NCBI RefSeq assembly: GCF_900143545.1
Contig: NZ_FREV01000009.1
Span: 20 to 64,019, forward strand
Reading direction: 5' to 3'
DNA length: 64,000 nt
Source: Loktanella sp. Alg231-35
Lineage (GTDB): Bacteria; Pseudomonadota; Alphaproteobacteria; Rhodobacterales; Rhodobacteraceae
Shown piece after piece: positions 1 through 64,000 of the stretch. Under the pieces are notes generated by a model. The model searched no databases and was not told the DNA's origin. It saw nothing but the letters and a program-made list of their open reading frames with translations. The translations under genes were made by a program, and so were the position numbers. Each line of letters starts with the position of its first letter. Within the stretch, counting starts at the first letter, position 1.

Positions 1-61
1 TAAGAGACAGGTTTCAGCGTAGGGCGGACGGCGATGCGGCCTGCGGATCTTGGTGGCTTGC

Positions 62-565
62 TCAAAACAACCCCTCTGGTGGGTCGGCAATAATGCGCCC
101 GCTGGTCAGATCAACGGTGGGCACTGCGGCTTGGGTGAAGGGCAGCAGAACGGTGTCAGACGCGCCGGGCACGATAACTTCGAGCAGGTCACCCGCGCCA
201 TGGTCCATAACGTTCTTGACGGTGCCGAGCGTTGCGCCACCGGCATCCAGCACGGTGAGGCCGATCAGATCGTTGTAATAGTATTCGTCGTCGGGCAGCG
301 AAGGCATAATACTGCGATCCGCATAGAGGTTCACATTGCGCAGGGCGTCAGCGTCCTCTTTGGTCACAACGCCATCAAAGCGCGCGGTAAAACCGTTCTT
401 TAACTGACCTGTCAGAACCACCTGCGCAAAGGCCCGCCCATCTTCGGCATAAAGCGGGGTGTACTCTGCAATTGCTTGGGGGTCGGCACAATAGGACTTC
501 AGGCGCACTTCGCCCTGAACGCCAAATGCGCCTGAAATAGCACCAACAATGACACGATCATTCAT
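62..565 (-). CDS. rimM: Ribosome maturation factor RimM
   Basis: RimM binds ribosomal protein S19 and helps 16S rRNA processing and assembly of the 30S head. The 167-residue protein has the usual family length. Residues 1-80 form the RimM N-domain, opening with a glycine-rich VGAISGAFGVQGEVRL segment. From about residue 92 follows the PRC-barrel domain (DDEYYYNDLIG, then a conserved LGTV and a DLLEV strand). The start codon overlaps the stop of the upstream small membrane gene as ATGA, so translation is probably coupled. It is the last gene of the ffh-to-rimM operon inside the window; trmD, the usual next gene, would lie beyond the left edge. Confidence 0.95.
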   Translation of the reverse strand: MNDRVIVGAISGAFGVQGEVRLKSYCADPQAIAEYTPLYAEDGRAFAQVVLTGQLKNGFTARFDGVVTKEDADALRNVNLYADRSIMPSLPDDEYYYNDLIGLTVLDAGGATLGTVKNVMDHGAGDLLEVIVPGASDTVLLPFTQAAVPTVDLTSGRIIADPPEGLF

Positions 566-711
566 TCGCTCAAATCCACTCCGACGCAGATGTTTTCAAC
601 CCAGAGACCGCCACCATTCTGACAGGTATCCTTGCGGCCTTCACGTTCAAACAGCATGCCTGCAACAAAGGCAAACATCACCAGAATGAGGGTGCGCAGC
701 AAGCGGAACAT
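562..711 (-). CDS. Small single-pass membrane protein between rpsP and rimM
   Basis: A 49-residue protein of unknown function. Residues 4-21 form one hydrophobic membrane segment; a charged linker (EREGRKD) and a short tail with two cysteines follow. The ATG at 711 is preferred to a TTG 51 bases upstream because the membrane segment starts right after it. Its stop overlaps the rimM start (ATGA), which argues that it is really translated. The name and role cannot be inferred from sequence alone; the position suggests a ribosome- or membrane-associated accessory protein. Confidence 0.65.
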   Translation of the reverse strand: MFRLLRTLILVMFAFVAGMLFEREGRKDTCQNGGGLWVENICVGVDLSE

Positions 712-737
712 GGATTCAGTCCCAAAGGGAAGGGGGT

Positions 738-763
738 GTTGCCCCAGCAGGTGCCGGGGCAAC
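738..763 (-). other. Intercistronic hairpin after rpsP
   Basis: GTTGCCCC at 738-745 pairs perfectly with GGGGCAAC at 756-763 across a 10-base loop. It sits directly after the rpsP stop and before the small membrane gene. There is no T-run on the minus strand, so it looks like a stabilising or attenuating intercistronic stem that would favour rpsP expression over rimM, not a strong terminator. Confidence 0.5.
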
Positions 764-773
764 GATCAGAGGT

Positions 774-1178
774 TTACTCTTCTGCTGCAGCTTCTTCTGC
801 AGGTGCTTCCTCAGCAGGTGCGTTTGCAGCTTCTTCAGCGGCAGCAGCCTTGGCAGCTTTTTCTTCAGCACGTGCCTGAGCAGCCTTGCCCGGTGTACCC
901 TTCTTGGGGTTGCTGCGGTCTTTCTTGGGCAGTTCGCCTGCGGCTTCCAGCATGCGGGAGATACGATCAGTTGGCTGCGCGCCTTCGCCCAACCAGTATT
1001 TCACGCGCTCCATGTTCATTTTTACGCGCTCTTCGCTGTCTTTGGGCAGCATGGGGTTATATGTGCCCAGCTTTTCGATGAAGCGGCCATCGCGTGGCAT
1101 GCGGCTGTCAGCAGCCACGATTGCATAAAATGGACGTTTCTTTGAGCCGCCACGGGCCAAACGGATTTTCATAGCCAT
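774..1178 (-). CDS. rpsP: 30S ribosomal protein S16
   Basis: S16 binds 16S rRNA in the body of the 30S subunit. The first 80 residues carry the family core ([37 protein letters not shown]). At 134 residues it is longer than the roughly 80-residue enterobacterial protein because of a low-complexity tail rich in Ala, Glu, Lys and Pro, a form common in Rhodobacteraceae. A strong AAGGAG ribosome-binding site lies just before the ATG at 1178. It is cotranscribed with the upstream chorismate mutase gene and the downstream rimM. Confidence 0.97.
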
Positions 1179-1217
1179 CAGATTTTCTCCTTAAAGATGG
1201 GGTCGAGGGCAGCGCCC

Positions 1218-1514
1218 TCAGGATTGGTGTTGTTTGTGGTGTTGGATGACTTCCTGAATGATGAAATTCAGGAATTTCTTGGCAAATTCCGGGTCCAGAT
1301 TGGCTCGGGTTGCAAGGTCGGTGAGCCGTGCGATCTGGCTTTCTTCACGCGCGGGGTCGGATGGGGGCAGATCGTGTTCGGCTTTCAGCCGTCCGACCGC
1401 CTGTGTGTGTTTGAACCGCTCGCCCAACGTATAGACGAGGATGGCATCAAGCCGGTCAATGCTTTCGCGGTGTCCTTTAAGGATCTCTGCGGCGCGAGTC
1501 GTTGTGTCGGTCAT
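1218..1514 (-). CDS. Chorismate mutase (AroQ type)
   Basis: A 98-residue all-helical AroQ-class chorismate mutase, converting chorismate to prephenate for Phe and Tyr synthesis. The first helix has the expected HRESIDRLDAILVYTLGERFK pattern: an Arg near the start of helix 1 and an Arg/Lys pair that contact chorismate. The conserved basic and Glu/Gln positions follow in AVGRLKAEHDLP and FLNFIIQEVIQHHK. The ATG at 1514 has an AAGGA site eight bases upstream; longer in-frame extensions overlap the GNAT gene. It is a free-standing mutase without a prephenate dehydratase domain, placed between a GNAT gene and rpsP as in other roseobacters. Confidence 0.88.
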   Translation of the reverse strand: MTDTTTRAAEILKGHRESIDRLDAILVYTLGERFKHTQAVGRLKAEHDLPPSDPAREESQIARLTDLATRANLDPEFAKKFLNFIIQEVIQHHKQHQS

Positions 1515-1545
1515 GAGACATTCCTTCGTGCGAAAGTTAGGGCGG

Positions 1546-2094
1546 TCATGTGATGGCCCCCGCGGCTTGTGCCACAGCGCGGCTGTCATCGTAGCTGAGA
1601 TGCCGGAACACGATGCACTTTTCGCCGTCGATCACATCGCGATGTTCTTCAACAGCACCCAGACGCGTCGCAAGTGCGATTGAACGGGTGTTTTGTGGCG
1701 AAATAAGCGAAATGAGCGGTGGCAATCCCAATGTCCGCCCGGCCCAGTCCCGCACGGCGCAGGCGGCTTCAAACGCATAGGAACGTCCTTCGAAACCGTC
1801 AAACATATGCCACGCCATTTCCGGCTGCGGCCATTCGATGTGGTTGAGGATGCCAACGCGGCCTGTTGCGATCCCTGTCTTACGCTCTGTCACTGTGAAA
1901 AAACCGTAACCGTGCCACTGCCAATGTCCGATACCGGCAATGAACCCGCGCCATGCATCGCGCTCTGACGCGGGGCCACCCACGGCCTCCATCCGCTCAG
2001 ACCGGGTGACCCATGCGGTAAAAGCCGCAAGGTCCCGTTTCTGAGGGCCACGCAGCTCGAGCCGCGCAGTGGTGAGGGTGGGTGCGGGTGTCAT
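1546..2094 (-). CDS. GNAT family N-acetyltransferase (RimJ/RimL-like)
   Basis: A 182-residue GNAT acetyltransferase. It begins with the TTARLELRGP strand typical of RimJ/RimL-type enzymes, has a GIATGRVGIL beta segment followed by the acetyl-CoA-binding region, and ends with SPQNTRSIALATRLGA, the classic NxxSxxLxxKLGF-like motif. The substrate is unknown; it could be a ribosomal N-terminus or a small molecule. It starts three bases after the ffh stop and ends 31 bases before the chorismate mutase gene, so it belongs to this operon. Confidence 0.85.
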   Translation of the reverse strand: MTPAPTLTTARLELRGPQKRDLAAFTAWVTRSERMEAVGGPASERDAWRGFIAGIGHWQWHGYGFFTVTERKTGIATGRVGILNHIEWPQPEMAWHMFDGFEGRSYAFEAACAVRDWAGRTLGLPPLISLISPQNTRSIALATRLGAVEEHRDVIDGEKCIVFRHLSYDDSRAVAQAAGAIT

Positions 2095-2097
2095 CGG

Positions 2098-3597
2098 TTA
2101 CTTCTTCTTCCCAAAACCAGAGAGGCCGGGGGGAAGTTGTGCTCCGCCACCCAAACCGGGCAGGCCGGCGGGCATCTTGCCTTGCAACGCTTTGGCGGCT
2201 TCGGCCATCGCTTTGGGGTCGTTCATATCAGGCATGCCTTCGGGCATGCCGCCGCCTTTGCCAAACATGCCTTTCATGGCCTGTTTCAGCATTCCGCCTT
2301 TGCCCATCTTCTTCATCATATCGGCCATCTGGCGGTGCTGCTTGACCAGCTTATTCAGCTCAGACACTTCCAGCCCTGCACCTTTCGCGATCCGCTTCTT
2401 GCGGCTCGCTGCAAGCAGATCAGGATTGGCGCGTTCTTTCTTCGTCATCGAACTGATCAGCGCGATCTGGCGCTTGAGGATACTGTCATCCATCCCAGCC
2501 GCTGCCATCTGTTTTCCCATCTTGGCCGCACCAGGCATCATGCCCATCATGCCTTCCATGCCGCCCATCTTCATCATCTGCTCAAGCTGCATCTTTAGAT
2601 CGTTCATATTGAAACGACCCTTCTGGAAGCGCTTCATCATGCGTTCGGCTTGTTCAGCCTCGATGGTTTCCTGCGCCTTTTCGACCAGTGCGACGATGTC
2701 GCCCATGCCAAGGATACGGCCTGCGATGCGTTCAGGTTCGAACGTCTCAATCGCGTCCATCTTTTCGCCAAGGCCCACAAAACGGATCGGCTTGCCAGTA
2801 ACCGCGCGCATGGAAAGCGCCGCACCACCGCGCCCGTCACCGTCCATCCGGGTAAGCACCACGCCGGAAACGCCGATCTTGTCGTCGAATTCTTGGGCGA
2901 CGTTCACCGCGTCCTGACCGGTCAGGCCGTCAACGACCAACAGTGTTTCGCGGGGGTTGGCCACGTCACGCACGGCAGCGGCCTGCGCGATCAGTTCCTG
3001 ATCAATGTGCAAACGCCCGGCAGTATCAAGCATATATACATCATAGCCACCGAGGCTCGCCTGCGTCTTTGCGCGCTTGGCGATTTTTACAGGGTCTTCG
3101 CCCGGCACAATCGGCAACGTGTCCACGCCAATCTGCCCACCCAAAATTGCCAACTGCTCCATCGCGGCAGGGCGGTTGGTGTCAAGCGAGGCCATCAGGA
3201 CGCGCTTGCCCTCTTTTTCCTTCAGGCGCTTGGCGAGTTTGGCTGTCGTTGTCGTTTTACCCGACCCCTGCAGACCCACCATCAGGATCGGGGCAGGCGG
3301 ATTGTCGATTTTCAGTGCGCCGGGGTCTTCGTCACCGGTTAGCACATGTTGCAACTCATCATGGACAATTTTGACGACTTGCTGGCCGGGTTTCACCGAT
3401 CTGGTGACAGCCTGACCTGTGGCCTTTTCCTGTACCGCCTTGATGAAATCGCGCGCGACGGGCAGTGAAACGTCAGCTTCAAGCAGAGCGACGCGGACCT
3501 CGCGCAGGGCGGTCTTAACATCGTCTTCAGACAGCGCACCCTGCTTGCTGAGCTTGTCAAAGACGCCTGACAGGCGTTCGGATAGATTTTCAAACAT
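2098..3597 (-). CDS. ffh: Signal recognition particle protein Ffh (SRP54)
   Basis: The GTPase subunit of the signal recognition particle, which together with 4.5S RNA targets inner-membrane proteins to FtsY. The ATG at 3597 (MFENLSERLSGVFDKL) gives 499 residues. After the N-domain come the G-domain motifs GLQGSGKTTTTAKLA (P-loop), DTAGRLHID (G3) and TRMDGDGRGG (G4 region). The C-terminal M-domain is very rich in methionine with runs of Met and Gly (MEGMMGMMPGAAKMGKQM), as expected for the signal-peptide-binding groove. It heads the minus-strand operon that continues to rimM. Confidence 0.97.
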   Translation of the reverse strand: MFENLSERLSGVFDKLSKQGALSEDDVKTALREVRVALLEADVSLPVARDFIKAVQEKATGQAVTRSVKPGQQVVKIVHDELQHVLTGDEDPGALKIDNPPAPILMVGLQGSGKTTTTAKLAKRLKEKEGKRVLMASLDTNRPAAMEQLAILGGQIGVDTLPIVPGEDPVKIAKRAKTQASLGGYDVYMLDTAGRLHIDQELIAQAAAVRDVANPRETLLVVDGLTGQDAVNVAQEFDDKIGVSGVVLTRMDGDGRGGAALSMRAVTGKPIRFVGLGEKMDAIETFEPERIAGRILGMGDIVALVEKAQETIEAEQAERMMKRFQKGRFNMNDLKMQLEQMMKMGGMEGMMGMMPGAAKMGKQMAAAGMDDSILKRQIALISSMTKKERANPDLLAASRKKRIAKGAGLEVSELNKLVKQHRQMADMMKKMGKGGMLKQAMKGMFGKGGGMPEGMPDMNDPKAMAEAAKALQGKMPAGLPGLGGGAQLPPGLSGFGKKK

Positions 3598-3922
3598 CGG
3601 CCAAGGCCCTCGTTTCGTTTCGGTTGCTTTGCATATAGTCATATGCGCCGCAAAAAGCAGTAGCGCCCCCGTGGGCGCGACGCGCTGACGGAGGGCGATC
3701 CCCTGATAAACGGGGACCGGAAAGCTGATGCTATCCGGGTGTTATGGGGCGTTTATGCTTATGGTGCGGGTGAGTCAACTCTGACACAGCCATTGAGCGC
3801 GGCATTCAGGCCAATGCTGAGAATAACAAGCAGAAGGCCTGATAAGTAGCGCCAGCACCCATGTCCTACGCTGCGGCCCGTCATTAGTACCAGCATGTGC
3901 CAGCAGGGCGGGCCGACCCAGA
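3598..3922. other. Intergenic region between ffh and azoreductase
   Basis: About 325 bases without a recognised gene. It contains two short GC stems (GCGCCC-ccgt-GGGCGC around 3662, and a CCCC/GGGG stem around 3700-3718). I looked for a 4.5S RNA here because of ffh, but the conserved GGTCAGG..GGAAGG..AGCAGCC core is absent. A weak candidate small membrane ORF is listed separately at 3759-3896. Confidence 0.5.
3759..3896 (-). CDS. Possible 45-residue membrane peptide (weak)
   Basis: An uninterrupted reading frame encoding 45 residues, with basic residues and then a hydrophobic stretch (YLSGLLLVILSIGLNAAL) and a Cys near the end. The composition is that of a small membrane protein, but there is no clear ribosome-binding site before the ATG at 3896. 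It could be a chance frame. Listed because nothing else occupies this gap. Confidence 0.25.
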   Translation of the reverse strand: MLVLMTGRSVGHGCWRYLSGLLLVILSIGLNAALNGCVRVDSPAP

Positions 3923-4462
3923 TCAAGCCTCGTTTTCAGCCAGAACTTCCTTGGCCCCGTGCACCGTGATGTCATCGATCCCGATGAATCTCAGAACCTG
4001 TTCCAAATGCGGCGTGGCAAAATCCATGGGCGCGCCAACCGGCACGCCGCCTGAGGCCACAGCGACGATCGCGCGTTTACCCTCTAACAGGCCAACGGGC
4101 CCGTTTTCAGTGTAGGCAAACGTCACCTTTGGGCGGGCGATCAGATCAACCCAAGCCTTCAGCGCGGCAGGCATCCCGAAGTTATACATCGGCATCCCGA
4201 CTAAAATAACGTCGGCGGCCCCAATCTCTGCTATCAACGCGTCTGAACGGGCCAGCACGGCACGGTTTTCATCTGTCAAAGCATCTTGTGGGATCAACCG
4301 GGTGGTAATCCACGCCTCATCCACATGGGGCAGGTCGGTTTCGGCAAGGTCGCGAGTGATCACGCGGGATGGCGCGAGCGTCTGAAGAAGTTTGGCTGTC
4401 GCCGCACGGCTGACAGAGCCGTTGCGCGTACCAGAGGCATTGATGTGAAGGACCGTTGTCAT
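3923..4462 (-). CDS. FMN-dependent NADH-azoreductase (flavodoxin fold)
   Basis: A 179-residue AzoR/AcpD-family flavoprotein that reduces quinones and azo compounds with NADH in a two-electron step. Flavodoxin-fold signs are the N-terminal VLHINASGTRNGSVSR, where the phosphate-binding Ser loop contacts FMN, and the MPMYNFGMPAALKAWVDLI motif that contacts the flavin ring. The start at 4462 places the first strand at the N-terminus. The gene diverges from a LysR regulator 104 bases away, which probably controls it. At 179 residues it is slightly shorter than the roughly 200-residue E. coli AzoR. Confidence 0.85.
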   Translation of the reverse strand: MTTVLHINASGTRNGSVSRAATAKLLQTLAPSRVITRDLAETDLPHVDEAWITTRLIPQDALTDENRAVLARSDALIAEIGAADVILVGMPMYNFGMPAALKAWVDLIARPKVTFAYTENGPVGLLEGKRAIVAVASGGVPVGAPMDFATPHLEQVLRFIGIDDITVHGAKEVLAENEA

Positions 4463-4482
4463 GTGAAAGCTTCGTTTGTTGC

Positions 4483-4495
4483 GTTGATTTTCAAC
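4483..4495. promoter_or_regulatory. Palindrome in the azoreductase/LysR divergent promoter
   Basis: GTTGA-TTT-TCAAC is a perfect 13-base inverted repeat lying 20 bases upstream of the azoreductase ATG and about 70 bases upstream of the LysR ATG. It is a candidate binding site for the adjacent LysR protein. This is inference from position and symmetry only. Confidence 0.4.
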
Positions 4496-4566
4496 TAAGG
4501 TCTTGCGCTGGCGAACGATATGGCCGAATTTCAACAGGATATGTTTACCAGCGCACAGGATTGCAG

Positions 4567-5445
4567 ATGGATAACTGGGACGAGATCAGAACAGCCTTTC
4601 AAGTCGCACGAATGGGTACGGTCAGTGGGGCGGCAGAGCAGTTGGGCGTTCACCATGCAACCGTGATCCGCCATATTGATGCGCTGGAGCAGCGCCTCGG
4701 TGCAAAACTGTTTCAGCGCCACGCGCGCGGGTATACCGCTACCGAAGCGGGGACCGACCTGCTTCAGGTGGCGCAAGCGACGGATGATCAATTTACCCAA
4801 TTGGCGGGTCGGATCAAAGGGCAGGGCGAAGGTGTCTCGGGTGATTTGGTGGTTACCTCGCTGGCGATGGCGTCGGGCCTGCTGACGCCAATCCTTGTGG
4901 CGTTTCAGGCCGAACACCCAGAGGTGCATGTACGCTACCGCACTGGTGACCGACTTTTCCGGTTGGAGTATGGCGAGGCGCATGTCGCGATCCGGGCAGG
5001 CACCATGCCGGAAGAACCAGACAATGTGGTGCAGCCATTCATGCAGCAGCAGATGGCCTTGGTGGCGTCGCAAGACTATCTGGCGCGGCACGGCCTGCCC
5101 AAAGATGAGGCGGATCTGAAGAACCATGTCTTTGTCACCCACGACAATGACAAAAGCCGCGCACCCTTTGCCCGCTGGCTACGCGAAACGGTGACAGATG
5201 ACCGACTAGCCTATCGGGCGACGGATAATCGGAACATGCAGGATGCCATTGTGGCCGGTGCCGGGATCGGATTTGTGGCGGCGCAGGCACTGAAATCTCA
5301 CCCCGAATTGCAAGAGGTGATTTCGCGTCGCGAGGAATGGGCCGCACCTTTGTGGATTGTGACCCATGTGGATTTGCATCGCACGACCAAGGTGCAGACC
5401 TTCCTGCGTTTCCTCAAGGACCGCATCAAGACATTGGAGTGCTAA
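4567..5445 (+). CDS. LysR family transcriptional regulator
   Basis: A 292-residue LysR-type regulator. The N-terminal winged helix-turn-helix spans residues 4-62 (AFQVARMGTVSGAAEQLGVHHATVIRHIDALEQRLGAKLF). A substrate-binding-like effector domain follows (LVVTSLAMASGLLTPILVAFQ, then GIGFVAAQAL). The ATG at 4567 is chosen because the HTH begins immediately after it. It diverges from the azoreductase gene and its stop overlaps the start of the downstream DMT transporter (TAATG). Likely targets are therefore both neighbours; the inducer is unknown. Confidence 0.9.
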   Translation: MDNWDEIRTAFQVARMGTVSGAAEQLGVHHATVIRHIDALEQRLGAKLFQRHARGYTATEAGTDLLQVAQATDDQFTQLAGRIKGQGEGVSGDLVVTSLAMASGLLTPILVAFQAEHPEVHVRYRTGDRLFRLEYGEAHVAIRAGTMPEEPDNVVQPFMQQQMALVASQDYLARHGLPKDEADLKNHVFVTHDNDKSRAPFARWLRETVTDDRLAYRATDNRNMQDAIVAGAGIGFVAAQALKSHPELQEVISRREEWAAPLWIVTHVDLHRTTKVQTFLRFLKDRIKTLEC

Positions 5446-6323
5446 TGTCACCCCATCGCGCCGGGCATCTGGCGATGTTCGCCTTTTCGATGCTGGTTGC
5501 GGGGTCTTTCGCACTGGGATCATTGGCGGCGAATGAGATTGCCCCAACGGTGCTGAATGTGGTGCGGTTTTGGACGGCAACGGCGATCATGGGCGCTGTG
5601 GCGATGGCGACGGGTGGGCTGCCGCGCAGTGCAGCAGCGGCGCCTTGGCGGTACTTCGTACTAGCGGCCTTTTTTGTCACCTACTTTGTGCTGATGTTTG
5701 AAGGGCTCAAGACCGCGCCCCCCGTCAGTGCCGCTGCGGTCTTTACGCTCACACCGATCCTGTCTGGGATTTTTGGGTATCTCCTGCTGCGTCAGGTTAT
5801 GACACCGCGTATTGCCTTGGCGTTGGTCATCGGAGCCATGGGTGCGATCTGGGTCATTTTCCGTGCTGACGTCGCGGCGATCCTGCGGTTCGAAATTGGC
5901 CGCGGTGAGTTGATCTATTTCTGGGGTTGTGCTGCCCATGCCGTCTATACCCCGTTGGTGCGCAAGCTGAACCGGGGCGAGGGCGCGATTGTGTTCAGTT
6001 TTGGCGTATTGCTGGCCGGGTCCATTCTACTGACGCTTTGGGGTGGGGCAGCGGCGATGGCGACAGATTGGGCCAATCTGCCAACAATTGTTTGGCTCAC
6101 AATCCTGTACACTGCGGTCTTTGCCAGCGCGGCGACCTTTGCGCTGTTGCAGTTTGCGGCGTTGCGCCTGCCGAGTTCAAAGGTGATGGCCTACACTTAC
6201 CTGACGCCGTCTTGGGTAATTGTGTGGGAGTTGGCCTTGGGTGGAACCGCACCGCCCGCATTGGTTCTGGCTGGGTTGGTCCTGACGGTGTTGGCTTTGG
6301 TTATGCTGCTGCGTGAAGAATAG
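5445..6323 (+). CDS. DMT superfamily transporter (EamA domains)
   Basis: A 292-residue integral membrane protein with about ten hydrophobic segments arranged as two EamA repeats (for example GHLAMFAFSMLVAGSFALGS at the N-terminus and LAGLVLTVLALVMLLREE at the C-terminus). The drug/metabolite transporter superfamily exports small metabolites; the substrate cannot be told from sequence. The start overlaps the LysR stop by one base (TAATG), so the two are probably coupled. Confidence 0.85.
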   Translation: MSPHRAGHLAMFAFSMLVAGSFALGSLAANEIAPTVLNVVRFWTATAIMGAVAMATGGLPRSAAAAPWRYFVLAAFFVTYFVLMFEGLKTAPPVSAAAVFTLTPILSGIFGYLLLRQVMTPRIALALVIGAMGAIWVIFRADVAAILRFEIGRGELIYFWGCAAHAVYTPLVRKLNRGEGAIVFSFGVLLAGSILLTLWGGAAAMATDWANLPTIVWLTILYTAVFASAATFALLQFAALRLPSSKVMAYTYLTPSWVIVWELALGGTAPPALVLAGLVLTVLALVMLLREE

Positions 6324-6346
6324 GGTAAGGTGGATCTTGATCCACC

Positions 6347-6670
6347 TTACGTGCGCAACTCTTTGGACAAAAAACTTTCAAATGCGTCCAGATCAATCGC
6401 ATCCATCTGGCCGAACCCTTGCATCCAGACTGATGCTTCGCGCAGTGCATCAGGCTCCAGCTTGCACCATTTCACCCGGCCCCGTTTTTCCTGAGAGATC
6501 AGACCAGCGCCCGTCAGCACGCCAAGGTGTTTGGAAATTGCCGCCAGCGATATAGCAAACGGTTCGGCCACATCAGTGACCGCCATATCATCCTCAAGCA
6601 GCATCGCGAGGATACGGCGGCGTGTGGGGTCGGCGAGGGCTGCAAAAACCTGATCTAGTTCTGTCGTCAT
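6347..6670 (-). CDS. ArsR family transcriptional regulator
   Basis: A 107-residue winged-helix repressor. Residues 1-85 match the ArsR fold (LDQVFAALADPTRRRILAML, then ISLAAISKHLGVLTGAGLISQEKRGR). There are no cysteine pairs for arsenic or heavy metals; the single Cys lies in VKWCKLEP. It therefore belongs to the metal-independent ArsR group, often paired with AHSA1/SRPBCC genes. No such partner is adjacent. A perfect palindrome upstream of the start suggests autoregulation. Confidence 0.88.
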   Translation of the reverse strand: MTTELDQVFAALADPTRRRILAMLLEDDMAVTDVAEPFAISLAAISKHLGVLTGAGLISQEKRGRVKWCKLEPDALREASVWMQGFGQMDAIDLDAFESFLSKELRT

Positions 6671-6701
6671 ATCCGCGATTAAGCGAGACGGGGCGTAAAC
6701 G

Positions 6702-6717
6702 TCAACCAGTTGGTTGA
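6702..6717. promoter_or_regulatory. Probable ArsR-type operator
   Basis: TCAACCA-GT-TGGTTGA is a perfect 7+7 inverted repeat with a two-base centre, 32 bases upstream of the ArsR-family start codon. Size, symmetry and position fit an autoregulatory operator of metal-independent ArsR repressors. Confidence 0.6.
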
Positions 6718-6877
6718 ATATCCTGAATGCGATTTTGTACGCAAACGAGGCGAGCTTCTCTCAATCAAGGTTGAGATAAGTAACTGAAATTAAATACATA
6801 ATCTTGATCCAACGCTTGCTTGACTCTGTTGTGGTCCCACCATAGACCAACCGCAACTGACGGATGGGCCAAAACTG

Positions 6878-7210
6878 ATGTCTGAACGCGATGATGCTGA
6901 CCGCCTTAAGGCGCTTGAGGCAAAGATTGACGCGCTCAAAACACCGGCGGACGTGAAGGACCATTCCGAAGAACACTACTCTCAGGCGCAGCTTGCCTGG
7001 CGGATGGTGATAGAGCTTGTTGCCGGTCTTGGGATCGGCTTTGGCATTGGATACGGGCTGGATACCGCGTTTGGTACGATGCCGATTTTTCTGGTGCTGT
7101 TCATATTCTTCGGCCTCGCGGCGGGTGTGCTCACCATGATGCGGTCGGCCAAGGAAGTGCAAAGAAAGCAGCTTGAGGCTGCGAAAGAAGAGGGCGACAC
7201 ACGTGGCTGA
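6878..7210 (+). CDS. atpI: ATP synthase protein I (AtpI)
   Basis: A 110-residue AtpI-type protein that helps assemble the membrane c-ring. It has a charged coiled N-terminus (residues 1-45) and two membrane segments (about 50-70 and 76-97) with the glycine pattern [16 protein letters not shown] typical of AtpI/Tim44-like proteins. It is the first gene of the F0 operon. Its stop overlaps the GTG start of atpB by eight bases. The 207 bases upstream, shared with the divergent ArsR gene, must hold the operon promoter. Confidence 0.9.
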
Positions 7211-7952
7211 AGAAAAAGCAGAAGGTGGTCTGGTATTTCACCCACTGGATCAGTTTATCGTCAAACCACTTTTCGGTGACGGCCCTATTCATTGGTACAC
7301 GCCCACAAACGTGACGCTTTGGATGGGCATTGCCCTGTTGGCTATTCTGGCTGTTTTTGTTCTGGGCAGCCGCGGCCGCGCCATCATCCCTAGCCGCCTG
7401 CAATCCATTGGAGAGCTGATCTACGGCTTTATCTACAAGATGGTGGAAGATGTGACCGGCAAGGATGGGGTGAAATATTTCCCTTACATCATGACGCTGT
7501 TCCTGTTCATCCTGTTCGCCAACTATCTGGCGCTGCTCCCGATGTCCTACAGCCCGACATCGATGATTGCGGTCACTGCGGTTCTTGGTTTTGGCGTTTT
7601 CATTGTTGTGACTGTCCTCGGTTTTGTTCTGAACGGCCCGGCGTTCCTTGGTTTGTTCTGGATGAAGGACGCCCCGGCGGTTCTGCGCCCAATTATCGCG
7701 ATTATCGAAGTGATCTCTTACTTCGTGCGCCCTGTAAGCCACTCTATTCGTTTGGCAGGGAACATCATGGCCGGTCACGCCGTGATCAAAGTGTTCGCAG
7801 GCTTTGCCGCGTTGACGCTTGTGAGCCCTGTAGCGATCCTTGGTATTACAGCCATCTACGGTCTCGAGGTCCTTGTGGCCGGTATTCAGGCCTATGTTTT
7901 CACTATTCTGACGTGTGTCTATCTGAAAGACGCGCTTCACCCCGCACACTAA
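7203..7952 (+). CDS. atpB: F0 ATP synthase subunit a
   Basis: The 249-residue proton-channel subunit of F0. A GTG start at 7203 (GTG GCT GAA) is chosen because it overlaps the atpI stop and gives the usual [18 protein letters not shown]-terminus. Five to six membrane segments are visible. The essential arginine lies in the conserved [13 protein letters not shown] helix near residue 185, facing the c-ring. It belongs to the atpI-B-E-F'-F operon; F1 genes are not adjacent, the usual split arrangement in Rhodobacterales. Confidence 0.96.
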
Positions 7953-7956
7953 CGAC

Positions 7957-7971
7957 GTGGGTTTCACCCAC
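7957..7971 (+). other. Short hairpin between atpB and atpE
   Basis: GTGGGT-ttc-ACCCAC at 7957-7971, with an AAGGAG ribosome-binding site close downstream before atpE. This is probably an intercistronic element that raises atpE yield, since the c-subunit is needed in many copies. The function is inferred. Confidence 0.4.
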
Positions 7972-8007
7972 CCTACTATCTAACTTCCAATCGTAAGGAG
8001 AATTCAC

Positions 8008-8232
8008 ATGGAAGGCGAACTCGCACACATCGGCGCTGGTCTGGCTGCAATCGGTTCCGGCGCTGCCGCTATCGGTGTTGGTACAGTTGCAGGTAACTAC
8101 CTGGCTGGCGCACTGCGCAACCCATCTGCTGCTGCTGGTCAGACAGCAACACTGTTCATTGGTCTGGCATTCGCCGAAGCTCTGGGGATCTTTGCATTCC
8201 TCGTGTCGCTTCTGCTGATGTTCGCAGTCTAA
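8008..8232 (+). CDS. atpE: F0 ATP synthase subunit c
   Basis: The 74-residue c-ring subunit: a hairpin of two membrane helices. Helix 1 has the [15 protein letters not shown] glycine/alanine motif, the polar loop is RNPSA, and helix 2 carries the proton-carrying Glu57 in [10 protein letters not shown]. The Na+-binding pattern (a Gln in helix 1 with Glu-Ser/Thr in helix 2) is absent, so a proton-driven enzyme is expected. A strong AAGGAG site precedes the ATG. Confidence 0.97.
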
Positions 8233-8255
8233 GAACGCGACCCATATCCTTACGG

Positions 8256-8285
8256 CTGACTGACGCGTATCATCGCGTCGGCCAG
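8256..8285 (+). other. Hairpin between atpE and atpF'
   Basis: CTGACTGACGCG at 8256-8267 pairs with CGCGTCGGCCAG at 8274-8285 (one mismatch, one G-U) around a six-base loop. It lies just after the atpE stop and lacks a T-run. Probably an mRNA-stabilising structure for the highly expressed atpE segment. Confidence 0.45.
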
Positions 8286-8313
8286 TAAAACTTCAAGGTA
8301 TTCGGGGGCCATC

Positions 8314-8862
8314 ATGGCAACAGAAACAACAGACGCCGTCGCAGGTGCTTGCGTAGATGCAGGGGGTTCTGCCCTTGGTATGCCGCAACTTTGCGCGGAT
8401 TGGATGTCAAACCAGATTTTCTGGTTGGTCATTACACTGATCGCAATTTACTTTGTGATGTCACGGATTGCCTTGCCCCGCATTGGTGCGGTTCTGGCAG
8501 AGCGTTCCGGCACAATCACAAATGATATTGCTGCAGCAGAAGAGCTCAAGAACAAAGCAGCCGAAGCTGAAGCTGCTTATGATCAAGCGCTTCTGGATGC
8601 CCGTGCGGAGGCCCAAAAGATCGTGGCCGAAGCCAAAGCAGAAATTCAGGCCGAGCTTGACGTGGAACTGCAGAAAGCAGACGCAGAGATCGCGGCCAAG
8701 ACAGCCGAAAGCGAAGCGGCCATCGCCGAAATTCGCGAGGGCGCTAAGAAAAGCGTCAACGCCGTTGCCAAGGACACAGCCAAGGCATTGGTCGCAGCCA
8801 TGGGCGGCAGTGCTGATGCCAAGGCGATCACTGCGGCGATCACGGCACGGATGAAAGGGTAA
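8314..8862 (+). CDS. atpF': F0 ATP synthase subunit b'
   Basis: The 182-residue b' subunit. A short N-terminal region is followed by one membrane anchor (residues 33-50, [21 protein letters not shown]) and a long Ala/Glu/Lys-rich coiled coil that forms half of the peripheral stalk. Having separate b and b' genes is characteristic of photosynthetic bacteria and alphaproteobacteria. It ends four bases before atpF. Confidence 0.93.
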
Positions 8863-8865
8863 AAC

Positions 8866-9426
8866 ATGAGACTGACACTCACCGCCCTTTTCGCCCTTGC
8901 CGCCAGCCCTGCGCTGGCCGCTGGTGGCAAACCGTTCTTTTCGCTGGCGAACACGGACTTTGTGGTCTGGATCGCATTTGTGATCTTCATCGGTATTCTG
9001 CTTTATTTCAAAGTGCCCGGCCTTGTTGGCGGCATGTTGGACAAGCGCGCTGATGGCATCAAATCCGAGCTGAATGAAGCAAAAGCGCTGCGCGAAGAAG
9101 CTCAGTCTTTGCTGGCCAGCTATGAGCGTAAGCAAAAAGAAGTTCAGGAGCAGTCAGCGCGTATCGTTGCTGCTGCCAAGGAAGAGGCGACAAATGCTGC
9201 CGCCGCTGCCAAGGACGATATTGCCAAATCGATCACCCGCCGTCTGGCCGCCGCTGAAGAGCAGATTGCCAGCGCAGAGGCGGGCGCCATCAAAGAGGTG
9301 CGCGACCAAGCTATCGCTGTTGCTGTTGGCGCTGCCAAAGACGTCATTGCCAAGCAGATGGACGCGAGATCTGCCGGTGCATTGATCGACGATTCAATCG
9401 CGACAGTGGCCGACAAGCTGCACTAA
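8866..9426 (+). CDS. atpF: F0 ATP synthase subunit b
   Basis: The 186-residue b subunit of the peripheral stalk. It starts with a signal-like hydrophobic segment (residues 1-18, ending SPALA), then a membrane anchor (about 29-48, FVVWIAFVIFIGILLYF), then a heptad-rich helix to the C-terminus. It is the last gene of the F0 operon and is followed by a rho-independent terminator. Confidence 0.93.
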   Translation: MRLTLTALFALAASPALAAGGKPFFSLANTDFVVWIAFVIFIGILLYFKVPGLVGGMLDKRADGIKSELNEAKALREEAQSLLASYERKQKEVQEQSARIVAAAKEEATNAAAAAKDDIAKSITRRLAAAEEQIASAEAGAIKEVRDQAIAVAVGAAKDVIAKQMDARSAGALIDDSIATVADKLH

Positions 9427-9447
9427 TCAGTCGTCACAACAGAATAG

Positions 9448-9484
9448 AAAGCCCGGTGGTGCTATGCGCCGCCGGGCTTTTTCG
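9448..9484 (+). terminator. Rho-independent terminator of the F0 operon
   Basis: AAGCCCGG at 9449-9456 pairs with CCGGGCTT at 9472-9479, extended by GC pairs toward the loop, and runs directly into TTTTTC. It lies 22 bases after the atpF stop. Confidence 0.85.
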
Positions 9485-9546
9485 TTGACAGAAGGCTGCT
9501 GCACTTGAACACTCAACCGCGGGGCGAGAGCGGGAGAAGACTGATA

Positions 9547-10287
9547 ATGCCAACCCTTTGGCGAGGGGTAAGTGGTGCCGTGTGCTATGCGGCTGTCCTG
9601 ACCCTTGGCACGTTCCTTGTTTTCCGCATTGGCGTACCTCCGGTCGATGTTCCCGACGTATTGGCAAAACTGATGCCGGTACAGTTTGTCGCTGTCGCGC
9701 TTTGCGTTGTCTTTGCCCTTCGAAGTGGCGGATGGCGAAGGGTGGGATTTGGCCGGATAAACCTGCCATCCCTGATCTGGTTTCTACCCGCATGGTGCGT
9801 GCTGGGCGTGTTGTTCTGGACGGTGTTCCTTGGCGGGACGGCACCGGAGTTGAATGACCTGAGTGCGACAGCTTGGGCTTTTCTTGTCGTCACCCCGCTG
9901 CTTGTCGCATTTGGGGAAGAGGTGATGTTCCGCGGCATCTTGCTACGGGGCGCGCTTGCAGGGCTGCCTGTTGTCTATGCGCTGCTCCTCAGCACGGCGG
10001 GCTTTGCCGCCCTTCATTTCGTTAATGGGATCGCCGGGCAGGCGGCCTTGGGGACGGTGCAGCAGGTCGGCTTTGCTCTGATTGTGGGCTTCGCACTGGC
10101 GCCGCTCGCCATCCGGCTAGGCAACCTCTGGCCGCTCGTTCTATGGCATTGGCTTTGGAATGTGGCAGTTTTTGCCAGCCAAATCGCCGATCTGATTCAC
10201 CCCTTTGTCCTGATCGGGATGTCGTTTCAGGCGGTCGTTTCAATTTGGCTTTGGGCCGCGCTGATCCGTGGCGAAATCACGGCCTAA
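9547..10287 (+). CDS. CPBP family intramembrane metalloprotease
   Basis: A 246-residue multi-pass membrane protein of the CPBP (CAAX protease / bacteriocin-processing) family. The family motifs are in order: EEVMFRG (EExxxR), FAALHF (FxxxH) and HWLWN (HxxxN), forming the putative metal site within the membrane. Eight or so hydrophobic segments are visible. The ATG at 9547 is preceded by GGGAGAAG; an upstream TTG would add a polar, unlikely N-terminus. The substrate is unknown. It overlaps the convergent FadR-type gene by four bases. Confidence 0.85.
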   Translation: MPTLWRGVSGAVCYAAVLTLGTFLVFRIGVPPVDVPDVLAKLMPVQFVAVALCVVFALRSGGWRRVGFGRINLPSLIWFLPAWCVLGVLFWTVFLGGTAPELNDLSATAWAFLVVTPLLVAFGEEVMFRGILLRGALAGLPVVYALLLSTAGFAALHFVNGIAGQAALGTVQQVGFALIVGFALAPLAIRLGNLWPLVLWHWLWNVAVFASQIADLIHPFVLIGMSFQAVVSIWLWAALIRGEITA

Positions 10288-11051
10288 CGCTTGGCCTCAT
10301 GCTCTAGTCGCTTTAGCGCAAAAGCTTCGTTGCGGTCCGATTTTTGCTGATCTGACAGAGCAGTTTCAACAAAGCTAAGATGCGATTCCACTGCAGCACG
10401 TGCTGCCTGCGGATCACGGGATTGCAGCGCGGTATTGATCATTCGGTGCTGGTCCAACAACGCATCGCGCGTCATCCGCTGTTTGAACATGACAGTGCGG
10501 TTGTAGAACACGCCTTCACGCAGCAGCTCGTACATTGACCGCATCATGTGCAGCATGATGACGTTATGGCTTGCCTCAATGATCGACAGATGGAAATCGG
10601 CATCAAGCCGGGCCTCATCCGCCGGGTTCCGTTTTTGATGGGCCACTTCCATCTTTTCAAAGATCGCGTTGATGACCGTTAGATCCGTATCGCTAGCCAG
10701 CCGTGCCGCGCGTTCTGCTGCCAGCCCCTCCATGTCGCGGCGGAAACTGATGTAGTCAAAGACCGCCGTGTCATGGGTTGCAAAGAGCGTGACCAGTGCA
10801 GGCGAAAACGCAGATCCCAACACGTCCGCCACATAAACCCCGGCGCCCGCCTTTGACATCAGCAAACCACGGTCTTGCAAATCCGCCAGCGCTTCGCGCA
10901 GCGAGGGCCGTGAAACGCCCATCCGCTCGCTCAATTCGCGCTCAGACGGCAGGCGTTCGCCGGGGCGCAGGATGCCGCGCAGGATTAAACCTTCCACCTG
11001 ACGGATCACACCATGAGAGAGTTTTTCTTGCTGAACAGGTTCAAATGGCAT
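10284..11051 (-). CDS. FadR-subfamily GntR transcriptional regulator
   Basis: A 255-residue GntR regulator. Residues 9-75 hold the winged HTH (RPGERLPSERELSERMGVSRPSLREALADLQDRGLL) and the rest is the all-helical FCD effector domain, with the metal-binding Asp and His residues expected for this fold (DADFHLSIIEASHN; SHLSF). Such proteins usually sense carboxylic acids (PdhR, LldR, GlcC types). No metabolic partner gene is adjacent, so its regulon is elsewhere. A TTGGTCA-type palindrome just upstream suggests autoregulation. The ATG at 11051 is used because the HTH region begins soon after it. Confidence 0.9.
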   Translation of the reverse strand: MPFEPVQQEKLSHGVIRQVEGLILRGILRPGERLPSERELSERMGVSRPSLREALADLQDRGLLMSKAGAGVYVADVLGSAFSPALVTLFATHDTAVFDYISFRRDMEGLAAERAARLASDTDLTVINAIFEKMEVAHQKRNPADEARLDADFHLSIIEASHNVIMLHMMRSMYELLREGVFYNRTVMFKQRMTRDALLDQHRMINTALQSRDPQAARAAVESHLSFVETALSDQQKSDRNEAFALKRLEHEAKR

Positions 11052-11067
11052 GGGATGTTGTCTCCGA

Positions 11068-11088
11068 TTGGTCAAATGATATGACCAA
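11068..11088. promoter_or_regulatory. FadR/GntR-type operator
   Basis: TTGGTCA at 11068-11074 and TGACCAA at 11082-11088 form a perfect inverted repeat with a seven-base centre, 17 bases upstream of the regulator's ATG. TGGT...ACCA half-sites are typical of FadR-subfamily GntR proteins. Probably autoregulatory. Confidence 0.65.
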
Positions 11089-11106
11089 AATTCGCCGCTC
11101 ACAACG

Positions 11107-11136
11107 AAAAAGGGGCTGCTCAGCGGCAGCCCCTTT
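11107..11136 (-). terminator. Terminator of the OmpA-family lipoprotein gene
   Basis: AAAGGGGCTGC and GCAGCCCCTTT form a perfect 11-base stem with a six-base loop. On the minus strand it is followed by TTTTTCG, 25 bases after the lipoprotein stop. This is a convincing rho-independent terminator. Confidence 0.85.
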
Positions 11137-11160
11137 CAGGAAACCTTGAGGTTCGGCGCC

Positions 11161-11817
11161 TTAGTTTGGCGTGATCACAATCTCAACCCGGCGGTTGGCC
11201 TGCTTGCCGGCCGCATTAAGGTTGGACGCAACAGGCTGGTTCTCACCAGCACCGATGGAACGCACACGGGTCGCCGAAACACCACCGCTGAGCAACACAC
11301 CGGATACGGCTTGCGCACGGCGCTCAGACAGGCCCTGGTTAAAGGACGCATCACCAACGTTGTCGGTATGGCCGATCACGTTGATTGTTGTGTCAGGGTA
11401 CTGCTGCAGCGAGTTGGCAACGATGCGCAGCTCTCGCTGGGCGGTGCCGGACAGCTGTGTGCTGTTGGTTGCAAAAAGCAGATCCTGGCTCAGAACGACG
11501 CGCAGGTCACGGCCGTTGTTGGACACGCCAACATCATTGCGCAACTGGCGACGCAGGTCTTCGGCTTGACGGTCAAGCGAGTTACCAACGCCTGCACCAA
11601 CACCCGCACCAAGGGCGGCGCCAATCAATGCCGCCTGATTACGTTCGCGCACAGAGCCGTCGTTGTTTGTCAGCGCGCCAAGCACCGCACCAGCGCCTGC
11701 ACCGATCAAGGCGCCTTGCTGAGTGTTTTGCATCTGGTTCGGTCCGGTGGTGTCGCATGCGGCAACCAATGTCAGCGATGCGGCGGCAACGACGAGTGGA
11801 AATTTCGTTAGTTTCAT
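11161..11817 (-). CDS. OmpA-family outer-membrane lipoprotein
   Basis: A 218-residue lipoprotein. The signal peptide ends at a lipobox (LVAAC, Cys21 of this start). Residues 40-85 are two glycine-zipper segments (ALIGAGAGAVLGAL and ALIGAALGAGVGAGVG). The C-terminal OmpA/MotB domain (about 105-218) has the peptidoglycan-binding motif NVIGHTDNVGDASFNQGLSE and ends RRVEI. It should anchor the outer membrane to peptidoglycan. The second of two nearby ATGs (11817) is chosen because GGAA then sits at proper spacing. It is a single-gene unit with its own terminator. Confidence 0.92.
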   Translation of the reverse strand: MKLTKFPLVVAAASLTLVAACDTTGPNQMQNTQQGALIGAGAGAVLGALTNNDGSVRERNQAALIGAALGAGVGAGVGNSLDRQAEDLRRQLRNDVGVSNNGRDLRVVLSQDLLFATNSTQLSGTAQRELRIVANSLQQYPDTTINVIGHTDNVGDASFNQGLSERRAQAVSGVLLSGGVSATRVRSIGAGENQPVASNLNAAGKQANRRVEIVITPN

Positions 11818-11932
11818 GGTCATGGTTCCATTTAATATAAGTGCGCAAATCGCACCGTGGATGGGTCAGCTTATGCAGAATTTGCCCATGATATCCAATA
11901 GCGCCCCCGTGACCAGCATGGTTTCGCTTACT

Positions 11933-12781
11933 TTACGGCCTTCCCGTGTTTGCATCCACGCGCGCCGATTCCCATGCGAGCATGGCGCGTTTGACGGGAA
12001 GCCCCCAATGGTAACCGCCCAGCTCCCCTGATTTGCGCAATGCGCGGTGACAGGGAATCAACCAACTGACCGGGTTTCGTCCCACGGCCGTTCCGACGGC
12101 GCGCACAGCCTTGGGTTTGCCAATGGATTGCGCAATCTCCGAATAGGTCGTGACATGCCCCGATGGGATGGTCAGCAACGCCTCCCACACCTTCAGTTGA
12201 AAAGGCGCGCCGATCATATGCAGCTTGGTTTCGCCTGTCATGCCAAGGGCCGCCTCTGCCCAAGGGCGCAGGAAACTGGGGTCTTCGACGAAGCGGGCTT
12301 TGGGCCAGCGTGATTTCAGATCGGCCATGGCAGGTTCCGGCCCTGCCTCTGCTGCGAAAGCCAACCCGCAAATGCCGCGATCGGTACCCATGGCCAATGC
12401 CGGGCCAAAGTGGCTTTCGAACCAGCCCCAATGGATGGTCAATTCAGCCCCGTCACGCGCATAGTCTCCGGGGCTCATCGCCTCCCAGCGCACAAATAGA
12501 TCATGCAAGCGCCCGCTGCCTGACAGACCTACGGCATGTGCGGTTTCAAGCGTCGTGAACCGGTCGCGCAAAAGCGTCTTGGCGTGCGCCAAAGTCAGAT
12601 ACTGCTGGTAGCGTTTGGGCGACACGCCCACCCAGGTGGAAAAGAGCCGTTGAAAATGCGCGGGGCTCATGTTCATCTCGGCCGCCAGATCGGCCAGGGT
12701 TTGCGGCTCGTCGCCAGCGGCATCAATCGCTTCGATGGCGCGGCGCATGATTTGGTAATGATATGTCTCTGTCTGTTCCAT
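11933..12781 (-). CDS. AraC-type HTH fused to O6-methylguanine-DNA methyltransferase
   Basis: A 282-residue fusion. Residues 10-110 carry an AraC double HTH (SPAHFQRLFSTWVGVSPKRYQQYL). The C-terminal half is the alkyltransferase, with the VWEALLTIPSGHVTTYSEIA motif and the active-site PCHRA. This is the domain order of Ada without the N-terminal zinc/phosphotriester domain, so it can repair O6-methylguanine but cannot sense phosphotriesters in the Ada way. It could still bind DNA as a regulator. The ATG at 12781 is used; an upstream TTG adds only three residues. Confidence 0.92.
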   Translation of the reverse strand: MEQTETYHYQIMRRAIEAIDAAGDEPQTLADLAAEMNMSPAHFQRLFSTWVGVSPKRYQQYLTLAHAKTLLRDRFTTLETAHAVGLSGSGRLHDLFVRWEAMSPGDYARDGAELTIHWGWFESHFGPALAMGTDRGICGLAFAAEAGPEPAMADLKSRWPKARFVEDPSFLRPWAEAALGMTGETKLHMIGAPFQLKVWEALLTIPSGHVTTYSEIAQSIGKPKAVRAVGTAVGRNPVSWLIPCHRALRKSGELGGYHWGLPVKRAMLAWESARVDANTGRP

Positions 12782-12876
12782 GCCTTTCAAATTAGGGGCA
12801 ATGCGGCAGTGAAGCGACCCGGAAATTGCGCATCTGACGCTTGCTCCCTTTGGGCCAAGCAGTCATACCGGAGCGC

Positions 12877-13521
12877 ATGGCAAAACAGCTTGATTATCAT
12901 ACCATTCGCGAGATTTTCACGCGCTTCCACACGGCAGAGGCCGAGCCCAAGGGCGAGTTGGAACACGTGAACGTCTACACGCTGGTTGTGGCGGTTGCTT
13001 TGTCGGCGCAAGCCACGGATGCGGGCGTGAACAAAGCGACCCGCGAATTGTTCAAAATTGCCGATACCCCGCAAAAGATGCTCGACCTCGGGCTGGACCG
13101 CGTGACCGAACATATCAAGACCATCGGCCTTTTTCGCAACAAGGCCAAAAACGTCATCAAGATGAGCCAGATTTTGGTCGATGATTATGGCGGGCAGGTG
13201 CCCAATTCCCGCGCTGCTCTGCAATCGCTGCCCGGTGTGGGCCGTAAGACGGCCAATGTGGTGCTTAATATGTGGTGGGGCCAACCAGCACAGGCTGTGG
13301 ACACCCATATCTTTCGTTTCGGCAATCGCAGCGGTGTCGCGGTCGGCAAGGATGTCGATGCGGTTGAGCGCGCGATCGAGGATCACATCCCTGCCGATTT
13401 CCAACTGCACGCCCATCACTGGATGATCCTGCATGGTCGCTATACCTGTGTGGCGCGAAAACCAAAATGTGCGGCCTGTCTGGTCCGCGATCTCTGCCTG
13501 TTTGAGGATAAGAACCTATGA
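12877..13521 (+). CDS. nth: Endonuclease III
   Basis: A 214-residue bifunctional DNA glycosylase / AP lyase that removes oxidised pyrimidines. The helix-hairpin-helix LPGVGRKTANVVL carries the catalytic Lys; the catalytic Asp lies in AVDTHIFR. The [4Fe-4S] cluster ligands are at the C-terminus in Cys-x6-Cys-x2-Cys-x5-Cys (CVARKPKCAACLVRDLC). The ATG at 12877 follows GGAG. The stop overlaps the next start (ATGA), so the sugar kinase is probably cotranslated. Confidence 0.95.
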   Translation: MAKQLDYHTIREIFTRFHTAEAEPKGELEHVNVYTLVVAVALSAQATDAGVNKATRELFKIADTPQKMLDLGLDRVTEHIKTIGLFRNKAKNVIKMSQILVDDYGGQVPNSRAALQSLPGVGRKTANVVLNMWWGQPAQAVDTHIFRFGNRSGVAVGKDVDAVERAIEDHIPADFQLHAHHWMILHGRYTCVARKPKCAACLVRDLCLFEDKNL

Positions 13522-14507
13522 GTAATTTCGACGTAATCGGTATCGGCAACGCAATTGTCGATGTGATTGGCCATGCCAATGATACATTCCTTGATCACAT
13601 GGGGATCGAGAAGGGCATCATGCAACTGATCGAACGGGATCGGGCAGAGGTGCTTTATGCCGCGATGCAGGATCGCACCGAAACGCCCGGTGGATCGGTG
13701 GCGAATACAATTGCAGGTTTGGGTAGCTTGGGCCTGTCCACCGCCTTTATCGGGAAGGTGAAAGATGACGCACTTGGCCGGTTCTACGCCAAAGGGATGG
13801 AAGACGCTGGCACAGCATTTCCCAACTTGCCATCCGCCAGCGCGGAGGCGCCGACGTCGCGCTCTATGATCTTTGTTTCACCGGATGGCGAGCGGTCGAT
13901 GAACACCTATCTGGGTGCTGGGGCCGATCTGGGGCAGGGCGACGTGTCCGAGGCCTTGTTTGAAGGCGGCAAGATCCTGTTCCTCGAAGGGTATCTTTTT
14001 GACAAGGACGACGGGAAAACCGCTTTCAGTGCGGCAGCACAACTGATGCGTGCTGCGGGCGGGCGGGCAGGTATCACGCTGTCCGATCCATTCTGCGCAG
14101 ACCGCCACCGCGCCGATTTCCAACGCCTTGTCGCCGAAGACATGGACTTCGTTCTGGGCAACGCGGCTGAGTGGACGACGCTGTATGAAACGGATGACCT
14201 TGATGCAGCACTGAAGCAGGCCAGTGCCGTTTGTGAGACGGTTGTTTGCACCTGTTCGGGTGACCCGGTCATTCTGATCCGAGGCGACGAGCGCATTGAA
14301 GTGCCGGTGCGCAAGGTCGTGCCGGTTGATGCGACAGGTGCGGGCGATCAGTTTGCCGCAGGTTTCCTTTACGGGTTTACCACCGGCCAACCGCTGGAAA
14401 CCAGCGGGCGTATGGGTGTGGTGGCGGCGGCAGAGGTGATCGGACATATCGGCCCACGGCCGAAAGCGGATCTCAAGAGCCTCTTTGCGGCTGAAGGGCT
14501 GATCTAA
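13518..14507 (+). CDS. PfkB family kinase, probably adenosine kinase
   Basis: A 329-residue ribokinase-fold kinase. It has the N-terminal GIGNAIVD strand, the GGSVANTIAGLGSLG signature and the C-terminal DATGAGDQFAAGF motif with the catalytic base Asp and anion hole. The overall pattern (VDVIGHANDTFLDHMGIEKGIMQL) resembles alphaproteobacterial adenosine kinase-like proteins, but substrate choice within the PfkB family is uncertain. It is coupled to nth by an ATGA overlap, and its 3' end overlaps the convergent downstream gene by 35 bases. Confidence 0.85.
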   Translation: MSNFDVIGIGNAIVDVIGHANDTFLDHMGIEKGIMQLIERDRAEVLYAAMQDRTETPGGSVANTIAGLGSLGLSTAFIGKVKDDALGRFYAKGMEDAGTAFPNLPSASAEAPTSRSMIFVSPDGERSMNTYLGAGADLGQGDVSEALFEGGKILFLEGYLFDKDDGKTAFSAAAQLMRAAGGRAGITLSDPFCADRHRADFQRLVAEDMDFVLGNAAEWTTLYETDDLDAALKQASAVCETVVCTCSGDPVILIRGDERIEVPVRKVVPVDATGAGDQFAAGFLYGFTTGQPLETSGRMGVVAAAEVIGHIGPRPKADLKSLFAAEGLI

Positions 14508-15192
14508 GCCAAAGTGCGTCGAGCGCATCAACGGCTGTTACGTCGAAGCGCTCTTCTTCTTTCCAGTATCTGCCGGATGGCACGTAGTAGGCCAAACGTC
14601 GTTCTTCGGCGAGGGCTGCCTCAACTGCGGTTTTATCCATCGCAAGCGGCGTTGCCGTCGCTGCGGTTGCTGCGGTTGCGCGCGGAAAGATCAGACGGCT
14701 TTCGTCTTCAGACAGGTTCACCATGGCACATTTCTGACGCGCGGCCATTGCCATCAAACGCGCTGACTTTGCCTCTAGCGAGCGTAGTGTCACATCCTCA
14801 CGCAGGGGATCAGCCGTCCCCTTGCCATAGAAATGCGTGTTGCCTGCCCCGGCATAGACCATGTCACAGCCCAAAACGGCAATCACACGCGGCTTGAGTG
14901 CGGCAAGCGCCCAGTATGACGCGGTAAAGGCCATCGTGCCCCCTGCATAAACGAACCCACCCAATGTGTTCTGCATCGGCACATAATCCGCAGCACGGAT
15001 GACCCTCTGGTTCGGGCGAAGCCCTGACGGCATGCGTTCGGTCGGAAAATCATCGGGGTGGATCAGGTCATCCCAGTCAGGACGCACCGCCCAGGCGTTG
15101 TTGATCGCCACGATCCGATCAAAGGGTGCGCGCGACCAATCGCGGCAGTTCACAACGTTCGGCCCGCTGCCTAGGATAAGGACGACAGTCAC
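14473..15192 (-). CDS. Conserved hypothetical protein with nucleotide-binding-like N-terminus
   Basis: A 239-residue protein of unknown function. It starts with a hydrophobic strand and glycine loop (VVLILGSGPNVVNC) and an IVAINNAWAV motif, followed by VIAVLGCDMVYAGAGNTHFYG. These patterns resemble Rossmann-like proteins such as the DUF115/MptE-like family, which occur near surface-polysaccharide genes. A GTG start at 15192 has AGGA ten bases upstream. It lies beside a sulfotransferase and a glycosyltransferase, suggesting a role in cell-surface glycan work, but this is inference. Confidence 0.7.
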   Translation of the reverse strand: MTVVLILGSGPNVVNCRDWSRAPFDRIVAINNAWAVRPDWDDLIHPDDFPTERMPSGLRPNQRVIRAADYVPMQNTLGGFVYAGGTMAFTASYWALAALKPRVIAVLGCDMVYAGAGNTHFYGKGTADPLREDVTLRSLEAKSARLMAMAARQKCAMVNLSEDESRLIFPRATAATAATATPLAMDKTAVEAALAEERRLAYYVPSGRYWKEEERFDVTAVDALDALWLRSALQPQRGS

Positions 15193-15315
15193 GTTTGCTC
15201 GTTCCTAAAGGTTACCGAGACGTGACCTAGTGTTGCATTCGCCGGTGTCGAGCCACAGCCCATTCTTCCCTTGTTCGAAAATATCTCCGGGGGAAGCCCA
15301 TAAGCAACGGTTCTG

Positions 15316-16137
15316 CTATTGGCCAAGTTTCGCGTGCACCTCATCAAGGTCGATCTCGCCAATGGGCATCTTGTTGGCGGGGTTTTCAAAGTCATATTTG
15401 AAAAGCCGGAAATCCCTTTTGTAGATTTCATAGATCAAATGCATCGACAGGTCGTCGAAGTAGTCCTCGACCGGGTGCGCGCGCTTGGGGCCGTGCCCTT
15501 CGCTTTCGTTGAAACGGGGGATTTGCGTCAGATCGACCGGATGCGCTGTTTCCATGCCGTTCAACACATCTTGCATGCCGTCGTTGAATTGTTCCGTCCA
15601 GAAAATCTTGTCATAGCGCCCCCCATTCACAATGAAGGTCGAGACATGACCGGACATGGCGGACCAGTGGATGTCAGGCTCCATCGGGCGACGCCACCGG
15701 ATGGTGTCGCGGGCGAACAGCAGAAAGCGGCGGAAGCTCTTGATCTGATCGAACTCAAAGCCGTTGTCGGGGTCCCCGACTTCGATCCCGTATTTCTGGA
15801 TCAGTAGGGGTACAAGATTGCCACGGTAGTATTTGCCATTGCGCTGCACGCCACAGATTTTGTCAAAGAACGATGACAGGATGCGGGTGTAGGGATTGCG
15901 CACGCAGGTGAAAGCATAGCTTTTGTGCTGGCGCACGTTCGTTTCGATCACGTCCTGGCTGTCATCCAGCGCCCATTTATGGATACCCGTTTTCGCATCA
16001 TGGATGTCGCCATCAAAAAACGTGCCATGATCAGAATAATACATGATCTGACCAATGCTAGAGCACGCGCATTTGGGCACGACGCGATAGACCATGCTTT
16101 CGCTGCTTGTCATCCATGTGCCCGGAAAGTTGGCCAC
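15316..16137 (-). CDS. Sulfotransferase family protein (carbohydrate type)
   Basis: A 273-residue PAPS-dependent sulfotransferase-like protein. The 5'-phosphosulfate loop is present as VPKCACSSIGQIM near residue 20, and the 3'-phosphate-binding segment as VRNPYTRILSSFFDKI near residue 80, as in the Sulfotransfer_2 (HNK-1/chondroitin-like) family. It probably sulfates an extracellular or lipid-linked sugar. A GTG start at 16137 has AAGGA nine bases before it. It diverges from a GT14-type glycosyltransferase 115 bases away. Confidence 0.85.
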   Translation of the reverse strand: MANFPGTWMTSSESMVYRVVPKCACSSIGQIMYYSDHGTFFDGDIHDAKTGIHKWALDDSQDVIETNVRQHKSYAFTCVRNPYTRILSSFFDKICGVQRNGKYYRGNLVPLLIQKYGIEVGDPDNGFEFDQIKSFRRFLLFARDTIRWRRPMEPDIHWSAMSGHVSTFIVNGGRYDKIFWTEQFNDGMQDVLNGMETAHPVDLTQIPRFNESEGHGPKRAHPVEDYFDDLSMHLIYEIYKRDFRLFKYDFENPANKMPIGEIDLDEVHAKLGQ

Positions 16138-16252
16138 TTGTGCGTTCCTTCTTGTTCTGTCCCTTTAAGAGCAAAGAAACACTGTCACTTCAATGTCTGT
16201 TCGCGTTATGACAGCTCTCGACGCGTATCAACCAAAGGATAACTGCCGGTTC

Positions 16253-17830
16253 ATGGCCCGCATCGCCTTCATTCTCTTGTGTCACAAGAACCCAGATGCC
16301 GTTGTGCAGCAGGCAACGCAGCTGACGGCGGCGGGTGACTATATTGCCATTCACTTCGATGGGTCTGCGGCGCAATCGGATTTTCGGGCCATCCAGGATG
16401 GGCTGGCGGGCAACCCCAATGTGGTTTTTGCCAAGCGGCGCATCAAATGCGGTTGGGGCGAGTGGAGCCTTGTGCAGGCGACACTGAACGCGGTTGCGGC
16501 TGCCGAAGAGGCATTCCCAAGGGCCACGCATTTCTACATGGTGTCTGGCGATTGCATGCCGATCAAATCGGCCAAATTCGCGCATCAGATGCTAGATGGA
16601 AATGATGTCGACTATATCGAAAGCTATGACTTCTTTGACAGCGACTGGATCAAGACAGGGTTTCGCGAAGAGCGACTGATCTACCGCCATTTCTTTAACG
16701 AACGCACCCAAAAGCGGCGTTTCTACGCGGCCCTTGCCTTGCAAGAGCGCTTCAAGATCACCCGAGACATCCCCAAGGACATGCAGATCATGATCGGATC
16801 GCAATGGTGGTGCCTGCGCCGCCGCACGGTTGAGGCGATCCTTGAATTCACCAAGACCCGCCGTGATGTGATGCGGTTCTTCCGCACAACGTGGATTCCC
16901 GATGAGACGTTTTTTCAGACCCTGGTTCGGCATCTTGTACCGGGGCGCGAGATTGAAAACCGCACGCTGACATTCCTGATGTTCACCGACTACGGCATGC
17001 CGGTGACCTTCTATAATGACCACTACGATCTGCTGCTTGGGCAGGACGGTATTTTTGCCCGCAAGATCAGCGCTGAGGCTGAAGGGCTACGCAACCGCCT
17101 CGGTGATCTTTATGCCGGAGAGAAGATGGATTTTGTGATCTCCGACGAGGGGCGCAACCTGTTTCGGTTCCTGACCGGGCGCGGCCGGATCGGTCGCCGT
17201 TTCGCGCCGCGTTTTTGGGAAAACGAAACAACCCTTGGCCGCAGTCGCGAGTTGATGATTATTGCCTGTAAGAAGTGGCATGTCGCCAAACGTCTTGTCG
17301 CCTCTGTTCGGCAGCACACAAATGTGCCCGCGATTGAGTATCTGTTTAATGAGGACGCGACCGAGATGCCTGATCTGGGTGGTATTGAAAGCAGTCTGCG
17401 CAAACGTGGCCGCCACCGCCGGGCGCTCATGCGGATGCTGTTTGATCACTACGACAGCGATCGTTTGGTTATTTGCCTTGATACATCCAACCTTGATCTG
17501 ATGCGCGATTTCTTCACGGACCGTGCGACTGTGCGCCTGTTGGAGATCGAATGTCGGTTTGATGATGCCTACCTTGTGGGTCACGCCAAACGTGTCGGGT
17601 TGGCGGGTGAACAAACTAGCGCCGCAACGCTGGAACGCCTGTTGCCGACCATTCGCCATGACATGATCTATGAACGCAACGCGATCCGGGATGCTGAGTT
17701 TGCCAATGCAACCCGGATCAAGGAAACCGCGTCACTGGATGAAAACGCCGCAGCGATTGCCCAGTTTCTGAGCACTTCGCCGGACGTGGCCCGCGAACTT
17801 GCCGATACCCCCCACCTTTTTGTTGATTGA
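16253..17830 (+). CDS. GT14-like beta-1,6-N-acetylglucosaminyltransferase with C-terminal DUF5928
   Basis: A 525-residue two-part protein. The first 280 residues match the core-2/I-branching (GT14) glycosyltransferase fold: AFILLCHKNPDAV at the start, a YIAIHFDG segment, the FYMVSGDCMPIKS motif, and WWCLRRRTVEAIL. The C-terminal part (about 300-525) fits DUF5928, found after this domain in Rhodobacteraceae. It probably adds GlcNAc to a surface polysaccharide. The ATG at 16253 is used because family members begin MARIAFILLCHK; upstream in-frame ATGs exist. Its end overlaps the leader of the HIT gene. Confidence 0.82.
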   Translation: MARIAFILLCHKNPDAVVQQATQLTAAGDYIAIHFDGSAAQSDFRAIQDGLAGNPNVVFAKRRIKCGWGEWSLVQATLNAVAAAEEAFPRATHFYMVSGDCMPIKSAKFAHQMLDGNDVDYIESYDFFDSDWIKTGFREERLIYRHFFNERTQKRRFYAALALQERFKITRDIPKDMQIMIGSQWWCLRRRTVEAILEFTKTRRDVMRFFRTTWIPDETFFQTLVRHLVPGREIENRTLTFLMFTDYGMPVTFYNDHYDLLLGQDGIFARKISAEAEGLRNRLGDLYAGEKMDFVISDEGRNLFRFLTGRGRIGRRFAPRFWENETTLGRSRELMIIACKKWHVAKRLVASVRQHTNVPAIEYLFNEDATEMPDLGGIESSLRKRGRHRRALMRMLFDHYDSDRLVICLDTSNLDLMRDFFTDRATVRLLEIECRFDDAYLVGHAKRVGLAGEQTSAATLERLLPTIRHDMIYERNAIRDAEFANATRIKETASLDENAAAIAQFLSTSPDVARELADTPHLFVD

Positions 17831-17838
17831 GGACCCTC

Positions 17839-18201
17839 ATGGACTTTGCCTACGACGACCAGAACATCTTTGCCAAAATCCTGCGCGGAGAAATCCCCAA
17901 CAAAACGGTCTATGAAAACGACCATGCCTTGGCCTTTGAAGATATAGCGCCACAAGCGCCAGTGCATGTTCTGATCATTCCCAAGGGCGCTTACGTGAGC
18001 CTTGATCACTTTGCCCGCGATGCGTCAGCCGAAGATCAGGCCGGTTTCATGCAGGCCGTTGCCGAGGTTTGCCGGATCACGGACGTCGGTGCAGGGTTCC
18101 GCGCGATTGCGAACACCCGCACCCATGGCGTGCAGGACGTGCCGCATTATCACATGCATATTCTGGGCGGCCGCCAGCTCGGGCGGATGTTGCAAGGTTA
18201 A
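17839..18201 (+). CDS. HIT family (HinT-type) nucleotide hydrolase
   Basis: A 120-residue HinT-like protein with the histidine triad HYHMHILGG at the C-terminus (HxHxH) and the N-terminal NIFAKILRGEIPNKTVYENDHALAFEDI signature. Family members hydrolyse AMP-lysine, aminoacyl-AMP and related nucleoside phosphoramidates. A GAGG site lies seven bases before the ATG at 17839. Its stop overlaps the convergent ABC ATPase gene by four bases. Confidence 0.92.
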   Translation: MDFAYDDQNIFAKILRGEIPNKTVYENDHALAFEDIAPQAPVHVLIIPKGAYVSLDHFARDASAEDQAGFMQAVAEVCRITDVGAGFRAIANTRTHGVQDVPHYHMHILGGRQLGRMLQG

Positions 18202-19127
18202 CGCGACGAGGTCAGCGACAGGAACACATCTTCCAGATGCGCCTCTTCGGTGCGCACGTCTTTGATGATGATGCCGGCATCTTTAACCAGTGACAGGATT
18301 TGATCTGCGGGGGTGACCCCGCTTTTGTAAGTGAATGCCAGTGTGCCATTGGGTTGTTTTTGCCCGATGATGGTGTCTGGCAACTGCGGCAGGTCGGCTG
18401 CGGTTTCCGGGGTGATCACAAGTGTCTTGCTGTCCAGCCTGCTAAGAAGATTGGCCGTGCTGTCTTTCACAATCACCTCACCATGGTTGATGATGGCGAT
18501 GTCGTCGCACATCTCTTCGGCCTCTTCGAGGTAATGGGTGGTAAGAATGATAGTCATGCCCTCGTCGTTCAAACGGCGAACATTCTGCCACAGCATATTG
18601 CGCAGCGCGATATCCACCCCGGCGGTAGGTTCGTCCAGCACAAGGATTTGCGGGCTATGCACCAGTGCTTTGCCCAGCAATAGCCTGCGCCGCATTCCGC
18701 CTGAAAGCGAGCGGGCATAGGCGTCGGCCTTGTCGGTCAACCCAATCAGGTCAAGGATTTCAGCGGTTTTGCGTTGGCTTTTTGGCACACCGTATAGCCC
18801 CGCCTGCACGTCCAAAGATCCCGCTGGCGTAAAGAATGGGTCAAGATGCGGCTCTTGCGGCATGATGCCAATGGCCGCGCGCGATTGCCGGGGGTTTTCG
18901 TCTTGATCAAAGCCCCAAATTTTCACCGATCCGGCGGATTTCACGACCAAACCGGCCAGAATATTGATCAAGGTGGATTTGCCCGCGCCATTCGGCCCCA
19001 GTAGCCCAAAAATCGACCCGCGCGGGATTGTCAGATCAACGCCTTTTAGCGCCTCTTTCGCGGCTGAGTGCCCTGTTGCAGCATAGGTCTTTTTCAGACC
19101 GAGAATTTCTATGGCATTGTCGGTCAT
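18198..19127 (-). CDS. ABC transporter ATP-binding protein (DrrA/NodI-like), orphan
   Basis: A 309-residue ABC ATPase with an intact Walker A ([13 protein letters not shown]), Q-loop (GIMPQEP), signature ([15 protein letters not shown]), Walker B ([12 protein letters not shown]) and H-loop ([11 protein letters not shown]). The C-terminal 70 residues form the small extension seen in DrrA/CcmA-type exporters. No permease gene is adjacent (neighbours are a HIT gene and a zinc-finger gene), so the ABC-2 membrane partner must be elsewhere. The substrate is unknown. Confidence 0.9.
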
Positions 19128-19213
19128 GCTGGTCTTTCCCCTGTGCCGCGCCTGCGGTATATCTTCATGATCTAAGGCGGGCAGCGGCCCGCGGCAACCA
19201 GATGAGATTGATC

Positions 19214-19393
19214 ATGTCCACACCGGCACCCGAAACGAAGATTGTTCATGATTGGCGCGTGGCCTGTGATGGGGGCGAAGGCGCGCTGGGCCATCCACGT
19301 GTCTGGCTGCAAATCCCGCACGAGCATGGTTGGATCGAATGTCCTTATTGCGATGCCAAACTGGTGCATAAGGAATTCGAAGGCCGGGTCTAG
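19214..19393 (+). CDS. Zinc-finger CHCC domain protein
   Basis: A 59-residue zf-CHCC protein. The ligands are CDGGEG...[11 protein letters not shown]...ECPYC, that is Cys-His-Cys-x2-Cys. The family is related to the mitochondrial complex I subunit NDUFS6 and is widespread in alphaproteobacteria. It may have a role in complex I maturation, but no nuo genes are nearby. A second ATG twelve bases upstream (19202) is an equally possible start. Confidence 0.85.
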
Positions 19394-19486
19394 GTTCAGG
19401 CCCTGCACAGTTTCTGTTCGTGGGTGCGTGTTTTGCGGTAGTTATCTGCGGGCTATATGCTGCTTGTGCAATGCAAGGAGCATGCA

Positions 19487-20398
19487 ATGACATTCCGACC
19501 CGTCACCCAAACCACCCATGCCCAACCCACCATGGAGGGTGCTGGCGTCCATCTGCACCGCGTTTTCGGCTTTGGTGACCCAAGCGAGAGCGACCCGTTT
19601 CTGCTGTTGGATGATTTCCGCAATGATGATCCGGCCCATTACGAGCGCGGCTTTCCTTGGCATCCCCATCGCGGGATTGAGACGATCACCTACGTGTTGG
19701 AGGGCGAAGTTGCCCATGGCGACTCGCTTGGGAACAACGGTGTGCTGGGGGCAGGGTCCGTTCAATGGATGACGGCAGGATCGGGCATTCTGCATCAGGA
19801 AATGCCAAGCGGGAATGCGGCGGGCCAAATGCATGGCTTTCAGCTGTGGGCGAATCTGCCGTCATCCCTCAAAATGACTGCACCTCGCTATCAGGACATT
19901 TCTGGCTCTGATGTGCCCGAAATCATTGATGATGATGGCACAAGGGTAAAAATCATCACCGGCAATTTTTGGGGCAAGGCGGGTCCGGTGGATGGCATCG
20001 CCGCTGATCCGCTTTATCTTGATATCTCGATCCCGCCCAATACACGAAAGACTTTGCCCGTTGATACCCGTGCAAACGCATTTGCCTATGTCTTTGCAGG
20101 GGCAGGGCGGTTTGTGGATGCGGCTGATCCAGTTGGCGTGCGCGTCGAAAAGGAAGTGGCGGGGCAAGAGGTCAACATCCGCGACATGACTGGCAACCGG
20201 ACGTTGGTACGTTTTGGGAACGGCGATGATGTCACCGTGCAGGCCGGGCCTGAGGGAATGCGCTTTTTGTTGATTGCCGGACGCCCTATTCAGGAACCCG
20301 TTGCATGGCACGGCCCCATTGTGATGAATACCCAGGCAGAGCTGCGTCAGGCCATGAAAGACCTGCAAAACGGGACCTTCATTCAGTCCGCGCACTAG
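19487..20398 (+). CDS. Pirin family protein
   Basis: A 303-residue bicupin of the pirin family. The N-terminal cupin carries the metal-site motif FPWHPHRGIETITYVLEGEVAHGDSLGNNG (shown here in part: HPHRG, then TYVLEG) and the MHGFQLWANLP segment. The C-terminal cupin is less conserved. Bacterial pirins act as quercetinase-like dioxygenases or as regulators of central metabolism; the role here is not known. AAGGAG is placed six bases before the ATG at 19487. It is a single gene upstream of polA. Confidence 0.9.
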   Translation: MTFRPVTQTTHAQPTMEGAGVHLHRVFGFGDPSESDPFLLLDDFRNDDPAHYERGFPWHPHRGIETITYVLEGEVAHGDSLGNNGVLGAGSVQWMTAGSGILHQEMPSGNAAGQMHGFQLWANLPSSLKMTAPRYQDISGSDVPEIIDDDGTRVKIITGNFWGKAGPVDGIAADPLYLDISIPPNTRKTLPVDTRANAFAYVFAGAGRFVDAADPVGVRVEKEVAGQEVNIRDMTGNRTLVRFGNGDDVTVQAGPEGMRFLLIAGRPIQEPVAWHGPIVMNTQAELRQAMKDLQNGTFIQSAH

Positions 20399-20451
20399 AC
20401 CCCCTGCGCCCCCCGAGTTAGGTGTTAAGCCAACACCAAAGGGGGTCCAAC

Positions 20452-23247
20452 ATGGCGTTTGGCAAAGGCTGTCACCTGCATCTGATCGACGGATCGGCGT
20501 TTATTTTCCGCGCTTATCACGCGCTGCCCCCACTGACGCGCAAGTCTGATGGTTTGCCTATCGGTGCGGTCAGTGGCTTTGTGAACATGCTGCAGCGCTA
20601 TATTGAGGGCAACAATGGCGCAGATGCGGCCACCCATGTGGCTGTGATCTTTGACAAAGGCAGCCACACGTTTCGCAACGACATGTATGATCAGTACAAG
20701 GCCAACCGAGAAGCGATGCCCGAGGATTTGCGGCCGCAAATGCCGCTAACGCGCACGGCCACCAAAGCCTTCAACATCGCCTGCGAAGAAGTGGAAGGGT
20801 TTGAGGCTGACGATATCATCGCCACCCTGTCCCATCAGGCGCGCGATGCTGGTGGTCGGGTCACCATTGTGTCGTCAGACAAGGACCTGATGCAGTTGGT
20901 TGGTGACGGGGTCGAGATGCTTGATCCGATGAAGAACAAGCGCATTGATAGTGACGGTGTGGTAGAAAAATTTGGCGTCGGACCAGAGCGTGTTGTGGAT
21001 GTGCAGGCGCTGGCCGGTGACAGCGTGGACAATGTACCAGGCGCGCCGGGGATCGGGATCAAGACCGCCGCTTTGCTGATCAACGAATATGGCGATCTGG
21101 AAAGCTTGCTGGACCGCGCAGGAGAGATCAAACAACCCAAGCGTCGTGAGACATTGATCGAAAACCGCGCGCAGATCGAGTTGTCCAAGAAACTTGTGCA
21201 GCTTGATTGTGGGATGACGCTGGAATTCACGCTGGATGATCTGGAAGTGCGCGAACCGGATGTGGAAACGCTTTTGGGGTTTCTGGCAGAGATGGAATTC
21301 CGCACCGTAACCAAACGGATTGCAGACAAACTGGGTGTTGAACCCCCGGTGATCGAGGAAAAAACCCCTGCCGCCGAAGAGGCTGCCGCGCCGGAGGCTG
21401 TGCCCTTTGATGCGGATGCCTACGAGTGCGTTCGTGATGCAGCGACGCTGGAAACATGGATCACCCGCATTCGCGCGCGTGGCTATGTTGCTGTTGATAC
21501 CGAAACCACTGGCCTGAACGAAATGATTGCTGATTTGGTTGGTGTTTCCTTGTCGGTTGAGCCGGGCCAAGCCTGCTATATCCCGCTGGCACATAAATCT
21601 GCGGAATCAGATGATCTTTTTGGCTCTGACGATCTGGCCGAGGGGCAGATGGGTTTTGAGGATTGCCTTGCGCTGCTCAAACCCGTTTTGGAAGATCCGG
21701 CCATCCTGAAAATCGGCCAGAACATGAAGTATGACGCCAAGATATTTGCCCGTCTAGATATCGCCGTTGCTCCGATAGATGACACGATGCTGATGTCTTA
21801 CGCCATGAACGCGGGGCTGCATAATCACGGCATGGATACGTTGTCCGAGCGCTATCTGGGACACACGCCGATCCCGATCAAGCCTCTGCTGGGCACGGGT
21901 AAATCTGCGATAACCTTTGACCGGGTGCCGGTTGATGATGCGGTGAAATACGCTGCAGAGGACGCCGACATCACTTTGCGCCTTTGGCAGCAGTTCAAAC
22001 CACAATTGCATGTGAAACGGGTGACCTCCGTCTATGAGACGATGGAACGCCCGTTGGTGCCGGTGCTTGCCCAAATGGAACGCAACGGGATCAAGGTGGA
22101 CCGCGACACTCTTAGCCGGATGTCGAATGGCTTTGCCCAGAAACTGGCAGGGCTTGAAGCGGAAATTCAAGAAATGGCGGGACGGCCCTTTAATGTGGGA
22201 TCACCCAAGCAGTTGGGCGAAATCCTGTTCGATGAGATGGGAATGCCCGGCGGCAAGAAAGGCAAAACCGGCGCCTATGCCACGGGTGCCGATGTACTTG
22301 AAGATCTCGCAACCGAGCATGAATTGCCGGGCCGAGTGTTGGACTGGCGGCAATTGTCGAAGCTGAAATCGACATACACCGATGCGCTGCAAGAACACAT
22401 CAACGCGGACACTGGCCGCGTACATACCTCTTATTCCATTGCAGGTGCTAACACCGGCCGCCTCGCGTCCACTGATCCAAACTTGCAGAATATCCCGGTC
22501 CGATCCGAGGAAGGGCGGCGCATCCGAGAGGCTTTTGTGGCCGATGAAGGCAAGGTCATTGTCAGTCTCGACTATTCCCAGATCGAGCTGCGCATTCTGG
22601 CCCATATCGCCGAGATTGATGCGCTCAAACAGGCATTCCTTGATGGGATCGACATTCACGCGATGACAGCGTCAGAGATGTTTGACGTGCCGCTGGATGA
22701 GATGACACCGGATGTGCGTCGTCAGGCCAAGGCGATCAACTTTGGCGTCATCTACGGCATCTCTGGCTTTGGTCTGGCGCGTAACCTGCGCATTCCCCGC
22801 AGCGAGGCGCAGGGGTTCATTGACCGCTATTTTGAACGCTTCCCCGGCATTCGCAAATACATGGATGACACCGTCGCCTTCGCCAAAGAGCACGCCTATG
22901 TGCAAACGCTCTTTGGTCGCAAGATCAATACGCCAGAGATCAACGCCAAGGGGCCACATGCGGGCTTTGCCAAACGCGCCGCGATTAATGCGCCTATTCA
23001 AGGCACGGCGGCAGATGTGATCCGCCGCGCCATGATCCGTATGCCCGCAGCGATTGAAGGTCTTCCAGCCAAGATGTTGCTACAGGTCCATGACGAATTG
23101 ATCTTCGAGGTTGAAGAAGGTGCGACGGATGATCTGATCACCGCCGCGCGTGACGTCATGGAAAACGCAAGTGACCCGGCGGTGAAGCTTGATGTCAAAC
23201 TGGCGGTGGACGCAGGGCAGGGTGCCAACTGGGCCGAAGCGCACTAG
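20452..23247 (+). CDS. polA: DNA polymerase I
   Basis: A 931-residue DNA polymerase I for Okazaki-fragment maturation and repair. Residues 1-290 form the 5'-3' exonuclease (DGSAFIFRAYHALPPL; FEADDIIATL; SSDKDLMQL; GIGIKTA). The 3'-5' exonuclease appears active, with DTETTGL near residue 348, NMKYDAKIFA, and YAAEDADITLRLW. Polymerase motifs follow: A (DYSQIELRILAHI, about 705), B (RRQAKAINFGVIYGISGFG, about 757) and C (LQVHDELIFEV, about 877). The ATG at 20452 is used; an upstream in-frame start adds an unconserved leader. Confidence 0.97.
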   Translation: MAFGKGCHLHLIDGSAFIFRAYHALPPLTRKSDGLPIGAVSGFVNMLQRYIEGNNGADAATHVAVIFDKGSHTFRNDMYDQYKANREAMPEDLRPQMPLTRTATKAFNIACEEVEGFEADDIIATLSHQARDAGGRVTIVSSDKDLMQLVGDGVEMLDPMKNKRIDSDGVVEKFGVGPERVVDVQALAGDSVDNVPGAPGIGIKTAALLINEYGDLESLLDRAGEIKQPKRRETLIENRAQIELSKKLVQLDCGMTLEFTLDDLEVREPDVETLLGFLAEMEFRTVTKRIADKLGVEPPVIEEKTPAAEEAAAPEAVPFDADAYECVRDAATLETWITRIRARGYVAVDTETTGLNEMIADLVGVSLSVEPGQACYIPLAHKSAESDDLFGSDDLAEGQMGFEDCLALLKPVLEDPAILKIGQNMKYDAKIFARLDIAVAPIDDTMLMSYAMNAGLHNHGMDTLSERYLGHTPIPIKPLLGTGKSAITFDRVPVDDAVKYAAEDADITLRLWQQFKPQLHVKRVTSVYETMERPLVPVLAQMERNGIKVDRDTLSRMSNGFAQKLAGLEAEIQEMAGRPFNVGSPKQLGEILFDEMGMPGGKKGKTGAYATGADVLEDLATEHELPGRVLDWRQLSKLKSTYTDALQEHINADTGRVHTSYSIAGANTGRLASTDPNLQNIPVRSEEGRRIREAFVADEGKVIVSLDYSQIELRILAHIAEIDALKQAFLDGIDIHAMTASEMFDVPLDEMTPDVRRQAKAINFGVIYGISGFGLARNLRIPRSEAQGFIDRYFERFPGIRKYMDDTVAFAKEHAYVQTLFGRKINTPEINAKGPHAGFAKRAAINAPIQGTAADVIRRAMIRMPAAIEGLPAKMLLQVHDELIFEVEEGATDDLITAARDVMENASDPAVKLDVKLAVDAGQGANWAEAH

Positions 23248-23252
23248 CGACG

Positions 23253-23816
23253 TTAACCCACCGAATGTGCCGCCGTGATCAACGCATGATGCAATGACCC
23301 GGCAGAGGCGCGCGGCCCGAGGATGCGGATATGCTCGGGGTTGTCGCGGCGGATCACAAAGCAGCCCAACTGGTGGATCATTGTGCGCTGGGCGTCGCCT
23401 GCCACCATCCGCCTGATGGGTACTGCGCAAAGCCTCTCACAAAGGTCCGGCATCGCGGGGCCGATCACGTCAAAGCAAACCCATGCACCAGATTGTTCGG
23501 TGACAGAGGCTGCATCGCCGAACTTGTTCTTCAATGCATCTGCCAGCAGTTCATGCGTTTCGCGGGGTGCGCCGATCATCCATTGATCCGGCCCCATCCA
23601 GAACCCGGCCTCGGGGTCATGCAACACGGCTTTGCCGGGTGCGGGCACAGTGCCCAACAGCTTTTTCAGGGCTGTATGACAGGCCTTTTCATGCCCCATT
23701 CGCGCGGCAACTGAGGCCAGCGCCAGACCGTTGTTCCCGGTGATGGTGATATGGTCGAATGTATCGATGTGCGGGTCGGCCCCGCCCAAAGCTGTCACTG
23801 GCTGAAGATCATGCAC
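23253..23816 (-). CDS. soxG: Sarcosine oxidase gamma subunit family protein
   Basis: A 187-residue SoxG-type subunit of heterotetrameric sarcosine oxidase, the YgfZ/GcvT-like partner that completes the folate-binding side of the complex. Visible family features are the TALGG segment near the N-terminus, GFWMGPDQWMIGAP, and the C-terminal FVIRRDNPEHIRILGPRASAGSL. The start is a GTG at 23816, which overlaps the soxA stop by eight bases and has AGGGGGA nine bases upstream; a TTG 24 bases further up is less likely. Last gene of soxB-D-A-G. Confidence 0.85.
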   Translation of the reverse strand: MHDLQPVTALGGADPHIDTFDHITITGNNGLALASVAARMGHEKACHTALKKLLGTVPAPGKAVLHDPEAGFWMGPDQWMIGAPRETHELLADALKNKFGDAASVTEQSGAWVCFDVIGPAMPDLCERLCAVPIRRMVAGDAQRTMIHQLGCFVIRRDNPEHIRILGPRASAGSLHHALITAAHSVG

Positions 23817-26745
23817 GCAGACGTTCCCCCTCTGGGTCAATGAAATGGGCGCTGGTGATTTCGACCTGCACGTCCACGCCAGTCAGCGGGCTGACAAGGC
23901 GCATGCGCTCGCCCATGCGATCCGTTCCGTTCTTGAGGAAACCAATCGCAATGGCATGGCCCAGATGGGGCGAATAGCAGGCCGAGGTGGCATACCCCTG
24001 ATCATGTGCCGCATCGACAGGGCCGTCCGCGTCCATCAGATGCGCTCCGGCGGGCACGGGATCATTAGGATCAACAGGTTTGATCCCGACCTGAGAAAGT
24101 TGCCCGTCGCCGTTCAATCCGTCACGCTCCGAGAGCGTCGACCCGATGCTGTCCTTCTTCTTGGATACCATCCGCGCCATCCCAAGGTTCAGCGCGGTTG
24201 TGGTTCCGTTCAGTTCATTGCCCGCCGCATGCCCTTTTTCGATACGCATGACGCCCAGTGCTTCCGTGCCATAGGGTGTCACATCATATTGTGCGCCGAC
24301 TTCCATGATCTTGCGCATCAGCGCATCGCCGTATTCGGTTGGTACCGCGATTTCATAGGCCAGCTCACCACTGAAAGAGATACGAAACAGCCGCGCACGC
24401 AGCCCGCCGCAGATGGTGATGTTGGCACAAGCCATGAAGGGGAATGCTTCGTTGCTGATGACCTGATCGACAATTGCCGACAACAGGTTGCGGCTGTTTG
24501 GCCCCGCAACAGCATATTGCGCCCATGCTTCGGTGGTTGAGATCAGTTGCACATCTATGTCGGGGAACAGACATTGGCGCACAAATTCCATATGCCGATA
24601 GACGGGCAGGGCGTTTGCTGTGGTTGTTGTTACCACGAAATGATCCTCGGCCAAGCGGGCCGCGGTGCCATCGTCCATCGCGATGCCGTCTTCGCGTAGC
24701 ATCAGACCATAGCGGGTTTTGCCCACGGCCAGCTTTGCAAAGCCATTGCAGTAGATCTTGTTCAGGAAATCCGCCGCGTCTGTACCCTGCACATCGACCT
24801 TGCCCAGAGTTGTCACATCACAAACGCCGACCGATTTGCGCGTTGCCAGAACCTCGCGGTCGACGCTTTCGCGCCAGGTCGTCTCACCCTCACGGGGGAA
24901 CCATTGCGCGCGTAGCCAATTGCCAACCTCTACAAAGACAGCGCCGTGTTCTTCGGCCCATTTGTGTGAAGGGGTCAGGCGTTTGGGGTGAAATTCCTGC
25001 CCACGATGTCGCCCACCCAGCGCGCCAATGGCCGTTGGCGTGTAAGGTGGGCGAAAGATCGTCGTGCCGACCTCGGGGATGGCCTTGCCCGCAAGCTCGG
25101 CCATAATCGCCAGACCGCCCATGTTCGATGTCTTGCCCTGATCGGTCGCCATGCCAAGTGTGGTGTAGCGCTTGAGGTGCTCGACGGAACGGAAGCCTTC
25201 TTGGTGGCTCAGCTTCACATCTTTGACGGTCACATCGTTTTGCTGATCCAGCCAGGCGCGCGAACACCCTTTGACGTACCAGAACGGTTTGAGGTTGATT
25301 GGGGCGTCCTCGGCCTTGGGTAGTTTTGGCAACCGCCCCTTCAGGCCCAACGCCAGTTTGGCCGCAGTAGCGCCGCCTTTCAATGCACCGGCGGTGGACA
25401 TGTCACCATTGGCCGCACCGGCCACAATCATCCCGGTAGGCAGATCGGCACCGGGCACAAAGGCTGCGATACCGTCATTCCAAACCGGACGACCACGCTG
25501 ATGGCATGTCATATGCACATTCGGGTTCCACCCACCCGACATGCCCAACGCCCCGCACTCCAGCGTGCGTATGCTGCCATCGGCCAGCTTTACCTCGGCA
25601 AAGGTCAGACCAAGCCGCCCTTTGGTGTCCACCACCTCACCCTGCAACACTTCGTAATCCATGCTGCGCGGCGCGTCGGGGCGCACATCGACGACAGCGC
25701 TGATTTTGACGCCCTTGGCATGCAGGTCAGCGGCGGTGCGGTGCCCGTCGTTATTATTGGTGAAGATTGCGACGCGTTTGTCTGCGGCAACAGCAAAGCG
25801 ATTGGCATAGGTCCGCAGCGCTGATCCCAACATGATGCCTGGGCGGTCATTGTTTTCAAAGGCAATTGGGCGCTCTATCGCACCGGCTGCCAGAATGGTT
25901 TTTTGTGTGTAGATCCGCCAAAGCACCTGTCGCGGCTTGTTCGCGTCGGGCGTATGCAAGTGGTCGCCGACCCGTTCGACCGCGCCATAAATCCCATGAT
26001 CAAACGCGCCAATCACCGTGGTGCGGGGCATGATCCGCACGTTGGGCAAGCTGCTAAGCTCGGCGATGGTCGCGGCCGCCCAATCGGCACCGGACTGATC
26101 GGCGATGCTCAGCGTTTCGCTGTTCAATCGGCCACCTAGTGCGAAATCCTCATCTGCGATGATGACGTCGGCACCAGCACGCCCGGCGATCAGCGCCGCC
26201 ATAAGTCCCGCAGGGCCAGCCCCGATGATTAGCAGATCGCAATGCAGAAACCCCTTGTCATAGACATCCGGGTCATCTTTCAACGATAGCGATCCAAGGC
26301 CAGCGGCCTTGCGGATGATCGGCTCATAAAGTTTTTCCCAAAAGGCGGCGGGCCACATGAATGTCTTGTAGTAGAAACCGGCGGTCAGAAAGTTTGAAAG
26401 GCGGTCGTTGATCGCCAGTAAATCAAACCGCAACGACCCCATATGGTTCTGGCTTTTGGCAAGCAAACCATCATAAAGCTCGATGGTTGTTGCGCGTGTG
26501 TTGGGTTCCTGCCGCGCACCGCCGCGCAATTCGACCAACGCGTTGGGTTCTTCCGATCCTGCCGTCAAAACCCCGCGCGGGCGGTGGTATTTGAACGAGC
26601 GACCCATCAGCCGCACGCCATTGGCCAGCAAAGCCGAGGCGAGCGTATCGCCAGAATGTCCTGCGTAGGGATTCCCATCAAAGGTGAAATTGCAGGTCTT
26701 GGTGCGGTCGATCTGCCCGCCTGCCAATCGGTTCACTTGGGTCAT
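23809..26745 (-). CDS. soxA: Sarcosine oxidase alpha subunit family protein
   Basis: The 978-residue alpha subunit. The N-terminal 100 residues carry a ferredoxin-like fold (GNPYAGHSGDTLASALLANG; FKYHRPRG). An NAD-binding Rossmann domain follows with LIIGAGPAGLMAALIAG near residue 172. A C-terminal GcvT/folate-binding domain runs from about residue 600 (GVCDVTTLGKVDVQGTDAADFL, ...ELAYEIAVP). The complex oxidatively demethylates sarcosine or a related N-methyl compound, passing formaldehyde to tetrahydrofolate. The start overlaps the soxD stop (ATGA). Confidence 0.93.
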   Translation of the reverse strand: MTQVNRLAGGQIDRTKTCNFTFDGNPYAGHSGDTLASALLANGVRLMGRSFKYHRPRGVLTAGSEEPNALVELRGGARQEPNTRATTIELYDGLLAKSQNHMGSLRFDLLAINDRLSNFLTAGFYYKTFMWPAAFWEKLYEPIIRKAAGLGSLSLKDDPDVYDKGFLHCDLLIIGAGPAGLMAALIAGRAGADVIIADEDFALGGRLNSETLSIADQSGADWAAATIAELSSLPNVRIMPRTTVIGAFDHGIYGAVERVGDHLHTPDANKPRQVLWRIYTQKTILAAGAIERPIAFENNDRPGIMLGSALRTYANRFAVAADKRVAIFTNNNDGHRTAADLHAKGVKISAVVDVRPDAPRSMDYEVLQGEVVDTKGRLGLTFAEVKLADGSIRTLECGALGMSGGWNPNVHMTCHQRGRPVWNDGIAAFVPGADLPTGMIVAGAANGDMSTAGALKGGATAAKLALGLKGRLPKLPKAEDAPINLKPFWYVKGCSRAWLDQQNDVTVKDVKLSHQEGFRSVEHLKRYTTLGMATDQGKTSNMGGLAIMAELAGKAIPEVGTTIFRPPYTPTAIGALGGRHRGQEFHPKRLTPSHKWAEEHGAVFVEVGNWLRAQWFPREGETTWRESVDREVLATRKSVGVCDVTTLGKVDVQGTDAADFLNKIYCNGFAKLAVGKTRYGLMLREDGIAMDDGTAARLAEDHFVVTTTTANALPVYRHMEFVRQCLFPDIDVQLISTTEAWAQYAVAGPNSRNLLSAIVDQVISNEAFPFMACANITICGGLRARLFRISFSGELAYEIAVPTEYGDALMRKIMEVGAQYDVTPYGTEALGVMRIEKGHAAGNELNGTTTALNLGMARMVSKKKDSIGSTLSERDGLNGDGQLSQVGIKPVDPNDPVPAGAHLMDADGPVDAAHDQGYATSACYSPHLGHAIAIGFLKNGTDRMGERMRLVSPLTGVDVQVEITSAHFIDPEGERLRA

Positions 26746-27029
26746 TTGGACCGCCCCCTTGCACGGGCCACATCGCGGGCCAGTTCGACCTTGGAAATGT
26801 CGTGCGTGACCGTGTTACGGGTCACAACCAGCCAAGACCTGTCGCCCGCCTCGTGAAACCACAGCTCTTCATGCCAACCGGCGGGGTTGTCGCGCAGATA
26901 GCCGTATTCGTAGAATTCCTGTGCGGCCGTCTGCGACTGCCAATCGGGGCGGTCGATCAGCTTTGCGTCACCCATATAGGTGAATTCGGAGGCATCGCGG
27001 GGGCCCAGCAGCGGGTGGTCAATAATCAT
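26742..27029 (-). CDS. soxD: Sarcosine oxidase delta subunit family protein lacking the zinc cysteines
   Basis: A 95-residue SoxD homologue recognised by GPRDASEFTYMGDA, a Trp/His-rich centre (WHEELWFHEAGDRSWLVVTRNTVTH) and its place between soxB and soxA. In canonical SoxD three Cys and a His bind zinc (CPxCGxR near the N-terminus and a His...Cys pair before the RRW/RW segment). Here the N-terminal motif is HPLLGPR and the later Cys is Asp, and the protein has no cysteine at all. It still keeps the length and layout. It may belong to a SoxD subgroup with a structural role only. The start overlaps the soxB stop (TGATG). Confidence 0.85.
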   Translation of the reverse strand: MIIDHPLLGPRDASEFTYMGDAKLIDRPDWQSQTAAQEFYEYGYLRDNPAGWHEELWFHEAGDRSWLVVTRNTVTHDISKVELARDVARARGRSK

Positions 27030-28279
27030 CAGTGCAAATTGGGCTGATTGCCCATCCCTTTTTCGTCGATCATCAAACCTTTTTCAAAGCGGTCAAACCG
27101 ATAGGCAGTGGCGGTGGGGTGCGGCACGTCATTGGCCAGCAGATGCGCAAAGCAAAAGCCCGATGCAGGCGTGGCCTTGAACCCGCCGTAACACCAACCT
27201 CCGTTAAAATAGAGCCCGTCGATATGGGTGCGGTCGATGATGGGCGAGCCATCCATCGACATATCCATGATTCCACCCCACATCCGCAGCAACCTTGCGC
27301 GGCCAAAGGCCGGGAAGATGGCCATGCCACCTTCACAGACGTCCTCGACCGTGGGCAGATTGCCGCGCTGGGCATAAGAGTTGTAGCCATCTAGATCGCC
27401 ACCAAAGACTAACCCGCCCTTGTCGGACTGGCTGACGTAAAAGTGGCCTGCTCCGAAAGTGACAACGCCGGGGAGGACAGGTTTCAAACCTTCGGACACA
27501 AAGGCCTGCAAGACATGGCTTTCCATCGGCAGGCGCATCTCGGCCTTGGACATCAGGCGGCTGGATGATCCGGCCACGGCGCAACCGACCTTCTTGGCAC
27601 CGATGAACCCGCGCGAGGTTTCGACGCCCAGACATTTGCCATTCTCAATGCGGAAACCCGTCACTTCGCAATTCTGGATGATATCAACACCGCGACTGTC
27701 AGCACCCCGCGCATAACCCCAGGCCACCGCATCGTGACGCACCGTGCCACCGCGATGCTGGGCCAAGCCACCCTTGATGGGGAACCGGGCGTCTTCTGTA
27801 TTCAGGAACGGATAGCGGGCCTTGATCTGCGCGGTCGTCAGCATCTCAGCATCGGCACCGTTCAGCAGCATCGCATTGCCGCGCCGGATAAATGCATCCC
27901 GCTGCGCATCCGAGTGGATCAGGTTCAGGATGCCACGCTGCGACACCATTGCGTTGTAATTGAAGTCCTGCTCCAACCCTTCCCAAAGCTTCAGTGAGAA
28001 TTCGTAAAACGGTTCATTCCCATCCAGCAGATAGTTGGACCGGATGATCGTGGTATTGCGCCCGACGTTGCCGCCCCCGATCCACCCTTTTTCGAGCACT
28101 GCGATGCGTTTTTGCTCGTATTCCTTGGCTAGATAATAGGCTGTAGCCAGGCCATGCCCGCCACCACCGATGACGATGACATCGTATTCAGATTGCGGTT
28201 CGGGGTCGCGCCATGCGGGCGTCCACTCTTTGTGGCCGGTCAGAGCCTCTTTAATGACCTTCAATCCTGAATAGCGCAT
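27029..28279 (-). CDS. soxB: Sarcosine oxidase beta subunit family protein
   Basis: A 416-residue FAD-dependent amine oxidase of the DAO family, the catalytic subunit of heterotetrameric sarcosine oxidase. The dinucleotide motif YDVIVIGGGGHGLATAYYLA is at residues 32-51, followed by IAVLEKGWIGGGNVGRNTTI typical of SoxB. A GTVRHDAVAWGYARG segment probably contains the covalent FMN His region. The C-terminal MDMSMDGSPIIDRT and LYFNGGWCYGGFKATPASG match the substrate/flavin site. The ATG at 28279 has AGAGG nine bases upstream. First gene of soxB-D-A-G, divergent from the amine ABC transporter. Confidence 0.93.
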   Translation of the reverse strand: MRYSGLKVIKEALTGHKEWTPAWRDPEPQSEYDVIVIGGGGHGLATAYYLAKEYEQKRIAVLEKGWIGGGNVGRNTTIIRSNYLLDGNEPFYEFSLKLWEGLEQDFNYNAMVSQRGILNLIHSDAQRDAFIRRGNAMLLNGADAEMLTTAQIKARYPFLNTEDARFPIKGGLAQHRGGTVRHDAVAWGYARGADSRGVDIIQNCEVTGFRIENGKCLGVETSRGFIGAKKVGCAVAGSSSRLMSKAEMRLPMESHVLQAFVSEGLKPVLPGVVTFGAGHFYVSQSDKGGLVFGGDLDGYNSYAQRGNLPTVEDVCEGGMAIFPAFGRARLLRMWGGIMDMSMDGSPIIDRTHIDGLYFNGGWCYGGFKATPASGFCFAHLLANDVPHPTATAYRFDRFEKGLMIDEKGMGNQPNLH

Positions 28280-29476
<1,197 letters not shown>

Positions 29477-29505
29477 ACCCTACCTTTGACAATTCTACAT
29501 CTATT

Positions 29506-29536
29506 CCCCGTCCGGCCTGTCCGGGCGGGGGCTTTT
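29506..29536 (+). terminator. Attenuator-like hairpin after the binding-protein gene
   Basis: CCCCGTCCGG at 29506-29515 pairs with CCGGGCGGGG at 29521-29530 (one G-U) with a five-base loop, followed by GCTTTTAT. Placed between the binding-protein gene and its ATPase gene, it would let the binding protein be made in excess. Confidence 0.6.
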
Positions 29537-29551
29537 ATCACAAGGATCACC

Positions 29552-30574
29552 ATGGCACCGCAAGCGCCCGTCATTTCCTGCAAGAACGCCTGGAAGATAT
29601 TTGGAAACGACCCAAAGGGTTTTCTAAAAAACATGGATCCGGGCATGAGCTTTGATGACATCCGCGCCGCCGGCTATATCGCCGGCGTCAAAGACGTCTC
29701 AATTGATGTGCATAAGGGCGAGATGCTGGTGATCATGGGCCTGTCAGGCTCTGGCAAATCGACATTGGTGCGTTGTTTCTCGCGTTTGCATGACATCACC
29801 GGCGGCACGATTGAGGTTGAAGGGCAGGACATCATGTCACTGGCCGAAAAAGACCTGATTGAATTGCGTCGCTCCAAGATGGGCATGGTGTTTCAGTCGT
29901 TTGGCCTGCTGCCGCATCGATCCGTTCTGGAAAACGTGGCCTTTCCGCTGGAAATGCGCGGGCAAGACAAACACACACGGCGCGAACGCGCGTTAGAAGT
30001 GGTCAAACTGGTGGGGCTTGAGGGCCGCGAAGACTATTTCCCCCGCGAGTTGTCGGGTGGTCAACAGCAGCGCGTCGGCATCGCCCGCAGTCTGGCCATT
30101 GAACCGGATATCTGGTTCCTTGACGAACCCTTCAGCGCGCTGGACCCGCTTATTCGCCGCGAGATGCAGGATGAATTCCTGCGCCTGCAACAGATGCTCA
30201 ACAAGACCATCGTCTTTATCACACATGATTTTGACGAGGCCCTGCGCCTTGCTGACCGGATCGCCATTATGAAAGACGGCGCGGTGGAACAATGCGACAC
30301 CCCCGATCAGATCGTACTGGATCCGCAAACCGAATATGTGCGCAAGTTTACCGAAGACATCGACAAGGCCCGCGTAGTGCATGCCGGTGTGCTGGCTGAC
30401 GCAGCAGCGACCGGCGAAGGCGAACCCGTTGACGCTGGCATGACCGTTCACGCGATGGCGCGCATGCTGGTCAATGACACACGCAGGATGATCCCGGTCA
30501 TCAAAGATGGCAGCAGCGCCGGCGCGCTGTCGCGTCAGTCCGCACTTGATATCCTGCTTGGGTCCGACGCATGA
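29552..30574 (+). CDS. Betaine-type ABC transporter ATP-binding protein (ProV/OpuAA-like)
   Basis: A 340-residue ABC ATPase of the quaternary-amine family. Motifs are Walker A (GLSGSGKSTLVRCFSRL), Q-loop (VFQSFGLLPHRSV), signature (LSGGQQQRVGIARSL) and Walker B (IWFLDEPFSALDPL). The N-terminal extension (residues 1-45, FGNDPKGFLKNMDPGMS) and the C-terminal CBS-like tail (from about 285, MTVHAMARMLVNDTRRMIPVIKDG) are typical of ProV/OpuAA. An AAGGAT site precedes the ATG at 29552. The stop overlaps the permease start (ATGA). Confidence 0.92.
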   Translation: MAPQAPVISCKNAWKIFGNDPKGFLKNMDPGMSFDDIRAAGYIAGVKDVSIDVHKGEMLVIMGLSGSGKSTLVRCFSRLHDITGGTIEVEGQDIMSLAEKDLIELRRSKMGMVFQSFGLLPHRSVLENVAFPLEMRGQDKHTRRERALEVVKLVGLEGREDYFPRELSGGQQQRVGIARSLAIEPDIWFLDEPFSALDPLIRREMQDEFLRLQQMLNKTIVFITHDFDEALRLADRIAIMKDGAVEQCDTPDQIVLDPQTEYVRKFTEDIDKARVVHAGVLADAAATGEGEPVDAGMTVHAMARMLVNDTRRMIPVIKDGSSAGALSRQSALDILLGSDA

Positions 30575-32544
30575 GCGTCGAGACAACCTCTTTGCCAACG
30601 CAACGGGCCGCGTTGTCCAACAGCCAGATCGCCATGTGTTTCGTCGGTGCTGCCGTCGTCATGACACTTGTGCAGTATCTTGGCGGGTTGCCGGAATGGC
30701 TGCATCGCTTGCCAGAAAGGCTGGTGCCAAATTTCGCAGGATGGCTCGATGCGATCTTTAGTTTCGTCAAGGATGATCTTGGGTTGTTGGTGCTGACACG
30801 TACCCTGACCGAAGGGCTGGAATGGCTTTTGGATGCGTCGGGCAATATCTTCTTTGGCAAACGGCGTTGGCCGTTCATTGGCCCTATTCCGTGGACAGCG
30901 ATGGCCGCGGTCGCTGCAATTGTCGGTTACTATCTGGGTGGTTGGCGTCTTGCCATCCTGGGTGGTGGCACGATGCTTTGGACCGCGTTGATCGGGCAAT
31001 GGGAAATCGCCATGCAAACCATGTCGGTGCTGGCGATTGCCGCACCGCTGGCCTTTGTTATCGGTCTGTCGCTGGGGATTGCCGCGTGGAAATACGCATG
31101 GGTTGATTATGCGATCAAGCCGATCCTGTCAGTCCTGCAAACGCTGCCGTTCTTTACCTATCTTTTGCCCGCCGTGATCTTCTTCAAGGTTGGTCCTACG
31201 GCAGGTGCCGTCGCCACAACCATTTATGCCATTCCCCCGATGATCCTGATGACGACGCTGGGGTTGAAAAAGGTCTCTCCCGAAGTTGTCGAGGCGGGCC
31301 AGATGTCAGGTTGTACGAAATTCCAGATGCTGCGGCATGTCTATTTACCCTCTGCCCGGACCGAGATCCTTGTTGGTGTGAACCAGGTGATCATGCTTTG
31401 TCTGGCCATGGTTGTTCTGACGGCTTTCATTGGCATGCCCGGATTGGGTGCAAAGTTGCTTGCGATGATGGGCAGCTTCAAACTGGGCCGCTCGTTCGAG
31501 ATCGGCGTTACCATCGTGTTGCTGGCCGTGATGCTGGACCGCATGTCAAAGGCTTGGGTGGTCAAACAGCCAGAGCATTTTGAGCGCGGCACGCCGTTCT
31601 GGAAACGCCATCAGATGCTGCTTCTGGCGGTGGTGGCATTTGTGGCCTTCACGCTGGTCTCGCTTGTGGTGCCCTTCTTTGCCGAAGTGGGGCGGGGGCA
31701 GGATTTCAGCCAAGGCAAGGAGCTCGACAACCTGATCAAGGCTTTCCTGAACATTGAATGGGTCAAGGCAACGACAGGGTTCCTGCGCGCTTTCCTCAAT
31801 GTGCAGGTGCTGATCCCCTTCCGCAATTTCATGCTGTCAATCCCGACACCTGCGTTCATCCTGCTTATCGCGGCCTTTGCGTTGGCATTGGCTGGGCGCA
31901 AACAGGCCACCTATGCCGTCATCTTCTTTTCATTGGTGGCACTGTCGGGCTGGTGGGATCGGGCGGTCATCACGCTTTACTCGGTGATTTCAGCGGTGAC
32001 ACTTGCCGCACTCATCGGCCTGCCGATTGGTATCATTGCTGCGCGGTCGGAAAAATGGGCGGGGCGGGTGTTGCTGATCTGTGATACCGCCCAGACCTTC
32101 CCCAGTTTTGTCTACCTGATCCCTGCGATCATGCTATTTGGGATCACCGATATTGCGGTCATCTTCTCGATCCTGATCTTCGCCATGGTGCCGCTGACGC
32201 GGTACACTATTGAAGGGCTACGCACCGTACCACCCGAAATGACCGAAGCGGCGGATATGTCGGGTGCGACGCGGATGCAAAAGCTGTGGAAGGTGCAATT
32301 GCCGCTGGCGCTGCCAACAATGGCTGTGGGGTTCAATCAGGCGATCATGTTTGCATTCTTCATGGTGATTATTGCGGCCTTCATCGGAACGCAGGATCTG
32401 GGGCAGGAGTTGCAGCGCACATTGGCAGGCACCGATCTGGGCAAGAACTTTGTGCTGGGCATCTGCGTGTCACTGATGGCGTTGACCTTTGATCTGACGA
32501 TCATGAAATGGGCCGAGGACAAAAAAAGCGCGCTGGGTTTGTAG
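30571..32544 (+). CDS. Double-length betaine-type ABC transporter permease
   Basis: A 657-residue permease made of two ProW/OpuAB-like halves. The first EAA loop is EVVEAGQMSGCTKFQMLRHVYLPSA (cited in part: EAGQMSGCTKF) near residue 250. The second is EMTEAADMSGATRMQKLWKVQLP (EAADMSGATRM) near residue 560. Both halves carry the QTLPFFTYLLP / QTFPSFVYLIP signature before the loop. One chain therefore supplies both halves of the membrane channel. About twelve or more membrane segments are visible. It ends one base before the convergent hydroxyacid dehydrogenase gene. Confidence 0.9.
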   Translation: MSVETTSLPTQRAALSNSQIAMCFVGAAVVMTLVQYLGGLPEWLHRLPERLVPNFAGWLDAIFSFVKDDLGLLVLTRTLTEGLEWLLDASGNIFFGKRRWPFIGPIPWTAMAAVAAIVGYYLGGWRLAILGGGTMLWTALIGQWEIAMQTMSVLAIAAPLAFVIGLSLGIAAWKYAWVDYAIKPILSVLQTLPFFTYLLPAVIFFKVGPTAGAVATTIYAIPPMILMTTLGLKKVSPEVVEAGQMSGCTKFQMLRHVYLPSARTEILVGVNQVIMLCLAMVVLTAFIGMPGLGAKLLAMMGSFKLGRSFEIGVTIVLLAVMLDRMSKAWVVKQPEHFERGTPFWKRHQMLLLAVVAFVAFTLVSLVVPFFAEVGRGQDFSQGKELDNLIKAFLNIEWVKATTGFLRAFLNVQVLIPFRNFMLSIPTPAFILLIAAFALALAGRKQATYAVIFFSLVALSGWWDRAVITLYSVISAVTLAALIGLPIGIIAARSEKWAGRVLLICDTAQTFPSFVYLIPAIMLFGITDIAVIFSILIFAMVPLTRYTIEGLRTVPPEMTEAADMSGATRMQKLWKVQLPLALPTMAVGFNQAIMFAFFMVIIAAFIGTQDLGQELQRTLAGTDLGKNFVLGICVSLMALTFDLTIMKWAEDKKSALGL

Positions 32545-32545
32545 G

Positions 32546-33649
32546 TTAGCCGTCTGCGCCGTCATCCAGCAACGACCGTTTGCCGATCTGCGCCAAAGTG
32601 ATGCTCGTCTCTGCGCGCAGGACGCGCCAAAGTTCTTGCAGCCCTTCTTCGCCGCCTGCTGCGATGGCAAACTGCAGCACACGCCCTAAGAATGTGAAAT
32701 TCGCACCTTGGGCATAGGCCTTCACGACGTCTTCGCCACTGCGCAATCCTGTATCGTAGAAGAGGGGGTAGTCGGGGCCCACCGCATCTCTGATCTTGGC
32801 CAGTTCAATGATCGGTGGTGGTGCGCTTTCAAGTTGCCGGGATCCGTGGCTTGAAACCTGTATGGCATCAACCCCGGCTGATTTCAGCGCAACGGCATCA
32901 TCCGTATCCAGCACACCTTTGACGACCAGTTTGCCCGGCCACATGTCCCGCAGGCGGGTGAGCGTATCCCAATCCGCCCGCGCGCGGCTTTCGGTACGGT
33001 CAAATTCATAGCCGTCCATGTCAAAATTCGCCATCTGCGGTTTGCCCGCGAAAAGCGAGGTTAGCGACCAGCGCGGGTGCAGGGCGAAGTCGATGAACTG
33101 TTTGGGGCCAATCTTGAAAGGCATGGTGAAGCCATGCCGCAGCTCTCGTGGCCTGCGCCCGACCTCTGCCACATCGACGGTCAGGACGATTGTGTCATAG
33201 CCTGCCGCTTTGGCGCGTTCGACCAGTTTGAATGTGCCTGTGCCATCGCCGCTAAAGTAAAGCTGGAACCATGCGTTGCCTTCGGCCTCTTCGATCAGCG
33301 GTTCCATCGCGGTCGAAGCCACCGTTGAGACGCCCAGCGGTACGTTTTCGCGCGCGGCCAGTCGGGCGAGCATCATATCTGCGCCGGGGCCGGAAAGATT
33401 GCACATGCCCATCGGGCTGATCCCGAACGGGGCTTTGGTGGTTTTATCCCAAAGGGGAACCGACAGGGACCGGTCACTCACATCACGCAGAATGCGTGGG
33501 CGCAGTTCCAGATTGTCAAAGGCCGCACGGTTCCGCGCGGCCCCTGTTTCAGCGCCAGCAGCGCCATCAATATAGTCAAAGACCATCCAGGGAAGACGTT
33601 TGCGGGCCAGACGGCGGGCGTCTTCGCTGGAGTGGATCTTTGGTGCCAT
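32546..33649 (-). CDS. FMN-dependent alpha-hydroxyacid dehydrogenase, candidate sulfolactate dehydrogenase
   Basis: A 367-residue TIM-barrel flavoenzyme of the lactate dehydrogenase LldD / glycolate oxidase family. The N-terminal FDYIDGAAGAETGAARNRAAF, the PMGMCNLSGP loop, WFQLYF and the C-terminal FYDTGLRSGEDVVKAYAQGA (in part) fit the family. The catalytic loop reads SSHGSRQL, where the family norm is NHGGRQLD; the catalytic His and Arg are kept. As last gene of the DHPS operon after comD-comE, its likely job is oxidation of 3-sulfolactate to 3-sulfopyruvate (the SlcD role described in Roseovarius nubinhibens). That assignment is contextual. Confidence 0.8.
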   Translation of the reverse strand: MAPKIHSSEDARRLARKRLPWMVFDYIDGAAGAETGAARNRAAFDNLELRPRILRDVSDRSLSVPLWDKTTKAPFGISPMGMCNLSGPGADMMLARLAARENVPLGVSTVASTAMEPLIEEAEGNAWFQLYFSGDGTGTFKLVERAKAAGYDTIVLTVDVAEVGRRPRELRHGFTMPFKIGPKQFIDFALHPRWSLTSLFAGKPQMANFDMDGYEFDRTESRARADWDTLTRLRDMWPGKLVVKGVLDTDDAVALKSAGVDAIQVSSHGSRQLESAPPPIIELAKIRDAVGPDYPLFYDTGLRSGEDVVKAYAQGANFTFLGRVLQFAIAAGGEEGLQELWRVLRAETSITLAQIGKRSLLDDGADG

Positions 33650-33650
33650 C

Positions 33651-34205
33651 TTAGCTTGCGACCGCTTCCATAAAGCGATGACGGATCACGACGGGGTCCA
33701 GCGTGATCACCGGCAGTTTGATGTTGCCGCTGTCACATTTGCACACGATGATTGTCATTTCATCGCTGTCGATGGCGGATTGCAAGACCGGGCCAAGGTC
33801 CTTGTCCTGCACTTCTATCACATTGTCGCACCCACAGGCGCGCGCCACATCTGTCAGGCTGGTTTTCTGACCTGCATATGTTGGTTGATCACCGGTAGAG
33901 CCATAAGAGCCGTTGTCGATGATCAGCAGCGTGTAGTTGCCCGTCGCATTGTTTGCGATGGTTGGCAGCGTGCCAAGGTTGGTCAGAACAGAGCCGTCAC
34001 CATCAATTGAGATGACAGGCTTGTCTTGCGCCAGTGCCACGCCAAAACCGATGGAGGACGACAGCCCCATTGTGCCCAACATGTAAAAATTAGTGGGCTG
34101 ATCATCGATCATATGCAGCTCTTGGCTGGGCAGACCGATGTTGCAGACGACAAGGTGATCACGGATGATCGGTGCGATTTCTTTCAGGATTTCAGAACGG
34201 ATCAT
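33651..34205 (-). CDS. comE: Sulfopyruvate decarboxylase beta subunit
   Basis: A 184-residue thiamine diphosphate-binding subunit. The ThDP/Mg motif is GDGSVLTNLGTLPTIANN...LLIIDNGSYGSTG, that is GDGS followed about 25 residues later by DNGSY. With ComD it decarboxylates 3-sulfopyruvate to sulfoacetaldehyde. The length equals the separate-subunit form of the enzyme (the two halves of an acetolactate-synthase-like chain). The start overlaps the comD stop (ATGA) and the gene ends one base before the dehydrogenase gene. Confidence 0.9.
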   Translation of the reverse strand: MIRSEILKEIAPIIRDHLVVCNIGLPSQELHMIDDQPTNFYMLGTMGLSSSIGFGVALAQDKPVISIDGDGSVLTNLGTLPTIANNATGNYTLLIIDNGSYGSTGDQPTYAGQKTSLTDVARACGCDNVIEVQDKDLGPVLQSAIDSDEMTIIVCKCDSGNIKLPVITLDPVVIRHRFMEAVAS

Positions 34206-34708
34206 TGGTCGCCGTAGCCTCCCCAGAAGTTGGCATCCGTCAGGATCGCCACAGGTTTGTTGGACATGAATGTGTATTTGAGGATGTTGTCGAATTCTTC
34301 GACATCCTTTTGCCAGTGAAAGTGATAGGTCGGGATGTTCAACTGGTTCAACAGCGCTTTGGTGTGCACCGCCATTTCGACCTGACAGGCCACCGGCTCG
34401 CGCAACTCACCGCGGTAGCTGATCAACATCGGCAATGGCATGCGATAGAACTGGGTCAGCGTCGCCAGCGTGTTGATGGTCACACCAATGGCTGTGTTCT
34501 GCATGATGATTGCCGGGCGTTTGCCGCCCATAAAGGCACCCGCACATAGGCCCATGCCCTCGTCTTCCTTGTTGGATGGGATGTGGAAGATTTCTTCGCG
34601 TGCTTCGACTTCGTCGATCACACCCGCCAACTGCTTACACGGCACAGTGGTTATGAAGGATACATCGTTGGCGACAAAGTCATCCACGATCTTCTTGCTG
34701 ATATCCAA
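34202..34708 (-). CDS. comD: Sulfopyruvate decarboxylase alpha subunit
   Basis: A 168-residue PYR-domain subunit. FITTVPCKQLAGVID at the N-terminus is followed by PSNKEDEGMGLCAGAFMGGKRPAIIMQNT, which contains the conserved Glu that activates ThDP and a Gln-Asn pair. It pairs with ComE. There is no ATG at the N-terminus; a TTG at 34708 (TTG GAT ATC) with AGGAG ten bases upstream is the best start. 51 bases separate it from the upstream uspA-like gene. Confidence 0.9.
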   Translation of the reverse strand: MDISKKIVDDFVANDVSFITTVPCKQLAGVIDEVEAREEIFHIPSNKEDEGMGLCAGAFMGGKRPAIIMQNTAIGVTINTLATLTQFYRMPLPMLISYRGELREPVACQVEMAVHTKALLNQLNIPTYHFHWQKDVEEFDNILKYTFMSNKPVAILTDANFWGGYGDQ

Positions 34709-34759
34709 GGTCTTAGGTCTCCTGATTGCGCCTGAGAAATGGCGTGAGTTGGAATGGAA

Positions 34760-35173
34760 TTAGGATGGGTAACGGGCCACGTGAACCGCACAGGGCGCAT
34801 GTTGCACAACGCGGGCAGCGGTCGAGCCGAGCAGGTAGTCGATCAGGCCGGGTTTATGTGACCCAAGCACAATACAGTCTGCCTTCAAGCTGGTTGCAGT
34901 GTCGATGATGGTGCGGCCACTGTGGCCCTTCACGATCACCGCGGTGACACCTGGCATAGACGCAACGCGGTCGTCCAGCTTGGCTTTGGCGCGATCAAAG
35001 GCGTTTTGAACAACCCCTTCATCGATATAGGCCCCAACCGATCCTTGCGGTGCTTCGTAAACGTGCAGCGCTGTGATCTGGCCGCCTTCGGAGAGAAGCG
35101 TGCGCGCAATTTCAATGGTTTTGTCGGCGATGCCGTGGTCGAGGGCCATTGGGACGATGATGTTCTTATACAT
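34760..35173 (-). CDS. Universal stress protein (UspA family)
   Basis: A 137-residue UspA-fold protein (MYKNIIVPMALDHG start, ITALHVYEAP, and the ATP-binding GSHKPGLIDYLLGSTAARVVQHAPCAVHV motif, with G-2x-G-9x-G-(S/T)). Small Usp proteins are frequently encoded with TRAP transporters (for example TeaD, which modulates TeaABC). It probably modulates the TRAP transporter of this operon in an ATP-dependent way. Confidence 0.88.
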   Translation of the reverse strand: MYKNIIVPMALDHGIADKTIEIARTLLSEGGQITALHVYEAPQGSVGAYIDEGVVQNAFDRAKAKLDDRVASMPGVTAVIVKGHSGRTIIDTATSLKADCIVLGSHKPGLIDYLLGSTAARVVQHAPCAVHVARYPS

Positions 35174-35203
35174 AGCAAACCTCCTTGGGGGTTCCGTTCG
35201 CGC

Positions 35204-36184
35204 TCAGGGGCGCAGAATGATTTTGGGGGCGGCAACTACGCCAGCCCGGATATCGGCAAAGGCCTGCGCGCCATCGGACAGGGGCCGTTCTTCGGTCCAG
35301 TCCAGCGCACCGAGCCTGCCATCGAATATCGCAGCGGCGGTATCGCGGAAATCCTGCGCGGTATAGGTGTAGGTGCCGATGAAGGTGATCTCTTGCAAGG
35401 TCATGCGGCGGATATCAAGACCACCGGTGCCTTCGCCCAGGCCGATATGCATGATCACACCGCCGGGCCGTGTGATTGCCGTCGCATCGGCGCGAGTTGC
35501 AGCATAGCCGACGCCGTCGATCACAAGATCAGCTTCGGTTGCGGTGCCCGGCTCAACGGCTGTGAACCCACCAATGCGATCCAGCGTCGCGCGGCGCACG
35601 GCGTTGGGTTCGATCACCTGAATGTCGTTTGCCCCAAAAGCGCGCAGGCACAAGGCCGCGCCAACGCCAATTGCGCCGCCGCCAACAACAACGCAGCGCG
35701 CCTCAGAAAGAGGCACATCCAACGCATCGGCACCAAGGCGCACCGCGTGCCAACCGCAGGCCAACGGTTCGGCCAATGCAGCCTTGGCCAATGGCACATC
35801 TGCCGGCACTTCGACCAGATTATCGTTGGACATCGCGACCATTTCGCCAAAAGCGCCTTCGCGCGGCGGCATCGAGATGATCATGCGTTCAGGGCAAAGA
35901 TTATCGCGCCCGGACAGGCAGGCACGGCAGATGCCACAGCTGACAAGCGGGTTGATGGTGACGCGCTTGCGGTCAAGGTCGCCCCCAACCACAACGCCCG
36001 CGGCCTCATGACCCAGAATGAGCGGGGCAGGGCGGCGTTCGTCGTGACCCAGATAGGCGTGCATATCAGAGCCGCAAATACCCGACGCCTCGATCTTGAT
36101 CAGACTTTGCCCAAGCCCCGGTACCGGATCAGGCATATAGCGATAAACAAGTGTTTCCACATCGTCATAAACAAGTGCTTTCAT
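35204..36184 (-). CDS. Zinc-dependent alcohol dehydrogenase of the DHPS operon (HpsO/HpsP type)
   Basis: A 326-residue medium-chain dehydrogenase. The catalytic zinc site is GICGSDMHAYLGHD...LGHEAAG. The structural zinc cysteines are in CGICRACLSGRDNLC. The cofactor-binding strand is CVVVGGGAIGVGAALCLRAF. In the DHPS pathway two dehydrogenases interconvert (S)- and (R)-2,3-dihydroxypropane-1-sulfonate through the 2-keto compound before HpsN acts; this is one of the two. Its start overlaps the stop of the SDR gene (ATGA). Confidence 0.85.
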   Translation of the reverse strand: MKALVYDDVETLVYRYMPDPVPGLGQSLIKIEASGICGSDMHAYLGHDERRPAPLILGHEAAGVVVGGDLDRKRVTINPLVSCGICRACLSGRDNLCPERMIISMPPREGAFGEMVAMSNDNLVEVPADVPLAKAALAEPLACGWHAVRLGADALDVPLSEARCVVVGGGAIGVGAALCLRAFGANDIQVIEPNAVRRATLDRIGGFTAVEPGTATEADLVIDGVGYAATRADATAITRPGGVIMHIGLGEGTGGLDIRRMTLQEITFIGTYTYTAQDFRDTAAAIFDGRLGALDWTEERPLSDGAQAFADIRAGVVAAPKIILRP

Positions 36185-36942
36185 TTGGCCGTGAACCCCC
36201 CATCAACCATCAGAACCTGACCTGTGACATATGCCGATGCATCCGAGCAGAGAAACAGCAAAGGGCCATCCAGATCGGACAATGCGCCATTGCGCCCCAC
36301 GCAGGTTTGCGCCGCATTGCGTGCGGCGCGTACAGGATCGGCAAAGACCGGCCCGGTCAGTTCTGTCGGAAAGAACCCCGGACCAATTGCGTTGGCGGTG
36401 ATGCCGTCCTTGGACCAGGCCTCGGCCATCGCGCGGGTAAGTTGGCCGACGCCAGCCTTGGACGCACCATAGCTAATCCCGTCCGGAAATGCCCGCGTGG
36501 TCTGTAATGATGCGAAATTGACGATCCGCCCCCAGCCGCGTTTCTTCATCGCCGGGGCGAATGCCTGACTAAGGAAGAACGGCGCGGCGAGGTTGAGGTT
36601 CATCGTGACGTCCCACCCCGCATCCGTGACGTCATCGGCATTTTCGCGGGTGTTGATACCCGCGGCATGTACAATGATATCAGGCGCACCAAACGGTGCC
36701 GCGATCTGGCCTGCGATATCCGTGATCTGGTCGCGTTGCGACAGATCAGCGGCAACAACAGCCGCCGCATCACCAACATCGTTGACCCAAGCGTCCAGCG
36801 CATCGGCGCGGCGCGCGACGCCAACAACCTTGGCTCCAGCGCGTGCCAAAACCGTTGCCGCACGCTGGCCTAAACCAGCGCTGGCCCCGGTCACGCAAGC
36901 GACGCGGCCCGTTAGATCGAAAAGGGCGGCGGGATTACTCAT
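36181..36942 (-). CDS. SDR family dehydrogenase of the DHPS operon (HpsO/HpsP type)
   Basis: A 253-residue classical short-chain dehydrogenase. The cofactor motif is VTGASAGLGQRAA near the N-terminus, then HAAGINTRENADD, and the catalytic Ser (NFASLQT), Tyr and Lys in YGASKAG. It should be the second stereo-inverting DHPS dehydrogenase, partner of the zinc enzyme downstream. It overlaps hpsN by eight bases and the zinc enzyme by four. Confidence 0.86.
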   Translation of the reverse strand: MSNPAALFDLTGRVACVTGASAGLGQRAATVLARAGAKVVGVARRADALDAWVNDVGDAAAVVAADLSQRDQITDIAGQIAAPFGAPDIIVHAAGINTRENADDVTDAGWDVTMNLNLAAPFFLSQAFAPAMKKRGWGRIVNFASLQTTRAFPDGISYGASKAGVGQLTRAMAEAWSKDGITANAIGPGFFPTELTGPVFADPVRAARNAAQTCVGRNGALSDLDGPLLFLCSDASAYVTGQVLMVDGGFTAK

Positions 36943-38248
36943 CAGGGGTCAGATCGAAATTCTCGCCGGGGAAGTATTTGGCAAGCCGAACATCAGCAGC
37001 GCGTGCGTGCCCTTCCATCCCTTCGAGGCGCGAAATCCGCGCGGTTGCTTCCGCGACACGTTTTGATCCGTCACGGGTGGCCTGCTGCCATGTCACGATC
37101 TTCATGTATTTATGAACCGACAGACCGCCAGTGTAGGACGCAGCACCAGAGGTGGGCAGCACGTGGTTCGTTCCCGACGCCTTGTCACCGTAAGACACCG
37201 TGGTTTCTTCGCCCAAGAACAGCGAGCCATAGCAGCTTAACCGTTCTTTCCACCAAGGCAGGTCTTCGGCCTGCACGGTCAGGTGCTCTGGCGCGTATTC
37301 ATCAGAACAGGCGGCCATATCTTCGCGGTTGGCACATACGATTACTTCGGCATAGTCGCGCCACGCCGCGCGGGCATTGTCGCGGTTCACTTCGGGCAGG
37401 TCTTCGATCAAGTCGGGGACGCGGTTCATCACATCCTCTGCCAAAGCCTTGTCGTCAGTGACCAGCCAAACGGGCGAGTTATAGCCATGCTCGGCCTGGC
37501 TGACCAAATCAGTGGCCACGATATGTGGGTCCGCAGAATTATCGGCAAGGATAAGGCTGTCCGTGGGGCCCGCGATCATGTCGATCCCAACGCGACCAAA
37601 GAGGATGCGCTTGGCCTCGGCGACGAACTGGTTGCCGGGGCCCACAAGGATATTGGCTTTGGGCAAACCAAAAAGACCAAATGTCATTGCGGCAACACCC
37701 TGCACACCACCCATGGCCATGATGGTATCAGCACCGCAGATATGGGCGGCATAGATGATCGCGGGGGCGACCCCCACCTCTGGGCGTGGCGGTGATGCGA
37801 CCGAGATATGGTTGCAACCCGCAACTTTCGCCGTTGTGACGGTCATGATGGCAGAGGCGATGTGGCTGTAGCGCCCGCCGGGCACATAACATCCTGCTGC
37901 ATCCACAGGAATGGCCTTTTGACCGGCGATGAGGCCGGGAACAATCTCATACTCGATATCGCTGACCGTGGCCTTCTGGGCCTCGGCAAAGCGCTTGACG
38001 TTGTCATGCGCGAACTGGATGTCTTCCTTGAGCTTCTGCGGGACCAAATCTGCGGCTGCGGCAATCTCTTGGGCTGTCAGGATCACATTGCCTTCGTATT
38101 TGTCGAACTTGGCGGCATACTCCATCGCCTTGGCGTCGCCGCCTTCTTCGATGTCGTTGAGGATGCCTTGCACAAGTTCATGCACATCGGATGCACCTGA
38201 CTGTGCGGTCAGTGTTGCTTTTTTGAGGTATTCACGGGTCATACGCAT
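36935..38248 (-). CDS. hpsN: (R)-DHPS 3-dehydrogenase HpsN (histidinol-dehydrogenase family)
   Basis: A 437-residue protein of the HisD fold, which oxidises an alcohol to an acid in two NAD-linked steps; HpsN converts (R)-DHPS to (R)-3-sulfolactate. The HisD zinc ligands can be followed: Gln/His in DLVSQAEHG, Asp in SYGDKASGTNHVLPTSG, and His in GLSVHKYMK. The catalytic Glu-His pair is in YAPEHLTVQ. The organism's true hisD is expected elsewhere; operon context (TRAP transporter, two DHPS dehydrogenases, ComDE) points to HpsN. The start at 38248 follows AAGG, six bases after the TRAP gene stop. Confidence 0.9.
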   Translation of the reverse strand: MRMTREYLKKATLTAQSGASDVHELVQGILNDIEEGGDAKAMEYAAKFDKYEGNVILTAQEIAAAADLVPQKLKEDIQFAHDNVKRFAEAQKATVSDIEYEIVPGLIAGQKAIPVDAAGCYVPGGRYSHIASAIMTVTTAKVAGCNHISVASPPRPEVGVAPAIIYAAHICGADTIMAMGGVQGVAAMTFGLFGLPKANILVGPGNQFVAEAKRILFGRVGIDMIAGPTDSLILADNSADPHIVATDLVSQAEHGYNSPVWLVTDDKALAEDVMNRVPDLIEDLPEVNRDNARAAWRDYAEVIVCANREDMAACSDEYAPEHLTVQAEDLPWWKERLSCYGSLFLGEETTVSYGDKASGTNHVLPTSGAASYTGGLSVHKYMKIVTWQQATRDGSKRVAEATARISRLEGMEGHARAADVRLAKYFPGENFDLTPDE

Positions 38249-38254
38249 TGAGCC

Positions 38255-39583
38255 TTATTTGTAGATATCAGGAAGCATAGTGGTCGAAATCGCCGGAATA
38301 TAGGCAATCATGAGCACCACGACGAGCATGCAAAGCACGAACGGAACGGCCCGTGCTGCGATTTTGAGGATGGATTCACCGGTGATCCCGGCCACCACAA
38401 AGAGGTTCAGTCCCAAGGGCGGGGTAATAAAGCCGACACCCAGTGCCGTAATCATCATGATGCAGAACTGGATTTCGTTCATGCCGATATTTTCGGCCAA
38501 TGGCAGCAGGATCGGTGCAAGGATCACGATGTTCGGTGTCGTCTCCATGACACAGCCCGCAGCGATCAGGATGCCGATCATGATAAGGATCAAAACCCAT
38601 GGCTCATCCGTCAGCGCTGTCATTGAGGCCACAAACCCTTGTGGGACACCCATGATGGCCAAAGCCTCGGCCAGCGGCGCAGAAAAGGCGATGATGGGAA
38701 GGATGATCCCGTTTACCTTGGCTGAGCTTATGAACATCGCTGGAAAGTCGGCCAGCCGCAGCGTGCCAAGGATAAAGCCCATCACGATGGTCACAACCAC
38801 CGCCGTGGCGCCCGCTTCGGTTGGGGTCAGGCGACCTGAGAAGATGCCATAAAAGATGATGCCGGGTACGATGAACGCATACCAGCCTGATTTCAGCGAC
38901 ACGAACAAACGGCTGAAGTATTCGCCAACAGAGATATTGCCGCCGCCTTCATAGCCATAGATGCGGTTGACGATGACGTTGGTGATCAAGATCGCAGCAA
39001 GGATTGCCAGACCGGGGATCAGGGCCGCGAGGAACAGGGTAGAGGCCGATATGCCCAGCACCAGACCGATGATGATGTAGGCGATTGATGGTGGGATCAG
39101 GATACCGGTACAGGCGCCCGCTGCCACCAGCGCGCAGGCATAAGGGCGTGGGTAGCCGCTTTCGACCAAACGGTCGATTGTCATCCGGCCAACCGCCGCC
39201 GCACCTGCTGCGTCAGAGCCTGAGATGGCCGCGAACATGCCGCAGACCAGAACCGTGGCAGAGCCGAACCCGCCTTTGGCGAATTGCGTCAAGGCCTCGG
39301 CTACATCAAGGAACTTACGACTGAGCCCGGTGCGCACCAGCACGTCACCGGTCAGAATGAACAATGGCACAGCCGTCAGCGCAAAGGCATCAATGCCGGT
39401 AAACAAGCTTTCGCCCACAGCACTTAGTGGCAAGTCACCGGACATCACCAGCATGACGATTGCGGCGGCACCGATGGACGCCCAAACGGGCACGGCCAGG
39501 GCAATCAGGACGACAAAGAGGATGACAGGCAGGTAGAAATCCCAGCCCAGTTCAACCGTTTGATTAAGTGTATTGAAAAGCAT
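38255..39583 (-). CDS. TRAP transporter large permease (DctM type)
   Basis: A 442-residue membrane protein with about twelve hydrophobic segments and the DctM hallmarks: IPPSIAYIIIGL, ISGSDAAGAAAVGRM, and VGFITPPLGLNLFVVAG near the C-terminus. It is the ion-coupled transport subunit of the operon's TRAP system (likely HpsM of HpsKLM), taking up DHPS. It lies 11 bases after the small-permease gene. Confidence 0.92.
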   Translation of the reverse strand: MLFNTLNQTVELGWDFYLPVILFVVLIALAVPVWASIGAAAIVMLVMSGDLPLSAVGESLFTGIDAFALTAVPLFILTGDVLVRTGLSRKFLDVAEALTQFAKGGFGSATVLVCGMFAAISGSDAAGAAAVGRMTIDRLVESGYPRPYACALVAAGACTGILIPPSIAYIIIGLVLGISASTLFLAALIPGLAILAAILITNVIVNRIYGYEGGGNISVGEYFSRLFVSLKSGWYAFIVPGIIFYGIFSGRLTPTEAGATAVVVTIVMGFILGTLRLADFPAMFISSAKVNGIILPIIAFSAPLAEALAIMGVPQGFVASMTALTDEPWVLILIMIGILIAAGCVMETTPNIVILAPILLPLAENIGMNEIQFCIMMITALGVGFITPPLGLNLFVVAGITGESILKIAARAVPFVLCMLVVVLMIAYIPAISTTMLPDIYK

Positions 39584-39594
39584 CTAGGTGTTCC

Positions 39595-40107
39595 TTAATC
39601 AAACAGCTTGTCGCCTTCGTAGACGGGCTTGCCGTCTCGAAGATAACGCACGTCGCGGATGAAAGACTGCACAAGGCGCAGCATCATCAACGCAAAACCA
39701 GCGGGCACAGCCATCAGTGCCCAGACCTTGGACACCCGCAGGCCATCCGTAACCGATCCGAACTTGGCCGAGACGTGAACCGCCTCCCAGGACCAATAGA
39801 GCGCGATGATTGCGACTGCGAACATGACGATGTCGCCAAAGATGTAGAGCAGTGCTTTGGGCCGTGGCCCGAGGTAGTGCATGATGACGTCGATGCGGAT
39901 GTGAGCGCGTTCCTTAACGGCCACGGCGGCACCAACCCAAGCAAGGTAAATGAACGAATAGCGGACGATCTCTTCGCCCCAAATGGACGAGTAGGAAAAG
40001 ACTTCGCGTCGCAGCACTTCGACGGCCATCGTCATGACGAGCATGACGTAGAAGACCAAAAGCAGCCAGCGCTCGATGTTCTGATCAAGTTTACGCAGTA
40101 GGTTCAT
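39595..40107 (-). CDS. TRAP transporter small permease (DctQ type)
   Basis: A 170-residue four-helix DctQ protein. The family signature is present as EVLRREVFSYSSIWGEEIVRYSFIYLAWVGAA (in part: IWGEEIVRY). The ATG at 40107 has AGAGG seven bases upstream; a longer upstream frame lacks hydrophobic character. It bridges the binding protein and the DctM subunit. A strong hairpin separates it from the binding-protein gene. Confidence 0.9.
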   Translation of the reverse strand: MNLLRKLDQNIERWLLLVFYVMLVMTMAVEVLRREVFSYSSIWGEEIVRYSFIYLAWVGAAVAVKERAHIRIDVIMHYLGPRPKALLYIFGDIVMFAVAIIALYWSWEAVHVSAKFGSVTDGLRVSKVWALMAVPAGFALMMLRLVQSFIRDVRYLRDGKPVYEGDKLFD

Positions 40108-40180
40108 GATGCACCTCTCTTGCCGCCACACGCAGCAATCTGCGCGCCAGCAAAGATTTCGGTAAGTTTGAGAAGAGAGA

Positions 40181-40208
40181 GCAGGCGCCCCCACACGGGG
40201 GCGCCTGC
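40181..40208 (-). other. Strong intercistronic hairpin after the TRAP binding-protein gene
   Basis: GCAGGCGCCCCC at 40181-40192 and GGGGGCGCCTGC at 40197-40208 form a perfect 12-base GC stem with a four-base loop, ten bases after the dctP-type stop. On the minus strand it is followed by TCTCTCTTCTC, not a T-run. Most likely it stabilises the upstream mRNA or attenuates transcription, giving more binding protein than permease. Confidence 0.65.
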
Positions 40209-40217
40209 AAATGCCTA

Positions 40218-41366
40218 TCAGGCGTCGTGGACGTAGTAGCGGCCCATTGTGCCGGCTGCTTCTTCCAGTTTCGCAAACGTGTCCAAGGAGCCTGCAAGAT
40301 CAACCTTGAAGCTGTCCCATTCGGTGTTCTGGTAGCCACCGACGGACTGCCATTCAGCCAGTTGATCTTCGCTCAACGAGTGGAACTCAACACCGGCCTT
40401 GCGCAGTTCGGCCATCGCGTAGTTACGCGCCGATGGGACCTTGGCAAGGTTCTGGTGGCGGGTGATTTCAGACGCTTCAACGATGCCGTCCTGCACGTCG
40501 GCAGGCATGGAGTTGAACCATTCAAGGTTGCAGGAATAGACCTGAGAGTCAGGCACGGCCTGTGTGAATGTCACATGGCTAAGGATGTCTTTGAAGCCAA
40601 AGACTTCGAGCGCGCCAACGGATGGGTCAAGTGCGTCCGCAACACCCTGCTTGATCGCCGAAGGTGTTTCACCCCATGCAACTGGTGTCGGGTTTGCGCC
40701 AACCATGCGGTAGTACTGCTGCAACATCGCAGAGCCGGGAACACGGAACTTGACGCCGTCCAGATCGCCAGGTGTCAGTACAGGACCGGAGCCGCCAGCG
40801 CGGACCGCCACAACACGTGGATCAATGTTGACATAGAACAGCGCCTTAAAGCCTGCGGCTTCTACCTTTGGATTCACTTCAGAGGCCCAAATATCGGAAT
40901 GCACAAGGTTTGTGAAACGTTGGTTAGAGCCGCACAGGTAAGGCATGTTGATCAGGTCGACGACGGACGCGAACGGGGCAAAGTTTGACAGCGAGTGCTG
41001 TGCCGCCTGAATTGTGCCGCCCTGCACCTTCTGTGCCAACGCACCGCCCGCACCCAACTGACCACCGGGGGCCAGCTTGACGTAGACCTTGCCGTTGGTG
41101 GCGTTCTGGATGTTTTCTTTGAGGTCGAGCTGCATGATCGGGTAACCACGGGACGCACCCAGCACATAAGCAGTGGCGATGGTCATTACGTGATCGGCTG
41201 CGGCTTCACGCTCGCGCTCTTCGTTTGCTGTCTGGGCTGCGGCCTGTGTGGACCACAATGTGCCTGCCGCACCTGCAACTATCGCCGCGGTGAAACCGCC
41301 GGTCCCTGCAAGTTTGAGGAAGTTGCGGCGTGTGGCCGACTTCAGGCTATCTGTTTTCTTATCCAA
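40218..41366 (-). CDS. TRAP transporter substrate-binding protein (DctP type) with Tat signal
   Basis: A 382-residue periplasmic binding protein (likely HpsK). The N-terminus has a twin-arginine signal (TRRNFLKLAG, hydrophobic stretch, cleavage near TQAAA-QTAN). The mature part shows the DctP pattern: QLGAGGALAQKVQGGTIQ, the LDGVKFRVPGSAMLQQYYRMVGA segment with the conserved Arg that binds the substrate's acid group, and WGETPSAIKQGVADALD. Tat export implies folding in the cytoplasm. Second gene of the DHPS operon, after a 57-residue membrane protein. Confidence 0.92.
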   Translation of the reverse strand: MDKKTDSLKSATRRNFLKLAGTGGFTAAIVAGAAGTLWSTQAAAQTANEEREREAAADHVMTIATAYVLGASRGYPIMQLDLKENIQNATNGKVYVKLAPGGQLGAGGALAQKVQGGTIQAAQHSLSNFAPFASVVDLINMPYLCGSNQRFTNLVHSDIWASEVNPKVEAAGFKALFYVNIDPRVVAVRAGGSGPVLTPGDLDGVKFRVPGSAMLQQYYRMVGANPTPVAWGETPSAIKQGVADALDPSVGALEVFGFKDILSHVTFTQAVPDSQVYSCNLEWFNSMPADVQDGIVEASEITRHQNLAKVPSARNYAMAELRKAGVEFHSLSEDQLAEWQSVGGYQNTEWDSFKVDLAGSLDTFAKLEEAAGTMGRYYVHDA

Positions 41367-41399
41367 TGTATGTGTCCTCCCTGGACGCTACCTACTGCA

Positions 41400-41573
41400 T
41401 CACTTTTTGGATGCAGCTTCCTTTTGAAGAATCGTCACAACGAACAAGACCGCGACAGCCAGCAACAGAAGCATTTCGCCGACATCGCCCAGAAACGATG
41501 CGTCCGCAAAAGAGCCAAGTCCCACATTCACGGCAAATACGACAAACAAGATGATTGCTCCCAAAAGCGGCAT
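41400..41573 (-). CDS. 57-residue two-helix membrane protein heading the DHPS operon
   Basis: A short gene encoding 57 residues. Two hydrophobic segments are visible: residues 2-21 (PLLGAIILFVVFAVNVGLGS) and 33-49 (EMLLLLAVAVLFVVTIL), joined by a short acidic loop and followed by a basic tail (QKEAASKK). A GGGGGAG ribosome-binding site lies seven bases before the ATG at 41573. It lies between the two LacI-type operators and the TRAP binding-protein gene, so it is probably the first gene of the operon. Function unknown; an accessory subunit of the TRAP transporter is the simplest guess. Confidence 0.75.
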   Translation of the reverse strand: MPLLGAIILFVVFAVNVGLGSFADASFLGDVGEMLLLLAVAVLFVVTILQKEAASKK

Positions 41574-41613
41574 GACGCGACTCCCCCCCGTCGTTACTCT
41601 GATTCGAGCCGAG

Positions 41614-41627
41614 TGTAAGCGCTTACA
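41614..41627. promoter_or_regulatory. LacI-type operator 1
   Basis: TGTAAGCGCTTACA is a perfect 14-base palindrome with a central CG step, the hallmark of LacI/GalR-family operators. It lies 41 bases upstream of the first operon gene and about 100 bases upstream of the divergent LacI gene. Confidence 0.85.
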
Positions 41628-41636
41628 TAGACCTCA

Positions 41637-41650
41637 TGCAAGCGCTTACA
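41637..41650. promoter_or_regulatory. LacI-type operator 2
   Basis: TGCAAGCGCTTACA repeats operator 1 with one changed base, 23 bases (about two helical turns) away. The close phasing would let two regulator dimers bind on one face of the DNA. Confidence 0.82.
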
Positions 41651-41728
41651 TTGGGCGCGTCATCTTTTCGCTATCTCAGATAGTGAGACAACGATAAGAG
41701 TATGCCGGTATCCTTTTTTGGAGTTTTG

Positions 41729-42745
41729 ATGACAACACAGCCTGCAATACCCACGCTTGAGGATGTGGCCACTCTTGCCGAGGTTTCGACCGCGACTGTG
41801 TCACGCGCGATCAACTCGCCTGATAAGGTGGCCCCCGAAACGCGCAGGCGGGTCAATGAAGCCGTTGCCACTTTGGGTTACTCACCAAACTTTGGCGCCC
41901 GCACGATGGCGGTGCGGCGCACCAAGACCATTGGTGCGATCATTCCGACCATGGAAAACGCTATCTTTGCGCGCGGCTTGCAGGCGTTTCAGGAAGAACT
42001 GCGATTGCACGGCTATACGATGTTGGTTGCCAGTTCCGCCTACCGCGCCGACACCGAGGAAGAGCAGATCAGATCACTGGTCGCACGTGGGGCCGACGCG
42101 CTTTTGCTGATCGGCCATCATCGCAACCCGGAAATCTACAAATTCCTTGATGCGCAGAATGTCCCTGTTCTGATCACCTGGGCCTACGATCCGCTTGCCG
42201 ACCGCCCATCTATCGGTTTCGATAACAAGGCCGCGATGCAGGGCATGGCGGCAGAAGTGATCAAGATGGGGCATCGCAACCTTGCCTTGATCTCTGCTGA
42301 AACCGCATCAAACGACCGTGCATCGGCCCGCCATGAGGGGATCCTCGCGGCCATGCAGGACGGTGGGTTATCACCTGACGACCTCACCTATGTTGAGACG
42401 ACTTATGGGATCGAAGAGGGCGCCATCGCCTTTGAGAAAGCAATGGCCATGCCAATCAGACCCACGGCCGTTTTCTGCGGCAATGACGTTCTGGCGGTCG
42501 GTGCGCTGCGTCGTGCGCGCGAACTTGGCATTGATGTGCCCAATGACGTGTCGATCATCGGTTTTGATGACATTGAACTGGCACAAGTGGCCCATCCGCC
42601 GCTGACAACGGTCCACGTCCCTCACCGCGAGATGGGGCGTCTGGCGGGGTTGGCGCTAGCGCAATTGCTCAATGAAGGTATCGCGCTGAAACCCGTGGAA
42701 CTGCCCGCGCGCCCGATTTTCCGAGAGACGCTCGCGGCGCGTTAA
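41729..42745 (+). CDS. LacI family transcriptional regulator of the DHPS operon
   Basis: A 338-residue LacI/GalR regulator. The HTH and hinge occupy residues 8-60 (TLEDVATLAEVSTATVSRAINSP, then VNEAVATLGYSPN and the hinge FGARTMAVRR). The remainder is the periplasmic-binding-like effector domain (KTIGAIIPTMEN; FCGNDVLAVGALRRARELGIDVPNDVSIIGFDD in part). The ATG at 41729 follows GGAG; an ATG 27 bases upstream lacks such spacing. It is divergent from the DHPS operon with two palindromic operators between them. The inducer is probably DHPS or an intermediate. Confidence 0.9.
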   Translation: MTTQPAIPTLEDVATLAEVSTATVSRAINSPDKVAPETRRRVNEAVATLGYSPNFGARTMAVRRTKTIGAIIPTMENAIFARGLQAFQEELRLHGYTMLVASSAYRADTEEEQIRSLVARGADALLLIGHHRNPEIYKFLDAQNVPVLITWAYDPLADRPSIGFDNKAAMQGMAAEVIKMGHRNLALISAETASNDRASARHEGILAAMQDGGLSPDDLTYVETTYGIEEGAIAFEKAMAMPIRPTAVFCGNDVLAVGALRRARELGIDVPNDVSIIGFDDIELAQVAHPPLTTVHVPHREMGRLAGLALAQLLNEGIALKPVELPARPIFRETLAAR

Positions 42746-43054
42746 CATGATTGGCAGAGCACTTCGTTCCTTCTACTCAAGGAGCAGGCGCTGTTCACTG
42801 ATATATGCGTATTCGTCATACATATTTATGCGCTAAAGGGGCGGGATAAAAAAATACACCAAACCAAACCTTAACTTTGCTCTAGTCCCTCTGCCTGTTG
42901 TTCTGGGCTGGGTCGTCGTTGGGCGGCACCCTGATAGCACACCCGCAAAGTTTTAGGTCAAGACGTTATCAATTACGCTTTCTACAGTGGTGAACTTTTT
43001 TAGTTGCATAGCTTGCAACAAATACGCATTTTTCGTTGCGAAATAGGAAGCGCA
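42746..43054. other. Intergenic region before the LysR gene
   Basis: About 309 bases with no gene. It is AT-richer than its surroundings between 42800 and 43050 and ends with the GTTGC-N7-GCAAC palindrome listed separately and an AGGAAG ribosome-binding site. It should hold the LysR promoter. Confidence 0.5.
43003..43019. promoter_or_regulatory. LysR box upstream of the LysR gene
   Basis: GTTGCATAGCTTGCAAC, a 17-base inverted repeat GTTGC-N7-GCAAC that contains the T-N11-A pattern of LysR boxes. It is 35 bases upstream of the LysR start. The same GTTGC-N7-GCAAC form appears before the next operon. Confidence 0.65.
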
Positions 43055-43957
43055 ATGCAACCCGACCCGAAACATATCCTGAGTTTCAAGACGGCCCTCT
43101 CAGCCGGTACCATTCGCGCGGCAGCAGATCAGCTCGGGCTCGAACCATCCACGGTTAGCCGAAACATCACAGCGCTGGAAAAGCAGCTTGCCACGGCGTT
43201 GATCGAGCGTGGGCGCAAAGGCGTGATGCCCACAGAGGCCGGTGAGTTGTTGATGGGTTATGTCCACCGACAAAGCGGCGAGATGGAGGCTCTGCGATCG
43301 CAGCTGGATGCGCTGGCAAACATGGAGCGCGGCACGGTATCGGTTGCCTTGGGCGAAGGCTTCCTTGGCGACTTTTCGCAATCCGTGCTTCGCCCTTTTT
43401 CACAAGACCATCCAGGTGTTACCTATGCGTTGGACGTTGGAGCAACAGATCACGTGCGGGATGCCGTTATCGAAGACAAAGCGCATGTTGGGTTGGCGTT
43501 TAACGTAGCACCTGACCCTCGCTTGAAAATCATCGCCCAAACGGAACATCCGCTTGTGATGATCTGTGCGCGAGGTGGGAGATTTGACACAGGCAAGACT
43601 GTCGACATCCAAGATCTGTCACGTCTACCCTGCGGTTTTCTCAGCAAGGGGTATGGCGTTGGGGCGGTGATTGCAGCAATGGAGGCGTCTCATGGGTTTC
43701 GTGCGCGCGGGGTTTTGGAGACCGGCTCTATCGCGGCGCTCAAAGCCTTTGTCAAAAACGACCTTGGTGTGACCCTTCTGCCGGAGTTCGTGGTGGCCGA
43801 AGACATGCAGGCTGGTACCCTGTGCACAAAGCACGTGTCGATCCGTGATTTCGGACTGGGCACGGCGACATTGTTTGTGCGGCAAGGGCGCAGACTGCCC
43901 TTGGCGACGCAAAAATTGCTGGTGTTTATGTCGCGATCGCTGGCAGCTTTAGCCTGA
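43055..43957 (+). CDS. LysR family transcriptional regulator
   Basis: A 300-residue LysR regulator. The HTH lies in residues 5-65 (HILSFKTALSAGTIRAAADQLGLEPSTVSRNITALEKQL in part). The effector domain starts near residue 92 (GTVSVALGEGFLGDFSQ). The ATG at 43055 follows AGGAAG. It is codirectional with the four-gene operon that begins 98 bases downstream, and both promoters share the GTTGC-N7-GCAAC palindrome, so it is likely the operon's regulator and autoregulated. Confidence 0.9.
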   Translation: MQPDPKHILSFKTALSAGTIRAAADQLGLEPSTVSRNITALEKQLATALIERGRKGVMPTEAGELLMGYVHRQSGEMEALRSQLDALANMERGTVSVALGEGFLGDFSQSVLRPFSQDHPGVTYALDVGATDHVRDAVIEDKAHVGLAFNVAPDPRLKIIAQTEHPLVMICARGGRFDTGKTVDIQDLSRLPCGFLSKGYGVGAVIAAMEASHGFRARGVLETGSIAALKAFVKNDLGVTLLPEFVVAEDMQAGTLCTKHVSIRDFGLGTATLFVRQGRRLPLATQKLLVFMSRSLAALA

Positions 43958-43962
43958 TATTT

Positions 43963-43979
43963 GTTGCGCTCAGCGCAAC
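43963..43979. promoter_or_regulatory. LysR box upstream of the dehydrogenase operon
   Basis: GTTGCGCTCAGCGCAAC is a perfect 17-base palindrome with the same GTTGC-N7-GCAAC outline and T-N11-A pattern as the site at 43003. It lies just after the LysR stop and 77 bases before the first structural gene. Confidence 0.7.
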
Positions 43980-44055
43980 GTTATTTCCATTTCCAAGCAT
44001 TCTTTCACAAATACCATACGCTATGATCCTGAAAACCAAACAGGAGAAAAGTGCT

Positions 44056-44913
44056 TTGAAAATCGGCATAATTGGTTGCGGCAACATGGGCGGCGGCATG
44101 GTCGCGCAACTCGCTGGGGCTGGAATGGACGTCAGCTGCTTCGATCCGGATATGGACACCCGCGCACGGATGCAGACCAATGGTGCAACGGTTTTTGACA
44201 ACGTGCAGGACATGGTTGCGGGCCAACTGGTGATCATCCTGTCCTTGCCCAAAGCGCAGATTGTCGAAGCGGTTATGGTCGAGATAGCAGCCCGCATTGA
44301 AACCGGTGCGATCGTTCTGGACACCTCAACTTCTACGCCGGCCACGTCGCAGGCCATGGCCGCATTGGGCCAAAAACACGGGTTTGACTTTGTCGATGGC
44401 CCCGTGAGCGGCGGGCCTGCGGCGGCGAACAGCGGCACGATGACTATGTTGCTTGCCGGGCAGCCAAGCGCGATAGATCGGTTGCGTCCTGTCACAGATG
44501 TTCTGACCGCAAAAACCGTGATGGTCGGGGCGTCCGGCGCGGGGCACGCGGCCAAAATCGCGAACAATATGCTGTGTGCTGCCAACCTTGTGCTGGTCGC
44601 CGAGGCGGTCCGCATGTGCGAAGCCGCTGGCGTAGCCCCCGACGGATTACTGGAAGGCGTCAATGCCGGATCGGGCCGTAGCGGCGTCAGTGAAGTGAAT
44701 TTTCCCAAATGGGTGCTGAACGGCGCGTTTGATTCCGGCTTTACCATGGGGCTGATGCGCAAAGATGTGGGCCTTGCATTGGAATTGGCCCAGCAGACCG
44801 GTGTGAACCTGGACGGGTTCGCAGGCATTGCGGATGTTTGGTTGAACCAATCAACACAGATCGACGATTCCGCTGACTTTAACGAAATCACAAGACATGG
44901 GGCTGAAACATGA
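44056..44913 (+). CDS. 3-hydroxyisobutyrate dehydrogenase family oxidoreductase
   Basis: A 285-residue NAD(P)-dependent beta-hydroxyacid dehydrogenase. The Rossmann motif KIGIIGCGNMGGGM is at the N-terminus, then DGPVSGGPAAANSGTMTML (substrate-binding signature) and the catalytic Lys in GHAAKIANNML. The TTG at 44056 is preferred because AGGAG lies nine bases upstream and the Rossmann strand starts there; an ATG at 44023 has no ribosome-binding site. Substrate unknown (hydroxyisobutyrate, tartronate semialdehyde or similar). The stop overlaps the ALDH start (ATGA). Confidence 0.88.
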   Translation: MKIGIIGCGNMGGGMVAQLAGAGMDVSCFDPDMDTRARMQTNGATVFDNVQDMVAGQLVIILSLPKAQIVEAVMVEIAARIETGAIVLDTSTSTPATSQAMAALGQKHGFDFVDGPVSGGPAAANSGTMTMLLAGQPSAIDRLRPVTDVLTAKTVMVGASGAGHAAKIANNMLCAANLVLVAEAVRMCEAAGVAPDGLLEGVNAGSGRSGVSEVNFPKWVLNGAFDSGFTMGLMRKDVGLALELAQQTGVNLDGFAGIADVWLNQSTQIDDSADFNEITRHGAET

Positions 44914-46415
44914 GCATTCGCACCGATATCTTAGCGGCACAGATGGCTGCGCTTGGTCTTGGGGACAAACCGCAAAGCTTGATCAATGGCGCGTTGGTTG
45001 ATGGGGCGGGCAACCCCGTCACGCTGATTGACCCTTACACCGAACAACCGCTCACCAGCTACGCTGACGCTGGTGCCGAAGTGGCAATGGCGGCCTGCAT
45101 CGCAGCACAGGATGCGCAGCCCCGGTGGGCGGCCCTGTCAGGTGCGGCGCGCGGGCAAGTCATGCAAAACATCGCCCGCACTATCATCGACCACGCTGAA
45201 CCCCTTGCGACCATTGAGGCGCTGGTGGCGGGCAAGCCGATCCGTGATTGTCGCATCGAAGTGGCCAAAGTTGCAGAGATGTTCGCCTATTACGGCGGAT
45301 GGGCTGACAAAATTCATGGCGAAGTGATCCCCGTGCCCTCTGGTCATTTGAACTACACCAAGCGCGAGCCACTGGGTGTGGTGTTCCAGATCACGCCATG
45401 GAACGCGCCGATTTTCACCGCGGGCTGGCAGATCGCCCCCGCCATCGCCACAGGCAACGGCGTTGTGATCAAACCAAGCGAATTGACCCCCGTCACGACC
45501 GTGGCACTGGTTCATCTGGCCGAGCACGCAGGCTTGCCATCGGGCCTGGTCAATGTGTTGTGCGGGTTGGGGCCGACTGCGGGCCAAGCGGCGATTGAAC
45601 ACAGGGCCGTGCGCAAGGTGATCTTTGTCGGCTCGCCCGAAACGGGGCGTGTCGTGGCAACGGCGGCGGCGAAAGCACTGAAACCTGCTGTTCTGGAATT
45701 GGGCGGGAAATCGGCCAATATCGTTTTTGATGATGCCAACCTCAAACACGCCTGCCTTGGCGCGCAGGCGGCGATTTTTTCGGGCGCTGGGCAAAGCTGT
45801 GTTGCCGGGTCGCGTTTGCTTGCCCATCGGTCCGTCCACGCCGAACTGATTGATATGCTGGCATGCGGAATGAACGACATTCGGTTGGGAGATCCGCTTG
45901 ACGATGCCACAGAGGTCGGCCCGATTAGCAACGCCCGCCAATTTGCGCATGTTGGCGATATGGTCGCACGGGCCAAGTCTGACGGTGCGCAGGTTCTCAG
46001 CCGTGAAACAAAGCCTGAGACGGGTTTTTTTGTACCGCCAACGGTCCTGAACGGCCTGCTCAACACCGATCACGCCGCGCAGACCGAGATTTTTGGCCCG
46101 GTTGTCGCGGCCATTCCTTTTGATACCGAAGAAGAAGCCATCGCACTCGCCAATGCGACCGAATTTGGTCTGGCAGGGGCTGTCTGGACGAACGATGTCG
46201 GTCGCGCCCATCGTGTCGCAGATCGCGTGCGTGCGGGGACGTTCTGGATCAACAGCTACAAGGCGATCCACGTATCATCCCCCTTTGGGGGTTCGTTGAA
46301 TTCCGGCTTTGGTCGGTCCAGCGGGACGGATGCGCTGATGGAATATACATCCGCAAAAAGTGTTTGGCTCGACAGTGCTGTCACCCCTCGGATAGCGTTC
46401 GGTTATGTTAGTTGA
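44910..46415 (+). CDS. Aldehyde dehydrogenase family protein
   Basis: A 501-residue NAD(P)-dependent ALDH. Conserved positions are the catalytic Cys in SGAGQSCVAGSR, the general base Glu in LELGGKSANIVF, the Asn in TPWNAPIF, and the cofactor Lys/Glu in VIKPSELTP. The closest general type is the betaine/lactaldehyde-like group, but the substrate is unclear. Its last 11 bases overlap the start of the acetyltransferase gene. Confidence 0.9.
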   Translation: MSIRTDILAAQMAALGLGDKPQSLINGALVDGAGNPVTLIDPYTEQPLTSYADAGAEVAMAACIAAQDAQPRWAALSGAARGQVMQNIARTIIDHAEPLATIEALVAGKPIRDCRIEVAKVAEMFAYYGGWADKIHGEVIPVPSGHLNYTKREPLGVVFQITPWNAPIFTAGWQIAPAIATGNGVVIKPSELTPVTTVALVHLAEHAGLPSGLVNVLCGLGPTAGQAAIEHRAVRKVIFVGSPETGRVVATAAAKALKPAVLELGGKSANIVFDDANLKHACLGAQAAIFSGAGQSCVAGSRLLAHRSVHAELIDMLACGMNDIRLGDPLDDATEVGPISNARQFAHVGDMVARAKSDGAQVLSRETKPETGFFVPPTVLNGLLNTDHAAQTEIFGPVVAAIPFDTEEEAIALANATEFGLAGAVWTNDVGRAHRVADRVRAGTFWINSYKAIHVSSPFGGSLNSGFGRSSGTDALMEYTSAKSVWLDSAVTPRIAFGYVS

Positions 46416-47127
46416 AGACGTAAGAACGCTGCTTGCAGGGGATCGGCAGGCCGCTGATTTGTTGGGGCTGGGTCCGTTCGAAGACTTTCCCGACCTTGCA
46501 GGTGCTTTGTTCAGCGCGCTGTGCAACCAAAGGGCCGGACGCATCGTCGCGCAAACCTATCGTGAGACGCCCACACTTCTGGCGGACACTGAACGCGATA
46601 TCCTTGAAACCGCCCGGCGCAACTTTGAACCCGGCGGTCCTGCGGCCGTTCTCCTGTTCTCGCGAGGGGTTCATGCCACGATCGGCCACCGGGTGGCCAA
46701 TGCCCTTCGGCAAAGAGGCGAGGCAACCCTGTCGATGGCGCTCAAAGCGACTTTCGGGCGGGCTTTTGCAACTGATATTCACCCAGCAGTACAAATTGGA
46801 CCCGGTTTTTGGCTGGACCATGGGCTTGGCTTTGTTGCTGGGGAAACCACTGTCATTGGCCAGAACGTGTCGATCTGGCACAACGTGACCCTTGGCAGCA
46901 CCTTCAACAATTCAGGACCTGACCGGCGTCCAAAGATCGAAGACGGCGCGGTCATTGGCGCGGGTGCTTTGGTCTTGGGCAACATCACGGTAGGTGCCGG
47001 CGCAAATATCGGGGCGGGGGCCATCGTCATGGACGACGTGCCCGCAGGCCGCGTGGTTGTCGGCACAAAAGCGCGCGACATCGGACCGGCCCGCGTTTCA
47101 TTCGTGCAAAAGGACCACACCCCATGA
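46405..47127 (+). CDS. Serine O-acetyltransferase (CysE) family protein
   Basis: A 240-residue left-handed beta-helix acetyltransferase. The CysE core is clear: TDIHPAVQIGPGFWLDHGLGFVAGETTVIGQNVSI (in part DIHPA and LDHGLG, with the catalytic Asp-His) and the PKIEDGAVIGAGALVLGNI hexapeptide repeats. The N-terminal helical domain is also present. A biosynthetic cysE is rarely placed in a catabolic operon, so it may acetylate another hydroxy-amino compound. Translation is coupled to both neighbours by overlaps. Confidence 0.85.
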   Translation: MLVEDVRTLLAGDRQAADLLGLGPFEDFPDLAGALFSALCNQRAGRIVAQTYRETPTLLADTERDILETARRNFEPGGPAAVLLFSRGVHATIGHRVANALRQRGEATLSMALKATFGRAFATDIHPAVQIGPGFWLDHGLGFVAGETTVIGQNVSIWHNVTLGSTFNNSGPDRRPKIEDGAVIGAGALVLGNITVGAGANIGAGAIVMDDVPAGRVVVGTKARDIGPARVSFVQKDHTP

Positions 47128-48005
47128 ATGCATCATTTGGTATCGACCACCCCCTTGTCGCCACTCACGATATCGAGGCGTTGCGTGGCCTGCTCATATC
47201 GCTGGGCTTCAATATGACGGCGGTTGGGAAACACCCTTGGGGCACCAGCACAAGCCTTGCAATGTTTGATGGCTGCCTGCTTGAGATTATGGGTATCTAT
47301 GATGAAAGCCTGATCGACGAAGTTCCCGCAGGCGAATTTCGGTTTGGCCGCCATGTGTTTGAACACCTTCAAGACCGTGAGGGTGTCGCCCTGAGCGCGT
47401 TGCACAGCACAAATTCCACTCGCGACGCTGAAACGGCAAAAATGGCTGGGCTTACTGTCGCGGGCCATCTCGCTTTCGGGCGAGATGTGACCCTGCCTGA
47501 TGGCACAGAGGGGCGAACGAAAACTACGCTGGCGTTAATGCCCGACCCCGATTTTCCGCGACTGTCGTTCTTTTTGTGTCAGCAGCATCGTCCTGACCTG
47601 ATTTACGTCCCTGAATGGCTAAAGCACCCCAATTCTGCAAATGGCATAGGCGGTATCACGATACTTGCCGATGCTCTGGTGCATGAAAACTTGGCACAAA
47701 AGCTCGGTGGTCTTTACGGCGCACCCGTTGCTGCGGATTTTGGATTTCAGATGCAAACGGCCAACGGATTGATATCTGTTCAAACTTTGCGCGGAGTCGA
47801 AGCCGAGTTTGGATCCTTGCCTTCCAGCGTTGCGAGCGGCAATCAGACCGGTATCGTCGCGATGGATATCACATATGAAAGCGGCAAAATGCTTGCGCAT
47901 TGGATTGATAAAAGTGGTCTTGAATTACGGACCACAGCCTCTGGACATCACGCTACTCACCCAGAAGATACGGCCAACGTCATTCTTAGGTTTGTAAAGG
48001 CATAA
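47124..48005 (+). CDS. Glyoxalase-like / VOC superfamily protein
   Basis: A 293-residue protein with a VOC-like N-terminus (FGIDHPLVATHDIEALRGLLISLGFNMTAVGKHPWGTSTSLAMF in part; a CLLEIMGIYDE strand) and a second VOC-like region at about residues 175-290. The layout fits the Glyoxalase_3-like family, whose members are poorly characterised lyases or isomerases. Last gene of the LysR-controlled operon; starts within the acetyltransferase stop (ATGA). Confidence 0.78.
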   Translation: MNASFGIDHPLVATHDIEALRGLLISLGFNMTAVGKHPWGTSTSLAMFDGCLLEIMGIYDESLIDEVPAGEFRFGRHVFEHLQDREGVALSALHSTNSTRDAETAKMAGLTVAGHLAFGRDVTLPDGTEGRTKTTLALMPDPDFPRLSFFLCQQHRPDLIYVPEWLKHPNSANGIGGITILADALVHENLAQKLGGLYGAPVAADFGFQMQTANGLISVQTLRGVEAEFGSLPSSVASGNQTGIVAMDITYESGKMLAHWIDKSGLELRTTASGHHATHPEDTANVILRFVKA

Positions 48006-48180
48006 GCATGCTTGATGAACTACGTGAAGGCTGCTGACGCCGGGGAAAAAAGCGGATAGTCGTGGCAAGTGCACCAAAGCGCGGTTTGTCCGCACTGCCA
48101 ATACTATTCCGCCCCCATGCCGATGGCTGCATTGAGCCCCGATTGACCAATGCGGCACGGTGAAACAATGTCTGTTCTTG

Positions 48181-50556
48181 CTATCCTACAGCTGCAATCC
48201 GGGGAATTTTTCGGCCATGCGAAAGCTCACCGGCGGATTGTACCAATGCAGATGCGTCGATGCGGAAATGACGATACAGCTCAGCGATGGTTCCAGTTTG
48301 TCCAAAATGCTCGACGCCGTGCGGGATCGTTTGATGTCCGTTAACAGCGCCCAACCAAGACAGCGTGGCCGGGTGGCCATCAATCACCGTGATCAAGGTG
48401 CAATTGCGCGGCACATCTGCCAGCAGCGTTTCGATATGTGCCTCAGCGTCCTGAATGCCATTTGCGCGCGCCCGCTGCGCAGCCGTCCAGCCTGCGTTTA
48501 GCCGGTCAGCCGATGTCACAGCCAGAACGCCAACGTCCCGTCGCCCCTGAGCGATCTGCCCCGCAGCCGTGATAGCTTCCTGAGCAACTGCACCCTGATA
48601 GGCGATCACAATCTCACAATTGGGGCCCGGTTTGCGCAACCAATATGCGCCATCAATGGTCCCTTGACGAAAGTCGTCATCAACACGTTTGCCGGGTTGT
48701 TCAATCGGGTTGGTGGTCAGCCGCAAGTAAACCGACCCACCCGTTTCATCGCGCAGCCATGTACGCTCATCCGGGTCGCCTTCGCCGTCTTTTTGCAGGT
48801 AGGAAAAGGCCCATTCCATGATCACTGCCAATTCATCCGCAAAGGCAGGCTCAAAAGCCGCCAGCCCGTCCTGCGACATACCGATCAATGGCGACGCGAT
48901 AGATTGATGCGCGCCACCTTCGGGGGCAAGTGTGACGCCGGACGGTGTGCCGACGATCATAAAACGGGCATCCTGATAGCAGGCATAGTTCAGCGCATCG
49001 AGACCGCGCGACACGAAAGGGTCATAGACGGTGCCGATGGGGATCAATCGTTTGCCAAAGATCGAATGCGACAGCCCGGCGGCGGCAAGCAACAAAAAGA
49101 GGTTCATTTCAGCAATGCCCAGTTCGATGTGCTGGCCTTCGGGCGTGAACTCCCATTTGGCGGTAGAGGGGATGTTTTCCGCCTTGAACGTGTCCTCTTG
49201 ATGCGCGCGGGCAAATAATTTGCGACGGTTGACCCACGGGCCAAGGTTGGTTGTGCCCGTCACATCGGGCGATGTGGTAACAATACGCTGTGCCAACACA
49301 CTGTCGCCCTTGGACAGATCATCCAGAATTTTACCAAACGCCATCTGGGTCGAGATTTCACGGTCTGAGGATAACGCAATCGCTGGGACATCAACCACCT
49401 CATCGCTATAGCGGCGGCGGCCTTTGGCAAAGAAGGGCGCCTTTCTTAGCGTGTCCTCAAATGCCGCAGGATCTGCGATTGTCGCAAACTTGTCCCATTC
49501 CTCGCCCTTGGCGACGCCCATGTGTTTCTGCCATTCGGCCATTTGGGTTTTATTCATCAACCCGCCGTGATTGTCCTTGTGGCCCGCAATTGGCGTGCCC
49601 CAGCCTTTGATAGTATAGGCCAGAAAACAAACAGGGCGATCGTGATCAATGGCGGCAAAGGTGTCCGCCATTGTGGACACGCAATTGCCGCCAAGATTTT
49701 CCATCAAAGCGGCCAGCTCTTCATCGCTGCGCGCATTGATCAGGGCCGTCACATCGCCCTGATCGCCCAAAGCATCCATCAAACGCTGCCGCCACACGGC
49801 CCCGCCCATATAGGTCAGCGCCGAATACAGCTGATTGGGACAGTCATCGATCCATTGGCGCAGTTTATCACCGCCAGGTTCCTCAAACGCCGCGCGTTGC
49901 AGCACGCCGTATTTGACGCGCACAACGTCCCAGCCGAAAGCATCAAAGATCTGCTCAACCCGTTGAAACAGCCCCTCGCGCACCACACCGTCAAGCGATT
50001 GGCGGTTATAGTCGATAATCCACCAGCAATTGCGCAGATCGTTCTTCCAGCCCTCTTGCAGGGCTTCGTAGATATTGCCTTCGTCCAGTTCGGCATCACC
50101 GACCAGTGCAATCATGCGCCCCTGTTCTTGATCGCCACCCCAAGTCTTGGCCTGAATGTAGTCCTGCACGATGGACGCAAAGGACGTGATCGCCACTCCA
50201 AGCCCAACCGAGCCAGTCGAAAAATCCACATCATCAATATCCTTGGTGCGGCTAGGATAGCTTTGCACGCCGCCAAAGCCGCGGAAATTCTCCATCTTTT
50301 CCTTGGTCTGATTGCCCATCAAATATTGAATGGCATGAAAGATTGGGGACGCGTGAGGCTTTACTGCTACCCGGTCTTCGGGGCGCAATATCCGAAAATA
50401 AAGCGCCGTCATGATCGACACCATCGAAGCCGAGGAAGCCTGATGCCCGCCAACTTTGATCCCATCCGCTTTGGGACGAATGTGGTTGGCATTGTGGATC
50501 ATCCAATGGGACAGCCACAGCAAACGCTGTTCAATGGCTTTGAGGTCTTCGGACAT
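48181..50556 (-). CDS. mdeB: AceE-like thiamine-diphosphate 2-oxoacid dehydrogenase E1 (MdeB type)
   Basis: A 791-residue transketolase-fold protein resembling homodimeric pyruvate dehydrogenase E1. The ThDP motif is GDAELDEGNIYEAL...WWIIDYNRQSLDG (AceE has GDGEMDE and NxxxQxLDG). The pyrimidine domain has WEFTPEGQHIELGIAEMNLFLL with the catalytic Glu. It is shorter than the roughly 890-residue AceE. It lies directly after methionine gamma-lyase, as mdeB does in Pseudomonas putida, where it acts on 2-oxobutyrate from methionine breakdown. A good AAGGA site precedes the ATG. Confidence 0.85.
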   Translation of the reverse strand: MSEDLKAIEQRLLWLSHWMIHNANHIRPKADGIKVGGHQASSASMVSIMTALYFRILRPEDRVAVKPHASPIFHAIQYLMGNQTKEKMENFRGFGGVQSYPSRTKDIDDVDFSTGSVGLGVAITSFASIVQDYIQAKTWGGDQEQGRMIALVGDAELDEGNIYEALQEGWKNDLRNCWWIIDYNRQSLDGVVREGLFQRVEQIFDAFGWDVVRVKYGVLQRAAFEEPGGDKLRQWIDDCPNQLYSALTYMGGAVWRQRLMDALGDQGDVTALINARSDEELAALMENLGGNCVSTMADTFAAIDHDRPVCFLAYTIKGWGTPIAGHKDNHGGLMNKTQMAEWQKHMGVAKGEEWDKFATIADPAAFEDTLRKAPFFAKGRRRYSDEVVDVPAIALSSDREISTQMAFGKILDDLSKGDSVLAQRIVTTSPDVTGTTNLGPWVNRRKLFARAHQEDTFKAENIPSTAKWEFTPEGQHIELGIAEMNLFLLLAAAGLSHSIFGKRLIPIGTVYDPFVSRGLDALNYACYQDARFMIVGTPSGVTLAPEGGAHQSIASPLIGMSQDGLAAFEPAFADELAVIMEWAFSYLQKDGEGDPDERTWLRDETGGSVYLRLTTNPIEQPGKRVDDDFRQGTIDGAYWLRKPGPNCEIVIAYQGAVAQEAITAAGQIAQGRRDVGVLAVTSADRLNAGWTAAQRARANGIQDAEAHIETLLADVPRNCTLITVIDGHPATLSWLGAVNGHQTIPHGVEHFGQTGTIAELYRHFRIDASALVQSAGELSHGRKIPRIAAVG

Positions 50557-50567
50557 GTCGAATTTCC

Positions 50568-51773
50568 TTATGCAGCGTTGCTGATTGGCGGTTTGGGCAA
50601 AGCTTGTTCCAAATCGTAAATCACGTCGTCAATCCCTTCGAGGCCGATAGACAGGCGCACCAACCCTTCGCTGATGCCATGCAGGGCGCGTTCTTCGGGC
50701 GTGTAGGTGGAATGCGTCATGCTAGCGGGGTGTTGCACCAGCGTTTCGGCATCGCCCAGCGAAACTGCGCGCGTGATCATCTGCAACCGGTTCATCATCG
50801 CGCGTCCAGCCTCAAGCCCGCCTTCCAGCTCAAATGCAATCATGCCGCCAAATTGTGCCATCTGCCGACGGGCCACGTCATGTTGTTCAAAGCTTTCCAG
50901 CCCCGGATACCAGACCTTTTGTACGCCCCAAGATTGCTCCAGCATCTCGGCAACGGTCCCGGCACTGGAACAATGGCGGTCCATCCGCAGCTCCAGTGTT
51001 TTCAAACCCCGAAGAATCAACATCGCATTGAACGGGGCCATCACAGCCCCCGTCATGTCCTTCATGCCATATAGGCGAATTTCTGATACCAGTTCGGCAG
51101 AACCAACCAGCAGCCCCGCAACCACATCACCGTGGCCACCCAGATATTTCGTGGCCGAGTGGAGCACGATATCTGCACCGTGCTTGATCGGCTGGGTCAA
51201 ATAGGGCGTCGCATAGGTGTTATCGACGACAACCCTAGCCCCGTGCGCGTGCGCAATATCGGACACGGCCTGAATATCCACTAGCCGCATATTTGGGTTC
51301 GCGGGTGTTTCAAAATACACCACCTTGGTCTTGTCGCTAATCGCGGCAATCAGGTTTTCGGGTGTTGTCAGATCTACATGGGTTACCGTTACGCCATACT
51401 TGGCCAACCCGTGCTGCATGAACGAAAACGTGCAGCCATACAGGGTCTTGTCCAGGATCACTTCGTCTCCTGGGGCCAGAAGTGTCCACATGGTGGCGGT
51501 GATCGCCCCCATTCCCGATGCCAGCGCCAATCCGGCCTCGGCCCCTTCCAGTACCGCAATACGACGTTCCAACAGATCACATGTCGGGTTGGAGATTCGC
51601 GAATAGATGTGCCCTGCGCGATCGCCGGCAAACATCTCACCTCCTGCTTCTGCGGTCTCAAAGGCAAAGGTTGATGTCAGATGCAGTGGCGGCGTCAAAG
51701 CGCCTTCGTTCTCCATCGGATCATAGCCGTGGTGGATGGCACGTGTGGAAAAGCTGTCTGGACGATTGCGCAT
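50568..51773 (-). CDS. mdeA: Methionine gamma-lyase
   Basis: A 401-residue PLP enzyme of the Cys/Met metabolism family. The PLP lysine is Lys209 in LHSATKYLGGHGD, and the substrate-specific cysteine of methionine gamma-lyases is present as Cys114 in LYGCTFSF; cystathionine lyases carry another residue there. It splits methionine into methanethiol, ammonia and 2-oxobutyrate. The ATG at 51773 has AAGGAG seven bases upstream. It is 11 bases before mdeB and divergent from an Lrp-type regulator. Confidence 0.92.
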   Translation of the reverse strand: MRNRPDSFSTRAIHHGYDPMENEGALTPPLHLTSTFAFETAEAGGEMFAGDRAGHIYSRISNPTCDLLERRIAVLEGAEAGLALASGMGAITATMWTLLAPGDEVILDKTLYGCTFSFMQHGLAKYGVTVTHVDLTTPENLIAAISDKTKVVYFETPANPNMRLVDIQAVSDIAHAHGARVVVDNTYATPYLTQPIKHGADIVLHSATKYLGGHGDVVAGLLVGSAELVSEIRLYGMKDMTGAVMAPFNAMLILRGLKTLELRMDRHCSSAGTVAEMLEQSWGVQKVWYPGLESFEQHDVARRQMAQFGGMIAFELEGGLEAGRAMMNRLQMITRAVSLGDAETLVQHPASMTHSTYTPEERALHGISEGLVRLSIGLEGIDDVIYDLEQALPKPPISNAA

Positions 51774-51877
51774 TGGATGGCTCCTTGGTTTCAAGCCTCA
51801 TAATATTGCAACATGTCAATCAACTGATTTCAAAATATGCTTTGATTTGACTAATCTTTGGCAGTATATGCTAAAAA

Positions 51878-52345
51878 ATGAGATCATTGGATAATAAAGA
51901 TCAACAGATCATCCGAGCCTTGCAACGAAATGGCCGCATGACGAATCAAGACTTGGCGGCAGAGGTAAACCTGTCGCCTTCTCCTTGCCTTCGGCGGCTC
52001 AAACTGTTGGAACAAAACGGGGTTATCACTGGTTACAGTGCAAATATTGATGCCGAGGCCTATGGGCTACCGGTCACTGTATTTGTTCATGTCAAACTGG
52101 AGAGCCACACAGAGGCGACGGTCCAGCAATTCGAAGCAGACATTACGCGCGTTGATCAGGTGTTGGATTGTTTTGTCATGACTGGCACATCGGACTACCT
52201 GCTTCGCGTGGTTGTTGCCGACCTCTCAGATTACGAAAATTTCGTGCGTCGAAAGTTGCATTCTGTTGGCAGTATAGCCTCCATCGACAGCAGTTTTGTC
52301 TATGGCGTTGTTAAGAAAACAAATGTGTTTCCAACAATCGGGTAG
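51878..52345 (+). CDS. Lrp/AsnC family regulator of the methionine-degradation locus
   Basis: A 155-residue Lrp/AsnC protein. The HTH is in residues 5-55 (DNKDQQIIRALQRNGRMTNQDLAAEVNLSPSPCLRRLKLLE in part) and the RAM ligand-binding domain follows (CFVMTGTSDYLLRVVVADL). It is divergent from mdeA with an AT-rich 104-base promoter between them, the same arrangement as mdeR-mdeA in P. putida. It probably activates mdeAB in response to methionine. Confidence 0.9.
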   Translation: MRSLDNKDQQIIRALQRNGRMTNQDLAAEVNLSPSPCLRRLKLLEQNGVITGYSANIDAEAYGLPVTVFVHVKLESHTEATVQQFEADITRVDQVLDCFVMTGTSDYLLRVVVADLSDYENFVRRKLHSVGSIASIDSSFVYGVVKKTNVFPTIG

Positions 52346-52354
52346 AGCTGCTTG

Positions 52355-52372
52355 GCGGCTTACTTAAGCCGC
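52355..52372. terminator. Possible bidirectional hairpin between the Lrp gene and the ABC-like gene
   Basis: GCGGCTTA-CT-TAAGCCGC, an eight-base stem located between two convergent genes and overlapping the stop of the ABC-like gene at 52364. No T-run follows on either strand, so termination strength is uncertain. Confidence 0.4.
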
Positions 52373-53926
52373 TGACCTTCCCGGTGGTATTACTACAAAA
52401 TGGATATCAGGGCGCTGTGTCGCGCGACGCCCAATGATGATGATCGTGCTTTCAACGACGGTGCGCAGTTGATCGATCAGCAACATGGCGTCAGGCTCGC
52501 CAGCTAACCTTGCGGTATCCACGACGATCAGGTCAGGTTTGGACAGGGCGACCCGTGTCAGGTCAATCCTTAGTCCTTGCGCGGTGTTTACGTTATGCGC
52601 GCCCTCAGAAATGCGCGTCATCAACGCATCAGCGTCGCGCGACAAAAGATCCGATAGGCCAAAGTGCTTTGCCATCCGCAGGATCGCGTCATCTTTGGGG
52701 CGCCGCGGGCTGCCCAGTGTCAATACGCGCCGCAGACTTCCCTGAATGGCAAGTGGGGTTTTGTCGACAAAGCCAATCCTTGGGATGTACTTGCATTGCC
52801 CATCATAGAGAATGGTCCAACCCTTCGGGTCATCCAATCCTGCGATTGCTCGGGCAAGTCTTGATCTTTCGCTCAGATCACCCCCGCTGAGTTCAACCGT
52901 TGTGCCAGCCGCAATACTGATGGCGGGTAACCGCGTGCTTTGCGCGTCCTCTATTTCTACCGAAACCGGGGCACCCCATCGCTTTGTGCGGCGCAGTTTG
53001 CTGTTGTTTGACAGTAACCTAAGCGCCTTATCCCGCGCGATACGCCACGCGCTGAACTGATCCCAAGCCTGCGCGAGATCGCGTAGCGGCAGCGCCAGAA
53101 TGGCAAGCATGGACAAAGCCGCAGCAACAGTGCCTGTCGGAAGTTGCGACGTTGTCGCAATCCAAAGTGTGCCAACACCGGCAAGCGCTAGGCCAAGCTG
53201 CGGTATGGTGGTCAGCGTCCCTGCGCGCCAAGCACGGGCGGTCGCATCAACCCGCAGCTGTTGTCCCTGAGCATTCAGAGCATCGAGTTCTTTCGTGGTC
53301 CGCCCCATCAAATCCAACAGCGGCGCCACGGCGATACGTTCGATCATCGCAATCGAGATGTTGGCCCGCCTGCCGCGGAGGGTTTGGTGCAGAATATCAA
53401 ATCCATACGCCGCCGCAGCCATGGCAAGCATTGTGATCACGAGGATGCTGACGCTGACCTTTGCAATTTGCGGATCCAGTAGCCACAGGGTGAAGCCAGC
53501 ACCCGGTAGAATGAAAGCCGCCGCGATGACACGTGGCATCCCTTGGCCGAACCAGTTACGCGCCGCCGTCAGATCACCGACAAAGCGCAGCGACAGCGCC
53601 CCTAATCGGCGGCGTTGCAGCTCAGAGTACCGCATCCCGGCAAGATGCGCATAAAGCGTGATCCGCAGACTGTTGGCATAGCTCTGGCCGATCCTCTCGG
53701 ATGTTGTCCTGATCAGGACCTCCAAGCAGGAAACAGCAATGCCGACTCCGATGAGTTTGATCATCGTCCAACCCGCAAGGTCTTCACCTACGTGAATTGC
53801 CGCAAAGGCCTCGCGCGTGGCAAAGACCCCAACCCCCAGAAAAAGCGCCTGCAGGATGCCCAGAAAAGGCAGAGTGACCGCATCAAAGACGCGGTCATCC
53901 TTTAGCAAGACTGGCAGCTGTTTCAC
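52364..53926 (-). CDS. ABC-exporter-like protein with a degenerate ATPase domain
   Basis: A 520-residue protein. Residues 1-300 form an ABC exporter-type membrane domain with six hydrophobic segments (for example VTLPFLGILQALFLGVGVFA). The C-terminal 200 residues have an ABC ATPase outline but the active site is lost. Walker A reads SGGDLSERSRLARA, without the GKS/T lysine. Walker B is LIVVDTARLAGEPDA, with Asp kept but the catalytic Glu replaced by Thr. A signature-like AHNVNTAQGLRIDLTRVALS is weak. It probably does not hydrolyse ATP. A GTG start at 53926 overlaps the stop of the P-loop gene (GTGA). Confidence 0.72.
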   Translation of the reverse strand: MKQLPVLLKDDRVFDAVTLPFLGILQALFLGVGVFATREAFAAIHVGEDLAGWTMIKLIGVGIAVSCLEVLIRTTSERIGQSYANSLRITLYAHLAGMRYSELQRRRLGALSLRFVGDLTAARNWFGQGMPRVIAAAFILPGAGFTLWLLDPQIAKVSVSILVITMLAMAAAAYGFDILHQTLRGRRANISIAMIERIAVAPLLDLMGRTTKELDALNAQGQQLRVDATARAWRAGTLTTIPQLGLALAGVGTLWIATTSQLPTGTVAAALSMLAILALPLRDLAQAWDQFSAWRIARDKALRLLSNNSKLRRTKRWGAPVSVEIEDAQSTRLPAISIAAGTTVELSGGDLSERSRLARAIAGLDDPKGWTILYDGQCKYIPRIGFVDKTPLAIQGSLRRVLTLGSPRRPKDDAILRMAKHFGLSDLLSRDADALMTRISEGAHNVNTAQGLRIDLTRVALSKPDLIVVDTARLAGEPDAMLLIDQLRTVVESTIIIIGRRATQRPDIHFVVIPPGRSAA

Positions 53927-55008
53927 GCGGCACCGCGCATGTTGGACTGACGCAGGTGAGCGGCCGTCAGTTCGGTGACAACAGTCTGATCCCAAAGCTC
54001 TTCGCGGGTCACGATAGGCAAGCCGCTGACGTCCGCTGCTTCTTTTGCGCCTAGCGGCGAGCAGCTGACTTTGCCTGAAATTGCGAACGGACGCAGACCG
54101 TAGCGTTCCAACACCATCACACCGCCCATCGCACTAAGCGCATCAGGTGCTGCGAACAGGATGCCATCGAGACGGTTCTTGATCCGCGAGCCTTCCAGAA
54201 TGGCACGTGTTTCTTGTTGGAACACACCGTCCGCAATCTCAACGACAACCATGTTGGCGCCATTTGCAGCAGCGGTGGCGACAAGCGTATCAAATCCTTC
54301 TTCGATACGCTCAAGCGGCATCTTAAAGGTCGTGGCCATGCCGGCGTCAGTGAAATCTGTGACTGGCACACCCGCGTCATCGAATGCGTTAAAGTCACCA
54401 AATGCGCCTGTACCAGTAGCCTTAATACCAGCGACATCAAAACCAGCGCGCTGCAAACCGTGTGCTAGGCTGACCGCCGCAGTTGTCTTGCCAGAGTTCA
54501 TTGACGCGCCGAACACACCAATGACCGTGACATCATTGTTTTTGGGTAATTTTGGCAAGGCGTAATCTGCCACGTTCATGACTTGATCAGTGGCGTTCTT
54601 CAAAAGGCCAATCGGAAGCAGCTTTGTTGGATCGTCCATGCGCATGTGCGCCGCTTCGACTACACCCACAATACCGCCACCTGCGGCAAGTTCGATTGGT
54701 GCATCGGTGATTTCTGCGCGGCAGAGAAACTGATCTGGCGCATAACGATCACCCAAGCACACAACGACAAGGTCGCCGGGATAGGTGATCGAACCACGAC
54801 GGTCAGCAAGTTGGATACGTCTGTGATGGCCGATTTCAAGGATTTGGCAAAGTACGAGGTCGCCGGCGACCGCATCCTTGTAGTTCTTTGATAGGCCCGC
54901 CAAGTCGTCGCGGTCGACGCGACGGGTCGTGAAGGCCCACTTCGCGCCAGCGATCAGGCGGGCCGTTGCTGTTTTGTCGTGCATGGTAGGGGGTAGTTGA
55001 GCAGTCAT
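53923..55008 (-). CDS. SIMIBI-class P-loop NTPase of unknown function (DUF1611-like)
   Basis: A 361-residue protein. Residues 1-140 are beta-rich and unlike any family I recognise. From about residue 160 comes a P-loop domain with VFGASMNSGKTTAAVSLA, a G-x5-GKT loop as in dethiobiotin synthetase, MobB and DUF1611 proteins. It is followed by a GIKATGTGAFGDF segment, where such enzymes bind substrate, and MVVVEIADGVFQ, an acidic Walker-B-like strand. The nucleotide site looks intact. Its stop overlaps the GTG of the ABC-like gene lacking a working ATPase, suggesting the two proteins cooperate. Divergent from DUF4956/VTC. Confidence 0.7.
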   Translation of the reverse strand: MTAQLPPTMHDKTATARLIAGAKWAFTTRRVDRDDLAGLSKNYKDAVAGDLVLCQILEIGHHRRIQLADRRGSITYPGDLVVVCLGDRYAPDQFLCRAEITDAPIELAAGGGIVGVVEAAHMRMDDPTKLLPIGLLKNATDQVMNVADYALPKLPKNNDVTVIGVFGASMNSGKTTAAVSLAHGLQRAGFDVAGIKATGTGAFGDFNAFDDAGVPVTDFTDAGMATTFKMPLERIEEGFDTLVATAAANGANMVVVEIADGVFQQETRAILEGSRIKNRLDGILFAAPDALSAMGGVMVLERYGLRPFAISGKVSCSPLGAKEAADVSGLPIVTREELWDQTVVTELTAAHLRQSNMRGAA

Positions 55009-55553
55009 TGGATTTTCCTTCGGTGCATATCTGTCATGAACCCAATCTGACGCATGAAGGTGACGGTGGTTTTTCTAGCGCGTGAACAAGTGATGAACAG
55101 TTGGATGAACAAACCATGACGCGGGCGGTTTTCTCTTCCCTGCCATACTTAGATGGCCTGCCGTTGTAAGATTTCCGCCTTTGGGTCAGCGTGTTCGCCG
55201 ACAGAGGAGGGCAACAATTTGGGGGGTCCGGTATTACGCAGAACAGTCTATCGGGATAGGCGCCGCCCTTGTTCACGGATCGTTTGCCCCCTTGCTTTGT
55301 GACAACAAGGATGAGCGATTGTTGCGAAGCGTTCAAACACACTGCGGACACGGACGGCAGACCGGGTCTTCATCTGGGCTGAACCAGCGGTGGAGGAGAA
55401 TTCTATCGCCAACCCCTGAAACCCGGCTTGTCATCGAATATTCACAAAACTTTTACATAGCGATAATTCCTCATTCAGCGCAGGTTCAGGCGCAAACATT
55501 AGGAATTGATCCAGCGGCTGGCCAATCAAGGACGGCGATCAAGGATCAATACA
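55009..55553. promoter_or_regulatory. Divergent control region between the P-loop gene and DUF4956/VTC
   Basis: A 545-base gap without a convincing gene. It includes three direct TGAACA repeats at 55083, 55094 and 55106 and an AT-rich stretch at 55440-55480 that is a plausible promoter for the DUF4956 gene. Frames open across it on both strands have no family resemblance. Confidence 0.5.
55083..55111. promoter_or_regulatory. Three phased TGAACA direct repeats
   Basis: TGAACA occurs at 55083-55088, 55094-55099 and 55106-55111, spaced 11 and 12 bases apart, that is about one helical turn. This is the arrangement that OmpR/PhoB-family response regulators bind. The site is 75-103 bases upstream of the P-loop gene, and an OmpR-family regulator is encoded at 58758. 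Confidence 0.45.
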
Positions 55554-56129
55554 ATGCTCGAAGAAATTCTCGCCTCAGAAACACCCATTCGGTTCGTCAT
55601 CAACGCATTGGCGATGATGATATTGGTTTTTGGACTTTATTATCGTCGTTACCGCGACAAGGAACTGGTGACCGCTGCGTCACTCTTTAACGTATTCGCC
55701 TTTGGTGTGCTGACTGTATTGTCGTCCGTCGAATTCAGTCTCGCCGCAGGGTTTGGGCTTTTCGCCATCCTTGCGTTGTTCACGCTAAGATCAGAACAGA
55801 TATCCAAAGTTGAGATCACATACTTCTTCGGCTCGATTGCGATAGCTGTCATTTGTTCGATTCAAGGCACAGAGCTCGCATTTGTCGGGGTCATTGTCTC
55901 GTTGGTTCTCATCGGTGCTTGGGCCCTGGATCATCCGCGCATTCTGCAATCCGCCGACGGCGTGAAAATCACACTCGACAAGATCGATCCGCATGCCTTG
56001 TCGGACCCCGACGCGATGCGCCGCGACTTGTCCACGCGCTTGGGTGTCGACGTTATGTCCTACCAGATTACCGCGCTCGACTACATCAACGATATGGCGC
56101 GTATCAACGTGTTCTTCCGCAAAACCTGA
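55554..56129 (+). CDS. DUF4956 membrane protein
   Basis: A 191-residue protein with four predicted membrane segments in residues 12-130 (IRFVINALAMMILVFGLYY; FNVFAFGVLTVLSSVEFSLA; FFGSIAIAVICSI; FVGVIVSLVLIGAWAL). A soluble C-terminal domain follows (VKITLDKIDPHAL...YINDMARINVFF). DUF4956 proteins are commonly encoded beside bacterial VTC-type polyphosphate polymerases, as here. Their function is not established. An AAGGATC site precedes the ATG at 55554. The VTC gene follows after 22 bases. Confidence 0.82.
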   Translation: MLEEILASETPIRFVINALAMMILVFGLYYRRYRDKELVTAASLFNVFAFGVLTVLSSVEFSLAAGFGLFAILALFTLRSEQISKVEITYFFGSIAIAVICSIQGTELAFVGVIVSLVLIGAWALDHPRILQSADGVKITLDKIDPHALSDPDAMRRDLSTRLGVDVMSYQITALDYINDMARINVFFRKT

Positions 56130-56151
56130 CTCTGACCCTAGGGAGACCGAC

Positions 56152-56919
56152 ATGGATAATTCCATCGCAAAAACGCTTGCCGACTTCGAAACGATTGGCC
56201 TTGCAGAATTGAACAGCAAGGCCGCGATGCTAGAGCGGCTCGACAATAAATACATCCTGCCCGCCACTGCCTTTCGGCCCGCTTTGGCCCGGTTCGCAGC
56301 GCATTTCGATGTTCTTGAGATCGACGAGAAGCGCGCCTTCACCTATGCGACCAAATACTATGACGACGCAGAGTTGCGCGGTTACTACGACCATCATCAG
56401 GGGCGCCGAAAGCGCTGCAAGGTCAGAGTGCGTGAATACGTCGACGCGGGCTTCAGCTATCTGGAGGTCAAACTGAAGGACAAGCGCAAGGTGACGGTCA
56501 AGAAGCGCCTAAAGGTCGATGACAAAGCGAACCCTTTGAACGCGTCGGCGGTAGAATTCATCGAAGATAACTATCGCGATCTCTACGCACAGAACTTTGG
56601 CAAAACACTGCATCCGGTGATTGCCATGCAGTATCAGCGCATCACACTGGTCGCCAGGCAAGGTGGGGAGCGCATGACGATCGATACCAGTCTCCGGTTC
56701 GAAGCCAATGGGATCGTTCGGGCGGTTCAGCCCGACATGTTTATTGTCGAGACAAAATCGGCGCGGGGCAACGGGATTGCCGACAGAATTCTCAGAAGTC
56801 TGCACCTTCATCCGACGAAACGCTGCTCAAAATACTGCATCGGCATGGCTACAACGGGCGCTGTGCAACGACAAAACAAGTTCCTGCCCGCACTAAAGAA
56901 ACTCCGTCTTGCGCACTGA
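56152..56919 (+). CDS. VTC-domain polyphosphate polymerase
   Basis: A 255-residue soluble protein of the VTC family, the tunnel-fold polymerase that makes polyphosphate from nucleoside triphosphates. The N-terminus has LERLDNKYILP, the usual R-x-D-x-K-Y entry with basic tunnel residues. Paired basic and acidic positions along the barrel follow: RKRCKVRVREY, YLEVKLKDKRKVTVKKR, and the C-terminal VETKSARG with the metal-binding Glu. No SPX domain is present, as in other bacterial forms. An AGGGAG site precedes the ATG. Operon partner of DUF4956. Confidence 0.85.
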   Translation: MDNSIAKTLADFETIGLAELNSKAAMLERLDNKYILPATAFRPALARFAAHFDVLEIDEKRAFTYATKYYDDAELRGYYDHHQGRRKRCKVRVREYVDAGFSYLEVKLKDKRKVTVKKRLKVDDKANPLNASAVEFIEDNYRDLYAQNFGKTLHPVIAMQYQRITLVARQGGERMTIDTSLRFEANGIVRAVQPDMFIVETKSARGNGIADRILRSLHLHPTKRCSKYCIGMATTGAVQRQNKFLPALKKLRLAH

Positions 56920-57090
56920 CCCGCCCATTGGGGCTGTAAGTGACGCAGGGACCGGATCGAAGTGCCGAGATGAAAGGTTAAGCCAATACTAATACCGGAG
57001 CGGAATTGGCCCCGAATGTGCGTGGTTCAGCCAGAAGTTAGTTAAGGCATTCATCAAATGTTCATATTTCTGACAAGCGTCGTTAATGAT

Positions 57091-57204
57091 ATGAGCATAG
57101 AAGAGATTAATCGGGCAACATCAGCGGCATCTTCGTTTGAATTTAGATGTTGGGGCAAGATGGCTCGCAGAGCCTTCATGAGTAGAGGCGCGACGTATCA
57201 ATGA
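57091..57204 (+). CDS. Possible 37-residue leader peptide overlapping the kinase start (weak)
   Basis: A short open frame whose TGA overlaps the ATG of the histidine kinase gene (ATGA). No ribosome-binding site is apparent before its ATG and the peptide has no recognisable features. It could serve translational coupling or be chance; the kinase's own ribosome-binding site is also poor. Confidence 0.2.
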   Translation: MSIEEINRATSAASSFEFRCWGKMARRAFMSRGATYQ

Positions 57205-58748
57205 AGATCACACATGTGGTAAATGGTTTTGCTGCCGTTATGTTAGTGACGGCGATGGTCAGTGTTTCAGTGGCATCATGGGCTGCTAGAAAAAGCGACT
57301 ACCACAATCACCGAATTTCTCTGGCTCACTCATCCTATGAATATCATCTGGCACTGACCGCTGATACATATCTGACGTTCAAACGGTTTGGGGATCTGCT
57401 GCTTATCGGGGACCCAGGTGAGATTGAAGACCTGGAGTTGTTGGCAACTCAACTGCGGGGTCATATCGCAAATATACGCCAAACCATCGAGCAAGAAATC
57501 CTACTGGTCGGGGATGAAGAGCTTGAGGAACTTGAACTACTCGCGCGTGTCGAGGAACTCATTGAAGAGTTGATCGCCCAGTTTCAAACCATTCTGGCGC
57601 TTGAAGACCTCGGAGACGAACGCACGAACTGGCGAGAGGTCTCTCAACTTCTTAGCAATGGTCTAAAGAATGACTTTCGCAGTTTGATCGAAATTGCGCT
57701 GACTGAGGAACAAGAAGAGGTCGCTGAAACGGAAGCCGAAGCGCGTTATCAGATGATGATCGTGAGGCGGATGTCGTTTGGCCTTGGCATGCTGTCTCTC
57801 TTCTTGACAGTCTTCGCACTCCATATCTTTCGTCGCAAATTCACCCGCCCCCTCAAGAGGCTTTTGGTTGGGGTGCGTGGCTTTGCTGACGGTGACTTTC
57901 GGTCACGCATCAAGCTTCGGGGCCGCAGTGAGCTATCAGAGATTTCGATGGTGCTCGACGAAATGGCCGAAGTTGTTGCAGATAAGACCGAGGCGCTGAC
58001 GCTCGAGAATGAAAAGTTGGATGCGGCTGTCAAAGAAAGAACAAAGACGCTTGAGCACCTCTTGGCCGAGGCACGTCAATCCGAGGTGAACCGGCGCCAG
58101 CTTTTGGCAGATGTCAGCCACGAATTGCGGACACCGCTGACTGTTATTCAGGGTGAAAGTGATATCGCATTGCGTGGGAGCGATAAAACATCGGCCGAAT
58201 ACAAGGAGGCGCTGCGCAGGGCGCGCACAGCGGCGACGCATACTGCCAATCTCGTCAACGATCTTCTTTTCATGTCGCGTAACGAAGCTGGCGTCCTGCG
58301 GCTTTCGCGGGAACCGATTGATGTGGTCGAACTTCTGAATGAGGTCATTGCCATTTCTGGTACAGATGCAAAGCTCACCCCATCGCAACAGCCCGTTTTC
58401 GTGAATGCAGATCGGCAACGCATAAGACAGGCTGTTTTGGCGTTGCTGCACAATGCCGAACATCACGGCGGCGAGGATATCCAGGTCGCACTTAATGAGT
58501 ATCCCGACAATGTAGAAATCTCTATCTCTGACGATGGGTCGGGAATGGCGGATGATGAAAAAAAGCACGCCTTTGAACGTTTCTTTCGCGGTTCAAATGC
58601 TACGACGCGCTACGCTGATGGGCTGGGGCTGGGATTGCCCATTGTCAGGTCCATTGCAGAGGCACATGGTGGCTACACGCGGATAAACGACCGCCCCGAA
58701 GGTGGTACAATAGTTTCAGTCTCACTCCCCCGAATACGCGAGAGCTAA
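57201..58748 (+). CDS. Sensor histidine kinase with acidic periplasmic domain
   Basis: A 515-residue membrane histidine kinase. Two membrane segments (about 8-29 and 190-211) frame a periplasmic domain that is strongly helical and very Glu-rich (DEELEELELLARVEELIEEL). A HAMP domain follows (about 212-265), then the DHp domain with the phospho-His in VSHELRTPLTVIQGE near residue 308. The CA domain has N (LLHNAEHHGG), G1 (DDGSGM), F (FERFF) and G2 (GLGLGLPIV) boxes. It is transcribed with the response regulator nine bases downstream. The ligand is unknown; neighbours suggest phosphate or polyphosphate stress. Confidence 0.93.
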   Translation: MKITHVVNGFAAVMLVTAMVSVSVASWAARKSDYHNHRISLAHSSYEYHLALTADTYLTFKRFGDLLLIGDPGEIEDLELLATQLRGHIANIRQTIEQEILLVGDEELEELELLARVEELIEELIAQFQTILALEDLGDERTNWREVSQLLSNGLKNDFRSLIEIALTEEQEEVAETEAEARYQMMIVRRMSFGLGMLSLFLTVFALHIFRRKFTRPLKRLLVGVRGFADGDFRSRIKLRGRSELSEISMVLDEMAEVVADKTEALTLENEKLDAAVKERTKTLEHLLAEARQSEVNRRQLLADVSHELRTPLTVIQGESDIALRGSDKTSAEYKEALRRARTAATHTANLVNDLLFMSRNEAGVLRLSREPIDVVELLNEVIAISGTDAKLTPSQQPVFVNADRQRIRQAVLALLHNAEHHGGEDIQVALNEYPDNVEISISDDGSGMADDEKKHAFERFFRGSNATTRYADGLGLGLPIVRSIAEAHGGYTRINDRPEGGTIVSVSLPRIRES

Positions 58749-58757
58749 GGTGCCGTT

Positions 58758-59429
58758 GTGAATATTTTATTGGTTGAAGATGAAGAACGGGTCGCTGATT
58801 TCGTCCGTCGTGGCCTGAAGGCAGACGGCTATAGCGTCGAGCACGCCAACAGTGGTGAAATGGCCCTTGAATTTCTGCTGTTGCGTGAATTTGATGTCGT
58901 TGTGTTGGACCTTATGTTGCCCGGCATTTCAGGCAGCGATGTTTGCCGCAAGATCCGGGCACGAGGGGATCATACACCTGTTTTGATGCTGACCGCACTG
59001 GATTCCACAGATGAACGTGTCGCTGGACTGCGGTTGGGCGCCGACGACTATTTGCCAAAACCCTTCGATTTCGATGAGCTGGTCGCCCGCATTGAAGCCC
59101 TGAATAGGCGCAAGACAGGCTATGCGATCAAAGATGGTGAAGAGCTCATCGTACATAACGGCCTGTCATTTGATCCCCGCGCTCTGGAGTTTTTTGTAGA
59201 CGGCCACGCGGTCGGATTGTCCAGCAAAGAGCGTGAGCTTGCACTGTTGTTGCTAAAGAATGTCGGTCGTGCGTTAAGCCGTGAGCGCATCCTGAATGCC
59301 GTCTGGGGGACGCAGGCCGATCCAATGACAAATATTGTGGATGTCTATATTGGGCGACTGCGTAAGAAATTTGGTGACGCCGACATCAAGATTGTCACGG
59401 TCAGGGGCGCCGGTTACCGGCTAGATTGA
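58758..59429 (+). CDS. OmpR/PhoB-family response regulator
   Basis: A 223-residue response regulator. The receiver domain has the acidic pair (VEDEE), the phospho-Asp in VVLDLMLPG and the Lys in YLPKPFDFDEL. The C-terminal winged helix (about 125-223) is of OmpR type, with LSSKERELALLLLKNVGRALSRERIL and VDVYIGRLRKKFGD. A GTG start at 58758 is used. Direct TGAACA repeats upstream of the divergent P-loop gene are candidate sites for it. Confidence 0.93.
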   Translation: MNILLVEDEERVADFVRRGLKADGYSVEHANSGEMALEFLLLREFDVVVLDLMLPGISGSDVCRKIRARGDHTPVLMLTALDSTDERVAGLRLGADDYLPKPFDFDELVARIEALNRRKTGYAIKDGEELIVHNGLSFDPRALEFFVDGHAVGLSSKERELALLLLKNVGRALSRERILNAVWGTQADPMTNIVDVYIGRLRKKFGDADIKIVTVRGAGYRLD

Positions 59430-59644
59430 TGGGCAGGCAGTTTCGACAACCAGCCAGGGACAAGCCTATGCCAATCATCGGTACTGGCGGATCAAAAGGG
59501 GCAGGTGGCGTGGTATCCGGTCTAAATCGAGACCTGATGAATTTCTAACAAATTGAAAATAAATAACATTTCGGAAGATTCCATTTAGCCTCCGACGTTC
59601 GTCCGGCCAAGAACGCAACTTGGACAATAACCACCCCTGGAGAT

Positions 59645-59935
59645 TTGAAAGAAGCCGACGACATCGAAGGCATGAACCGCTGGACCTACTTCATCTACGC
59701 GTTGGTGTGCGTGTCTATGCACTGGAACAACTTCCTGAAGCCGTTGATCGTAACAAACTCTTGTGAAACGCGGCCTTTGACAGTTGACTTGTCAACCTTT
59801 GGCGCGCCGGAAAACGACGTCGAATTCAGCATCATTTCCGCCACGACATGTATGTCGGGTGCGCCATTGTTGATTGCCTTCTTGATCTTCCAGCGTCAGT
59901 TTGTGCGGGCGTTCTTGCGCCCGGGAATCAAATGA
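59645..59935 (+). pseudogene. Remnant of a sugar/glycerol-3-phosphate-type ABC permease (MalG/UgpE C-terminus)
   Basis: A 96-residue piece. EADDIEGMNRWTYF matches the EAA-loop helix of carbohydrate ABC permeases, and WNNFLKPLIVTNSCETRPLTVDLSTFGA and LIAFLIFQRQFVRAFLRPGIK match the family's C-terminus (each cited from the same frame, in part). The preceding four membrane helices are missing and the segment between the EAA loop and WNNF is shorter than normal, so there is both truncation and an internal deletion. A phosphoesterase remnant follows with an ATGA overlap, as in intact operons of this type. Confidence 0.75.
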
Positions 59936-60234
59936 CGGCAATCTTACACATCACGGATACGCATATCGTAGCTGAAGGCAAAATGGTTTCTGGTAAGCTC
60001 GACGCGGCGGATACGCTGCAATGGCTGGTTGCCAGGCTTTACTCAATCCGTGATCAAATTGGGTCGATTGATGCAGTTCTGATCACCGGTGACCTCGGCG
60101 ATGATGGCATTGCCCAAGGCTATGCCCGTTTCCTTGATCTGATGGCACCGTTGGACCTGCCGTTTCATGCGACCCTCGGAAGCAATATCGTTGAAACGAC
60201 GGCTTTCAAACAATTCGGATCGGACCAGTGGTAG
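59932..60234 (+). pseudogene. Truncated calcineurin-like phosphoesterase
   Basis: A 100-residue remnant starting LHITDTHIVAEG (metal ligands Asp and His) and containing VLITGDLGDDG (the GDxxDG block). It stops where the GNHD/E block should be: LPFHATLGSNIVETTAFK replaces LPxHxxPGNHD. The catalytic C-terminal half, about 150 residues, is missing. The gene was evidently part of an ABC transporter-phosphodiesterase operon that has decayed. Confidence 0.75.
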
Positions 60235-60285
60235 GATCAGGCCCATTTCCATTCCAGTCGCCACACTTAACAGAAAGCAGACACG

Positions 60286-61941
60286 GTGAGTGAACCGCAC
60301 GCCCTTCAAATTCTAATCCATATCGCTGGCGCTGCCGCTTTGTTGATTTGGGCCGTGCGTTTGGTGCGCACCGGCGTCGAGCGCGGGTTTGCCGCACAGA
60401 TGCGTTTCTGGTTGCGTCATTCGGCCAATAACCGTCTGCTTGCGGCCGGGACCGGAATGGGGGCAGCTGTCCTGTTGCAAAGTTCCACAGCGGTTGCCGT
60501 CTTGGTGTCAAATTTCGTTTCCAAGGGCAGTCTCGCAACGGCAGCAGGGTTGGCGATCTTGTTAGGGGCCGATGTCGGATCCGCGGTCGTAACGCAGCTC
60601 TTGATGGTACGCCAACCGCTTCTGATCCCGCTTCTGCTCGTGATTGGGATTGCGATCTTTCTGCGCGGTGAAGGCAGCAACACACGTCAGATTGGCCGGA
60701 TCATGATCGGGCTTGCACTCATTTTCGTCTCACTGGATATGATCCGCGGCGCGACCGATCCGATGATATCACACCCCGGCACACAGGCTGTTATGGCCTA
60801 TCTGGGTCGCGATCTATTCACCGCTTTCATCATCGGGGCCGTATTTGCATGGGGTGTCCATTCAAGCGTCGCGGCGGTGCTGCTGTTCGTCACCTTGGCG
60901 GGGCAATCAATCTTGCCGGTTCCAGCTGCCGCAGCAATGATTCTGGGGGCCAATTTAGGGGGCGGTTTCATCGCATTTGTTCTGACATATTCCGCGCCGC
61001 TAGCGTCGCGAAGGATGGTCATGGCAAACCTCATCCTGCGGGGGGGCGGTGCCGCGCTGACGGTTCTTTTGATTGCGGGGGTGCCGGACCTCATGGCCCA
61101 ACTTGGTGCGACGCCCGCTCGGCAGGCCATAAACCTGCACCTTGGTTTTAATTTGGCTTTGGCGATCGTCGCCCTTCCTTTTGTCGCACCGATAACATCC
61201 GGACTTTCCCTTTTCATGGTTGAAAACACCGCCCCGAATGGCACTTTGGATGTCACCAGTGCGCTTGACCCCGCCCTGCTGGAGCGACCGCAGCGGGCAA
61301 TAGATTGTGCGGCACGCGAACTGCTCACGATGGGCCAGAAGATCGAACAGTTGCTCATCGCGGTCCAACCGCTTTATGACAAATGGAATGCGGCCACCGC
61401 CAGTGTCATCGAGGATCAAAACAGAGCGATCAAGCAGACCCATCTGGACATCAAACTATACCTTGCCCGCCTCGGAAAAACGGGAATGGACGAGGATCTG
61501 AGCCGACGGTCGATGGAGCTTGCTTCGATTTCATCCAGCCTGGAAGCGGCGTCAGATGCGATCACGCGGATCATGCTCGATCTTGCCAAACGTCTCGACG
61601 CGCAAAAGCTGCAATTCTCACCACAAGGTCGCGAAGAAATCAGTGACTTTTCTGATCGGGTGCAGGGCAACATTCAATTGGCCCTGAATGTGATGATGAA
61701 CCAAAATCCCGCTGAAGCCCGTGCGTTGGTTGCAGCGAAGGAAAAAGTACGCAAGGTCGAACAAAAACTACAGCGCAGTCACATTGGTCGGCTACGCGAA
61801 GGGCTCGCCGAAAGTATCGAGACCAGTAACATTCACCAAGAGACCCTGCGCGCGCTCAAACAAATCAACACAGCCTTTTCTATGGTGGGATATCCGATCC
61901 TTTTGAAGTCCGGAGACTTGCTAAAAAGTAGGCTTTCTTAG
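60286..61941 (+). CDS. Na+/phosphate cotransporter with PhoU-like C-terminal domain
   Basis: A 551-residue NptA/YjbB-type transporter. Two PF02690-type repeats span residues 1-320. The first has the family QSSTA motif (LLQSSTAVAVL, about residue 64). In the second repeat the Gln is His (WGVHSSVAAVLL, about 190). The C-terminal 220 residues form a PhoU-like helical domain (IDCAARELLTMGQKIEQLL and later heptads). The start is GTG at 60286. It probably exports or balances phosphate, consistent with the polyphosphate polymerase five genes upstream. Confidence 0.86.
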   Translation: MSEPHALQILIHIAGAAALLIWAVRLVRTGVERGFAAQMRFWLRHSANNRLLAAGTGMGAAVLLQSSTAVAVLVSNFVSKGSLATAAGLAILLGADVGSAVVTQLLMVRQPLLIPLLLVIGIAIFLRGEGSNTRQIGRIMIGLALIFVSLDMIRGATDPMISHPGTQAVMAYLGRDLFTAFIIGAVFAWGVHSSVAAVLLFVTLAGQSILPVPAAAAMILGANLGGGFIAFVLTYSAPLASRRMVMANLILRGGGAALTVLLIAGVPDLMAQLGATPARQAINLHLGFNLALAIVALPFVAPITSGLSLFMVENTAPNGTLDVTSALDPALLERPQRAIDCAARELLTMGQKIEQLLIAVQPLYDKWNAATASVIEDQNRAIKQTHLDIKLYLARLGKTGMDEDLSRRSMELASISSSLEAASDAITRIMLDLAKRLDAQKLQFSPQGREEISDFSDRVQGNIQLALNVMMNQNPAEARALVAAKEKVRKVEQKLQRSHIGRLREGLAESIETSNIHQETLRALKQINTAFSMVGYPILLKSGDLLKSRLS

Positions 61942-62273
61942 CGTTGGATCGGCACCATAAGGAGGCCTTCGTCCACTCCGCAGCAGATAACGGTCTTGGG
62001 CTCGCTCATGTGTCTTCATCGGCCCTTTCGAGACGTTGGCAGTGACAACCAACGCTGCAGTGCGGCTTCCCTGAAGCGGGCTTTTGAACCGGTACGCAGC
62101 ATTTTGACTGGCTCGAGCTCTGCTATGCGGGACTTTCCCGACATTGGTATTCACAAATCGAATGACCGCCAAAAACCTTGAAAAACCACATGAGCGATGA
62201 GGTTGCCTCTCGAACTGCATAGGCGTGGCGACTGTTACTTGCGAACCTTGGCAGATCAACGCACTGTATTGTC
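61942..62273. other. Gene-free stretch before the orphan gene
   Basis: About 332 bases without a convincing coding frame. Both strands have short unsupported frames only. Nothing recognisable as a promoter, repeat or terminator was found. Confidence 0.45.
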
Positions 62274-62759
62274 ATGGAAGAAATAGATGACAAACAAGCG
62301 AAAATTGAGGCCTTGCGTCGGCATTTCGCTCCATTGATTGGAGAGCGATTGTCGAGTTTTGAAACGGCTCAGATAAAACTTGAAGGCGGCTGGCTACCTT
62401 GGCTTGACCTGCCGATCCGGCTTTACTTCGGCCGTGAATCATTAGTTTCTATAGCATGGTCGCATTTTGACAAGCTATTCATATCTAACGATAAAACGAT
62501 AAACTTTTCGACCGAAGGCTCAGAAGCGCGGTGGGTTTCTAAAAAGATTGACGTGATACGGCCAGCGTTATCGGGTACTTTGAAATCTGTCGAACTTGGT
62601 CGCGGGCGTCTAAGCATCGGAGACCAAGAAATCGAGATATGGACACGCTTGATTTTGGAGCAAGATAACGGCTGGCTTGAGGTGTTTAATGGTCTGGATG
62701 AGAACGCATTTCATTTTTGCCAGGATAAGCCGATCGGTGAATTTATACGATGTTGCTAG
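62274..62759 (+). CDS. Hypothetical 161-residue protein, orphan
   Basis: A cytosolic protein of unknown family. It is mixed alpha/beta with several Trp residues (GGWLPWLDLPIRLYFG; SIAWSHFDKLF; EIWTRLILEQDNGWLEVF). Codon use is richer in A and T at third positions than neighbouring genes, and no strong ribosome-binding site is visible. Size and composition resemble cytosolic immunity-type proteins, but no toxin gene is adjacent, so this is only a resemblance. It stands alone between two gene-free stretches. Confidence 0.6.
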   Translation: MEEIDDKQAKIEALRRHFAPLIGERLSSFETAQIKLEGGWLPWLDLPIRLYFGRESLVSIAWSHFDKLFISNDKTINFSTEGSEARWVSKKIDVIRPALSGTLKSVELGRGRLSIGDQEIEIWTRLILEQDNGWLEVFNGLDENAFHFCQDKPIGEFIRCC

Positions 62760-63068
62760 GTTGAAGTGTTTTACCAGCAGTCTTCTCGTTCCCTGAAAGC
62801 GAACTTTAGCTGCGTCACGGAAAATCGATAAAGAGTGCTCTTCGCGGCCATCGGATGCGGCGCAGCATTGGATCACATGCCGGCAGAATCGGCGTGGGGC
62901 ACGGCCGAAAGTTGACCTCCAACGTGGATCTCGATGCTGCGGTCGCAACCCGGCACAGCCGACATTCGACGCGAGTGCAAAATCTGGAACAGATTGAGCA
63001 TACAGATCGCGGAGAAGCGCCCCTTCACCGCAGGCGCACTTATGTCTGCTTTTTAACGGCACACACCA
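62760..63068. other. Gene-free stretch after the orphan gene
   Basis: About 309 bases without a supported gene. A 150-codon minus-strand frame crosses it, but it runs into the antisense of the orphan gene and has unusual Arg/Cys/His-rich composition, so it looks non-coding. The sequence may be a degenerate dispersed repeat; that cannot be tested without other copies. Confidence 0.4.
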
Positions 63069-64000
63069 CTATGCTGGGTGAAAATGGACGTTCCAGGTTG
63101 CGCGGCGCTCTTGGTCACGATCCTCATATTCCTTGATCGCCGCCCCAAGATCTGCCGCGATGAGGGGTGGTTCTGCATTGGCGATCTTCGTGATTTGCAT
63201 CGTAAACCACGCGGTAACCCCGCCTTCAGGTGGATTGTCAAAACGGGGAAATTCCGGGTTGTCTGCACTGCCCGGCAGCCACTTTAGCGGAAGATCCGGA
63301 TCAAGCACCAGGACGCGCGCAAGACCAACGATATCGGCCTTTCCATCGGCGATGGCACTCTCGGCCTGTTGTAGTGTTTTGAACCCCCCAGTCACCATGA
63401 GTGGCTTGTCTGACTTCGCCCTCGCGCGTTCGGCAAAATCCACAAAGTAAGGCCCCGATCCCGCCCTGTCCGAAGAAGATGCCGCGCCGGGAAAATATGT
63501 GCCGCCGCTGATATCGATGAGGTCGATGCTTGTCCCGTCAAGCGCCGCAATTACACTAAGCGCCTCGTCCTGTTGGAACCCACCCTCCAATTGATCGGTT
63601 GCGTTTAGCTTTATGCCGACCGGAAAATGTGGCCCAACAGCATCGCGCACGCTTGTCACAACTTCGAGCAGCAAACGCATTCTGTTTGTAAGGGAGCCGC
63701 CATAGGCATCGGTCCGCTGATTAAACAGGGGGGACAAGAACTGGCTGAGCAGGAACCCATGTGCTGCATGAATTTGAACCCCACCAAACCCAATTTCCTG
63801 CGCAAGAGCAGCGGTTCGCGCAAATTCGGCGGGCAATTCTTGAACCTCCGCCAATGTCAGCGCCCCGCATGACAAGCCGGGCAGATCAAGCGCACTTGGC
63901 CCCTTGGGCGCACTGATTAGTGGGTCCGCCATCGCTCCTGCATGGCCGAGTTGCAGCCATAGGTGCGCATGGTTCGTCGCCCCTCTTTTGGCAAGCAGTG
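63069..64000 (-). CDS. NADH:flavin oxidoreductase / Old Yellow Enzyme family, 5' end outside the window
   Basis: A partial gene of 310 visible codons. The frame stays open to the right edge of the window, and the residues before the first internal Met (HAHLWLQLGHAGA) are family sequence, so the true start lies beyond 64000. Family features are GFGGVQIHAAHGFLLSQFLSP (flavin/substrate His pair), RTDAYGGSLTNRMRLLLEV, VGIKLNATD, and VTGGFKTLQQAESAI with IVGLARVLV. These are short OYE-like reductases acting on enones or related compounds; the substrate is unknown. Confidence 0.9.
   Translation of the reverse strand, partial: LLAKRGATNHAHLWLQLGHAGAMADPLISAPKGPSALDLPGLSCGALTLAEVQELPAEFARTAALAQEIGFGGVQIHAAHGFLLSQFLSPLFNQRTDAYGGSLTNRMRLLLEVVTSVRDAVGPHFPVGIKLNATDQLEGGFQQDEALSVIAALDGTSIDLIDISGGTYFPGAASSSDRAGSGPYFVDFAERARAKSDKPLMVTGGFKTLQQAESAIADGKADIVGLARVLVLDPDLPLKWLPGSADNPEFPRFDNPPEGGVTAWFTMQITKIANAEPPLIAADLGAAIKEYEDRDQERRATWNVHFHPA

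Follow-up and report, generated by a model that had tools for sequence, protein, structure and literature searches.

The window analyzed here, a 64,000-nt stretch of contig NZ_FREV01000009.1 from Loktanella sp. Alg231-35, carries on its reverse strand a gene for a CydC/MsbA-like half-size ABC exporter (52364..53926), whose nucleotide-binding domain (NBD) is degenerate and marks it as a pseudo-ATPase by profile search, alignments, and predicted structure. The gene before it on the same strand (53923..55008) encodes a SIMIBI-type, BioD/DUF1611-like P-loop protein with its own N-terminal beta domain and an intact Walker A motif (GASMNSGKTT, from residue 167). The longest ABC ORF (52364..53995) begins with TTG; the probable start is the GTG at 53926, which overlaps the TGA stop of the P-loop gene and corresponds to residue 24 of the long ORF, and residues 1–23 of that ORF have pLDDT values below 50 in the predicted model. 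This unit and a forward-strand pair diverge from a 545-bp region. The pair encodes a DUF4956 membrane protein (PF16316; 55554..56129; 161.7 bits, cut-off 30.6) and a VTC-domain polyphosphate polymerase-like protein (PF09359; 56152..56919; 109 bits, cut-off 23). Conserved basic and acidic residues line the VTC active site, and residues of this kind in the window protein (K33, K90, R92, R94, E105, K107, K109, K117, R119, E200, K202, and K227) are invariant in a 15-row alignment; by sequence, the protein is predicted to synthesize polyphosphate from ATP.

An earlier note on this DNA had described an ABC-like protein without the Walker A lysine and Walker B glutamate, an intact P-loop partner in an overlapping gene, and DUF4956 and VTC genes diverging from both, all of which is borne out here. 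The gene set it drew at 52364–56919 is real but incomplete. It extends to 59429 with two forward-strand genes that had been missed, encoding a sensor histidine kinase (HK; 57201..58748) with an acidic sensor region (net charge −20) and an OmpR/PhoB-type response regulator (RR; 58758..59429); PF00072, PF00486, PF00512, and PF02518 each scored above their cut-offs in this pair.

A P-loop/ABC core and its associates

Across 80 related loci with the P-loop gene, an ABC gene is present in 74, a kinase in 45, a regulator in 42, and an alpha/beta hydrolase in 42; the fetched flanks further contain a PF05118 oxygenase (2OG) in 20, EF-hand/Asp-rich proteins in 15, DUF4956 in 9, and VTC in 8. The four families that the earlier note expected to co-occur are therefore not the conserved unit. 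The core is instead, by sequence, a SIMIBI P-loop protein with a half-size ABC exporter, often joined by the kinase and regulator, in a cassette that is widespread but patchy and found mostly in Pseudomonadota. The two-gene P-loop/ABC unit is apparently undescribed so far. The longest ABC ORF overlaps the P-loop gene or starts at most 10 bp after it in 62 of 73 loci, and the recurrent gene order is 2OG-hydrolase-P-loop-ABC-HK-RR, with the kinase gene 3′ of the ABC gene in many loci. Asp-rich ORFs, whose products near the cassette are secreted, have a density of 0.0465 per kb up to 4 kb from the P-loop gene versus 0.0024 per kb at 7–10 kb. In the window genome an EF-hand Asp-rich protein was not detected (in a search without a positive control), and an Asp-rich subtilase gave a partial, weak match.

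We also asked whether the cassette belongs to mobile or defensive elements. The window P-loop, ABC, DUF4956, and VTC proteins had no PADLOC match at E 0.01, arguing against an anti-phage system; the best PADLOC match of an intact ABC relative (L100) was mad3, covering only the ATPase part. Phage carriage was confirmed in 0 of 162 viral candidate stretches, and plasmid carriage was seen in 8 of 72,556 plasmid records; phage carriage and mainly plasmid carriage were both rejected.

Retention of a pseudo-ATPase and nature of the P-loop partner

Alignments of 23 and 74 sequences show that in the window ABC protein Walker A reads SGGDLSERS, without the lysine, the LSGGQ signature is replaced by VNTAQ, Walker B is VVDTARL (the aspartate but no glutamate), and the H-loop histidine is missing. 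Its transmembrane domain (TMD) is nevertheless recognized by PF00664 (37.8 bits versus a cut-off of 28), and the model (pLDDT 91.2) adopts a complete exporter fold that matches TmrAB (6rai_B; Z 27.7, rmsd 3.6 over 500 residues) and CydDC (7zdt; Z 27.0). Walker A is intact in 36 of 73 scorable relatives, L061 for example, and was lost repeatedly within the family (8 changes, 5 of them forced). Nine pairs of degenerate members gave omega values of 0.08–0.31 in the NBD and, for the eight scorable pairs, 0.10–0.16 in the TMD; six intact pairs gave 0.08–0.32 and 0.06–0.26, respectively, and because these ranges are similar there is no sign of a changed selective regime. The earlier note had taken intact homologues as a potential sign of decay. 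Such relatives exist, but purifying selection on degenerate members, seen as low omega in both domains, and the confidently predicted, complete exporter fold exclude a decaying pseudogene. In the window branch, as judged from sequence, the exporter NBD became a retained pseudo-ATPase. A dedicated ABC partner encoded elsewhere in the genome was rejected, as the next three matches align partially, with 23–25% identity; a possible partner is an ordinary exporter encoded at an unlinked locus.

ABC proteins act as kinase receptors or scaffolds in BceAB-BceS modules, and by analogy the degenerate ABC protein may no longer transport but instead provide the kinase with a receptor or scaffold in the membrane. 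Selection has kept the protein while its ATP site was lost several times, and in many loci the kinase gene comes after the ABC gene; both observations are consistent with such a role. We nonetheless regard it as unlikely, given that 15 of 36 degenerate ABC genes lie in loci without a kinase, that four loci keep the P-loop gene and HK/RR without an ABC gene, and that selection on intact and degenerate pairs is much the same.

The P-loop protein falls under the cut-off of every Pfam/NCBIfam family searched and has no database model of its own. It reached 16.1 bits against DUF1611 (PF07755; cut-off 25) and matched BioD weakly (E 0.0014), as two relatives (L057 and L100) matched MobB (E about 4e-5), in each case around the P-loop. 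The top structural match of the P-loop domain was the DUF1611 protein TM0796 (2g0t; Z 16.7, rmsd 3.2 over 171 residues), with CTP synthase, Ffh, and BioD following within about 1 Z unit. These matches span mainly residues 157–359, and few cover the beta domain formed by the first ~150 residues. Since small-molecule ligases and SRP-type GTPases have this fold in common, the fold alone shows no function. Residues G167, M170, N171, G173, K174, and T175 are invariant among 55 sequences.

The earlier note had suggested that the ABC channel, itself ATPase-dead, may be powered or gated by this protein, in a set that makes and exports polyphosphate. The adjacent, overlapping genes and an intact P-loop beside an ABC protein that has lost its ATP site in the window fit this idea, but the motif shows the same invariance whether the neighboring ABC protein is intact or degenerate, and of 57 loci with flanks of 6 kb or more on both sides, 4 have the P-loop gene and no ABC gene, which leaves powering or gating unsupported. 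The low frequency of VTC and the wide sharing of the fold count further against the proposal, which we consider improbable.

We give more weight, though still well short of acceptance, to the alternative that the P-loop protein, hydrolase, and PF05118 oxygenase tailor a small metabolite or lipid exported by the ABC protein, with VTC/DUF4956 a late regulatory recruit that has no pathway role. The recurrent gene order points this way, as do the resemblance of an intact ABC relative to CydC and then MsbA, the weak match of a 2OG relative to LpxO, the proximity of the P-loop fold to BioD/CTP synthase, and the distribution of the 2OG gene (19 of the 36 loci whose Walker A is intact versus 1 of the 36 whose Walker A is degenerate). 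Against it, no hydrolase relative was found in the window genome (in a search without a positive control) and no 2OG-like ORF lies beside the window cassette (ORF list of the locus, inspected by eye), yet the P-loop and ABC genes are still kept.

A direct-repeat box and a probable regulon

From the upstream regions of 21 loci and the window we derived a candidate regulator box, the direct repeat GTTCAT-N5-GTTCAT, a spelled-out form of which was not found in the open literature searched. Three predicted sites lie 5′ of the P-loop gene (55082..55121, reverse strand): GTTCAT-N6-GTTCAT, matching 12/12 at 55093–55110, flanked by sites of 11/12 (55082–55098) and 10/12 (55105–55121). A further predicted box, ATTCAT-N5-GTTCAT (11/12; 57049..57065, forward strand), precedes the kinase gene, and a variant, TGTCAT-N5-ATTCAC (55429..55445, forward strand; 10/12 to TGTCAT-N5-GTTCAT), lies 125 bp 5′ of DUF4956. 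A promoter/terminator scan returned fewer sites than its shuffled controls.

With at most one mismatch, the box occurs 66 times in the 80 loci plus the window versus 5 times in one mononucleotide shuffle of each. Of the 45 loci with HK/RR, 41 have it 5′ of the P-loop gene, versus 2 of the 35 without, and it turns up in 56 of 1277 random windows; among the 59 loci outside the derivation set the counts are 20 of 24 and 2 of 35, and the two box-bearing loci without HK/RR are cut contigs that end 602 and 774 bp past the P-loop gene. Box presence thus co-varies with presence of the kinase and regulator. A fresh set of 20 loci tells against this link: of the 5 HK-bearing loci that could be scored, only 2 carry the box ahead of the P-loop gene, and one of these (L170) comes from the same genome as L114. 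In two more the box lies 5′ of the 2OG gene rather than the P-loop gene, and L117, whose flanks contain no HK/RR, has a 10/12 box before its 2OG gene. The window genome contains 16 matches with at most one mismatch versus 3 for a reversed control; two are the window sites, 11 of the other 14 lie inside ORFs longer than 150 aa, and none of the 14 could be tied to an additional member of the regulon. Because the box co-varies with HK/RR and precedes all three gene groups in the window, the P-loop/ABC, kinase/regulator, and DUF4956-VTC genes probably form one regulon.

The variant box precedes DUF4956 by about 125 bp in 10 of 11 cassette-type copies, the window included; none of the 7 copies from P-loop-negative genomes has it, nor do any of the 3 remaining unlinked copies from positive genomes. 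The variant consensus was itself partly derived from these DUF4956 regions, which share a common ancestry. The box distribution suggests that DUF4956/VTC probably belongs functionally with the cassette. Across Rhodobacteraceae, 5 of 24 P-loop-positive genomes carry DUF4956 versus 10 of 271 P-loop-negative ones, counts that tell against the four-gene set of the earlier note. A chance neighborhood, in which the ABC gene is decaying and DUF4956/VTC is a passing neighbor, could draw on the 71 of 80 related loci without DUF4956 in their flanks; it is already contradicted by the selection and fold of the degenerate ABC proteins and by the fixed distance of the variant box, and we consider it highly improbable.

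A proposed two-component-controlled envelope cassette compared with known systems

The reading we tentatively prefer treats the genes in the window as one branch of a conserved envelope cassette under two-component control, which pairs a SIMIBI-enzyme/exporter unit with polyanion production. The kinase, with its strongly acidic sensor region, would detect cationic or envelope stress, and the regulator would then induce the P-loop enzyme and a cation-binding polyanion. Judging by its fold (BioD/CTP synthase/DUF1611 group), the P-loop protein may be an ATP-dependent enzyme that activates or modifies a small molecule or acyl group, yielding a product that the ABC protein might originally have exported or flipped. 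The window ABC protein would work without its own ATPase, through another partner, by facilitated movement, or as a receptor or scaffold. The polyanion would be polyphosphate from VTC-DUF4956 in the window and aspartate-rich secreted proteins in relatives.

A bolder version, which we offer as a long shot, would make this a novel kind of envelope response, with a single two-component system turning on polyanion production. Some lineages would make polyphosphate through VTC-DUF4956; others would secrete poly-aspartate proteins, accompanied by an Asp-rich subtilase and an enzyme of the PF05118 aspartate-hydroxylase type. The P-loop protein would then activate carboxylates in an ATP-dependent reaction, with the acidic chain or its ligand as substrate, beside an ABC protein that functions with no ATPase of its own.

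The analysis places a P-loop family that lacks a database model in a genomic context and supplies it with a probable regulator and DNA box, which opens a direct route to its signal and product; bacterial VTC/DUF4956 is placed under a testable two-component system. The ABC proteins also offer a natural series of exporters in which selection preserved the protein through several losses of the ATP site, beside relatives that retain it, so that the function of an ABC protein without ATPase becomes testable.

Among known systems, bacterial VTC/DUF4956 pairs, whose regulation is hardly described in the open literature searched, are often accompanied by CotH. The window pair is likewise adjacent and complete, but its genome has no CotH (in a search with positive controls), which argues against a CotH-type polyphosphate cluster, and a two-component-type box lies 5′ of DUF4956 in cassette-bearing genomes. 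The DUF1611 family (TM0796; Ava_3511, 2obn; and dgcN, presumably a DUF1611 protein) may share the P-loop domain fold, TM0796 being the top structural match with CTP synthase, Ffh, and BioD almost as close, and two plasmid relatives carry the DUF1611 label, but the family score is under cut-off and the N-terminal beta domain is covered by few of the structural matches. BioD and MobB belong to the same fold group, whereas the window protein falls far under their family cut-offs and differs in N-terminal domain and gene neighborhood. The ABC protein has the complete fold of the half-size exporters CydDC, TmrAB, and MsbA, and the CydC and MsbA models score an intact relative (L105) at 180.9 and 164.2 bits, respectively, both under the equivalog cut-offs; unlike these exporters, the window family has one half-transporter gene per locus and has lost its ATP site repeatedly.

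Composition and distribution of the P-loop/ABC cassette

We confirmed in the window the arrangement described in the earlier note, namely a SIMIBI-type P-loop gene (53923..55008, minus strand) coupled to a degenerate half-size ABC exporter gene (52364..53926, minus strand), the motifs of both proteins, and the divergent pair of DUF4956 (55554..56129, plus strand) and a VTC polyphosphate polymerase-like gene (56152..56919, plus strand). The ABC start is probably a GTG overlapping the TGA stop of the P-loop gene. Absent from that note are a histidine kinase (HK; 57201-58748) and an OmpR/PhoB-type response regulator (RR; 58758-59429), both 3' of VTC. The region 59848-61941 holds a short metallophosphoesterase-like ORF, apparently truncated by eye, followed by a Na/Pi cotransporter gene (PF02690 with PhoU) that had no relative in the 28 cassette loci searched.

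Distribution of the P-loop protein is patchy. With the window's own genome counted, the protein query matched in 7 of 60 relatives and in 24 of 295 same-family genomes (4 weakly), while a profile matched in 24 of 385 genomes of the class (several weakly). Among named genomes, the gene was confirmed in at least 473 of at least 594 candidate stretches, and none of the viral candidates searched was confirmed as carrying it. The best 80 confirmed stretches (L059-L138), 57 of which extend 6 kb or more to either side of the P-loop gene, are mostly alphaproteobacterial, with others from Nitrosomonas, Thauera, Hydrogenophaga, Brenneria, a Chromatiaceae and a deltaproteobacterial MAG. A Phycisphaeraceae locus (L118) may be mis-binned: it is a 3.1-kb contig whose upstream match is identical to that of the Chromatiaceae MAG L115. 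Separately, a distant subfamily (GTSMSAGKTT or GTSMSSGKTT; L049:8326-9336 and L050:8404-9414) has no adjoining ABC gene, the C-terminal piece of one relative (L045:8066-9889) matches the N-terminal part of a Mutator-family transposase (PF00872, 44 bits), and a plasmid relative (H6, Microvirga) is annotated 'transposase'.

The proposed association of all four families held for the P-loop/ABC core and, for the remainder, in only a minority of loci: among the best 80 loci the ABC gene is present in 74, DUF4956 in 9 and VTC in 8, making the last two a minority partner. The same loci carry HK (45), RR (42), an alpha/beta hydrolase (42), a PF05118 oxygenase (2OG; 20) and an EF-hand/Asp-rich protein (15), most commonly as ABC+hydrolase (21 loci), the full 2OG+hydrolase+ABC+HK+RR set (12) or ABC+HK+RR (9). 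Across the 295 family genomes, which are related, DUF4956 occurs in 5 of 24 P-loop-positive versus 10 of 271 negative genomes (Fisher p 0.004), or 4 of 20 versus 11 of 275 (p 0.013) without the four weak P-loop genomes. In one of the five double positives (G255) the P-loop relative is only a distant one, and DUF4956 adjoins the P-loop gene in two (G000 and G015). A citrate/sulfate-type transporter and glycerate kinase occur together near the P-loop gene in six loci from three lineages, four of them close kin (L079, L081, L082, L084, L093, L123). The cassette arrangement is real and conserved, assembled from known kinds of parts, and it apparently has no description in those portions of the open literature on DUF1611, DUF4956, VTC and the box that we consulted.

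A shared box upstream of cassette genes

The strongest new result is a regulatory link. The dyad GTTCAT-N5-GTTCAT is common to the upstream regions of 21 window-clade loci and the window (46 regions); the best dyads occurred in up to 23 regions versus a maximum of 3 in five shuffled sets, and sites with at most one mismatch numbered 66 in the 80 loci plus window versus 5 when each was mononucleotide-shuffled once. At a threshold of at least 10 of 12 matches, the box precedes the P-loop gene in 41 of 45 HK/RR-bearing loci versus 2 of 35 others (20 of 24 versus 2 of 35 once the 21 discovery loci are removed), at a near-constant distance in most; random windows of the same loci contained it in 56 of 1277 cases. 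The two exceptions, L106 and L133, lie on contigs ending 774 and 602 bp past the P-loop gene. Among 20 fresh loci, the box was absent before the P-loop gene in all 14 without an HK of this family. Of the six HK-bearing loci, two have it there (L176 and L170, the latter from the genome that also yielded L114), L171 and L172 carry it before 2OG instead, L174 has none before the P-loop gene, and L173 is too short to score. The box also precedes EF-hand genes and, at the same threshold, 2OG in 15 of 24 rows (L170 and L114 being one genome), including L117, whose flanks are without HK/RR. Because its presence tracks that of one kinase/regulator pair, the box is most simply read as a candidate site of the co-occurring RR.

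Window boxes precede P-loop/ABC, HK/RR and DUF4956/VTC. A variant, TGTCAT-N5-GTTCAT, lies 118–128 bp before DUF4956 in all 8 complete cassette-linked copies. It also occurs in the window (at -125, with 10 of 12 matches, equaled in 1 of 500 shuffles) and in an unlinked second EF-hand/DUF4956/VTC set of G015 (L167:2440-3012), on a contig other than that of the P-loop gene, which has both box versions. This makes 10 of 11 cassette-type copies overall, the exception being a fragment in L136. The variant was absent (at most 9 of 12) before 7 of 7 DUF4956 genes from P-loop-negative genomes, a sample from 7 of 10 such genomes in which G206 and G225 are just 71–73% complete, and from three other unlinked copies in P-loop-positive genomes. 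Since its consensus was drawn partly from the very regions scored and the sequences share descent, the variant is suggestive of a link between DUF4956 and cassette regulation rather than independent proof.

Asp-rich neighbors

ORFs that have 11 or more Asp in a 20-residue stretch lie no more than 4 kb from the P-loop gene in 28 of 80 loci and occur in 5 of 20 fresh loci; their density per kb falls from 0.0465 (0–4 kb) to 0.0149 (4–7 kb) and 0.0024 (7–10 kb). Some are EF-hand proteins with Asp tails, others subtilases carrying Asp tracts (signal peptides by eye). The kinase sensor region is likewise acidic (net -4 to -27 in 44 rows; -20 in the window). These sequence features, taken with the polyphosphate polymerase that the probable regulon includes, suggest a possible polyanion/cation theme. 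The window has no Asp-rich ORF. In searches of its genome, no Asp-rich protein of the EF-hand kind turned up, and the subtilase match was weak and partial.

Subtilase, ECF sigma factor and anti-sigma-like genes lie near the cassette in 16, 14 and 15 of 80 loci, the latter two often alongside the subtilase; 15 of the 16 subtilases have a poly-Asp tract (the 16 loci are L079, L081-L084, L089, L094, L100, L102, L103, L107, L109, L115, L119, L123, L125). In another alphaproteobacterial family, small proteins consisting largely of Asp/Glu repeats adjoin the cassette (L174:3249-3797 and L176:13429-13890).

A retained ABC pseudo-ATPase and its P-loop partner

Among 73 scorable ABC members, window included, Walker A is present in 36 and missing in 37. 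A quick tree of transmembrane columns requires at least 8 changes of state, 5 forced by well-supported branches, and degenerate members form large groups (e.g., 14 scorable rows in one roseobacter group). Nine degenerate pairs gave omega values of 0.08–0.31 for the nucleotide-binding domain (NBD) and, in all but the saturated L059/L060 pair, 0.10–0.16 for the transmembrane domain (TMD), while six intact pairs gave 0.08–0.32 and 0.06–0.26, respectively; dS exceeds 1 in several pairs. The predicted model of the window ABC is confident and matches the exporters TmrAB and CydDC over about 490–500 residues. The low omega values and this model together rule out simple decay: the ATP site is lost and the protein retained. 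2OG is present in 1 of 36 degenerate-ABC versus 19 of 36 intact-ABC loci, which are not phylogenetically independent.

The earlier note had suggested that the P-loop protein might power or gate the dead ABC. Its P-loop motif is invariant whether or not the partner has Walker A, an argument for a job of its own rather than a stand-in role for the ABC NBD. Also invariant, among others, are K196, T198-T200, E257 and A259-G261, the last a group that we take to resemble the acidic motif of BioD-type ligases. No family model scored over its cut-off in family-model searches. The predicted structure (pLDDT 94.1, pTM 0.91) shows a beta domain at the N terminus and a domain of SIMIBI type. The latter is most like DUF1611 2g0t (Z 16.7), with CTP synthase, Ffh and BioD next at a Z of about 15–16.
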